NCBI GenBank assembly: GCA_021776685.1 | Contig: JAJFFJ010000110.1 | Location: forward strand, 1-36,284 | Length of the DNA stretch: 36,284 nt | Direction: 5' to 3' | From: Alphaproteobacteria bacterium | GTDB lineage: Bacteria > Pseudomonadota > Alphaproteobacteria > Bin65 | Shown here: positions 1-36,284 of the stretch, piece after piece | How the letters are laid out: each line of letters starts with the position of its first letter | Position numbering within the stretch: the first letter of the stretch is position 1 | Notes under the pieces: model-generated | What the model saw: only the letters and a program-made list of their open reading frames with translations | Told to the model about the DNA's origin: nothing | Database searches by the model: none | Translations under genes and position numbers: made by a program

Positions 1-129
1 GCTACCCTCGCCCGAGCCCGCCTCGATCACCACCTCGTGGCCATGATAGATCAGCTCGCGGACGCTGCCGGGCACCAGGCCCACGCGGAATTCCAGCGTC
101 TTGATTTCCTTCGGCACACCCACGCGCAT
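1..129 (-). CDS. ald: Alanine dehydrogenase, N-terminal fragment (cut by window edge)
   Basis: The first 43 codons of a leftward gene are present; the rest lies outside the window. The peptide begins [20 protein letters not shown] and continues with a [18 protein letters not shown]-like stretch. This is the characteristic start of NAD-dependent alanine dehydrogenase, including the conserved PKE, the RVG(L/M)(T/V)P segment and the GHEV(V/L)(V/I)E strand. The family interconverts L-alanine and pyruvate plus ammonia in the cytoplasm. The ATG at 127-129 is the natural start because the conserved family N-terminus begins exactly there. Pyridine nucleotide transhydrogenase alpha subunits share this N-terminal fold, so a relative cannot be fully excluded from 43 residues, but the match to Ald is closer. 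Confidence 0.85.
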
Positions 130-231
130 GACCGTCGCTCCTGTCGCGCTGCGTTGAATTCCTGTGGACGAGAGAATGGGGCTTGCGGCGTGCCGGTTCA
201 ATGGGCGGGTTGGAAGTAGCCGGAGAGCTGG

Positions 232-1728
232 CTACTCCGCGGCGGCGGGAGCGGTTTTAGGCTGGGGCGGCGCGCGGAAATTCTTGCGGGTCATCAGGAA
301 CAGTACCAGCAGGATTGCAGGAATACCCAGTATCGCTGCGTAGGTGAAGAAGCTGGCGTAGCCGACTTTCTCCACCGCTACGCCACTGAACCCGGCGGTC
401 AGCTTACCCGGCAAGGTCATGAAGGAACTGAAGAGCGCAAACTGGGTCGCCGTATAAGCGCGGTTTGTCAGGCCGGAGAGGTAGGCGATGAAGGCGGTGG
501 TCGCGAGGCCGGCGCTGATGTTGTCCATACAGATGGCGCCGGTGAGCACTTCCAGGCTCGGCTTTGGAATTGCGGCTACCTTGTCGCTGAATTCCATCCA
601 CCCGCCGAGACCGGCACCCTGCAACAGGGTTTCATCCAAAAGGCGGTCTATAGGCAACAGGTCCGTTACCACGGCCATGTAGGTGAAGACGAGATTGGTG
701 AGGGCCACCAGAACAGCGCCGAGCAGAAGCGGCTTCATGACCCCGAAGCGCGCCACCAGCACGCCGCCCACGCCGACGCCCAGCAAAGTGAGAAACAGCC
801 CAGCGCCCTTGGTGATCAGGCCGATGTCCGTCTTGGTGTAACCCATGTCGATATAGAAGGGGATTGCCATCACCCCCATGACGATGTCGCTGAAGCGATA
901 GAGGCCGACAAAGGCGAGGATGATGACCGCCATCATGACGCCATTGCGGCGGAAGAAATCGAGGAATGGGCTGACGAAGGCGTCAATGACCCATGTGGCG
1001 GCGCGGGCCATGGGTCCCTCTGCGATCTTGCCGACGACGTGTTCGATCGCCTGCCGCGTGCTGGCATCTTCCTGGCGGGGCGGTTCCTTTATGACGAGGG
1101 TCGTAATCACTCCGACCACCATCAGGCAGCCCATGGACGCATAGGCCCAGAACCAGCCAATGTCGTCTGCGATAATCAGCGTGCCACCGCCTGCCACCAG
1201 CATGCCGATGCGATAGCCGTAGATATAGGCGGCGGACATGGCGCCCTGCAGATCCTGCTTGGCCGCCTCGATGCGGTAGGCGTCGATGGCGATGTCCTGG
1301 GTCGCGCTTGAGACAGCGACAAACACGCCGAAGAGGATCATCTGGGTTAGATTGGTCGACGGGTCGGTGGACGCCATGCCCAGAAGGCCGCCGGCGATGC
1401 AAACCTGCGTCAGCAGCATCCAGCTGCGCCGCCGGCCCAGCAGGCGTGTAAGGCCCGGGATCGGCAGCCGGTCCACCAGCGGCGCCCAGGTAAACTTGAT
1501 GGAATAGGTCAACAGCACATAGCTGATGAAGCCGATCCCCGAGATGCTGATATTGCCCTCGCGCAGCCAGGCGGAGAGGGTCGAGAACAGCAGCAAAATT
1601 GGCAGCCCGGCGGAAAAGCCCAGGAACCACATTGGCAGCACCTGGGGCTTGAACAGGGTCAGAAAGCTTTCCAGCCAGCCGCGTTTTTCGTCCGTTGGGG
1701 TGGTGCTGTCCGTCTCAGGGAGTGCCAT
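232..1728 (-). CDS. ampG: AmpG-family MFS permease (muropeptide transporter)
   Basis: A 498-residue polytopic membrane protein of the major facilitator superfamily. The early segment (FSAGLPILLLFSTLSAWLRE, near residues 38-57), the KFTWAPLVDR loop, the GRRRSW turn and the ATQDIAIDAYR helix are hallmarks of AmpG permeases. These import anhydro-muropeptides from the periplasm for wall recycling and, in some species, beta-lactamase induction. A long hydrophobic C-terminal half follows, giving about 12 or more helices. An upstream in-frame TTG at 1758 would add ten polar residues, but the ATG at 1726-1728 is preferred; neither has a clear Shine-Dalgarno sequence. It follows the PfkB kinase gene by 59 bases on the same strand and may be co-transcribed with it. 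The family is secure; the exact substrate is inferred. Confidence 0.88.
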   Translation of the reverse strand: MALPETDSTTPTDEKRGWLESFLTLFKPQVLPMWFLGFSAGLPILLLFSTLSAWLREGNISISGIGFISYVLLTYSIKFTWAPLVDRLPIPGLTRLLGRRRSWMLLTQVCIAGGLLGMASTDPSTNLTQMILFGVFVAVSSATQDIAIDAYRIEAAKQDLQGAMSAAYIYGYRIGMLVAGGGTLIIADDIGWFWAYASMGCLMVVGVITTLVIKEPPRQEDASTRQAIEHVVGKIAEGPMARAATWVIDAFVSPFLDFFRRNGVMMAVIILAFVGLYRFSDIVMGVMAIPFYIDMGYTKTDIGLITKGAGLFLTLLGVGVGGVLVARFGVMKPLLLGAVLVALTNLVFTYMAVVTDLLPIDRLLDETLLQGAGLGGWMEFSDKVAAIPKPSLEVLTGAICMDNISAGLATTAFIAYLSGLTNRAYTATQFALFSSFMTLPGKLTAGFSGVAVEKVGYASFFTYAAILGIPAILLVLFLMTRKNFRAPPQPKTAPAAAE

Positions 1729-1787
1729 GAAGGGGTCTCTGGGTGTGCGCCGGTTCAAGAGAGTATACGGCGGCGCTGGTTACCGCT

Positions 1788-2783
1788 TCACCCCAGTTTC
1801 TGCTTCACCAGTTCCTGCAGAGGCGTCTCCGGGCGAGCGCCGAGGTGGGAGATGACTTCCGCCGCGGCGATGCCGCCGATACGGCCGGCGCGCGCCAGGC
1901 CATAGCCATTGGTCAGCCCATAGAGGAAGCCCGCGGCGAACTGATCGCCCGCGCCGGTGGTGTCGATAACCTTGTCCACCGGCTCCGCGTCGATCACGTG
2001 CACCTCGTCGCCGGCAACGATAACCGAGCCTTTCTCGCTGCGGGTCAGCGCCGCGACCTCGCACTTGCCGCGCACCAGCTGCAACGCGGAATCGAAGGTG
2101 TCGGTCTGGTACAGACTTTTGATTTCGTCTTCGTTGGCGAAAAGAATGTCCACATGGCCGTCCACCAGATCGCGGAACGAGTCGCGGTGCCGGTCGACAC
2201 AGAATGCGTCTGATAATGTCAGGGCCACCTTGCGGCCTGCGGCGTGCGCTGCTTTGGCGGCTTTCAGGAAAGCGGCTTTCGCGGCCTCCCGGTCCCACAG
2301 GTAGCCTTCCAGGTAGGTCACCTGCGCAGCCTTGATCAGGTCTTCGTCCACGTCGTCGGCGCTGAACTCCGCCGCTGCGCCCAGAAAGGTATTCATTGTG
2401 CGCTGGGCGTCCGGTGTCACCAGAATCAGGCAGCGGGCGGTGGTGGCGCCATCCGTGGCGGCTTCAGTGTCGAATGTGACGCCGATGGAGCGGATGTCAT
2501 GGGCGAAGACATCGCCTAACTGGTCGTTGCGCACCTTGCCGATGAAGGCGGCTTTGCCGCCGAGAGATGCCAGTCCTGCCATGGTATTGGCGGCGGAACC
2601 GCCCGAGGCTTCGACGCCTGGACCCATGTCTCCATAGATCGATTCGGCCCGGTCTTCCTCGATCAGCATCATCGCGCCTTTGTCCATCTGGTGGAGGGCG
2701 AGGAAGCCGTCTTTGGCCTGGGCGATGACGTCGACAATGGCGTGGCCGATGCCGGTGACATCCAGTTCAGCGGTGTTGGTCAT
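1788..2783 (-). CDS. PfkB-family sugar/nucleoside kinase (adenosine kinase-like)
   Basis: A 331-residue cytoplasmic kinase of the ribokinase/PfkB family. It has the N-terminal GIGHAIVDVI strand, the substrate-binding GGSAANTMAGLASLGG signature (about residues 61-76) and the C-terminal DTTGAGDQFAAGFLYG signature, whose last Asp is the catalytic base and whose GAGD forms the anion hole. This arrangement is commonly annotated as adenosine kinase or a PfkB carbohydrate kinase in Alphaproteobacteria, where it often lies near ampG and nth. The substrate cannot be fixed from sequence alone: the family phosphorylates sugars and nucleosides. The start is ATG, preceded by a weak purine stretch (ACGGAA). 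Confidence 0.9.
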   Translation of the reverse strand: MTNTAELDVTGIGHAIVDVIAQAKDGFLALHQMDKGAMMLIEEDRAESIYGDMGPGVEASGGSAANTMAGLASLGGKAAFIGKVRNDQLGDVFAHDIRSIGVTFDTEAATDGATTARCLILVTPDAQRTMNTFLGAAAEFSADDVDEDLIKAAQVTYLEGYLWDREAAKAAFLKAAKAAHAAGRKVALTLSDAFCVDRHRDSFRDLVDGHVDILFANEDEIKSLYQTDTFDSALQLVRGKCEVAALTRSEKGSVIVAGDEVHVIDAEPVDKVIDTTGAGDQFAAGFLYGLTNGYGLARAGRIGGIAAAEVISHLGARPETPLQELVKQKLG

Positions 2784-2784
2784 G

Positions 2785-2804
2785 GTGATTCCGTGTGATT
2801 CCGT
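2785..2804. repeat. Tandem 10-bp duplication ahead of the PfkB kinase
   Basis: The decamer GTGATTCCGT occurs twice head to tail, immediately upstream of the kinase start codon on the other strand. It covers the untranslated leader and spacing region of that gene. It may be a simple replication-slippage duplication; no regulatory role is shown. Confidence 0.5.
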
Positions 2805-2912
2805 CGGCTGTTATAGCGCGGCCATTCCTACATCAGCCGCCGCGGCAAGGCATGTGGCGAAACATCTCCCTCACGCTTCGTCATTCCAGGGTGATTTGGA
2901 ATTCAGTCCGGC

Positions 2913-3614
2913 CTACGCAATCACCTTGTCCTTGAAGCGGCAAATGTCCTGCACCGGGCAGACCGGGCAGTCGGGCTTGCGCGCTTTGCAGATATAGCGG
3001 CCATGCAAGATCAGCCAGTGATGGGCATGCAGCTTGTAGTGATCCGGCGTGGCCCGCTCCAGCAGCAGTTCCACCTCCAGCGGTGTCTTGCCCGGCGCCA
3101 GGCCGGTGCGGTTGCCGACCCGGAAAAGGTGGGTATCGACAGCGATGGTTGGTACGCCGAAAGCGATATTCAGCACCACATTGGCAGTCTTGCGGCCGAC
3201 GCCCGGCAGTTTTTCGAGCGACTCCCGGTCTTGCGGCACCTGGCTGTTATGCTCGTCGATCAGCATGTGGCTCAGCGCGATAACGTTCTTCGCCTTGGCG
3301 TTGAACAGGCCGATGGTCTTGATGTACCCGCGCAGTTTCGCCTCGCCGAGCGCTACCATCTGCTCCGGCGTCTGGACCACCTTGAACAGCGGTGTCGTGG
3401 CCTTGTTGACGCCCACGTCGGTCGCCTGGGCGGACAGCACCACCGCCACCAACAGCGTGTAAGAATTGACATAGTGAAGCTCGCCTTCAGGCGCGGGCCT
3501 GTCGGACGACAGCGCCGCATAAAAGCGCTCGATCTCGTCCTTGCCCAGGCGGGATCGGGGCGCTCGTTTGCGGCGCGCGGGCGTCTTTTTCGGCGGCGTG
3601 TTGGCGGCTGGCAT
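2913..3614 (-). CDS. nth: Endonuclease III (DNA glycosylase/AP lyase)
   Basis: A 233-residue base-excision repair enzyme that removes oxidised pyrimidines and cleaves the abasic site. The helix-hairpin-helix LPGVGRKTANVVLN (residues 136-149) contains the catalytic Lys at about 142, and VDTHLFRVGNRTG contains the catalytic Asp at about 160. The [4Fe-4S] cluster ligands are complete at the C-terminus: Cys209, Cys216, Cys219 and Cys225, in the family spacing C-X6-C-X2-C-X5-C. The open frame extends further upstream with a TTG or GTG start, but the ATG at 3612-3614 opens the usual basic, Pro/Lys/Arg-rich N-terminal tail. The divergent DUF2244 gene starts 129 bases away, a common pairing in Alphaproteobacteria. 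Confidence 0.95.
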   Translation of the reverse strand: MPAANTPPKKTPARRKRAPRSRLGKDEIERFYAALSSDRPAPEGELHYVNSYTLLVAVVLSAQATDVGVNKATTPLFKVVQTPEQMVALGEAKLRGYIKTIGLFNAKAKNVIALSHMLIDEHNSQVPQDRESLEKLPGVGRKTANVVLNIAFGVPTIAVDTHLFRVGNRTGLAPGKTPLEVELLLERATPDHYKLHAHHWLILHGRYICKARKPDCPVCPVQDICRFKDKVIA

Positions 3615-3742
3615 CGGGCAAATCGGGCACGGGTCCGGCGCGGAGTCAAGCCGCCGCGCTATGCCGCCTGTGCATGGCGTCGCGGCGGCGGCGGACAAGG
3701 TGCGGGCTATGCCGCCGTGGCAGTCCCGCCTATGTTCGGGTC

Positions 3743-4258
3743 ATGGTTCATTCCGCAGGCCAAATTTCGCCGCAGACGCAGCCGGCACAGCAGGTCTATT
3801 TCGATGCTGTCCTCCGGCCCAACCGCAGCCTCAGCCCCCGCGGCTTTTTCTGGCTGATGGCGGCCTTTGGCGCTGCCTGCTTCATCACCGGTGTTGGGTT
3901 CATCACAGCCGGGGCCTGGCCGGTGTTCGGCTTTCTCGGTCTGGATGTGGTGATCCTCTATATCGCTTTCCGCGCCAGCTATCGCACGGGCAATCTGGCG
4001 GAAGAAATTCGACTGACCGACAGCGAACTCCGGGTGCGGCGCATCTTACCTTCCGGCCGGGCCCGTGAATGGAAGTTTCAGCCCTACTGGCTGCAGGTCA
4101 ACATCGACACTCCGCCGGAACACGAAAGCCAGTTGATCCTGCGCAGCCACGGCAAGGCTCTGACCATTGGTGCATTCCTGACCCCTGATGAGCGACTCGA
4201 GGTGGCGGACGCCCTCCGCGACGCCCTCAACCTCCAACGCCGCGTCCCGTCCGCGTAA
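3743..4258 (+). CDS. DUF2244 domain membrane protein
   Basis: A 171-residue protein with a short polar N-terminus, a central pair of hydrophobic segments (GFFWLMAAFGAACFITGVGF and the following WPVFGFLGLDVVILYIAF region) and a soluble beta-rich C-terminal domain with EIRLTDSELRVRRI and the FQPYWLQVNI motif. This is the layout of DUF2244, an uncharacterised inner-membrane family common in Alphaproteobacteria and often beside nth, as here. The predicted topology is two helices with the C-terminal domain on one face; no function is known. The ATG at 3743 is chosen over upstream codons because the upstream frame is Arg-rich and overlaps the promoter space of the divergent nth gene. Family assignment is from memory of the pattern. 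Confidence 0.82.
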   Translation: MVHSAGQISPQTQPAQQVYFDAVLRPNRSLSPRGFFWLMAAFGAACFITGVGFITAGAWPVFGFLGLDVVILYIAFRASYRTGNLAEEIRLTDSELRVRRILPSGRAREWKFQPYWLQVNIDTPPEHESQLILRSHGKALTIGAFLTPDERLEVADALRDALNLQRRVPSA

Positions 4259-4277
4259 GGCGCCGGGCGACCCGAAC

Positions 4278-5180
4278 ATGCTCGTCAACTATGTGATTCT
4301 CCTGACCCTCGGCGTGATTTGGGGGTCATCGTTCCTGTTTCTCAAACTGGCGCTGGAAAGCTTCGAGCCGTTTACGCTCGGCGCCATGCGGCTGTTGATC
4401 GGCGGGTCGATGATTGTCGGTCTGGTGCTGGTGACCCGCCAGCCTTTGCCGCGGCGAAAGCGCGATTGGGCCTGGATCGCCGTGGTTGGCACTATCGCCA
4501 GCGGGATTGCCTTCGGCTTCATGAATACCGGTCAGGCGCTGATCGAAAGTTCGGAAGGCGGCATCATCATCACCACCGTGCCGCTTTTCACCCTGGCGCT
4601 GGCCCACTGGTTTACGGATGACAAGCTGACTTGGCGCAAGGTGCTGGGCGTGGTGATTGGCTTTGCCGGCGTGATGGTAATGTTCGGCCCGACGCTGGTA
4701 AGCGGGTTTGCCGCCAGCATCCTGGGTCAGTCCTTTATCGTGATTACCGCTTTTTGCTATGCCTGCGGCGGCGTTATCGCCCGGCGCCAACTGGGCGGTG
4801 TGGCGCCACTGGTTTCTGCCGGCTTTTCGCTGTTTTTTGCGGCCTGCCTGCTGGTCCCGGCCACATTCATTTTTGAATCACCATTCACGCTTCAACCTAC
4901 CCGCGACGCTTGGATCGGCGTAATCGGCGCATCTGTTCTCAGTACCGGCGTGGCGATCGCACTGTTGTTCGTCTTGATTGCCCGGGCTGGTCCCAACTTC
5001 GCGTCCATGAACAACTACCTGGCGCCGGTGGTCTCGCTTTCCTGGGGTGCGATCTTCCTGGCCGAACCGGTCACCGGCATCAAGATCGGCGCGCTGGTGC
5101 TGTTGATGCTGGGGATTGCCATCGCCACATCAAAGCGCGGCGCTGCAGCCAGCCAAACTCCCCTTCAGGCGAGACGCTGA
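4278..5180 (+). CDS. EamA-family DMT transporter
   Basis: A 300-residue inner-membrane protein with ten hydrophobic segments in two EamA repeats. Repeat one starts at the N-terminus with LGVIWGSSFLFLKLAL, the typical (I/L)WG(S/G) entry motif. Repeat two begins around the SFIVITAFCYACGGVIARR segment. The drug/metabolite transporter superfamily exports amino acids and other small metabolites; the substrate here is unknown. The start is set at the ATG at 4278, where the first membrane helix begins. An earlier in-frame ATG at 4188 lies inside the DUF2244 gene and would add a polar, non-family extension. The stop lies only 19 bases after the DUF2244 stop-to-start gap begins, so the two genes are probably one transcript. 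Its last 16 bases overlap the convergent gene ending at 5165. Confidence 0.88.
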   Translation: MLVNYVILLTLGVIWGSSFLFLKLALESFEPFTLGAMRLLIGGSMIVGLVLVTRQPLPRRKRDWAWIAVVGTIASGIAFGFMNTGQALIESSEGGIIITTVPLFTLALAHWFTDDKLTWRKVLGVVIGFAGVMVMFGPTLVSGFAASILGQSFIVITAFCYACGGVIARRQLGGVAPLVSAGFSLFFAACLLVPATFIFESPFTLQPTRDAWIGVIGASVLSTGVAIALLFVLIARAGPNFASMNNYLAPVVSLSWGAIFLAEPVTGIKIGALVLLMLGIAIATSKRGAAASQTPLQARR

Positions 5181-5671
5181 CGGGAATCCAGGAAGTGCCG
5201 CATCGGCTCATTCGCCGGCCCGTCGGGGAAGGTGGCTTTCATGTGCTCGAAGGCGGTCTTGGCGTCGTCCAGCTTTCCCAGATTGGCGATCGCCGTGATG
5301 CGGTGGGCGTGGGCTTGTTCGGTCTGGGAAGTCAGCCCCATCTCGCCCAACAGGCCGGCCCGGGCGGCGTCGAGCCAGGGAAATCTGCTGAAAAAAGCGA
5401 TGGCGCTGTCCGCCTGATCAAGCGCCAGTTCGTAGTTTCGCCGACGCAGCGAGCGCTCTGCGCTGCCGATCCGGCTCCAGACCCAAAGGCGGGCAAGGGC
5501 AACCAGGGCGAAATAGATAGCTATGCCGATGGTGATGTCGGTGTGACGGTTGCCGCCAAATTCCACCATCGCCCCGATCACGCCCCCCAGGCCGCAGGAT
5601 AACAGAAAGGTGCCCAGTCCCCGGGGGGAATGGGCCTGGGGCAGGACAGGCAGGTCTTCGCGGACGCTCAC
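5165..5671 (-). CDS. Small membrane protein with C-terminal TPR-like helices, unknown function
   Basis: A 168-residue protein that I cannot assign to a named family. Two hydrophobic segments lie at about residues 19-37 and 46-64. They are followed by an Arg-rich stretch and a soluble alpha-helical part resembling a degenerate tetratricopeptide pair (RRRNYELALDQADSAIAFF, then ITAIANLGKLDDAKTAFEHM). It starts with GTG inside the stop codon of dapB (GTGA overlap at 5668-5671), so it is translationally coupled to dapB and expressed with it. The 3' end overlaps the convergent EamA gene by 16 bases. A scaffolding or protein-protein role in the membrane is a guess from the helical repeats. Confidence 0.75.
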   Translation of the reverse strand: MSVREDLPVLPQAHSPRGLGTFLLSCGLGGVIGAMVEFGGNRHTDITIGIAIYFALVALARLWVWSRIGSAERSLRRRNYELALDQADSAIAFFSRFPWLDAARAGLLGEMGLTSQTEQAHAHRITAIANLGKLDDAKTAFEHMKATFPDGPANEPMRHFLDSRQRLA

Positions 5672-6480
5672 TTCTGCAGCCCCAGCACGTCATACATGGA
5701 GTAGAGACCCGGTGCCCGGTCACGGGTCCAGAGTGCTGCGCGCACCGCGCCACGGGCAAAGATCGCCCGATCCCCGACCTTGTGGGTCAACTCGATACGC
5801 TCCCCTTCTGTCGCAAAAATCACGCTGTGATCGCCCACCACATTGCCGCCACGCAGGGTGGCAAAGCCGATATCTCCCTGCCGGCGCGCACCCGTGTGGC
5901 CATCGCGCACCCGCTGGCTGACGTCGTCCAGCTCAACCCCACGGCCCCGGGCGGCGGCCTGCCCAAGACCCAGCGCCGTGCCTGACGGGGCATCCACCTT
6001 GTGCTTGTGATGCATTTCGACGATCTCGATATCCCAATCGTCTTGCAGCGCACGGGCAACCTGCTCTGTCAGGGCGAACAGCAGGTTTACGCCCAGGCTC
6101 ATGTTGGGCGCCCAAACGATGGCTGTGGTGTCCGCGGCGGCTTGCAGGCGCGCTTCCTCGTCGCCATTCAGGCCGGTGGTGCCGACAACCAGGGCTGTGC
6201 CGTGGGCGGCGGCCAGGTCTGCGTGGGCGGCAGTCGCCGCGGGCGCGGTGAAATCCACGACCACGTCAACGGCCTCGAAAAGCCCCTCTGTGTCGTCGGT
6301 GACGGCGACGCCCAGCGGGTCCAGGCCCGCGAGAACGCCGGCGTCTTTGCCCAGAGTATCAGCGCCTCCCGCCTCGCTTGCGGCGGCCAGCCGTCCACCG
6401 TCGGTGGTGGTGATGACCTCCACCAGCATGCGGCCCATGCGGCCGCCCGCGCCGACAACGCCGATGTTCAGATCTGCCAT
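5668..6480 (-). CDS. dapB: 4-hydroxy-tetrahydrodipicolinate reductase
   Basis: A 270-residue cytoplasmic enzyme of the diaminopimelate/lysine pathway that reduces the DapA product with NAD(P)H. It has the N-terminal Rossmann motif GVVGAGGRMGR (residues 7-17), the VGTTGL turn (about 99-104), the PNMSLGVN segment and the signature EMHHKHKVDAPSGTAL (155-170). In the signature, His157 and His158 act in catalysis and Lys161 binds substrate. The GGNVVGDHSV segment of the C-terminal domain is also intact, and the length is standard. The ATG at 6478-6480 places the Rossmann strand at the N-terminus. The frame stays open upstream but encodes Arg-rich non-homologous sequence. It lies 61 bases downstream of the M48 peptidase gene and overlaps the next gene by four bases. 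Confidence 0.97.
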   Translation of the reverse strand: MADLNIGVVGAGGRMGRMLVEVITTTDGGRLAAASEAGGADTLGKDAGVLAGLDPLGVAVTDDTEGLFEAVDVVVDFTAPAATAAHADLAAAHGTALVVGTTGLNGDEEARLQAAADTTAIVWAPNMSLGVNLLFALTEQVARALQDDWDIEIVEMHHKHKVDAPSGTALGLGQAAARGRGVELDDVSQRVRDGHTGARRQGDIGFATLRGGNVVGDHSVIFATEGERIELTHKVGDRAIFARGAVRAALWTRDRAPGLYSMYDVLGLQK

Positions 6481-6532
6481 GTTTGTCTCCGAAACTGCTG
6501 CGCTTTCTTGGCAGGCCCGCTGCGGGCGATCA

Positions 6533-6552
6533 ACCCGCGTGTCAGCGCGGGT
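6533..6552 (-). other. Hairpin across the M48 peptidase stop codon
   Basis: ACCCGCG at 6533-6539 pairs with CGCGGGT at 6546-6552, with the stop codon of the leftward M48 gene in the loop. A second short stem (GCCCG/CGGGC, 6515-6527) follows in the direction of transcription. Neither is followed by a T-run. This could be an attenuator or mRNA-stability element between the peptidase gene and dapB, not a classic terminator. Confidence 0.3.
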
Positions 6553-7660
6553 CACCGCTGTCGGGCAATCCGCCGCCGCCGGGCGCGTCATTACGATTCG
6601 GTGCGAGGGACTGCCCCGCTGCGCGCTTGCGGCGGATTTCCTGAATGGTCGCCTCCATCGCCGAAAGCCGCTCGGCATAGGATGGATGGGTGCGGCCCCG
6701 GCCACGGCCGCCGCGATTCGGCTTCTCGAGCGCCAGGCGACGCCAGATGTCAGGCGCTGATTGCAGGGAGTAGCCGGCCAGGGCTGCAAAATAGAGACCT
6801 ACATAGTCGGCCTGCTTCTCGAATTTCACCGAGAAGGCGCGCCGGCCCACGGTGCCGCCCAGGCGCGAAAACACGCCAAATGTGGGAATGCCGATTACAC
6901 CCAGCGCAAGGTCCGCAGCCATTCCGCCGATGGAGCCGACGATGGTGGTGGCGCGCGTGCTGCGCAGATGGCCGAGGGTGTTGTGCGCAAGCTCGTGGCC
7001 AAAAACCACGGCAAGTTCGGAGTCCGATCGGGCAAACCGCATCAACCCGGTGGTCAGCACAACCCGGCGTCCGTCCGCAAATGCATTGATCTGACCGGCA
7101 TGGATCAGGCCATAGGAAAATGCACACCGGGCCGAAGGCTGCACCGTTATGGCGCGTACCTGTCCGGCGCGGCGCACGGAGATGGTGTAGGGCTGGCCGG
7201 CAAGATTGAGTGCGCGGAAACGGGTCCCGGCCATTTTCACGGCTTCCCGGCCCAGGGGGGCTGGTTGCCCGGCGATCCCGACAATCCGGTCGTCCAGCCT
7301 GAGCCCCGCGCGGGCCGCCGGCGCGCCGCCGCCCAGCGCCTGCACCCGGAGATCGTCATCCAGGCCAAAGGCACGGACCATTATCGCTGGGCCAAATTTG
7401 CGGCTGCTGTACTTGTTCCACACCGCCAGGCCGATTGACGGCACCCGGCGGTCCCCACAGAGAGGCATTCCCGCGAAGAGGATGCGTTCGCCTACCCGGA
7501 ATATACGCCGCGAGACGCGCAACCGTTCGCGCAGCATCAATATGGTTTGCTCGGACGAGACGGGATTGCGGCCGCTGGTCTGCGGCGGGCGCACCTGTCC
7601 GGCGCATCCTGCAAGGAGGGTGAGTATCGCAAGGGCGGGCAACAATCGCATGTTGATCAT
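6542..7660 (-). CDS. Lipoprotein M48-family zinc metallopeptidase with PDZ-like domain
   Basis: A 372-residue predicted lipoprotein. The N-terminus has a hydrophobic run ending in the lipobox LLAGC (Cys19), which suggests anchoring in the outer or inner membrane facing the periplasm. A PDZ-like segment follows at about residues 95-170 (GGGAPAARAGLRLDDRIVGI). The M48 catalytic domain has HELAH at 222-226, and the third zinc ligand is probably Glu281 in EKQAD. The C-terminal tail is Gly/Arg-rich and low in complexity. The family includes periplasmic quality-control peptidases such as BepA and LoiP. The ATG at 7658-7660 is chosen because it gives the lipoprotein signal; the open frame upstream of it is not signal-like. 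It is divergent from the iron-ADH gene and precedes dapB on the same strand. Confidence 0.88.
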   Translation of the reverse strand: MINMRLLPALAILTLLAGCAGQVRPPQTSGRNPVSSEQTILMLRERLRVSRRIFRVGERILFAGMPLCGDRRVPSIGLAVWNKYSSRKFGPAIMVRAFGLDDDLRVQALGGGAPAARAGLRLDDRIVGIAGQPAPLGREAVKMAGTRFRALNLAGQPYTISVRRAGQVRAITVQPSARCAFSYGLIHAGQINAFADGRRVVLTTGLMRFARSDSELAVVFGHELAHNTLGHLRSTRATTIVGSIGGMAADLALGVIGIPTFGVFSRLGGTVGRRAFSVKFEKQADYVGLYFAALAGYSLQSAPDIWRRLALEKPNRGGRGRGRTHPSYAERLSAMEATIQEIRRKRAAGQSLAPNRNDAPGGGGLPDSGDPR

Positions 7661-7754
7661 ATTACGCTGCCAGTGCTTGATCTTGAAGGCTTGGTGCGCG
7701 AATTTTTCCGCACGCTGGTGTAGTGTGCCGGCGAGGGGCGACACAGGGATCAGC

Positions 7755-8921
7755 ATGAAACCGGGGGACTACACCTATATTCCGCAGGAGCGGGTCGTCT
7801 TTGGCCGCCCGACGGCCGAGGCCGTGCTGGACGAGGCTAATCGCCTGCGCGCCAATCGTCTGTTCGTGGTTGCCTCCCGTTCCTTGTCCCAGGACACCCC
7901 GGTGATCGACAAACTGAAACAGGCGATGGGTGATCGATTTGCCGGCCTCTTCGATGGCTGCAGGGAGCATACGCCGCGCTCGACCGTGGTGGCCGCAGCA
8001 AATGCGGTGCGTGCCGCGGCGCCGGATCTGATCGTAACGCTGGGTGGCGGCACGCCGATCGATACCGTGAAGATTCTGCAGATATGCCTGGCTCATGACG
8101 TGCGGCGGGCCGCGGACATGGACCCCCTGCATATCCGGATCAAGGCCGATGGCCGGCCGCACATCCCCCAGATCCGCCACTCGCCTGTCCGTCAGATCAT
8201 CGTGCCGACCACCCTTTCAGGCGCGGAATTCTCGTCCCTGGGCGCCTCACAGAACGAGGTCACCGGCATCAAGGAGCCGTATGCGGGGCCCAACGTGTGT
8301 GGCCAGGCGGTGATCCTCGATCCGGAGATCACCGTCTACACGCCGGACTGGCTGTGGTTTTCCACGGGAATTCGGGCGGTCGACCATGCGGTGGAGGGGC
8401 TCTGCTCCACGAATGGCACGCCGTATACCGACGGATTGGCGCTGCATGCGCTGCGGATGCTGGCGGAAAGCCTGCCGCGGAATCAGGCTGCGGCCGGCGA
8501 CCTGGATGCGCGGCTGATGAGCCAGCAGGCCGTGTGGCTGGCATCCGCCTCCATCGGGCGCGTTCAGTTTGGGGCCAGCCACGGACTGGGCCATGTGTTG
8601 GGTGGCCTGTGTGGCGTATCCCATGGGCATACCAGTTGTGTCCTGCTGCCCGCAGTGCTGCGCTGGAACGAAGACGTTACTGGCGACAAGCAGAAGCAGA
8701 TTGCGGAGGCGCTGGGCCGCCCCTACATGCCCGCGTGGAAGGCCGTGCGTGACCTGGTGACGGAATTGGGGTTGCCCACCCGGTTGCGCGACGTGGATGT
8801 GAAAGAGGACATGTTGCCGAAGGTGGCGGACGCTGCATTGGGGAATATCTGGGTGCGCACCAACCCCCGCCCTATCGAGACGCCGGCACAGGTGATGGAA
8901 ATTCTTGAGGGAGCCTGGTAG
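7755..8921 (+). CDS. Iron-containing alcohol dehydrogenase family (maleylacetate reductase-like)
   Basis: A 388-residue dehydrogenase of the Fe-ADH/dehydroquinate synthase-like superfamily. The NAD(P)-binding TLGGGTPIDTVK (residues 95-106) and the PTTLSGAEFS segment (151-160) are typical. Candidate metal ligands are His211 in AVDHAVEG, His276 in GASHGLGH and His290 in VSHGH. In FucO-type enzymes the ligand four residues before the first His is Asp; here that place is Arg207. This deviation resembles the maleylacetate reductase branch, which also varies there, so metal dependence is uncertain. The ATG at 7755 has a purine-rich AGGGAT upstream. The gene is divergent from the M48 peptidase. The substrate (an alcohol, aldehyde or maleylacetate-like ketone) cannot be fixed. 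Confidence 0.88.
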   Translation: MKPGDYTYIPQERVVFGRPTAEAVLDEANRLRANRLFVVASRSLSQDTPVIDKLKQAMGDRFAGLFDGCREHTPRSTVVAAANAVRAAAPDLIVTLGGGTPIDTVKILQICLAHDVRRAADMDPLHIRIKADGRPHIPQIRHSPVRQIIVPTTLSGAEFSSLGASQNEVTGIKEPYAGPNVCGQAVILDPEITVYTPDWLWFSTGIRAVDHAVEGLCSTNGTPYTDGLALHALRMLAESLPRNQAAAGDLDARLMSQQAVWLASASIGRVQFGASHGLGHVLGGLCGVSHGHTSCVLLPAVLRWNEDVTGDKQKQIAEALGRPYMPAWKAVRDLVTELGLPTRLRDVDVKEDMLPKVADAALGNIWVRTNPRPIETPAQVMEILEGAW

Positions 8922-9036
8922 CCCGAATCCACCCCAAAGTGATTATGGGAAAGGCGTGAAGAGTCGGCATTCCCCGTTGCCTGCGGGGTCCAGCAGCGAT
9001 AACACTCTGATTGGGAAGTAACACGCGGGGAACACC

Positions 9037-10341
9037 GTGCACAAAAATAGCCTGATCAAGGCGTCAATTCTTGGCGCGTGGCTGGTTTTCAGTGCGACTT
9101 CGGCGGCGTTGGGACAGACGCCGACGGTCAAGCAGCTGTACCAGATGCTGCTGAACCAGCAGAAACAGATCCAAACGCTGCAGCGCCGCGCCGCAAATGC
9201 GGAGCGTGAATTGCGTAATGCGCGGCGCCAGTTGCGCCAGAATCAGGGCAATACGGCGGTGACGAAGAAGAGCGTCGTCGACGCCCAGAACGCTGCCGCC
9301 GCCGCGCGGGCCGCGGCGCGCCAGGCGAATGCCGCCATCGTGAAAATCAGGCGCGACGGCACGCGGGTCGCCGCTCAACGCGGCGTCTTCATCACCTATG
9401 CGAAACAGGATGGAGCCTACGCGTTTGCTTCGCTCGTGGCGTTGAAGCCGACCCATGAGCTGCTGGGCCTCGGCCTTATTTCGCCGGACGCCTCGACGCC
9501 AGCAGACCTTCCAGGCGCGACCATCGAGAGTATCGGCACCAATTTCTCACCCGGCGTCCGTGCCGGGTTTGGCTATGGGTTCCCAGGCACCGGGATGGAT
9601 GCCAGGGTCACGGTTACCTATCTGACGTCCACCGCCAACCGCACGCTGGCGGCCCCGGCGGGCGGCTCAATCGGGCCATTATTGTTCAATCCCGCTGGGA
9701 CAAATCAGGATGACGCTGCCACCGCGATTGGAAAATACCGGCTGAAGTATTTTGTGCTTGATGCAGAAGCCGGACAAAGCGTTGTAATTGGGCAAAACCT
9801 CAAGGTGCGGCTGCTGGCCGGAATTCGCTTTGCCAGGCTTCAGGAAAACATCCAGGCGCGTTACATCGGATTTGACTTTGGGCCGGTTGGGACGCTGGTC
9901 ACGAATCAGTACACCTTCTGGGGCATTGGCCCACGGATTGGCGTTGATATGACCTGGCCGGTGATCGGCAATCTCTATGTGAAAGCCAATTTCGACGGCA
10001 GCCTCCTCCTGGGCAGTTTCGATCTTTCCCACCGGCAGCGGGATCAGGATTTTGCCTTCACCGATTCGCAGTTTCAGGAAAAGAACAAAGGCGTGATCGT
10101 ACCCGTGGTTGGGGCGCGCCTGGCGTTCGGCTGGTCAGGTCAGGTTCGCAAAGGTGTCACACTGCTGGTGGAACTGGGCTATGAGTTTCAGGCTTGGATG
10201 GGGGCCGCCCATCGGGTCAGCGGCGTCGATGACTCGAGCGAAGCCTTCCTTGTTCGCCAGCGGGACAACCTGCTGCTGCATGGTCCATTTCTGGTGATAC
10301 GCGTCAAATTCGACAACCTGGGCATGCTGTTCGGACACTAA
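9037..10341 (+). CDS. Outer-membrane beta-barrel, Lpg1974/Legionella MOMP-like, with N-terminal coiled coil
   Basis: A 434-residue exported protein. Residues 1-26 form a Sec signal peptide (Lys-containing start, hydrophobic ASILGAWLVFSATSAALG). Residues about 30-105 form a charged, Gln/Arg/Ala-rich coiled coil (QQKQIQTLQRRAANAERELR and the Ala-rich run after it). From about 115 the sequence alternates in the manner of a transmembrane beta-barrel and ends with NLLLHGPFLVIRVKF, the pattern of the Lpg1974 pore-forming family related to Legionella major outer-membrane protein. The start is GTG with CGCGGGGAA upstream. It is a single-gene unit with 115 bases of upstream sequence and converges on dnaJ. 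A pore or porin role is inferred from the family. Confidence 0.8.
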   Translation: MHKNSLIKASILGAWLVFSATSAALGQTPTVKQLYQMLLNQQKQIQTLQRRAANAERELRNARRQLRQNQGNTAVTKKSVVDAQNAAAAARAAARQANAAIVKIRRDGTRVAAQRGVFITYAKQDGAYAFASLVALKPTHELLGLGLISPDASTPADLPGATIESIGTNFSPGVRAGFGYGFPGTGMDARVTVTYLTSTANRTLAAPAGGSIGPLLFNPAGTNQDDAATAIGKYRLKYFVLDAEAGQSVVIGQNLKVRLLAGIRFARLQENIQARYIGFDFGPVGTLVTNQYTFWGIGPRIGVDMTWPVIGNLYVKANFDGSLLLGSFDLSHRQRDQDFAFTDSQFQEKNKGVIVPVVGARLAFGWSGQVRKGVTLLVELGYEFQAWMGAAHRVSGVDDSSEAFLVRQRDNLLLHGPFLVIRVKFDNLGMLFGH

Positions 10342-10398
10342 GCGATCCAGGACTCAGCAGCGGTCTCGACGAAGACGGTAAACGAGCCTGACGGAAGC

Positions 10399-11565
10399 CT
10401 AGTCCTTGATGCCTTCGAACATACTTCTGACTTTTGAGAAGAAGCGTTTCGAGTTTTCCGCAGTGTCGTCTCCGCCTTCGTTCTGGAACTCCTCCAGCAA
10501 CTCGCGCTGACGCTTCGACAGCTTTCGCGGCGTCTCTACCTCAACCTCGATATACATGTCGCCGCGAGCAGCGCTGCGCAGCACGCTCATGCCTTTGCCG
10601 CGCAGGCGGAAACGGTCGCCGGTCTGGGTCCCGGCGGGAATCGTCACTTTGGCGCGGGTGCCCTCCACAGTAGGCACCTCGATCTGCCCGCCCAGCGCCG
10701 CCCGGGTCATGGGGATCGGCACGGAGCAGAAAATATGCGCCTCGTCGCGCTGGAAAATGTCGTGGGGCGCCACGGTGACGAAGATGTAGAGATCACCTGA
10801 CGCTGCGCCCCGCATGCCCGCCTCGCCTTCGCCGGCCAGGCGGATGCGGGTGCCGTCATCGACACCAGCGGGAACGTTCACGCTCAATGTTTTTTCCCGG
10901 TGCTGGCGGCCGCTACCGCTACAGGTCCTGCACGGGTTCTCGATGATCTGGCCGGTGCCCTGACAGGCGTGGCAGGTGCGCTCCACCGTAAAAAAGCCCT
11001 GGCTGGCGCGGGTGCGGCCACGGCCCTGACAGGTCGGGCACTGGGCCGGCTGCGCGCCGCCCTCGGCGCCGCTGCCGGTGCAGGCATCGCACTCCACCGA
11101 TGTAGGCACGCGAATGGTCGTCTGCTTGCCGGTAAACGCCTCTTCCAGCGAAATTTCCAGATTGTAGCGCATGTCCTGGCCGCGGGCGGCCTGCTCGCGC
11201 TGGCGTTGGCCACGGCCGCCACCGCCGCCGCCTTCGCCGAAGAATTCCTCGAAGATGTCGCCGAACGAGCCGAAATTGAACTCGAAGCCGCCGCCACCAC
11301 CGCCACCGCCAAATGGGCTGCCGCCCCCCTGGCCGCCGCCTTCAAATGCTGCGTGACCAAACTGGTCATAGGCTGCGCGTTTCTGCGGATCCTTCAGGAT
11401 GTCGTAGGCCTGGTTGACTTCCTTGAAATGGTGCTCAGCCTCAGCGTCACCCGGATTGCGATCCGGGTGAAATTCCATGGCTTTCTTGCGGAATGCGGCC
11501 TTGAGAGATTTCTCGTCCGCGCCCCGGTCAACGCCCAGGGTTTGATAAAGATCTGCTTTTGACAT
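10399..11565 (-). CDS. dnaJ: Chaperone protein DnaJ (Hsp40)
   Basis: A 388-residue co-chaperone that delivers substrates to DnaK and stimulates its ATPase. It has all domains of class I DnaJ. The J domain is at 1-70 with the HPD motif in FHPDRNPGD. An unusually Gly-rich G/F linker follows at about 75-125. The zinc domain holds four CxxCxGxG-type repeats ([32 protein letters not shown]). The C-terminal substrate-binding domains contain [17 protein letters not shown]. It lies 111 bases downstream of dnaK on the same strand, the standard operon order. No separate promoter was recognised in the gap. Confidence 0.98.
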
Positions 11566-11676
11566 GGTGATCGGCCCTGTTAGCTCCGATGTGGCTCAGG
11601 TTCCGCCCGGCGACCCCGCCATCGGCCCAGACGCTGCTGGACGGCGGCGGGGATAATTATTCCGGGCGGCGGCCGA

Positions 11677-13632
<1,956 letters not shown>

Positions 13633-13640
13633 CGTTATTT

Positions 13641-13648
13641 TCCTCCTT
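13641..13648 (-). promoter_or_regulatory. Strong ribosome-binding site of dnaK
   Basis: On the minus strand this reads AAGGAGGA, a near-perfect anti-16S match, eight bases before the dnaK ATG. It is much stronger than the sites of most other genes in the window and fits a highly expressed chaperone. Confidence 0.75.
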
Positions 13649-13715
13649 CAGCAGGCGCGGGCGGCCTTCGCAAAGCACCGGCCGGCGCCCCTATAATGGT
13701 TGCCCGGTCACGGGC

Positions 13716-13745
13716 GGATGGGTTGACAAATTTTTCAGCTTGAAG
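13716..13745 (-). promoter_or_regulatory. Candidate heat-shock (RpoH-like) promoter of dnaK
   Basis: On the minus strand CTTCAAG (13745-13739) is followed after 16 bases by CCCATCC (13722-13716), 84 bases before the dnaK start. These resemble the RpoH elements CTTGAAA and CCCCATnT at five of seven and about five positions, with an acceptable spacer. The match is imperfect and rests on position and gene identity. Confidence 0.3.
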
Positions 13746-13881
13746 CGGCGGGACAGATCCCAGCCGTAGGTTCAGTGGAGATATAGGTATGCAAACAACC
13801 TGTTCAAGAACGCGTGAGGCAGGAAAATTCGTTGTTTTTTGCGCCTTTGACGCACCCGGACGCCGACGCGCAGCTCGGTAG

Positions 13882-14862
13882 CTAGTCTCGCCAGAGCAAC
13901 GGCAAAACCAGAGCGCGGCGGATTTCTTGCTCAATGGGAACCGTCATGTCCAGGTAGTCCGGATCGGCAAGCCGGTCTTCACCGATACAAAGGTGTATCA
14001 TGCTTTGGCAGCTGATGGAGCTTTCTGAGGTAAGCCGAATCCAGAATTTCCGCCTCAACGGGCCTGAAGGCTCGGGCTCATTCCGTCGAGTAAATGTAAC
14101 TAGACCGTCCAATGGGGCAAGAAACTCAGGAGCCATTTCGTCAAATGGCTCGCTTTCGTCCGCGAACGTCTCCGTAGCGATAAATTCGAACACATTCTTG
14201 AAAGATAGGGCGTCAACCGTTTCGTCTTTAACGTTTATGATCTGGTAGGAGATCCACATGGTAGTGCTGTCGTCGGGACCAGCCACGACAAACTGGTCAA
14301 AACTCTCTCCTTCGCCAGGCTCGAATTCGATGGTCCAAGCTGCTGGCACGCGAATAAAAAATCCCGGACCAACATCAAGACGTTGCCAATTCTCCGATGG
14401 CGCGATGCGGTCGAGAGGCGTTTCTTGGCGATTGAATTTGAGCGTCAACATGATGTCCGCGCCGTAGGACAGCAGCGTTTCTGTTTCGCTGTCGAACAGC
14501 TTCTCATCCATTGACGTTTCGAGCACGAATTCGCGCAGGTGCGTGTCTCGAAAGGGCTCGAGCCACTTCCAGATCATTCGCCCGGGACGCCCGTCCTTTC
14601 GCGCGCGTCCGTAACCAATGATTTCGCCGAGCGCCTCCGTGGCCGTCAATCCAGGCGCCTCGAATCCATCATCTTCCAAGTAGTCCAGCACCCGGTCGCC
14701 ACCGGCTGCTGCGGCAGGGTCCTCGTAGCTGTTGACCGTCGCCATGTAGCGCCGCCCGTTGGGCGCGATGAATGTGCCACTAAAGGGCGGTTGCGGATTG
14801 TAGCTCCATCCGGGCTCCAACGAGACCGTCACAAGTCCCAAACCTACCTCGGCGATATTCAT
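13882..14862 (-). CDS. Uncharacterised protein with two apparently repeated domains
   Basis: A 326-residue protein that I do not recognise. No signal peptide or membrane segment is visible; it is acidic and rich in aromatic residues. The two halves look like diverged copies. Each opens with a hydrophobic strand leading to a Pro-x-x-W turn (VTVSLEPGWSYNP near residue 12; IRVPAAWTIEFEPG near 180) and then runs through an acidic helix to a strand ending near an Arg-rich segment. The pattern recalls PsbP/DUF1795-like single-domain proteins, but this is only an impression. The ATG at 14860-14862 has GTGGGA upstream and is preferred over a longer frame from 15000. The gene is noticeably more AT-rich than its neighbours and faces alkB divergently, which suggests later acquisition. 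Confidence 0.75.
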   Translation of the reverse strand: MNIAEVGLGLVTVSLEPGWSYNPQPPFSGTFIAPNGRRYMATVNSYEDPAAAAGGDRVLDYLEDDGFEAPGLTATEALGEIIGYGRARKDGRPGRMIWKWLEPFRDTHLREFVLETSMDEKLFDSETETLLSYGADIMLTLKFNRQETPLDRIAPSENWQRLDVGPGFFIRVPAAWTIEFEPGEGESFDQFVVAGPDDSTTMWISYQIINVKDETVDALSFKNVFEFIATETFADESEPFDEMAPEFLAPLDGLVTFTRRNEPEPSGPLRRKFWIRLTSESSISCQSMIHLCIGEDRLADPDYLDMTVPIEQEIRRALVLPLLWRD

Positions 14863-14958
14863 TTTCCCACTACGCAAACGAACAGAGTCAAACTCATGAG
14901 AACTAGAACAAAAATACAACATATAGTCCAGCCCTTCATGGTAAAATGGATGGCCACG

Positions 14959-15615
14959 ATGGGTCCAACTACGCGTAGATCGCCCAAATTGCTCAAGCAA
15001 TCAGGATTTTTCCTTCATCAAGCCAAGGTCCCATTGGCTGACCAGCTCAGGCTGGCCATCGGTGTTCGCTGCATTCTCGCCAACGCGCCCGCCTACACAC
15101 CCCTGATGCCGCGCTCCGGGACGCCGATGAGTGTGCGCATGTCCAATTGCGGGCCGCTGGGGTGGTTCACGGACAAGGACCGGGGCTATCGCTATATCGA
15201 CCGGCATCCGGAGACTGGGCAGGCGTGGCCGGCGATTCCCGCCGCGGTGTTGGCGGTATGGGAAGAACTGTCAGGGTATCCCGCCCCGCCGGAGGCCTGC
15301 CTGATCAACTTGTACGGCCCGGGCGCGAAACTGGGTCTGCATATTGATCAGGACGAGGAGGCGAGTGACGCGCCGGTTGTGTCGATCTCCCTCGGCGACA
15401 CCGCGGTCTTTCGTGTGGGCGGCGCAACGCGGAAGAACCCGACACGCACCATGAAACTACATTCCGGTGATGTTGTGGTTCTGGGCGGCGAATCGCGGCA
15501 CTGGTATCACGGGGTGGACCGGGTGCTTACCGGCTCAAACCGGTTGCTGACGGAGGCGGGGTTCCCCGAAGGCGGGCGGATCAATCTGACCCTGCGGCGG
15601 GTGACGACGCCCTAG
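14959..15615 (+). CDS. alkB: Alpha-ketoglutarate-dependent DNA dealkylase AlkB
   Basis: A 218-residue Fe(II)/2-oxoglutarate dioxygenase that repairs alkylated bases (1-methyladenine, 3-methylcytosine) by oxidative demethylation. It contains the substrate-lid MSVRMSNCGPLGW, the PEACLINLYGPGAKLGLH strand with iron ligands His128 and Asp130 (LHIDQDE), the third ligand His184 in WYHGV, and the 2-oxoglutarate-binding Arg207 and Arg213 in RINLTLR. All key residues are intact. The start is uncertain: ATGs at 14938, 14950 and 14959 are in frame and none has a strong Shine-Dalgarno. 14959 gives the length closest to the family. The first 15 residues do not look like family sequence, possibly because the upstream boundary lies at the foreign-looking neighbour. 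Confidence 0.92.
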   Translation: MGPTTRRSPKLLKQSGFFLHQAKVPLADQLRLAIGVRCILANAPAYTPLMPRSGTPMSVRMSNCGPLGWFTDKDRGYRYIDRHPETGQAWPAIPAAVLAVWEELSGYPAPPEACLINLYGPGAKLGLHIDQDEEASDAPVVSISLGDTAVFRVGGATRKNPTRTMKLHSGDVVVLGGESRHWYHGVDRVLTGSNRLLTEAGFPEGGRINLTLRRVTTP

Positions 15616-15643
15616 CGGCCGAATCCCCTAACCGACGGGTTTA

Positions 15644-16405
15644 CTAGCCAACTAGGCCGATCACCGCAGCGGCGACGATGAAGACGTAGCAGATCATCCG
15701 GTAGAGCTGGTCGTTGGCGCGCCCTGCCATGCGGCTGCCGATCCAGACCCCGATCAGGGTGGCGGGACACAGCACCAGGCCATCGATCACCGCACCCAGT
15801 GCCGTTGGTGAGGCCCAGAAGACCATGGCCATCAGCACAAACAAGGTGACGAAGAAATAGGACACCACATTGGCGCGAATGGTGGCGGCCGGATGGTCGG
15901 CGGCCAGCATGTAGAGCAGCACGGGCGGCCCGCCGACGCTTGAGGTGGCCATCATCGCGCCGGAAGCGGCGCCGATGCCAAATGTCAGGGGCAGCGGCCG
16001 CGGGCCGCGATAGCGCCAGCCGGTCATCAGCAATGCAACGAACACCAGGATGGTGATGGAAATGCCAATGGTCAGGGTGCGCTGGTCGACACTCACCAGC
16101 AGCCAGATCCCCAGCGGCATGGCGATGATCGCGGCGATCGCCATCGGCACCACAAAGCTCCAGTCCGCCTGACGCCGGGTCTCCATGAACAGCATGACGC
16201 CAATAGGAAATTCGAGGGTGACCACCAGGGGCACCATATGGGCGGGGGAGACCATCACCGCGAATACCGGCGCGAACAGCATGGCAGAGCCAAAGCCCGC
16301 GAATCCCCGCATCAGGCCGCCGGCAAACACAACGGCCAGCGCGATCCAGAAGTTCGGGTCGGCAGGGTTGGTCAGCAGACCGTTCAGAATAAAGGCGTCG
16401 GACAT
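15644..16405 (-). CDS. TauE/SafE (TSUP) family permease
   Basis: A 253-residue inner-membrane protein with about eight hydrophobic segments. It matches the sulfite exporter TauE/SafE family in the FAGGLMRGFAGFGSAMLFAP segment (about residues 27-46), with its Arg-Gly-Phe-x-Gly turn, and in the repeat-two equivalent SSVGGPPVLLYMLA. Members export sulfite, sulfoacetate or other anions, or take up organic acids; the substrate here is unknown and the neighbours do not help. The start ATG is at 16403-16405. It converges on alkB with a 28-base gap in which I see no terminator. Confidence 0.88.
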   Translation of the reverse strand: MSDAFILNGLLTNPADPNFWIALAVVFAGGLMRGFAGFGSAMLFAPVFAVMVSPAHMVPLVVTLEFPIGVMLFMETRRQADWSFVVPMAIAAIIAMPLGIWLLVSVDQRTLTIGISITILVFVALLMTGWRYRGPRPLPLTFGIGAASGAMMATSSVGGPPVLLYMLAADHPAATIRANVVSYFFVTLFVLMAMVFWASPTALGAVIDGLVLCPATLIGVWIGSRMAGRANDQLYRMICYVFIVAAAVIGLVG

Positions 16406-16516
16406 ATTGGCTGGCCACGGCGGCGGGCGAGGGTTGCCGCCTTCTACAGGCTTCCGCGGGTGTCTGCCAGCGGCTCGGACGCAGATGCCTTATGCACGGG
16501 CCTTCCGGAAACAGGC

Positions 16517-17197
16517 CTACAACAGCTCGCCGGAGGCGACCAGATGCGCGAGGCCTGCCAGGCAGAGGTCATCCTCGGTCAGCCTCGACATATAGGCCTG
16601 GATGATCACGGCGACTTCTTCCGTCCGGCCTTCGCGCCACATCGACAGTCCATAGAGCGCGCCTTCCTGGCAGGCGAGCGACGGCTGGTAGAGGGTCTGT
16701 TCCAGCGCGATCAACGCCTCCCGGTTGAGGATACGGCCGGGGCCCGAGTCTTTGGGGAGCTGGGCGTAAAGCGCCTCCCACAGGTCCAGCGCCGTGTAGT
16801 TGAGCGGGCTGGCGAAGGGGTTGCGGCTGCGAAAGCTCAGGTGATGGGAACAGCGGACCACGAACAGGCTGGCCATGAGGTTGGCAAAGGCAGCGATGCA
16901 CCGGAGCCTGGCGCGCAGCTCCACGCGGGTGTCGCTCAATGCCCGGAAATAGCCGCTGCCCCATGCCAAATAGCGAAAACCTTCGGCAAGCGCGTCGTCG
17001 TCGATCCGGTCGAGCGCAAATACCGGCTGTTCGAACAGTTGGGTCATGTAGAGCACGATCGTCTCTGCATCCGCCGCGGCGATACCGTCTCGGTAAACCG
17101 GTGGGCGGCTGACGCCATTGGCGGCCGGAGCGGGGGTCGGGCAGAACAGCCCGGAGGCCCAGGCGTTAAAGCTCAAATTTGCGACTGAAGGGGTCAT
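16517..17197 (-). CDS. Uncharacterised helical protein
   Basis: A 226-residue protein that I do not recognise. It has no signal peptide or clear transmembrane span. After about 40 Pro/Ala-rich residues it is mostly amphipathic helix, with Arg-rich and Leu/Ala-rich stretches (LRARLRCIAAFANLMASLF, ALIALEQTLYQPSLACQEGA). A Trp/Tyr-rich segment lies near the middle (LNYTALDLWEALYAQL). The start ATG at 17195-17197 is the first in frame. It precedes the TSUP permease on the same strand with a 111-base gap and could share its transcript. No functional statement is supported. Confidence 0.7.
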   Translation of the reverse strand: MTPSVANLSFNAWASGLFCPTPAPAANGVSRPPVYRDGIAAADAETIVLYMTQLFEQPVFALDRIDDDALAEGFRYLAWGSGYFRALSDTRVELRARLRCIAAFANLMASLFVVRCSHHLSFRSRNPFASPLNYTALDLWEALYAQLPKDSGPGRILNREALIALEQTLYQPSLACQEGALYGLSMWREGRTEEVAVIIQAYMSRLTEDDLCLAGLAHLVASGELL

Positions 17198-17344
17198 CGG
17201 ACCTGTCCTTAAGGTGCCTGTGTTTGTCAGGCTGTACGATAGGACAGACCACGTGATCCGGCGCTGAAGGGGCCGTTCATCTGGCGGTCAGGTAGGAGAA
17301 AGGATTTATTAAACCTGTTGCGCCGGCGCTTCCGGCCAGCTTGT

Positions 17345-17366
17345 CACCCCCGCCTTCGCGGGAATA
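17345..17366. repeat. Short intergenic palindrome of the CCCGCnnnnGCGGG type
   Basis: CCCGC (17349-17353) and GCGGG (17358-17362) flank a CTTC loop, within TCACCCCCGCCTTCGCGGGA. Elements with the consensus TCATTCCCGCGAAAGCGGGAA are scattered between genes in many proteobacterial genomes and behave like REP sequences. Only one good copy is present in this window, so its repeated nature is inferred. Confidence 0.45.
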
Positions 17367-17381
17367 ACGGTGAGGCGTGAT

Positions 17382-17398
17382 TTCGGCGCAGCGCCGAA
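17382..17398 (-). terminator. Possible terminator hairpin downstream of grpE
   Basis: TTCGGCGC and GCGCCGAA form a perfect 8-bp inverted repeat around one base, 12 bases past the grpE stop. In practice it would fold as a six-pair stem with a five-base loop. No T-run follows it on the minus strand, so Rho-independent termination is uncertain. Confidence 0.35.
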
Positions 17399-17409
17399 GA
17401 TCAAGTGCC

Positions 17410-18177
17410 CTACGCGGCGTCGTTGTTTTCCGCTGCGTCCGTTGCGTCTGGCGTTTCCTCGACCGGGGCTGCTGCCGCGGGCGCCTTGGCCACACCCACC
17501 ATGGCGGCGCGCAGCAGCCGGTCGTGCAGGGTATAGCCGGGCTGCATCACCTGGGCGATGGTGCCCGCGGGATAGTCGCCCGTCTCCGCCTCGAACATCG
17601 CCTGATGCAGGTTATGGTCGAATTTTTCGCCCAGTTGGGGCTCGACCTTCTTGACGGAATGGGACTCCAGCTTGCTTTCCAGATCGCGTAGGGTCATCTG
17701 AACGCCTTCGCGCAGCTGAGGCAGTAATTCTGCGCCCTGCTCACCATCTGGCCCGGTTTCCGGGACGGCAGCCAGCGCACGCTCCAGATTGTCGGCGACC
17801 ACCAGCATGTCCCGGGCAAAAGACGACGCACCATAGCGGCTCGCGTCATGCACCTGCTTGTCGGCGCGTTTACGCATGTTCTCGGCCTCGGCCAGCGCGC
17901 GCAACGCGTGTTCCTTCTGATCAGCCAGGTCGGCCTCCAATTCTGCAATTATCGCGGCCTGGGGATCTATATCCGCCGCATCAATGCCCGATTCATTCCC
18001 GGAATCAGCGCCAGCTTCTTCACCAGAGTCGTTTGCGGCTTCGGGCGCGTTTGCGGCGTCCGTGTCTACGGCCTCCGCCCGCACATCGGCACTCTCCGCT
18101 GGCGTCGCCCCGTTATTGGCGTCTGTCGCGTCGCCGCCGGGGGTATCTTTGTCATTGTCGGTCGTATTCTCGTTCAT
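17410..18177 (-). CDS. grpE: Nucleotide exchange factor GrpE
   Basis: A 255-residue DnaK partner that releases ADP from DnaK and acts as a thermosensor dimer. The long dimerisation helix (about 75-135) includes RALAEAENMRKRADKQ and continues to SFARDMLVVADNLERAL. The beta-domain has KVEPQLGEKFDHNLHQAM and ends with VMQPGYTLHDRLLRAAMVGVAK. The protein is longer than the usual 190-210 residues because of a roughly 70-residue Asp/Glu/Ala/Asn-rich, probably disordered N-terminus and a 25-residue Ala/Pro/acidic tail. It follows hrcA by 77 bases on the same strand, the standard hrcA-grpE order, so HrcA probably controls its own gene and this one. Confidence 0.97.
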   Translation of the reverse strand: MNENTTDNDKDTPGGDATDANNGATPAESADVRAEAVDTDAANAPEAANDSGEEAGADSGNESGIDAADIDPQAAIIAELEADLADQKEHALRALAEAENMRKRADKQVHDASRYGASSFARDMLVVADNLERALAAVPETGPDGEQGAELLPQLREGVQMTLRDLESKLESHSVKKVEPQLGEKFDHNLHQAMFEAETGDYPAGTIAQVMQPGYTLHDRLLRAAMVGVAKAPAAAAPVEETPDATDAAENNDAA

Positions 18178-18254
18178 GTGATCCCTCTGGGGATTTTCCG
18201 GTCTGTGAATCTGGCTATTTGGTCTGGCCGGCAGGACCGATCAGATACGTAGGC

Positions 18255-19319
18255 TCAGCCGATCAGCCGGCCTACCACCTGCGCGGTGTAATCGACCATG
18301 GGTATAATCCGCCCGTAGTTCATGCGGGTGGGGCCGATGACGCCCACCGCACCGATCACCCGCTCTTCGCTATTGCGGTAAGGTGCGATGATCATCGAAC
18401 AACCGGCGTGGTTGAACAGCTCATTCTCGGAGCCGATGAAGATCTGCACCCCTTCCGCGTCCTGCGCCAGATCAACCAGCTTGACCAGGGTCTCCTGGGA
18501 ATCAAGCACCTCGAACAAGTGCCGGACCCTTTCCAGATCGTCAAGGGCAGCCACATCGTCAAGTAGTTTTGCATGGCCGCGGATGATCAGCGACCCAACG
18601 CCGCTCTCCTTGCCGTCGCCGCTCCAGTCGGCTAGCCCCCGTTCAATCAGGTCTGACGTGATGGCGTCCAGCTGAGCCCGCTGGGCCGCCAGCTCATCCA
18701 TGACGTTCGTGCGGGCTTCGATCAGGGTACGTCCGACCAGGCGGGAGTTCAGGTAGTTGCTGGCTTCGGTCAAGGCACTTGTGGTGACGCCCATGGGCAC
18801 GTCCAGCAATCGATTTTCCACCGTCCCATCCTGAAAAACCAGGACGGCCAGCGCCCGGTCCGGTGACAGCTTGACGAATTCTATTTGCTTCAGCGGGGTT
18901 TCCTGCTTCGGCACGGCCACCAGCCCCGCATGATGACTGAGACCGGCGAGCGCATCGGTGGCCTGCTCCAGCACCTGTGTCGGCGTAATGCCCGCAGCGG
19001 CGCACTGGGCATCGATATTCTTGCGCTCGTCCTCGGTCAGGCCGCCTATCTCCAGCAGACCATCCACGAACAGGCGCAACCCGGCTTCGGTCGGCAACCG
19101 GCCAGCCGAGGTGTGCGGCGAGAACAGCAACCCGGTGTCTTCCAGATCCGCCATGACATTGCGGATCGTGGCTGGCGACAGGCCGATGCCGTCCAGACGA
19201 GAAATTGTGCGCGAGCCAATCGGCTCACCTGAATCCATATAGGACTCGACAATCTGCCGCAGCACGTCACGGGCCCGCCTGTTCAGCTGGGCAATCTGCA
19301 ATTGGCCGGAATCGGTCAT
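18255..19319 (-). CDS. hrcA: Heat-inducible transcription repressor HrcA
   Basis: A 354-residue dimeric repressor that binds the CIRCE inverted repeat and is kept active by GroEL. The N-terminal winged helix (LNRRARDVLRQIVESYMDSG, then GLSPATIRNVMADLEDTGLL) is followed by HTSAGRLPTEAGLRLFVD, the diagnostic HrcA segment. GAF-like and insertion domains follow and finish with GVIGPTRMNYGRIIPMVDY. The length is standard. The start ATG is at 19317-19319. I found no CIRCE repeat in front of hrcA, grpE or dnaK, so its targets (typically groESL in Alphaproteobacteria) are probably elsewhere. Confidence 0.98.
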   Translation of the reverse strand: MTDSGQLQIAQLNRRARDVLRQIVESYMDSGEPIGSRTISRLDGIGLSPATIRNVMADLEDTGLLFSPHTSAGRLPTEAGLRLFVDGLLEIGGLTEDERKNIDAQCAAAGITPTQVLEQATDALAGLSHHAGLVAVPKQETPLKQIEFVKLSPDRALAVLVFQDGTVENRLLDVPMGVTTSALTEASNYLNSRLVGRTLIEARTNVMDELAAQRAQLDAITSDLIERGLADWSGDGKESGVGSLIIRGHAKLLDDVAALDDLERVRHLFEVLDSQETLVKLVDLAQDAEGVQIFIGSENELFNHAGCSMIIAPYRNSEERVIGAVGVIGPTRMNYGRIIPMVDYTAQVVGRLIG

Positions 19320-19358
19320 GACACAGGAATATAGCCGAAAATCTAAACTACACTCTGG

Positions 19359-19389
19359 ATTATGTAGGCGGGGCCACCGGGGTGGTCAA
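19359..19389 (-). promoter_or_regulatory. Candidate sigma-70 promoter of hrcA
   Basis: On the minus strand TTGACC (19389-19384) is followed by CATAAT (19364-19359), with a 19-base spacer that is slightly long. The -10 element lies 40 bases before the hrcA start. Both hexamers match the consensus at five of six positions. Confidence 0.4.
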
Positions 19390-19507
19390 CGGATCGAGGC
19401 GCCACCGTCGAGTTGCTAACCGCTGGCGCGGTGTGGCGGACTGAATTAGGGTCGGCCCGCATCAATCCCGTCCAGTTACCGTCCCGTCATCAGCAGAAAG
19501 ACAGCCC

Positions 19508-20224
19508 ATGCGCCCCTCCGGCCGCACGCCCGAACAGCTTCGCCCCGTCGCCCTTGAGGCCGGTTTCAATCCTTATGCCGAAGGCTCGTGCCTGGCGAAG
19601 TTCGGCCAGACCCATGTCCTGTGCACGGCGTCGGTACAGGAACGGGTGCCGCCCTTCCTCCGGAATTCCGGGCGTGGCTGGGTAACCGGCGAATACGGCA
19701 TGCTGCCCCGCGCCACCCACACCCGCGGCGACCGCGAGGCGGCTCGGGGCAAGCAAAGCGGACGGACCCAGGAGATCCAGCGGCTCATCGGCCGGTCCCT
19801 TCGCGCGGTCACTGATCTGGAGGGCTTTGGCGAACGGCAGATTGTTCTGGATTGCGACGTGCTGCAGGCGGACGGCGGCACCCGCACCGCAGCCATCACA
19901 GGCGCCTATGTGGCGCTGTACCTGGCCTTCCAGGGTCTGATCGAAAAGGGCGAGATCGACGAAGTCCCGCTTTACGGCCAGGTGGCGGCGATTTCCTGCG
20001 GCATCTACGAAGGCCAACCGGTCCTCGACCTGGACTATGCCGAAGACAGCAACTGTCAGGCAGACGCCAACTTTGTGCTGACCGCTGACGGGCAGATAAT
20101 CGAGATCCAGGGCACCGCCGAGGACAAGCCGTTTCCGGAAGAACAGTTTCTGGAGCTTTTGCGCCTGGCAAAGATCGGCGTGACCGATCTCGCCAAGATT
20201 CAGACGACGGCAATCGGCGCCTAA
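19508..20224 (+). CDS. rph: Ribonuclease PH
   Basis: A 238-residue phosphorolytic 3'-5' exoribonuclease that trims tRNA precursors. The sequence matches the family from start to end: [46 protein letters not shown] (phosphate site Arg residues), [16 protein letters not shown], the catalytic [19 protein letters not shown] with its two Asp residues, and the C-terminal [11 protein letters not shown]. The length is exactly the usual size. It is divergent from hrcA, as in many Alphaproteobacteria. Confidence 0.98.
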
Positions 20225-20320
20225 CCTCCATAATTAGCCGGAATTCGGGCGCGGTTCTTGCCGCCGCTTAGCAGCAACTTAACGCTTTGCCGCCATGTTT
20301 GACGTGGATTTTAGGCAAAC

Positions 20321-21952
20321 ATGAAAGGGCTGTGCGGGGTGACGCACGATGCCAGCAGCCGATCGACCGACCTCGAGTTGGCCGCGGAGGAAACGACGTT
20401 CGCAGATGCGGCCGACGAATCCTCGACCCTGCCTGACTGGCAGGGCAGCCTTGCCGGCCCCGATAAAATTGGCGGCGTTCCAGCCTGGCCGGCGGCTGTA
20501 AACCGCAGCACCTCTGCTGGAGACCAGTCCGCGGATGGTGATGGTGCGAGCAGCGACCCGGCATCCTCCCGTGATGTGCAGGTGCGGTTAATCAGTCTCG
20601 CCTATTCCAATATGTTGATTGGCCTGTGCACGGATCTGGTTTGCGTCGTCACCATGTCCTGGATGATCGTGGGCGTGGTGGAGGCCGGCGCCCTCTCCAT
20701 CTGGGTCGGGGCAGCCGCGGCGCAAATGATCGTGCGCAGCGGCATCTGGTGTGCCTGGCGTTTGGCACCGTCCGCCAGACGCAGACGGCAAATCTGGCGA
20801 TACCTGTTTATCGGCATGTCGGTTTCCATGGCGGTGCTGTGGGCTGTTGCGGGCACGTTGTTCATGCACGCAATTCCGCCGGGCCAGCAGATCTTCCTGA
20901 TCGCCCTGTTGTTGGGCGTCAGCGCCGCGCTGATGGTTGCGGCTGCGCCAGAGCCCTGTGCGGCCCACAGCAGTTTCGTCGTGATCGGCCTGCCCGTGGC
21001 TGCGGGCTTTCTGACTTCCGGCCAACCGCATTTTCAGGCGCTGGGGATTCTGTGCATCGTCTACACCACCTTCCTGTCGGTCGTGGCCCGGAACTATCAC
21101 GGCCTGCTGCTCCGCTCGGTTACGGCGGAAGTGGAGAAGACCGCGCTCGCGGGCCACTATCAGGCGGCCCGTCTTCGCGCCGAGAAGGCGAACGACGCCA
21201 AATCGCGTTTTCTGGCCAACATGAGCCACGAATTGCGGACACCGCTGAACGCCATCAACGGATTCTCTGAAATGATGAAAGCGGGGATGGTCAAACCCGC
21301 AACTGTTGAGCGCTATCAGAGCTACGCAGAGCTGATCCACAGAAGCGGCACCCATCTGCTGGATTTGATCAATGACGTGCTGGATCTGGCCAAGGCGGAA
21401 GCCGGGCAGCATGTTTTGCATGAAGAAACGGTGGACATCGCCGCGCTGGCCCGCGAATGCGTGGACGTCGTGCAGCCCGCAGCGGATGAAGGCGGCGTTC
21501 TGCTGGTCGACGAAATCCAGACCGGAAGTGTGGGTTCATCGCAGCTCGGCGCCTTGGAGGTGTGGGTCGACCGGCGCAAGATGCGTCAGATCCTGCTCAA
21601 TCTGTTGTCCAACGCCATAAAGTTCACCCCCAATGGCGGCACCGTGGGTGTCTCGTGGATCAATTCCGATGACGGTGGATTGGTTCTCTATGTGCGTGAC
21701 ACCGGTATGGGCATGACGCGCGACCAGCTGGCAGAGGCAATGAAGCCCTTTATCCAGGTCGATGAAGGTTACGAAAAGCGTTACCAGGGCACTGGACTGG
21801 GGTTGCCGCTCAGCAAGACCCTGGTGGAACTGCACGGCGGCACATTGCGGCTGGAAAGCGAGCGGGGCCGCGGCACCATAGCCACGGTCTGGCTGCCCGA
21901 GGAGCGCACTACGGTCCCGGACTTGACCACGGATTGCGACGCCCAGGCCTAG
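20321..21952 (+). CDS. Membrane-bound sensor histidine kinase
   Basis: A 543-residue histidine kinase. Residues 1-85 are a polar, acidic, probably disordered tail. About 90-258 hold roughly six hydrophobic segments and no large periplasmic loop, so the signal is probably sensed in the membrane. A short coiled coil leads to HisKA with the phospho-acceptor His303 in MSHELRTPLNAINGFSEM. The HATPase domain shows the N box LLSNAIKFTPNGG, G1 DTGMGM and G2 GTGLGL. No response regulator is adjacent. It sits between rph and rdgB, which are adjacent in many relatives, so it is probably an insertion. The membrane region resembles PleC/DivJ-like kinases only in general layout. The start is the ATG at 20321. 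Confidence 0.9.
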   Translation: MKGLCGVTHDASSRSTDLELAAEETTFADAADESSTLPDWQGSLAGPDKIGGVPAWPAAVNRSTSAGDQSADGDGASSDPASSRDVQVRLISLAYSNMLIGLCTDLVCVVTMSWMIVGVVEAGALSIWVGAAAAQMIVRSGIWCAWRLAPSARRRRQIWRYLFIGMSVSMAVLWAVAGTLFMHAIPPGQQIFLIALLLGVSAALMVAAAPEPCAAHSSFVVIGLPVAAGFLTSGQPHFQALGILCIVYTTFLSVVARNYHGLLLRSVTAEVEKTALAGHYQAARLRAEKANDAKSRFLANMSHELRTPLNAINGFSEMMKAGMVKPATVERYQSYAELIHRSGTHLLDLINDVLDLAKAEAGQHVLHEETVDIAALARECVDVVQPAADEGGVLLVDEIQTGSVGSSQLGALEVWVDRRKMRQILLNLLSNAIKFTPNGGTVGVSWINSDDGGLVLYVRDTGMGMTRDQLAEAMKPFIQVDEGYEKRYQGTGLGLPLSKTLVELHGGTLRLESERGRGTIATVWLPEERTTVPDLTTDCDAQA

Positions 21953-22010
21953 ATTCAGACGCCGGCTTGCGGTCGCGCCACGGCGGTGTACAAAGGGCAA
22001 GTCCGCTTTC

Positions 22011-22040
22011 TGGCCAACCACTGGCCAATCCCTTGGCCAA
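22011..22040 (+). repeat. Three TGGCCAA repeats upstream of rdgB
   Basis: TGGCCAA occurs at 22011-22017, 22022-22028 and 22034-22040, spaced 11 and 12 bases apart, about one helical turn, and ends 20 bases before the rdgB start. The core TGGCCA is itself a palindrome. It could be a cluster of protein-binding sites or a chance slippage product. Confidence 0.4.
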
Positions 22041-22060
22041 CTTCCGAAATCGCCCGCCTC

Positions 22061-22660
22061 ATGTCCCGCAAATTTTCATCCGACAGCCTCGTCATCGCCA
22101 GCCACAATCCCGGAAAGGTGCGGGAGATTGCGGAGCTTGTGGCGCCGTTCGGGGTAAGGGTGGCCACTGCCGGCGATCTTGGCCTGCCAGAGCCTGAAGA
22201 AACCGGTGACAGCTTTCGCGCCAACGCAGAATTGAAGGCATTGGCCGCCGCACAGGGCGCGGGTCAGCCGGCCCTTGCAGACGATTCCGGTCTGGTTGTG
22301 CCGGCTCTGGATGGCGCGCCAGGGATCTATTCCGCCCGCTGGGCCGGGCCGGACAAGGACTTCACACTCGCCATGCAGAGGGTGGAGCAGGAACTTGCCG
22401 GCAAGACGGACCGGCGCGCCCACTTCACTTGCGCGCTCAGCCTGGCCTGGCCCGACGGGCATATGGAAACCTTCGAAGGCCAGGTCCATGGCCTGCTGGT
22501 GTGGCCGCCGCAGGGTGACCGGGGATTTGGCTATGACCCGGTTTTCCAGGCCGAGGGTCATCTGATCACCTTTGGCGAGATGGACCCGGCGGCCAAGCAT
22601 GCCATCAGCCACCGGGCAGCGGCATTCCGTCAGCTGATCGACGCCTGCTTCTCCACCTAG
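22061..22660 (+). CDS. rdgB: XTP/dITP pyrophosphatase RdgB (Ham1)
   Basis: A 199-residue nucleotide-pool cleaner that hydrolyses ITP, dITP and XTP to monophosphates, keeping deaminated purines out of DNA and RNA. It has the N-terminal [13 protein letters not shown] (substrate Lys), [13 protein letters not shown], the catalytic [35 protein letters not shown] and the C-terminal [10 protein letters not shown]. The ATG at 22061 is chosen because the conserved strand begins 14 residues later. The frame stays open to 21986, but that part is rich in Trp and Pro and covers the TGGCCAA repeats. Confidence 0.97.
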
Positions 22661-22696
22661 CCCAGCGGCCATAATAGAATTGGCCATAACAGAAAA

Positions 22697-22718
22697 GGCG
22701 GCCCGTCGCCGGGCCGCC
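22697..22718 (-). terminator. Intrinsic terminator between rdgB and the secreted metalloprotease-like gene
   Basis: GGCGGCCCG and CGGGCCGCC form a perfect nine-pair stem with a TCGC loop. On the minus strand it is followed by TTTTCT, so it should end leftward transcription from the gene at 22745. On the plus strand it lies 36 bases after the rdgB stop and may also help stop that transcript. This is the clearest terminator in the window. Confidence 0.8.
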
Positions 22719-22744
22719 CCTTCAATGTGTATCCCAGTTGAACT

Positions 22745-23317
22745 TTAGTGGCGGTAGGGATTGGATGGCCGCTGGTTGTTGTCGCCATAGCGGGCCTTGC
22801 CGCGCTGCGCGTAGGCTTGAAGGCAGCGCATCACCAACTTGCCGCGTACCCGGCCGGACGGATGCTCCGGATCCTCGTTCAGCTTCGAGAGATCGCGCAG
22901 GATGGTCGCCAGCCGTTTACGGGTCAGCAGGCGCCGGTTCCACATCTCGCGGATGGCGTAGCAATCGGCGGCAAGCTCGCGCCGCTTCTGCTCCCGGTTA
23001 TAGCCGGCGTGGCGCACCCGGGGCTTGGTGTGACCCAGCACATGGTGACCGCATTCGTGGAAAAAGGTGAAGATCACGGTCCCGCGGCCGGTCGCAAACC
23101 TGCCGGTGTAGGCAGGGTTGAAAACGATGATCGGCTCGCCTTCGATTGTCCGCTGGGCAAAGGCGATGGTCTTGAAGTAGCGCGAGACCACCACGTGGGC
23201 GCGTTTGCCATTCTGCATGTTGCAGGTCAGCTGGGTGCTGGCCGAGGCGTTGCCCGCGGCGGTGAGGGTGACGGCAGCCAGGGTGGCAGCCGCACCAAGA
23301 GTGAGTTTTTTGAACAT
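22745..23317 (-). CDS. Small secreted HExxH protein, putative zinc metallopeptidase
   Basis: A 190-residue exported protein. Residues 1-27 form a Sec signal peptide (FKKLTLGAAATLAAV, ending ASA). The mature part contains FTFFHECGHHVLGH, an HExxH zinc-binding signature at His87-His91. About 23 residues later comes RRELAADCYAI, whose Glu114 and Asp118 resemble the third-ligand region of gluzincin peptidases (ExxxD). Four Cys (32, 89, 119, 165) could form two disulfides in the periplasm. I cannot name a family; the motif is general, and a peptidase role is inferred. The start ATG at 23315-23317 has AGGAGCG upstream. The adjacent leftward gene at 23358 encodes a diverged paralogue with the motif broken. 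It ends at a clear terminator. Confidence 0.85.
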   Translation of the reverse strand: MFKKLTLGAAATLAAVTLTAAGNASASTQLTCNMQNGKRAHVVVSRYFKTIAFAQRTIEGEPIIVFNPAYTGRFATGRGTVIFTFFHECGHHVLGHTKPRVRHAGYNREQKRRELAADCYAIREMWNRRLLTRKRLATILRDLSKLNEDPEHPSGRVRGKLVMRCLQAYAQRGKARYGDNNQRPSNPYRH

Positions 23318-23357
23318 GTCGTGTCGCTCCTGAATTCGGATGTTGCTCTGGCCGGGT

Positions 23358-23846
23358 CTAGCTGCGGCCGCCGCGGGGGATGTGGCGGGCCACCTTGCGG
23401 GCGCAGGACAGCACATACTTGCCGCGCGCCTGACCGGTGTAGCGGTAGACCGACTTGATGATCTGGTTGGCCGTCGCCACGTTGAGCAGCTTGCGGCGGG
23501 CCATATGCTGGATCGCCCAGCAGTCAGCTTGCGCCTCGTGGCGAATGTTGCGCTTGTCCGGATGACGCAGCCACAGGTGGGCGCATTTCCGGTAGAAGGC
23601 GAAGACCAGAGTGGGCATGCCCACTTTCTTCAGCATCTTGCCGTTCAGCACGATCACCGGATGACGCCGGTGGGTGCGGATCAGGATGGCTGCTGGGCCG
23701 ATCGAGGTGTTGATCAGGGTCATGACGCGGCGGCCCTGGCTGTCGCTGCAGTTGAGGATTTTCCTGAGCTGCGGGTTGGCAGAGGCGCTGCTGGCGCCGA
23801 CCGCCGTGGCAACTGCCGCCGCCGCAATTAGGGTTCGAATGAACAT
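23358..23846 (-). CDS. Secreted paralogue of the HExxH protein with degenerate zinc motif
   Basis: A 162-residue exported protein with a signal peptide of about 23 residues (IRTLIAAAAVATAVGASSASA). It aligns along its length with the next gene downstream. The shared features are the four Cys (33, 88, 109, 148), the HEAQADCWAIQHMARRKLLN segment matching ELAADCYAIREM, and the C-terminal GQARGKYVLSC matching GRVRGKLVMRC. The HECGH motif reads RKCAH here: the first zinc His is Arg86 and the catalytic Glu is Lys87, while the second His and the later Glu104 and Asp108 are kept. It is therefore unlikely to be an active metallopeptidase. The ATG at 23844-23846 has GGAGCG upstream. It is 40 bases from its partner, so the pair is probably one operon. 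Confidence 0.85.
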   Translation of the reverse strand: MFIRTLIAAAAVATAVGASSASANPQLRKILNCSDSQGRRVMTLINTSIGPAAILIRTHRRHPVIVLNGKMLKKVGMPTLVFAFYRKCAHLWLRHPDKRNIRHEAQADCWAIQHMARRKLLNVATANQIIKSVYRYTGQARGKYVLSCARKVARHIPRGGRS

Positions 23847-23911
23847 GGTCGCTCCGTTCATCAAGGGGTTACCTATTGGAACGGAACTTATCTGAGCCCA
23901 CGATGAACGGC

Positions 23912-23927
23912 TGTGACGGTGGTCACG
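23912..23927. promoter_or_regulatory. CRP-like palindrome TGTGA-N6-TCACG
   Basis: The half-sites TGTGA (23912-23916) and TCACG (23923-23927) are separated by six bases, one mismatch from the CRP consensus TGTGA-N6-TCACA. It lies in the divergent region between the secreted paralogue pair and hemW, 66 bases from the former start and 105 bases from the latter. The regulator, if any, is unknown. Confidence 0.35.
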
Positions 23928-24031
23928 CCTCTGGATGTTTTTTAGGAATTTTCTTTTATGACTGTGGCGGAGCCGATCCCATATAGCGGTAACCTTTCCG
24001 CATCTGCCCTTAATGCCCACAAGGTCCGCCG

Positions 24032-25186
24032 ATGAGTGACCCTGGCTTCGGCCTCTATATCCACTGGCCCTTCTGCCCGTCGAAATGCCCGTATTGCGAC
24101 TTCAACAGCCATGTGCGCGAACAGGTGCCGGAGCAGGCCTGGCGCGATGCCCTGCTGAAAGATCTGGCGCACGCGGCGACGCTGACGCCAGGGCGCACCG
24201 TCACCAGCATATTCTTCGGCGGCGGCACGCCGTCCCTGATGGCGCCTGAGACGGTGGCCGCGGTGCTGAATGGCGTCATGGCGCTCTGGCCAGTGGACCA
24301 GCAGGCGGAGGTGACCCTGGAAGCAAATCCCGGTACTGCGGATGCCGGCCGTTTTCGCGGTTATCGCAGCGCCGGCGTCAATCGCCTGTCCATCGGCATT
24401 CAGTCATTCGACGACTCTGCACTCAGCTTCCTCGGGCGCATCCATGATGCTGCCGCTGGCCGGCGGGCGCTGGAGATGGCGGCATCCATCTTTGATCGCT
24501 TCAGTTTTGACCTGATCTATGCGCGGCCGGGCCAGAGCCTGGATGACTGGCGGCTCGAGTTACGCCAGGCGCTCGATCTTTCCGCCGGCCATCTCTCGCT
24601 CTATCAGTTGACGATCGAGGAGGGCACGGCTTTCCACACGGCCGCGCGCCTGGGCGAACTGGTCATGCCCGCGGAAAACGCTGTGGCGGATATGTATGAG
24701 GAGACCCAGCGGATCATGGAGAAGGCGGGAATGCCCGCCTACGAGATATCCAACCACGCCGCGCCGGGTCAGGAATCACGCCACAATCTGGTGTATTGGC
24801 GCTACGGCGACTTTGCGGGTGTCGGGCCCGGCGCACACGGCCGCCTGACCCTGCCGGAGGGCCGGCAGGCGACCTATCAGACGCGGCTGCCGGAAGGCTG
24901 GCTGAAGGCCGTGTCAGAGCAGGGCCATGGGATGGCGGAGATGGCTGACGTGGCGACCGAAGAACAGGCGGTCGAATCCCTGATGATGGGCCTGCGATTA
25001 CGAGAAGGTGTGCCGCTCGATCGGATTGAAAAGCTCACCGGCCGGCGTTTCGACCAGCTCGTCGAGCCTGGCCGGTTGGCCGGTCTGGTGGATGGCGGGT
25101 TCCTCACCCTTGATGGCGCGCGCTTGACCGCCACGGCGGCGGGCCGCCAGCGGCTGGATGGCGTGCTGGCGGAACTGCTCGTCTGA
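24032..25186 (+). CDS. hemW: Radical SAM heme chaperone HemW
   Basis: A 384-residue radical-SAM protein related to oxygen-independent coproporphyrinogen oxidase HemN. The cluster motif is complete as Cys15, Cys19 and Cys22 in WPFCPSKCPYCDFNSH. The SAM-binding FFGGGTPSLM, the EANPGT strand, NRLSIGIQSFDD and the SLYQLTIEEGT segment all fit HemW. HemW binds and inserts heme into respiratory proteins and lacks HemN's oxidase activity. The start is the ATG at 24032 with AAGG upstream. In many relatives it lies right after rdgB; here two minus-strand genes intervene. Confidence 0.96.
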   Translation: MSDPGFGLYIHWPFCPSKCPYCDFNSHVREQVPEQAWRDALLKDLAHAATLTPGRTVTSIFFGGGTPSLMAPETVAAVLNGVMALWPVDQQAEVTLEANPGTADAGRFRGYRSAGVNRLSIGIQSFDDSALSFLGRIHDAAAGRRALEMAASIFDRFSFDLIYARPGQSLDDWRLELRQALDLSAGHLSLYQLTIEEGTAFHTAARLGELVMPAENAVADMYEETQRIMEKAGMPAYEISNHAAPGQESRHNLVYWRYGDFAGVGPGAHGRLTLPEGRQATYQTRLPEGWLKAVSEQGHGMAEMADVATEEQAVESLMMGLRLREGVPLDRIEKLTGRRFDQLVEPGRLAGLVDGGFLTLDGARLTATAAGRQRLDGVLAELLV

Positions 25187-25204
25187 CCCCTGTCTGCAAG
25201 CGCC

Positions 25205-26467
25205 CTAGTTCGTGCCTTTGGCGAAGGTGGCGGGTGCGTTGCTGATGACGCGGAACTCTTCCCGTGTCACTTCCAGAACCGCGAGGCCCCGTTCCGCCGT
25301 GCCGTCCTCGACAAAGCGGAAGATGCCGTCGATACCCAGAAAGCCAGAGGCAGACGTGATTGCCTCTGCGGTATAGACCGGTCCTTCGGTGTCTGTCGTG
25401 GCGCGGGCCAGGGTCGCCGCCAGCGCGACGGCGTCATAGGCCAGGCTGGCCAGGCGCGGCGGGCGGGCCTTGTTGGCCTGGCGGTACTTTGAAACAAAGC
25501 GCTCGCGCAAGTCCGGTGGTGGCGCTGCGAACCAGCCGCCCTTCAGGGTCGGCTCCACGCGGCTGGAGGCGCTGTCCCATCGCCCGGTGCCCAGGAACTG
25601 GATCTTGTCCGGGTCCACTTCATAATAGGCAAGCAGGCTGGAAATCAGCCGCAGGCGCTGGCCACCGTCGGGGATCAGGATGGCGTCGAAGTCCAGGGGA
25701 TTGCTGCGGGAGACCTGACCCTTGCGGCCGACACCGGTGACGCCGGCAAAGGCGCGCACTTCGTCGGACAGCTTTTTAGGGTCGGTGCCGTAGCGGCCAA
25801 CACGGACAATTTCCGCATTATATTGCTGCGCCACCTCGCGGGCATTCTGGATCACCAGGTCGCCATAGGCGCCGTTGGGCGCAAGGATGGCGATGCGCCG
25901 CCGGCCCTGTTGTGCTGCGTAAGCGATGATCCGCTTCACCTGCGGTTTGGGCACGAAACTGATCAGATAGACGGCGCCCCCCGCCACGGAGACGTCGTTC
26001 GAGAAGGCAATGACGTTGAGCTTCGCCTCGGCGGCCTTTTCCTTGACCGCCTGCACGTTGGCGGAAAACAGCGGGCCCAGCACAAGGTCCACGCGCTGGG
26101 AGATGGCCTGATCCATGGCGGCGACCGCGCCATCGGGGGTGCCCTGGGTGTCGATTGGCACAAGCTGGAAGTTTTTGCCGCCGACCTCGAAGACCGCCAT
26201 CTCCGCCGCTTTGCGCATGGCGGTGCCAATGCGCTCGTACTTGCCGGACAGCGGCAGCAGCAGCGCAACCTTCACCGGCCTGCCGGGGCCGCCCCTGCCG
26301 GGATCGGTTTCCGACGGGTCGGTCATCGGCTTTTCGACGATCTTCGGCTTATCCTGGGTTTTCGAGATTTGCGGTTTCTGGGTCTCGGGACCCTCATCAT
26401 CGGCGCAGGCCGCAACGGCCAGGCCAAGGAACATCGCCATCGCCAGTCTCGAGACAGTACGCGCCAT
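25205..26467 (-). CDS. Penicillin-binding protein activator, LpoA-like lipoprotein
   Basis: A 420-residue lipoprotein. The N-terminus MARTVSRLAMAMFLGLAVAAC carries a lipobox ending at Cys21. A Pro/Lys/Asp-rich linker leads to a periplasmic-binding-protein fold of the leucine-binding type (VKVALLLPLSGKYERIGTAM near 70-90, VDLVLGPLFSANVQAV, IAFSNDVSVAGGAVYLISF, RIAILAPNGAYGD). In Alphaproteobacteria this gene typically faces rsmI-yraN-gshB, as here. It is taken as the outer-membrane activator of class A peptidoglycan synthases, by analogy with E. coli LpoA. An upstream ATG at 26530 with GGAGTAGGGG before it would add 21 residues and leave only 23 bases to the divergent rsmI. The ATG at 26467 is preferred because it gives the canonical lipoprotein signal. 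Confidence 0.88.
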   Translation of the reverse strand: MARTVSRLAMAMFLGLAVAACADDEGPETQKPQISKTQDKPKIVEKPMTDPSETDPGRGGPGRPVKVALLLPLSGKYERIGTAMRKAAEMAVFEVGGKNFQLVPIDTQGTPDGAVAAMDQAISQRVDLVLGPLFSANVQAVKEKAAEAKLNVIAFSNDVSVAGGAVYLISFVPKPQVKRIIAYAAQQGRRRIAILAPNGAYGDLVIQNAREVAQQYNAEIVRVGRYGTDPKKLSDEVRAFAGVTGVGRKGQVSRSNPLDFDAILIPDGGQRLRLISSLLAYYEVDPDKIQFLGTGRWDSASSRVEPTLKGGWFAAPPPDLRERFVSKYRQANKARPPRLASLAYDAVALAATLARATTDTEGPVYTAEAITSASGFLGIDGIFRFVEDGTAERGLAVLEVTREEFRVISNAPATFAKGTN

Positions 26468-26553
26468 GCTCCGCCACTCAAAGATTTGGCGTTTCATAGC
26501 TGCGCCGCGATAGAATGCCATTGTGATCATCCCCCTACTCCACCTTGTTGCCG

Positions 26554-27462
26554 ATGGACAAAAACCGCGGGTCGGACACTACCGGCGCGGCCTTGCAAAG
26601 TAAACGTGAAGCACCCCCGACGCTCGAGCCGGGGCTGTATCTTGTCGCCACGCCCATCGGAAATCTTCAGGACATTACGCTTCGTGCATTGGATACGTTG
26701 CGGGGGGCCGATGTCGTTGCCTGCGAAGACACCCGGGTGACAGGAAAACTGCTGGCGCATTATGGAATTTCGGCCACCACACTGGCCTATCACGAGCATA
26801 ACGCGGCCAAGGTCCGGCCCGGCCTGATTGAACGCCTGAAGTCAGGTCAGCGGATGGCGCTGGTCAGCGACGCGGGCTCACCGCTGGTCTCTGATCCAGG
26901 CTATCGCCTGGTGCAGGACGCGGCGGCAGCCGGGGTGGTGGTCACCGCCGTTCCTGGCCCCACAGCAGTGGTGGCGGGACTTCAACTTTCCGGCCTGCCC
27001 ACGGACAGGTTTTTTTTCGCCGGATTCCTGCCGCCGAAAAGCGCAGCCCGCCAGAAGGCGCTGGCAGGCGTCGCGGATGTACCCGCCACTTTGGTTTTCT
27101 TTGAATCGGGTCCGCGCCTGGCTGCATCCCTGGCTGATATGGCGGCCGTGCTGGGCGACCGGCCCGCCGCGGTCGCGCGGGAGTTGACCAAGCTGTACGA
27201 GGAAGTGCGCCGGGACGGTCTGGCTGGCCTTGCCGCCCATTATGCCGAAGCCGGCGCGCCCAGGGGCGAGATTGTGGTGATTGCCGGGCCGCCACCGCCC
27301 GCGGCTGCGGTGAGCGATGCGGAAGTGGACGCCCTGCTGGAGAAGGCGCTGGCCCATGACAGCGTGCGCGATGCCGCCGCTGCGGTTGCCGAGGCGACGG
27401 GCCGCCCGCGGCGGGATGTCTATCAACGGGCGTTGGCAGTCGCCCAGGCGCGCGGCGGGTGA
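26554..27462 (+). CDS. rsmI: 16S rRNA 2'-O-ribose C1402 methyltransferase RsmI
   Basis: A 302-residue SAM-dependent methyltransferase that modifies C1402 of 16S rRNA in the decoding centre. It has the family motifs in order: LYLVATPIGNLQDITLRAL (near residue 30), ACEDTRVTGKLL, VSDAGSPLVSDPGYRLV, AVPGPTAVVAGLQLSGLP, FFESGPRLAASL and ARELTKLYEEV. The length and C-terminal helical domain are typical. Upstream codons at 26545 (TTG) are possible, but the ATG at 26554 is preferred. The stop codon overlaps the start of yraN (GTGA), so the genes are coupled. Confidence 0.97.
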   Translation: MDKNRGSDTTGAALQSKREAPPTLEPGLYLVATPIGNLQDITLRALDTLRGADVVACEDTRVTGKLLAHYGISATTLAYHEHNAAKVRPGLIERLKSGQRMALVSDAGSPLVSDPGYRLVQDAAAAGVVVTAVPGPTAVVAGLQLSGLPTDRFFFAGFLPPKSAARQKALAGVADVPATLVFFESGPRLAASLADMAAVLGDRPAAVARELTKLYEEVRRDGLAGLAAHYAEAGAPRGEIVVIAGPPPPAAAVSDAEVDALLEKALAHDSVRDAAAAVAEATGRPRRDVYQRALAVAQARGG

Positions 27463-27824
27463 CCGTATCCGGGCGGCGGCGGGCCTGGCGCTATGGCCGG
27501 CAGGCGGAATGGCTGGCAACCTGGTATCTGCGCCTGAAGGGCTATCGTATTATCGAGACGAACCTGAAGACAGGCCTTGGCGAGATCGACATTGTTGCCT
27601 GCAAGGGCCACCTGCTGGTGTTCGTCGAGGTCAAGGCCCGGCAGGAAATGGCTGATGCCCAGGACGCCATCCGTCCCCGACAGCAGGCCCGTGTCGCGGC
27701 GGCCGCACAGCAATTCCTCGCCACCCAGCCGCGCTTTCAGGGCTTCGATGGCCGCTTCGATGCCCTGCTGTTGGCGCCCCGCCGTCTGCCCCGCCACATC
27801 CGCGATGCCTGGCGGGTGGACTGA
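27459..27824 (+). CDS. yraN: YraN/UPF0102 family nuclease-fold protein
   Basis: A 121-residue protein of UPF0102. It has the AWRYGRQAEWLATWYLRLKGY helix region, the GEIDIVA strand (residues 41-47) and FVEVKAR (55-61), which together form a PD-(D/E)xK nuclease-like core (Asp44, Glu57, Lys59). Its exact role is not settled. It starts with GTG overlapping the rsmI stop codon, and rsmI-yraN-gshB is a conserved proteobacterial order. The length is standard. Confidence 0.94.
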   Translation: MTVSGRRRAWRYGRQAEWLATWYLRLKGYRIIETNLKTGLGEIDIVACKGHLLVFVEVKARQEMADAQDAIRPRQQARVAAAAQQFLATQPRFQGFDGRFDALLLAPRRLPRHIRDAWRVD

Positions 27825-27920
27825 AGATCAGACCAATGCCGCGACCCGCCGACATGTTTGACCCGGCGCGTCCGCCGCCTATAGTTCCTGGCAGTGAAAA
27901 CATGTTGGGGGGAGGCCTAT

Positions 27921-28862
27921 ATGAGCCTGGGCGTGGCCATTCAGATGGATCCGATCGACAGCATCGACATCGATGCGGACAGCACATTTGTCATGGCGAT
28001 GGAGGCGCAGGACCGGGGCCACGACCTCTGGTACTACACGCCGTCCGATCTCTCTTTCACGCCGGACCGGGTCTACGCGCGGGCGCGGCCGCTCGCGGTG
28101 CGGCGGGATTACGACGATTTCTTTACGCTCGGTGAGCCCCAGGAACTCGATCTCTCGACCCTGGACGTGGTGCTGCTGCGCCAGGACCCGCCATTCGATA
28201 TGGCCTATATCACCACGACCCATGTGCTGGAGCGGATCCACCCGAAGACCCTGGTGGTGAACGATCCGGCGGAAGTCCGGAATGCGCCCGAGAAGATATT
28301 CGTCACCGACTTCCCGGATTTCATGCCCGAAACCCTCATCACCCATCGGCGGTCGGAGATCGAGGCGTTCCGCGATCAGCATCAGGACATCATCATCAAG
28401 CCGCTCTATGGCAATGGCGGCGCGGGGGTCTTTCGCCTCACCCCGGGCGACGAAAACCTGTCGTCGATCCTGGAGATGTTCGAAGCCGCGTCGCGAGAGC
28501 CGCTGATCTGCCAGCGCTATCTGCCGGAGATCCGTCAGGGCGACAAGCGCATCATTCTGGTGGACGGGGTGCCCATCGGCGGCGTTGCCCGTATGCCCCA
28601 GGAGGGCGAGGCCCGCGCCAACTTCCATTCCGGCGGCACGGCGGAGCAGGCGAAGCTGACCGTGCGGGAGCGGGAGATCTGCGCGGGCATTGGCCCGGTG
28701 CTGAAGGAAAAAGGGCTGGTCTTCGTCGGCATCGACGTGATCGGCGATTACATGACCGAGATCAACGTCACCTCGCCCACTGGCATTCAGGAAACCAACC
28801 GCCTCTCCAACACCAAGATTGAAGCCGATATCTGGGACGCCATCGAACGGCGGCGGGCATAG
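27921..28862 (+). CDS. gshB: Glutathione synthase
   Basis: A 313-residue ATP-grasp ligase joining gamma-glutamylcysteine and glycine, the last step of glutathione synthesis. It has the N-terminal [36 protein letters not shown], the ATP-grasp [35 protein letters not shown] and the metal-binding [12 protein letters not shown]. The ATG at 27921 is decided by the strong purine-rich GGGGGGAGG immediately upstream (27906-27914) and by the family N-terminus. An earlier in-frame ATG at 27894 has no such support. It ends the rsmI-yraN-gshB series. Confidence 0.97.
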
Positions 28863-28902
28863 TTCCAGCGCCGCTGCCACCCAAAAAGGGAGGAATGCAG
28901 CC

Positions 28903-29343
28903 ATGGTGCGAATAGCCAACATGAAGACCGCCGCGCGGGCGGTGGCCCTTTTGGCCGTGTTGCCGGTTTTTGCAGGTGCGGCGGCGTCGCAAAGCACGAC
29001 GCCCAAACCGCTGACGCCGGCGCAACTCAAGCGGGAGCGGGCGATCAGGCAAGGGCTTCCCGGCGCCTGGGTGATTCCTGCGGACGGAACCTGCGACAGC
29101 GGCGCGCCCTGGCAGTTCAAACGCGCGGGCCGATTTCTCACCGAACGGATCAAGGGCCATTGGCGTCTGGACGGCCGGCGGATTTTTCTCGCCGGGTTTG
29201 ACTGGGATCTGGACGACCGGAACCGTCAGCGCGTGACGGGGGTCTGGGCCGCCACCTGGACCGTGTTGAAGATGACCCGCACGCGCATGACCATGCGCCG
29301 CAAAAGCGACGGCAGGTCATTTACGTTCAATCGCTGCAAATAG
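28903..29343 (+). CDS. Small secreted protein, lipocalin-like pattern, unknown function
   Basis: A 146-residue exported protein with a Sec signal peptide of about 29 residues (ARAVALLAVLPVFAGAAAS). The mature part begins with a Pro/Gln/Lys-rich linker. A beta-rich domain of about 90 residues follows, starting with LPGAWVIPADGTCDSG and ending with TFNRC, with one Cys near each end suggesting a disulfide closing the barrel. The Gly-x-Trp start and alternating strands resemble small lipocalin-like stress proteins, but no family can be named. The ATG at 28903 has GGGAGGA upstream; 28921 is an alternative. It follows gshB by 40 bases on the same strand. Confidence 0.72.
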   Translation: MVRIANMKTAARAVALLAVLPVFAGAAASQSTTPKPLTPAQLKRERAIRQGLPGAWVIPADGTCDSGAPWQFKRAGRFLTERIKGHWRLDGRRIFLAGFDWDLDDRNRQRVTGVWAATWTVLKMTRTRMTMRRKSDGRSFTFNRCK

Positions 29344-29346
29344 CGG

Positions 29347-29664
29347 TCAGCCGCCGCCGTAAATCGCCATCATTTCGGCGCGGGACATCTTTACCCGCAC
29401 GCTGATATCGCGCACCTGGATGCAGGCCCCGGCAACCGCGTCATGCTTCGCCTCTTCCTCGATCACGTCGGCGGCAGCGCGGACGGGCGGCATGGTCAGG
29501 CCGCGGCGGTGCAGCCGGGCGGCATGTTCCTTCAGCGCCGTGCGGGCGCGGGCCAGCGCCTCCTCGACGCTCTTGCCCGAGGCGCGGCAGCCGGGAATGT
29601 CCGGAAAAATCGCCTTGTAGAGGCCCCCGTCCATGCGCTGGACCAGGGCGATATGGCCGTTCAT
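29347..29664 (-). CDS. HicB-like antitoxin-family protein without HicA
   Basis: A 105-residue protein. Residues 1-50 match the HicB-like partial RNase H fold: HIALVQRMDGGLYKAIFPDI, then PGCRASGKSVEEALARARTA with the conserved FPD(I/L)PGC and EEAL motifs. The C-terminal part (RDISVRVKMSRAEMMAIYGG) is short and could be a reduced DNA-binding region. No HicA toxin (small, basic, double-stranded RNA-binding fold) lies on either side: one neighbour is a secreted protein and the other a transporter. It may therefore be a solitary regulator. It converges with the secreted protein gene with a three-base gap. Confidence 0.8.
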   Translation of the reverse strand: MNGHIALVQRMDGGLYKAIFPDIPGCRASGKSVEEALARARTALKEHAARLHRRGLTMPPVRAAADVIEEEAKHDAVAGACIQVRDISVRVKMSRAEMMAIYGGG

Positions 29665-29784
29665 GCGACCCCTGCTGATTTCTGCGCCTGATCCGGCGCG
29701 TCAGGACACTAGCCCCACCATATGGCCATGCTGTGACCGGGAAAGCAAAAATATGGTTAACGGCCGATTGACGGACCGGTCACG

Positions 29785-30762
29785 TTACGATTTTGACGTC
29801 CGGTCGCCCGCGCGCCCGCCCGGGGGTTTGTCTGGAGGGTCGTCCGGCGGTATGGGATCCAGCGGCGCGCCGGCAGCGGCGGCGACGGTCTGGCGGGCCT
29901 CGGTACGGGCGAGCAGTATGACCGAGCCGAAAATAATCAGGGCGCCGAGGGCGGTCCAGTGGTCGGGCGCGGTGAAAAACACCAGATAGCCGGCCAGCGC
30001 GGCGAGCGGCAGGCGCATGAAGTCGAAGGGAATAATCACGCTGGCGTCAGCAGCAGCGCAGGCGCGGGTGAAGCAGTAATGGCCGATGGCCGCGGTGATG
30101 CCGAGCCCGGCGATCAGCGGCGCGTCCTCCCAGGCCGGCGTCACCCAGGTCCAGAGCGCCAGTGGCGTCGAAATGATCAGCATCAGAATGTTGAGATAGA
30201 TGACCATGCGGCTGGCTGGCTCGGTGCGGGAGAGCGATTTGATGCAGAGGGCCGTGAGTGAATAGATCGCCGCCGAGCCGAGGCCGAGTAGCGCCCATTC
30301 GCTGATCGCGCCCTCCCCTGGACGCAGCAGCACCATGGCGCCCACAAAGCCGAGGGCGGTCAGTCCGATGCGCCGGGGCCCCACCTTTTCTCCCAGCAGC
30401 AGCCAGGCGAAGATCACTGCCCAGAGCGGTACCGTGGCGTTAAGGGTGGTGGCGTCGACAATGTCGATCTTGGCGATGGCAAAGTAGTAGCAGCACATGC
30501 CCGTGTAACCGAGGGCCACCCGCAGCACATAAAAGGGCAGACGGTCGGTGCGCAGGTGGCCGACGCCAAGGCGCATGACAATCGGCGCCATCACGACGAT
30601 TCCCACCGCGGCGCGGAAAAAGCTGATCTCGAAAACCGTGAACTTGCCGCTCAACAGGCGGATGCAGACGATCATCACCGTGAACAGAATGGCCGCGGCC
30701 CCCATCCAGAGCGCGCCGGCCACCGGGCCTGCTGCCAGCCCCCGGGGCGGCGAGCCGCTCAC
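29785..30762 (-). CDS. EamA-family DMT transporter, third gene of the MDR-SDR operon
   Basis: A 325-residue membrane protein with ten hydrophobic segments in two EamA repeats (VAGALWMGAAAILFTVMIVC start; GLGSAAIYSLTALCIKSLSR in the second). The C-terminal 40 residues are a polar, Pro/Asp/Arg-rich cytoplasmic tail. It starts with GTG inside the stop codon of the SDR gene (GTGA at 30759-30762), so translation is coupled. That links this exporter to the two oxidoreductases upstream and suggests that it moves their substrate or product. The substrate is unknown. Confidence 0.88.
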   Translation of the reverse strand: MSGSPPRGLAAGPVAGALWMGAAAILFTVMIVCIRLLSGKFTVFEISFFRAAVGIVVMAPIVMRLGVGHLRTDRLPFYVLRVALGYTGMCCYYFAIAKIDIVDATTLNATVPLWAVIFAWLLLGEKVGPRRIGLTALGFVGAMVLLRPGEGAISEWALLGLGSAAIYSLTALCIKSLSRTEPASRMVIYLNILMLIISTPLALWTWVTPAWEDAPLIAGLGITAAIGHYCFTRACAAADASVIIPFDFMRLPLAALAGYLVFFTAPDHWTALGALIIFGSVILLARTEARQTVAAAAGAPLDPIPPDDPPDKPPGGRAGDRTSKS

Positions 30763-31472
30763 CAGGTGTCCGCGTAGGGGCGGATTTCTGCGTTGAAGCT
30801 CCAGGCCCCCCGGGGCTGATGGGCGATGTGGAAGAATTCATCGGCGATTTCGGAGGGCTTGGCGTAGGCGTCGTCGGGCTTGTCGCCACCCATGCGTTCT
30901 TTCACCCACCAGAGGTCGATCAGCGCGTCGATGGTCAGATAGGCGACGTGCAATCCCTTGGGCCACAGTTCCCGGCCGAGCGCCTCCGTCAGAATGCGCT
31001 GGCCGGATTTGGTCGGGGCAAAGCCGGTGAAATGTGGTTTTCCCCGCCACGCGCCGGTGTTGCCGGTGACAAGCAGCGCGGCATCGCCCCGCTCCACCAT
31101 CGCCGGCGCCAGCTCCTGCGCCGTCACCAGGAGCGAGGAAACATTGACCCGGAAACTAGCCTCGAACTTGTCGATGTCGATTTCCAGATAGTTGGGCGCA
31201 AAGGCAGCCATGGCGGCATTCTGGATCACCACCTTGGGCACGCCCATGTCAGTCTGAATTTGCGCAAGCGTTGTGCGCAACTGGTCCAGGTCGCCTATAT
31301 CACACGGATAGCTGATGGCATCCGCCACATCAGCGGCGATGCGGTCCAGCCGTTCCACTTTGCGGGCAATCATGGCGACGCGATAGCCGCCGTCAGCGAA
31401 GCGGCGCACCAAGGCCTCGCCGGTGCCGCTGCCCACGCCAATAACGATGCAGGCGGGTTTGGTCTCTGTCAT
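30759..31472 (-). CDS. Atypical short-chain dehydrogenase/reductase lacking the catalytic Tyr
   Basis: A 237-residue Rossmann-fold protein. The N-terminal IVIGVGSGTGEALVRRF is a variant of the TGxxxGIG nucleotide motif, and NAAMAAF takes the place of NNAG. The tetrad Asn is present (Asn110 in FRVNVSS) and the Lys is present (Lys155). The catalytic Tyr position is Phe151 (FAPTK instead of YxxxK), and the Ser site reads TGNTG. This matches a described SDR subgroup with Phe in place of Tyr, which I recall as SDR_c10. Classical dehydrogenase activity is therefore doubtful. It lies nine bases after the MDR gene and overlaps the EamA gene, forming a three-gene operon. Confidence 0.88.
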   Translation of the reverse strand: MTETKPACIVIGVGSGTGEALVRRFADGGYRVAMIARKVERLDRIAADVADAISYPCDIGDLDQLRTTLAQIQTDMGVPKVVIQNAAMAAFAPNYLEIDIDKFEASFRVNVSSLLVTAQELAPAMVERGDAALLVTGNTGAWRGKPHFTGFAPTKSGQRILTEALGRELWPKGLHVAYLTIDALIDLWWVKERMGGDKPDDAYAKPSEIADEFFHIAHQPRGAWSFNAEIRPYADTW

Positions 31473-31481
31473 GGCCGGCTC

Positions 31482-32501
31482 CTAGAATTCACACACGACC
31501 TTGCCGAAGTGGCGACCCTCCGGGAAGGTGCGCAACGCCTCGGCCACATCCTCGAAGGCGAAGCCATTGTCGGGATCGACCGGCGCCTGTACGCCGTGCA
31601 GTTCAAAGGCGCGGTTCATCTCGCGCAGCATGTCGGCGCTGCCCACGGTGATGCCCTGCAGGCGCACGTTCTGGGTCACCACCGGGCCCAGGTTCAGCTC
31701 GCCCCCGGCGCCGGACAGCACGCCGATCAGACTGACGATGCCAGACGGCCGGATCGCGCGGATCGACTGCTGGAGGGTGCCGGCGCCACCGACTTCCACC
31801 ACATGGTCCGCGCCGCGGCCGTTGGTGATTTCGCCCACCGCGCGGCCCCACTCGGCGTTTTCGCGATAGTTGATCAGGTGGTCCGCCCCCATGGCCTTGC
31901 CCTTTGCCAGCTTCTCGTCGCTGGACGAGGTCAGGATCACTTCCGCGCCGTGCATCTTCGCAATGATCAGGCCGAACAACGACACACCGCCGGTGCCCTG
32001 GATCACCACCACGTCGCCGGCCTGAACATGGCCCTGGGTGACGAGCGCGTTCCACGCAGTCAGCGCCGCGCACGGCAGGGTCGAGGCTTCCGCAGCACTC
32101 ATCTGGCTGGGCGCCTTGGCGACACTTTCCGCCCGGCAGACCATATATTCGCGCATGGTGCCGTCCACCGGCCCGCCCAGAGTGCCGGCCCAGCTGCGCT
32201 CGCTGAACGGTCCATTGACCCAGGTCTGGCTGAACGCGGGGCAGACCATGTCGCCCACGGCGAGGCCCGTCACGCCATCGCCAAGACCGATAATCTCGCC
32301 GGCGCCGTCAGACAGGGGCACCAGCGGCAGCTCGCCGGAGCGTCGGCCATAGCCGCGGTTGACCATCACCGTGTCGCGAAAGTTGATCGACGCCGCCTTC
32401 ATGCGGATCAGCACTTCGCCCGTCCCCGGTTCCGGATCCGGCCGCTGGCCCAGCTTGATATGGTCCAGCCCCCATTCGCCTTCGATCTGCATGACACGCA
32501 T
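31482..32501 (-). CDS. Medium-chain dehydrogenase/quinone oxidoreductase-like enzyme (MDR family)
   Basis: A 339-residue NAD(P)-dependent enzyme of the MDR superfamily. It has the GroES-like N-terminus with EVLIRMKAASINFRDTVMVN, LVPLSDGAGEIIGLGDGVT, CPAFSQTWVNGPF, and the Rossmann VVVIQGTGGVSLFGLIIAK with SSSDEKLAKGKAMGADHLINY. The C-terminus is SGSHFGK-like (EGRHFGKVVCEF). The zinc-ligand pattern of true alcohol dehydrogenases is absent, which suggests a zinc-free enone or quinone reductase branch. The ATG at 32499-32501 has AGAGGGAGA upstream. It is first in the MDR-SDR-EamA operon and divergent from nadC, with an AT-rich stretch containing an A8 run between them. Confidence 0.92.
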   Translation of the reverse strand: MRVMQIEGEWGLDHIKLGQRPDPEPGTGEVLIRMKAASINFRDTVMVNRGYGRRSGELPLVPLSDGAGEIIGLGDGVTGLAVGDMVCPAFSQTWVNGPFSERSWAGTLGGPVDGTMREYMVCRAESVAKAPSQMSAAEASTLPCAALTAWNALVTQGHVQAGDVVVIQGTGGVSLFGLIIAKMHGAEVILTSSSDEKLAKGKAMGADHLINYRENAEWGRAVGEITNGRGADHVVEVGGAGTLQQSIRAIRPSGIVSLIGVLSGAGGELNLGPVVTQNVRLQGITVGSADMLREMNRAFELHGVQAPVDPDNGFAFEDVAEALRTFPEGRHFGKVVCEF

Positions 32502-32683
32502 GTGGTTCTCCCTCTTTCCTCTTGAACTTGTGGCCGCGCGCAAAGTCTGGGCCCTGCAGGACGCCAGCACAGGACGGCGATATCATTTCGTGGATGGTTC
32601 CCGTGTGATAGATTTGACAGGCTCGTAAAAAAAATCAATTGCCAGCGCGTCACGGCGTGCTGCTCTGCGAAAGCACCATTCGT

Positions 32684-33529
32684 ATGAATTTCGACGCTGC
32701 CGGAATTGCGGCCCTGATCGACCTCGCCCTGGCGGAAGACGTGGGCCATGGCGACCTGACCTCTGAGACCGCTGTGCCCGGGTCCGCCACCGGCGCCTTC
32801 ACCCTGAATGCCCGCCACGACATGGTGGTGGCCGGGCTGCCCCTGGTGCCACGGGTGTTCGCGCGGTTGAGCGCTGAGGCTGTGGTGGATCTGCGGGTAG
32901 AGGATGGCGTGCCGGTGGCCGCAGGCGCTGCCATTGCCACGGTCACCGGCCCGGCGCGGCCCCTGCTGACGGCAGAACGGACGGCGCTCAACCTCTTGCA
33001 GATGCTCAGCGGTATCGCCAGTTACGCCCGGCAGTTTGTCGACGAAATTGCCCATACCAAGGCGGTCATGGTGGATACACGCAAGACCGTTCCCGGCTAT
33101 CGCGACCTGTCCAAATATGCAGCGCGGCTGGGCGGCGTGCGCAACCACCGCATGCGGCTGGATGACGGCGTGCTGATCAAGGACAACCATATCGCCATGG
33201 CGGGCGGCGTCGCGCAGTCGATCGAGAATGTGCGCATGCAGACGCCTTTGCTGACGAAGATCGAAGTGGAATGCGATACCCTCGACCAGGTGCAGGAGGC
33301 GCTGGACGCAGGCGCGGACATGCTGCTGCTCGACAATATGGGCCTTGATCAGCTGCGCGAGGCGGTGGCGACGGCAGGCGGCCGCACGCCGCTCGAGGCC
33401 TCAGGCGGGGTGCGGCTCGATACCGTGCGCGGCATCGCGGAGACGGGTGTCGATTTCATCTCCTCCGGCCGCATCACTCAGGACGCGCCGGCAGCGGACA
33501 TCGGACTGGACGTGACCCTCCATGTCTGA
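32684..33529 (+). CDS. nadC: Nicotinate-nucleotide pyrophosphorylase (carboxylating)
   Basis: A 281-residue quinolinate phosphoribosyltransferase of de novo NAD synthesis. It has ALAEDVGHGDLTSE (N-terminal), RTALNLLQMLSGIAS, the PRPP/quinolinate-binding DTRKTVPGYRDLSKYA and GGVRNHRMRLDDGVLIKDNH, KIEVEC, MLLLDNM and LEASGGV. All are intact and the length is standard. The ATG at 32684 fits the family start; the frame remains open to 32639. The final eight bases overlap the following LOG-family gene. A weak TTGACA lies at 32614 in the divergent region. Confidence 0.97.
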   Translation: MNFDAAGIAALIDLALAEDVGHGDLTSETAVPGSATGAFTLNARHDMVVAGLPLVPRVFARLSAEAVVDLRVEDGVPVAAGAAIATVTGPARPLLTAERTALNLLQMLSGIASYARQFVDEIAHTKAVMVDTRKTVPGYRDLSKYAARLGGVRNHRMRLDDGVLIKDNHIAMAGGVAQSIENVRMQTPLLTKIEVECDTLDQVQEALDAGADMLLLDNMGLDQLREAVATAGGRTPLEASGGVRLDTVRGIAETGVDFISSGRITQDAPAADIGLDVTLHV

Positions 33530-34127
33530 CGGCCAACCCGAAACAGAACCCGAAGGCAAGCCCCGGATTCAACCCAAGACCGGCCCCATCAAGTCGGTCG
33601 CCGTGTTCTGCGCGTCAAACGACGGCCTGCCGGAAGCCTGGCAGGCGGCAGCCCGGGATGCAGGCGACCGTCTGGCCCGCGCCGGCCTGCGGGTGGTCTA
33701 TGGCGGCAGTCAGGTGGGCCTGATGGGTGAGATGGCGCGGGCGGCCATGGCGGCAGGCGGTGACGTTGTGGGCGTGCTGCCCGGCCAGCTGGTACGCAAC
33801 GAGGTCGCGGAACGCACGATCAGCGAGTTGATCCTGGTGGAAACCCTGGAAGCGCGGAAAACCATGATGGCGGAATTTGCCGACTGCTTTCTGGTCTTAC
33901 CCGGCGGCCTCGGCACGCTCGACGAAGTGGTCACGGAATTACTGCGTTTCGATCTCGGCCAGCACGGCAAGACCGCCTATCTCTTGAACGTGGACGGCTT
34001 CTGGGACACGCTGCTGGCCGTGTTCGAGCATTTCGACAGCAGCGGTGTGCTGCGCCCCGGCGCGCTCGATGGCCTGCGCATCGCGCCCTCGATGGACGCC
34101 TTCCTCGCCGCTATCAACGCCGGATAA
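33522..34127 (+). CDS. LOG-family Rossmann protein (nucleoside 5'-monophosphate phosphoribohydrolase type)
   Basis: A 201-residue protein of the LOG (TIGR00730) family. It has VAVFCASNDG at the beginning of the fold, GLRVVYGGSQVGLMGEMARA, the conserved Arg-Lys in LEARKTMM, and the signature VLPGGLGTLDEVVTEL (PGGxGTxxE). Members release the base from nucleoside monophosphates, for example cytokinin precursors or AMP. The start overlaps nadC by eight bases, so the two are coupled. The first 22 residues are a Pro/Lys-rich tail not usual for the family. Confidence 0.93.
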   Translation: MSDGQPETEPEGKPRIQPKTGPIKSVAVFCASNDGLPEAWQAAARDAGDRLARAGLRVVYGGSQVGLMGEMARAAMAAGGDVVGVLPGQLVRNEVAERTISELILVETLEARKTMMAEFADCFLVLPGGLGTLDEVVTELLRFDLGQHGKTAYLLNVDGFWDTLLAVFEHFDSSGVLRPGALDGLRIAPSMDAFLAAINAG

Positions 34128-34146
34128 CCCGCACCGGATCCATCGG

Positions 34147-35154
34147 TCAGCGCCAGCCGGGCATCGCGTCGTTGTTATCCGGCAGACCGGGGTCCAGAAG
34201 CTTGGCGGCCTGTTCGCGGCCATTGACTGGCAACCCTTCGGGATCGATGAGCCCGGCCTGAACCAGAACCGACGCCTGGTCCCAATAAATGTGCTCGTTA
34301 TGAAGCTTGCCGCCCCGGAAGGTGATGACGGCGATCAGGGGAATCTCGATATAGCGGCCCGTGGGCGGCACGCCGGGCAGCATCCAGTCCAGGGGTGCGT
34401 CATGGGTGAAGCACAGCACCTGCTCCTGCACCACACGGTCGGTTCCGACGGTGCGTGAAATCGGGATCGTCCTTCTGTCCTTTGGGCCCTGGGGAATAAA
34501 GTGCTCCGCATAAAAGCGCCTCAGCCGCTCATGGCCATATCCCCCGATCATTGTCGGCACATGGTTCACGTAGGGCTCGGGCACCATGGTCGCCATCGCG
34601 CCGTCAGCATCGCGGCTGGTGAATTCAAAGGCCACATGGGCTTCCCACAGTGTGCTCAGGTCGAAATAGGGTCCGAGGGTTCGGCGGAGTACGCCGAGCG
34701 TGCGCGAATAGGCGATATCCGCATGAGGCTGATCAAAATTCTTGTCGCCATCCAGGGCGAACCCGTCCCTACATGCGGGATAGGCATGGACTGAGACCAC
34801 TGGGTAGTTGCTCGCTGGTGCATCCGGCCCGGCCACATGCACAACAATCGGCCGGCCGGTGGTCAGCGCCACTGCGGGGTCGGGCGGATCATAGACGGCG
34901 GCGCAATCGATCAAACCGCCAGCCAATGCATCGACGCACGGACCAGCGCCAGCGCCGAACCCGATGGCCCCGTTCAGCCCGATCCGGCGCGGCTCTGCGT
35001 GTAGAACTGCGAGCGCCGCCTCAACATCGCCATCTGACCGGCAAACCACATAGCCTTCCTCACCCAGCTGGAACATGAGCGCCTGCGTCCCGCCAACAAC
35101 AACGATGCCTGGCCCGCTGCCTTTTTCCGGCAGCGCAACAATCTCCTGGCTCAT
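34147..35154 (-). CDS. Degenerate dienelactone-hydrolase-like domain fused to a SnoaL-like domain
   Basis: A 335-residue two-domain protein. Residues 1-165 follow the dienelactone hydrolase pattern: GPGIVVVGG, GEEGYVVCRSDGDVEAAL, RRIGLNGAIGFGAGAG, then VHAYPACRDGF and AYSRTLGVLRRTLGPY. The nucleophile motif (usually GFCxGG) reads GFGAGA, so the Cys/Ser is lost near residue 67. The catalytic His of HGF is Asp130 in RDGF. The domain is also shorter than the usual 230 residues, so it is probably not a hydrolase. Residues about 168-310 are a SnoaL/NTF2-like domain (AFEFTSRDADGAMATMV, NHVPTMIGG, FRGGKLHNEHIYWDQ) of the polyketide-cyclase/isomerase type. It starts inside the stop of the upstream LLM monooxygenase gene (ATGA). 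Confidence 0.85.
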   Translation of the reverse strand: MSQEIVALPEKGSGPGIVVVGGTQALMFQLGEEGYVVCRSDGDVEAALAVLHAEPRRIGLNGAIGFGAGAGPCVDALAGGLIDCAAVYDPPDPAVALTTGRPIVVHVAGPDAPASNYPVVSVHAYPACRDGFALDGDKNFDQPHADIAYSRTLGVLRRTLGPYFDLSTLWEAHVAFEFTSRDADGAMATMVPEPYVNHVPTMIGGYGHERLRRFYAEHFIPQGPKDRRTIPISRTVGTDRVVQEQVLCFTHDAPLDWMLPGVPPTGRYIEIPLIAVITFRGGKLHNEHIYWDQASVLVQAGLIDPEGLPVNGREQAAKLLDPGLPDNNDAMPGWR

Positions 35155-36248
35155 GTGCGAACTCCCAGGCGTTGCAGCCGGGGCATCACTTCTTGAATGA
35201 AGAATGGCAGCGCTTCCAGATAGTCGATCATGGCAATCGTCGCTCCGCTGAAGCCGACGTCAGCGATCCGCGCATACTCCGCCGCCACGTCGTCCGGATC
35301 GCCGACAATCGGGTAGGAGCCATGGCCGCCGGCGAACCGGGTGCGGTAACTGGCGAACACATCCGGCGGATAAGTCTGGGCGTGCAGGCCCTGCAATTCC
35401 ATCAGCCGGTCGACCGCTTCCTCGTCTGCGTGCTCCACCGCATAGTGCTGGTAATAGTCCTCGGCCTCCTTGCGGGTTGGGCGGCAGACCATGTGGGTGG
35501 AGGTATAGACGTCGACCGCGCGGTTGAGATCCGCGGCCTGGGCGCGAATTTCTGTCACCGCATCCCGTGCGCGCTGGTCGTCCAGCATGACCGTGAACAT
35601 GACATCGCAGTTTCGGGCAGCGAACCCGCGCCCCGCGGTCGACGAGCCTGCGTTCATGACGATCGGCCGCTCGCCGCCAAATGGGCCCGGCTCCCCCCGC
35701 ACTTCTGACAAGGTGAAATAGCGGCCCGTGAAATCGAAGGGGGCAGGGTCGGCCCATATCCGGCTGACGATGTCCCACCATTCCTGGCCAAAGTCATAGC
35801 GCTCGTCATGCTCGCGCTGCTCCAGCCCAAACATTTCGAATTCATCCTGGTTCCAGCCGCAGACGATGTTGAGCCCGAAACGTCCGCCGGAAATATGATC
35901 GACAGTGGCCATCTGCTTGGCCGCAATGATCGGGTGGAGCAGCGGCGCGTGCACGGTGCCAAAGACGGTCAGTTTTTCGGTATGCGCCAGCAGCCCGCAG
36001 GCCCAGGTGATCGTTTCCAGGGTCTCGCCCTGAAAATCCGTCTCGCCGCCATAGCCGCGCCAACGGGCAATCGGCAGCATGAACTCAATCCCGGCGCGGT
36101 CGGCAAGCTGAGCCAGTTCAAGATTGCTCTGCCAGTCAGCGGGCCAGCGTTCAGATACGGTGGTAACGGCGGTCCCCGAAGAGCAGTTCGCGGCAAAGAT
36201 GCCGAGCTTCAGCCGGTTGGGTCCGTGCATGGTTGGATTGCGGTGCAT
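35151..36248 (-). CDS. LLM-class flavin-dependent monooxygenase (RutA/SfnG-like)
   Basis: A 365-residue TIM-barrel flavoenzyme of the bacterial luciferase-like superfamily. It has LKLGIFAANCSSG, LADRAGIEFMLPIARWRGYG, VFGTVHAPLLHPIIAAKQMA, the FMN-site VDHISGGRFGLNIVCGWN, ERYDFGQEWWDIVSRIW and IVMNAGSSTAGRGFAA. The arrangement is closest in my memory to pyrimidine monooxygenase RutA and dimethylsulfone monooxygenase SfnG. It uses reduced flavin and oxygen, and a partner flavin reductase is not seen here. The substrate is unknown. The start is the ATG at 36246-36248, 36 bases from the window edge; a promoter lies outside or at the edge. Its stop overlaps the next gene by four bases. Confidence 0.9.
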   Translation of the reverse strand: MHRNPTMHGPNRLKLGIFAANCSSGTAVTTVSERWPADWQSNLELAQLADRAGIEFMLPIARWRGYGGETDFQGETLETITWACGLLAHTEKLTVFGTVHAPLLHPIIAAKQMATVDHISGGRFGLNIVCGWNQDEFEMFGLEQREHDERYDFGQEWWDIVSRIWADPAPFDFTGRYFTLSEVRGEPGPFGGERPIVMNAGSSTAGRGFAARNCDVMFTVMLDDQRARDAVTEIRAQAADLNRAVDVYTSTHMVCRPTRKEAEDYYQHYAVEHADEEAVDRLMELQGLHAQTYPPDVFASYRTRFAGGHGSYPIVGDPDDVAAEYARIADVGFSGATIAMIDYLEALPFFIQEVMPRLQRLGVRT

Positions 36249-36284
36249 GTCCGATATTAGCCTATCCGCAACCGCGGTAACCCG

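Follow-up and report, generated by a model that had tools for sequence, protein, structure and literature searches.

Two neighboring genes encode proteins of one family, and only one of them has the residues expected for catalysis, which raises the question of whether the dead copy is decaying, has a task of its own or is kept as a partner of the live one. The locus lies in a stretch of 36,284 nucleotides (hereafter the window). There, an earlier note had described two adjacent exported paralogs at 22745-23846, and we find both open reading frames (ORFs) at this place, with signal-like N termini and with 30% identity between the two proteins (52 of 176 columns, 65.5 bits, E = 1e-18 in a two-sequence BLASTP comparison). 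The genes and their surroundings are:

23358..23846, minus strand: gene B, pseudopeptidase with RKCAH, 162 amino acids, first of the pair (ORF and translation)
22745..23317, minus strand: gene A, HECGH peptidase-like, 190 amino acids, second of the pair (ORF and translation)
22692..22723, minus strand: terminator-like hairpin with TTTT, 3' of A and before the convergent rdgB (folding energy)
21986..22660, plus strand: rdgB (Ham1 family), slot-marking neighbor (Pfam Ham1p_like, 204.8 bits)
24032..25186, plus strand: hemW (radical SAM and HemN_C by Pfam), slot-marking neighbor that served to find the slot in relatives

Organization of the locus

The pair sits between rdgB, which is convergent to A, and hemW, which is divergent from B, and would be transcribed in the order B then A, with a gap of 40 nt. 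A Shine-Dalgarno-like AGGAG or GGAG lies ahead of the ATG of both genes, which are probably cotranscribed. Both proteins have an N-terminal Sec-type signal sequence, assigned by eye, and are presumably exported. With cleavage sites set by eye, the mature proteins are both very basic (pI of 10.8 and 11.6), which does not favor a pairing of A and B based on charge. As for the claim that the pair has its own terminator, folding reveals a GC-rich hairpin with its TTTT after A, at −29.4 kcal/mol and z = −5.25, an energy reached by 0 of 200 shuffles. A simple terminator scanner reported none across the stretch containing this hairpin, possibly owing to G-T pairs that take up the T run. Just upstream of rdgB, at 20321-21952, we also observe a histidine kinase gene (HisKA, HATPase_c) whose product has a hydrophobic region in its N-terminal half, as judged by eye.

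B lacks the catalytic residues and keeps most other conserved positions

The motifs compared between the two proteins are:

23577..23591, minus strand: RKCAH of B, residues 86-90, in the HExxH place, second His kept (sequence and 19-member alignment)
23523..23537, minus strand: EAQAD of B, residues 104-108, ExxxD third-ligand motif, kept (sequence and alignment)
23045..23059, minus strand: HECGH of A, residues 87-91 (sequence and alignment A5)
22964..22978, minus strand: ELAAD of A, residues 114-118, ExxxD motif (sequence and alignment A5)

In alignment A5, which comprises 19 family members with 17 live rows and is numbered by A, H87, E88 and H91 are present in 17 of 17 live rows, and so are E114 and D118. 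A carries the complete HExxH motif and B (RKCAH) does not, while the downstream ExxxD Glu is found in both (ELAAD in A, EAQAD in B). These are the substitutions that the earlier note had read from the two proteins, with the second His and the later Glu and Asp present in both. What it called an E/D-rich helix is indeed a helix in both (residues 108-127 in the AlphaFold2 model of A, 101-117 in that of B), although it is better named a gluzincin ExxxD helix. A has exactly four Cys (32, 89, 119 and 165), all with equivalents in B (33, 88, 109 and 148), as had been noticed before. The tail GxxRGKxVxxC is likewise present in both, and only its G..R.....C is general across the wider family.

Sixteen columns of the alignment have one residue in at least 14 of the 17 live rows, and B keeps 12 of them: the four Cys, N67, H91, E114, A117, D118, A121, G155 and R158. 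It deviates at H87, E88, P68 and column 129, the last of which is altered in A too. The view that B retains everything but the chemistry thus holds to a large extent, with the loss confined largely to catalytic residues and not reflecting general decay. Judged by its residues, coding constraint and predicted fold, B has the makeup of a pseudoenzyme, with catalytic residues lost and the fold kept. In another member of the family (L023, 4782-5444), HECGH is kept, and Ser and Val replace Cys119 and Cys165; the joint loss of these two hints at a Cys119-Cys165 disulfide.

Signs of coding constraint on B

B and A have nearly the same coding score (0.36 and 0.35 bits per codon, against a shuffle mean of −0.52). 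The GC content of B at the three codon positions (0.59, 0.49 and 0.86) resembles that of most neighboring genes. As a neutral reference, A was mutated by random substitution in sets of 2,000 copies each at 70, 55, 45 and 30% identity to the start, and the difference between GC3 and GC2 in B (0.37) is larger than the maximum in any of the four sets (0.36, 0.35, 0.35 and 0.29). Copies with no stop and four Cys together numbered 72, 7, 1 and 0 of 2,000, respectively. For B, the set at 55% is the more appropriate reference, since A and B have both changed since their split; in this set, 129 of 2,000 copies had no stop, 122 had four Cys and 7 had both, and the corresponding numbers in the 30% set were 36, 6 and 0. 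The simulation is lenient, because it uses substitutions only and leaves out indels. B has been under coding constraint for most of its history, and a very recent loss of function is still compatible with these results. Frameshifts or random changes in homologs of B, of the kind expected of a decaying pseudogene, had been named as a refutation of the earlier reading; in B itself, the frame is intact.

A second dead-live pair in the same genome

The genome of the window (G000) is a draft of 158 contigs, in which a search gave two further copies of the family, both on contig C154 (locus L036):

C154 996-1520: dead2, upstream of live2 (ORF)
C154 1508-2071: live2, downstream of dead2, HECAH

The two genes overlap by 13 nt and have the same dead-first, live-second order as B and A, such that one genome carries two pairs of this order on separate contigs. 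dead2 reads SVCEL at the HECxH place and, in the alignment, has lost H87, E88, H91 and E114, while the four Cys, N67, A117, D118, A121, G155 and R158 are kept. Coding scores are 0.16 bits per codon for dead2 and 0.18 for live2. Both dead copies have Gly at Pro68, which is Pro in 14 of the 17 live rows, a hint only of common origin.

In the phylogenetic trees, joining both dead copies costs 1.07 log units (p-AU = 0.385), joining pair 2 gives p-AU = 0.14 and joining both live copies gives p-AU = 0.411. The best 19-row tree places pair 1 together at 73/36 support and the four copies of the genome together at 75/41, and in a 32-row tree the dead copies are apart or unresolved; the terminal branch of dead2 measures 2.71 changes per column. 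These trees are compatible with either a common or a separate origin of the two dead copies.

The pair on C154 lies between a bactofilin gene and comM. The latter occurs once in G000 and is 76 to 79% identical to its counterpart in seven family genomes, and C154 is therefore not an obvious contaminant. Contamination is thus unsupported by comM, yet the C154 bactofilin shares only 26 to 34% identity with those of the family, which leaves some doubt.

Distribution and diversity of the family

Once near-identical rows had been merged, our collection comprised 32 members scoring at least 40 bits, of which 30 have HExxH and two lack it. Those two, B and dead2, each lie directly upstream of a live copy; no lone dead copy was found among the 32, several loci of which were viewed with just ~1.5 kb on either side. 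The contig scans were seeded with peptide patterns built around HEC[AG]H and ADC and so favor live copies (14 loci from 56 pattern matches in genome_contigs, 8 loci from 34 in viral_contigs). Profile surveys of whole genomes are independent of HExxH and covered the best 8 or 9 candidates per genome, except for the family survey. They gave matches in 5 of 385 genomes of the class, 2 of 11 of the family, 6 of 387 in a second and stricter pass over the class, and 11 of 398 of the phylum, five of the last only at E = 3.6e-5 to 4.6e-4; these genome sets overlap. The order survey drew on the 11 genomes of the family survey, and another survey, centered on G017, covered one genome. With B as the query, 3 of 61 genomes had matches, and with A 5 of 61, two of them set aside at E = 0.006 to 0.009: one of these (L013) is an M48 protein, and at the other (L012) the largest ORF is, by eye, an unrelated receptor-like one on the other strand.

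Matches below 40 bits were left out of the 32, namely L031 and L032 (found again as L098 and L099), which read HECAH and HECGH; L097 (HECAH) was also left out, as were L048 to L052, which look M48-type or like other HExxH proteins, with L049 to L051 confirmed as M48. One of the two matching genomes of the family, G001, carries a copy that is the same ORF as L015 (uncultured Alphaproteobacteria bacterium, isolate Biocath_Alpha_02), and the copy in G017 is the same ORF as L014 (Alphaproteobacteria bacterium, isolate KW1-S21_141). As G001 belongs to the family of the window's genome, the window most likely stems from an alphaproteobacterium too. A Hyphomicrobiales MAG contains three tandem members, all with HECGH (L022, 1341-1838, 1914-2465 and 2532-3050), from which it follows that tandem duplication occurs without a dead member. 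Members with intact HExxH are also found on contigs of the viral collection (L089 to L096); in L089, the member has in its vicinity a gene for a terminase (Terminase_6N, 142.6 bits) and a portal-like one (36.6 bits, cutoff 39.1). No match was found in plasmids with the G001 protein as the query. Overall, these results point to an unnamed family of small, presumably exported, gluzincin-like proteins, mostly from Alphaproteobacteria and from viral-collection contigs.

Mature members, as aligned in A5 and with cleavage set by eye, are either basic (pI 9.1 to 11.8; the four of the window's genome, G001a, G017, L022 and L023) or near neutral (pI 5.9 to 8.2; L016 to L021, L030, L024 and G001b). Beside the live gene in three loci, we observe a gene for a protein of 267 to 283 amino acids that is, by eye, hydrophobic near its N terminus (L016, 4141-4992; L017, 1407-2210; L038, 628-1473). 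The L017 protein is 26% identical to that of L038 (E about 3e-9) and 23% identical to that of L016 (E = 1.6e-5). None of the three had a Pfam match at E = 0.01, and no match was found at any other examined locus, including the window. This neighbor may be a membrane-anchored partner.

The rdgB-hemW slot in related genomes

Whether both genes always co-occur had been proposed as a check, and at the family level they do not: G001 and G017 have one live gene each in the rdgB-hemW slot, and a further live copy (L038) also stands alone in G001. Among the 10 other family genomes, seven have rdgB next to hemW (matches at most ~200 nt apart) and the slot empty, one (G001) has the gene, and in two no rdgB was found on the stretch examined. 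With the window's genome counted, three genomes have the slot filled, two of which carry just one live gene there. The lone live genes of G001, including L038, and of G017 indicate that live members need no dead partner in general.

Predicted fold and family placement

AlphaFold2 models built from 19-row alignments have a mean pLDDT of 82.0 and pTM of 0.76 for A and 86.9 and 0.79 for B, so that the model of B is at least as confident as that of A. Foldseek gave no PDB match at an E value of 0.001 or better for either model. With VIA-align 2, for which a best Z of 7 to 8 is common without a true match according to the tool's own note, the model of A matched BepA at Z = 9.5 in two entries (root mean square deviation of 4.1 across 139 residues in one and 3.3 across 128 in the other) and 3c37 at Z = 8.5. 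The B model matched 3c37 at Z = 9.2 (3.4 over 135 residues), and BepA is absent from its list. Lower ranks hold DPP III, BlaR1, ZMPSTE24/Ste24p and minigluzincins for A and selecase, minigluzincins, DPP III and BlaR1 for B. Given how common such Z scores are, we base the structural argument on the highest-ranking matches in combination with the motif and an M48 profile match: the family profile matched four M48 proteins (probability 96.9, E = 2e-10), which are M48 by Pfam at 42 to 82 bits against a cutoff of 20.3. Both predicted models resemble M48-type gluzincins.

Neither protein reaches a curated cutoff, consistent with the earlier statement that neither could be placed in a named peptidase family. 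No match to Peptidase_M48 (PF01435) was found for A or B up to E = 10, and 2 of 19 family members matched it, with a best E of 0.01. For Peptidase_M78 (PF06114), A scores 19.4 bits against a cutoff of 22 and B has no match. A also has a weak match to Peptidase_S41 (13.8 bits, below any shown curated cutoff), and B matches nothing in Pfam. Other weak matches, none reaching a curated cutoff where one was given, are those to DUF2201_N, a "putative metallopeptidase domain" (5 of 19 members, best E = 0.00028), PHROG 87 "metallo-protease" (11 of 19, with the best E of 8.3e-5 obtained for A), PHROG 1314 "HNH endonuclease" (7 of 19, best E = 0.0024), NCBIfam Lit (4 of 19, best E = 0.00061, with A at 14.1 of the 274 bits needed) and YpfJ-like (2 of 19). 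PADLOC matched A to peptidase_U41 (21 bits, E = 4.9e-5) and capP (E = 0.027), and gave none for B, live2 or dead2. These library matches fit a generic HExxH resemblance, and we do not take them to indicate a defense function. A search of solved structures by sequence returned one match, at chance level, to an aminoaldehyde dehydrogenase (E = 0.97). The literature matches listed for the topics minigluzincin, pseudoprotease, BepA/M48, HECGH/HECAH and M16B/PqqG included none that deals with this family.

Why might the dead copy be kept?

The explanation that we favor, at roughly even odds, is that of an exported peptidase, A, with a retained pseudopeptidase partner, B, that most likely acts on A. 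A would be an exported gluzincin-type zinc metallopeptidase of small size, with HExxH, ExxxD and an M48-like fold, probably periplasmic and held by disulfides; its disulfides, zinc binding and peptidase activity are predicted from the motifs and the model. B would be the product of a duplication inside this family that has since lost its catalytic Glu along with the first zinc ligand and been kept as a folded exported protein whose gene lies directly ahead of A. It would most likely work on A as a noncutting subunit or as a competitor for the dimer surface or substrate of A, thereby setting the activity or specificity of A, which presupposes a putative physical partnership of the two. The occurrence of the same dead-first order twice raises the probability of a partner role, and the live-only state in relatives holds it down. 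The broader proposal of a two-protein envelope protease module in an unnamed exported M48-like family, dead first and live second, set up or kept twice and with the dead protein controlling the live one, is tentative. If true, it would offer a compact system, with live-only relatives and two dead-live pairs in one genome, for how a pseudopeptidase becomes a regulator.

Alternatively, B may be a pseudopeptidase with a task of its own, such as binding a peptide or an envelope target, without involvement of A and with an adjacency that stems from tandem duplication and a common promoter. We consider this possible, if somewhat doubtful. The three live tandem copies in L022, which are a duplication without a dead member, the lone live genes of the relatives with a filled slot, the strongly basic nature of both proteins and the far-diverged dead2, as a protein with a new task might be, all speak for it; the dead-first, live-second order at two places in one genome, however, fits a link between A and B better, and no lone dead copy is seen among the 32 members, with the caveat that the scans favor live copies and that several loci span only ~1.5 kb on either side. 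It is improbable that B still binds metal through His90, Glu104 and perhaps His95, with its chemistry changed and not lost: the equivalents of H91, H96, E114 and D118 are kept in the alignment, but Arg and Lys in place of the first His and the Glu of HExxH put positive charge at the metal place, and H87, E88, H91 and E114 are all missing from dead2 in the alignment. That B has recently become a pseudogene and is being lost is very unlikely as well, even though the catalytic pair is missing and the coding tests are compatible with a very recent loss, because its coding signal equals that of A and lies outside the simulated neutral range, which fails to reproduce B. The full-length frame, signal-like N terminus, Shine-Dalgarno-like site and full set of Cys also argue against decay, as does a second intact dead copy in the genome.

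Comparison with known systems

Pairs of live and dead metallopeptidases are already known in other families, such as TldD/TldE. Like the M48 proteins (BepA/YfgC, 3c37, Ste24p/ZMPSTE24 and the BlaR1 domain), A has HExxH and ExxxD, and M48-type structures top the lists of both models; A and B differ from them in being short, with a signal-like N terminus, four conserved Cys and no M48 match in Pfam. Minigluzincins and selecase (4jiu, 4jix, 4qhf-4qhj) share a small single-domain gluzincin-like fold (Z of 4.6 to 7.1 for B and 4.7 to 5.7 for A) but are archaeal, whereas B and A form a signal-bearing, Cys-containing pair. Minigluzincins and selecase are not known to be exported, nor is IrrE. The likeness of A to Peptidase_M78 and IrrE-PprI lies in its weak profile match and in structural matches to 3dti (Z = 5.2) and 8slm (Z = 4.5); A is below the Pfam cutoff, and IrrE is a DNA damage repair regulator by the title of its PDB entry.

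With respect to paired homologs, M16B heterosubunit peptidases combine one active and one inactive homologous subunit, as A and B would, but belong to a different family with larger subunits. TldD and TldE have HExxxH and are cytosolic. In the accessible text of PMC5810440, only TldD forms a metal site and both proteins are needed, which resembles the B/A pair in that a bacterial pair has its metal site in just one protein; their fold is unrelated, with no similar PDB proteins besides TldE and TldD (PMC5810440). Inactive LytM proteins belong to yet another family and offer a parallel to the role proposed for B, that of a dead envelope homolog acting as a regulator. The hydrolases under their control are not known to be paralogs of these LytM proteins. 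Such dead metallopeptidase homologs of the envelope are kept as regulators of cell-wall hydrolases, according to the accessible part of PMC8416486. The accessible part of a review that covers inactive metallopeptidases contains none of the words M48, M78, gluzincin and TldE, and no such pair appears under those names (PMC11266112).

A CRP-like site upstream of the pair

A CRP-like palindrome had been reported upstream of the pair and is found there:

23912..23927, no strand: CRP-like palindrome TGTGACGGTGGTCACG, 81 nt upstream of the B start, between B and the divergent hemW

It has one mismatch to TGTGA-N6-TCACA. The window holds two such sites against 0.60 expected, and at least two occurred in 12 of 100 shuffles, which is weak on its own. 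The site recurs at nearly the same distance (77 to 83 nt) upstream of the genes of two relatives: with at most one mismatch allowed, the sites lie 81 nt ahead of B, 83 nt ahead of the gene in G017 and 77 nt ahead of that in L017, the last without a mismatch. We examined 17 upstream regions from the 32 members and duplicates. With B included, 3 of the 17 have a site against 0.140 in shuffles, and 1 of 2,000 shuffle sets reached 3. A recount without the region of B is fairer, since the pattern came from the window; it gives 2 of 16 regions against 0.139 expected, reached by 16 of 2,000 shuffle sets. No CRP-like site was found upstream of the C154 pair, of both G001 genes or in the other 11 regions, nor in the seven empty slots. 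The L017 stretch examined has neither rdgB nor hemW, and together with the empty slots without a site this suggests that the CRP-like site is tied to the peptidase gene.
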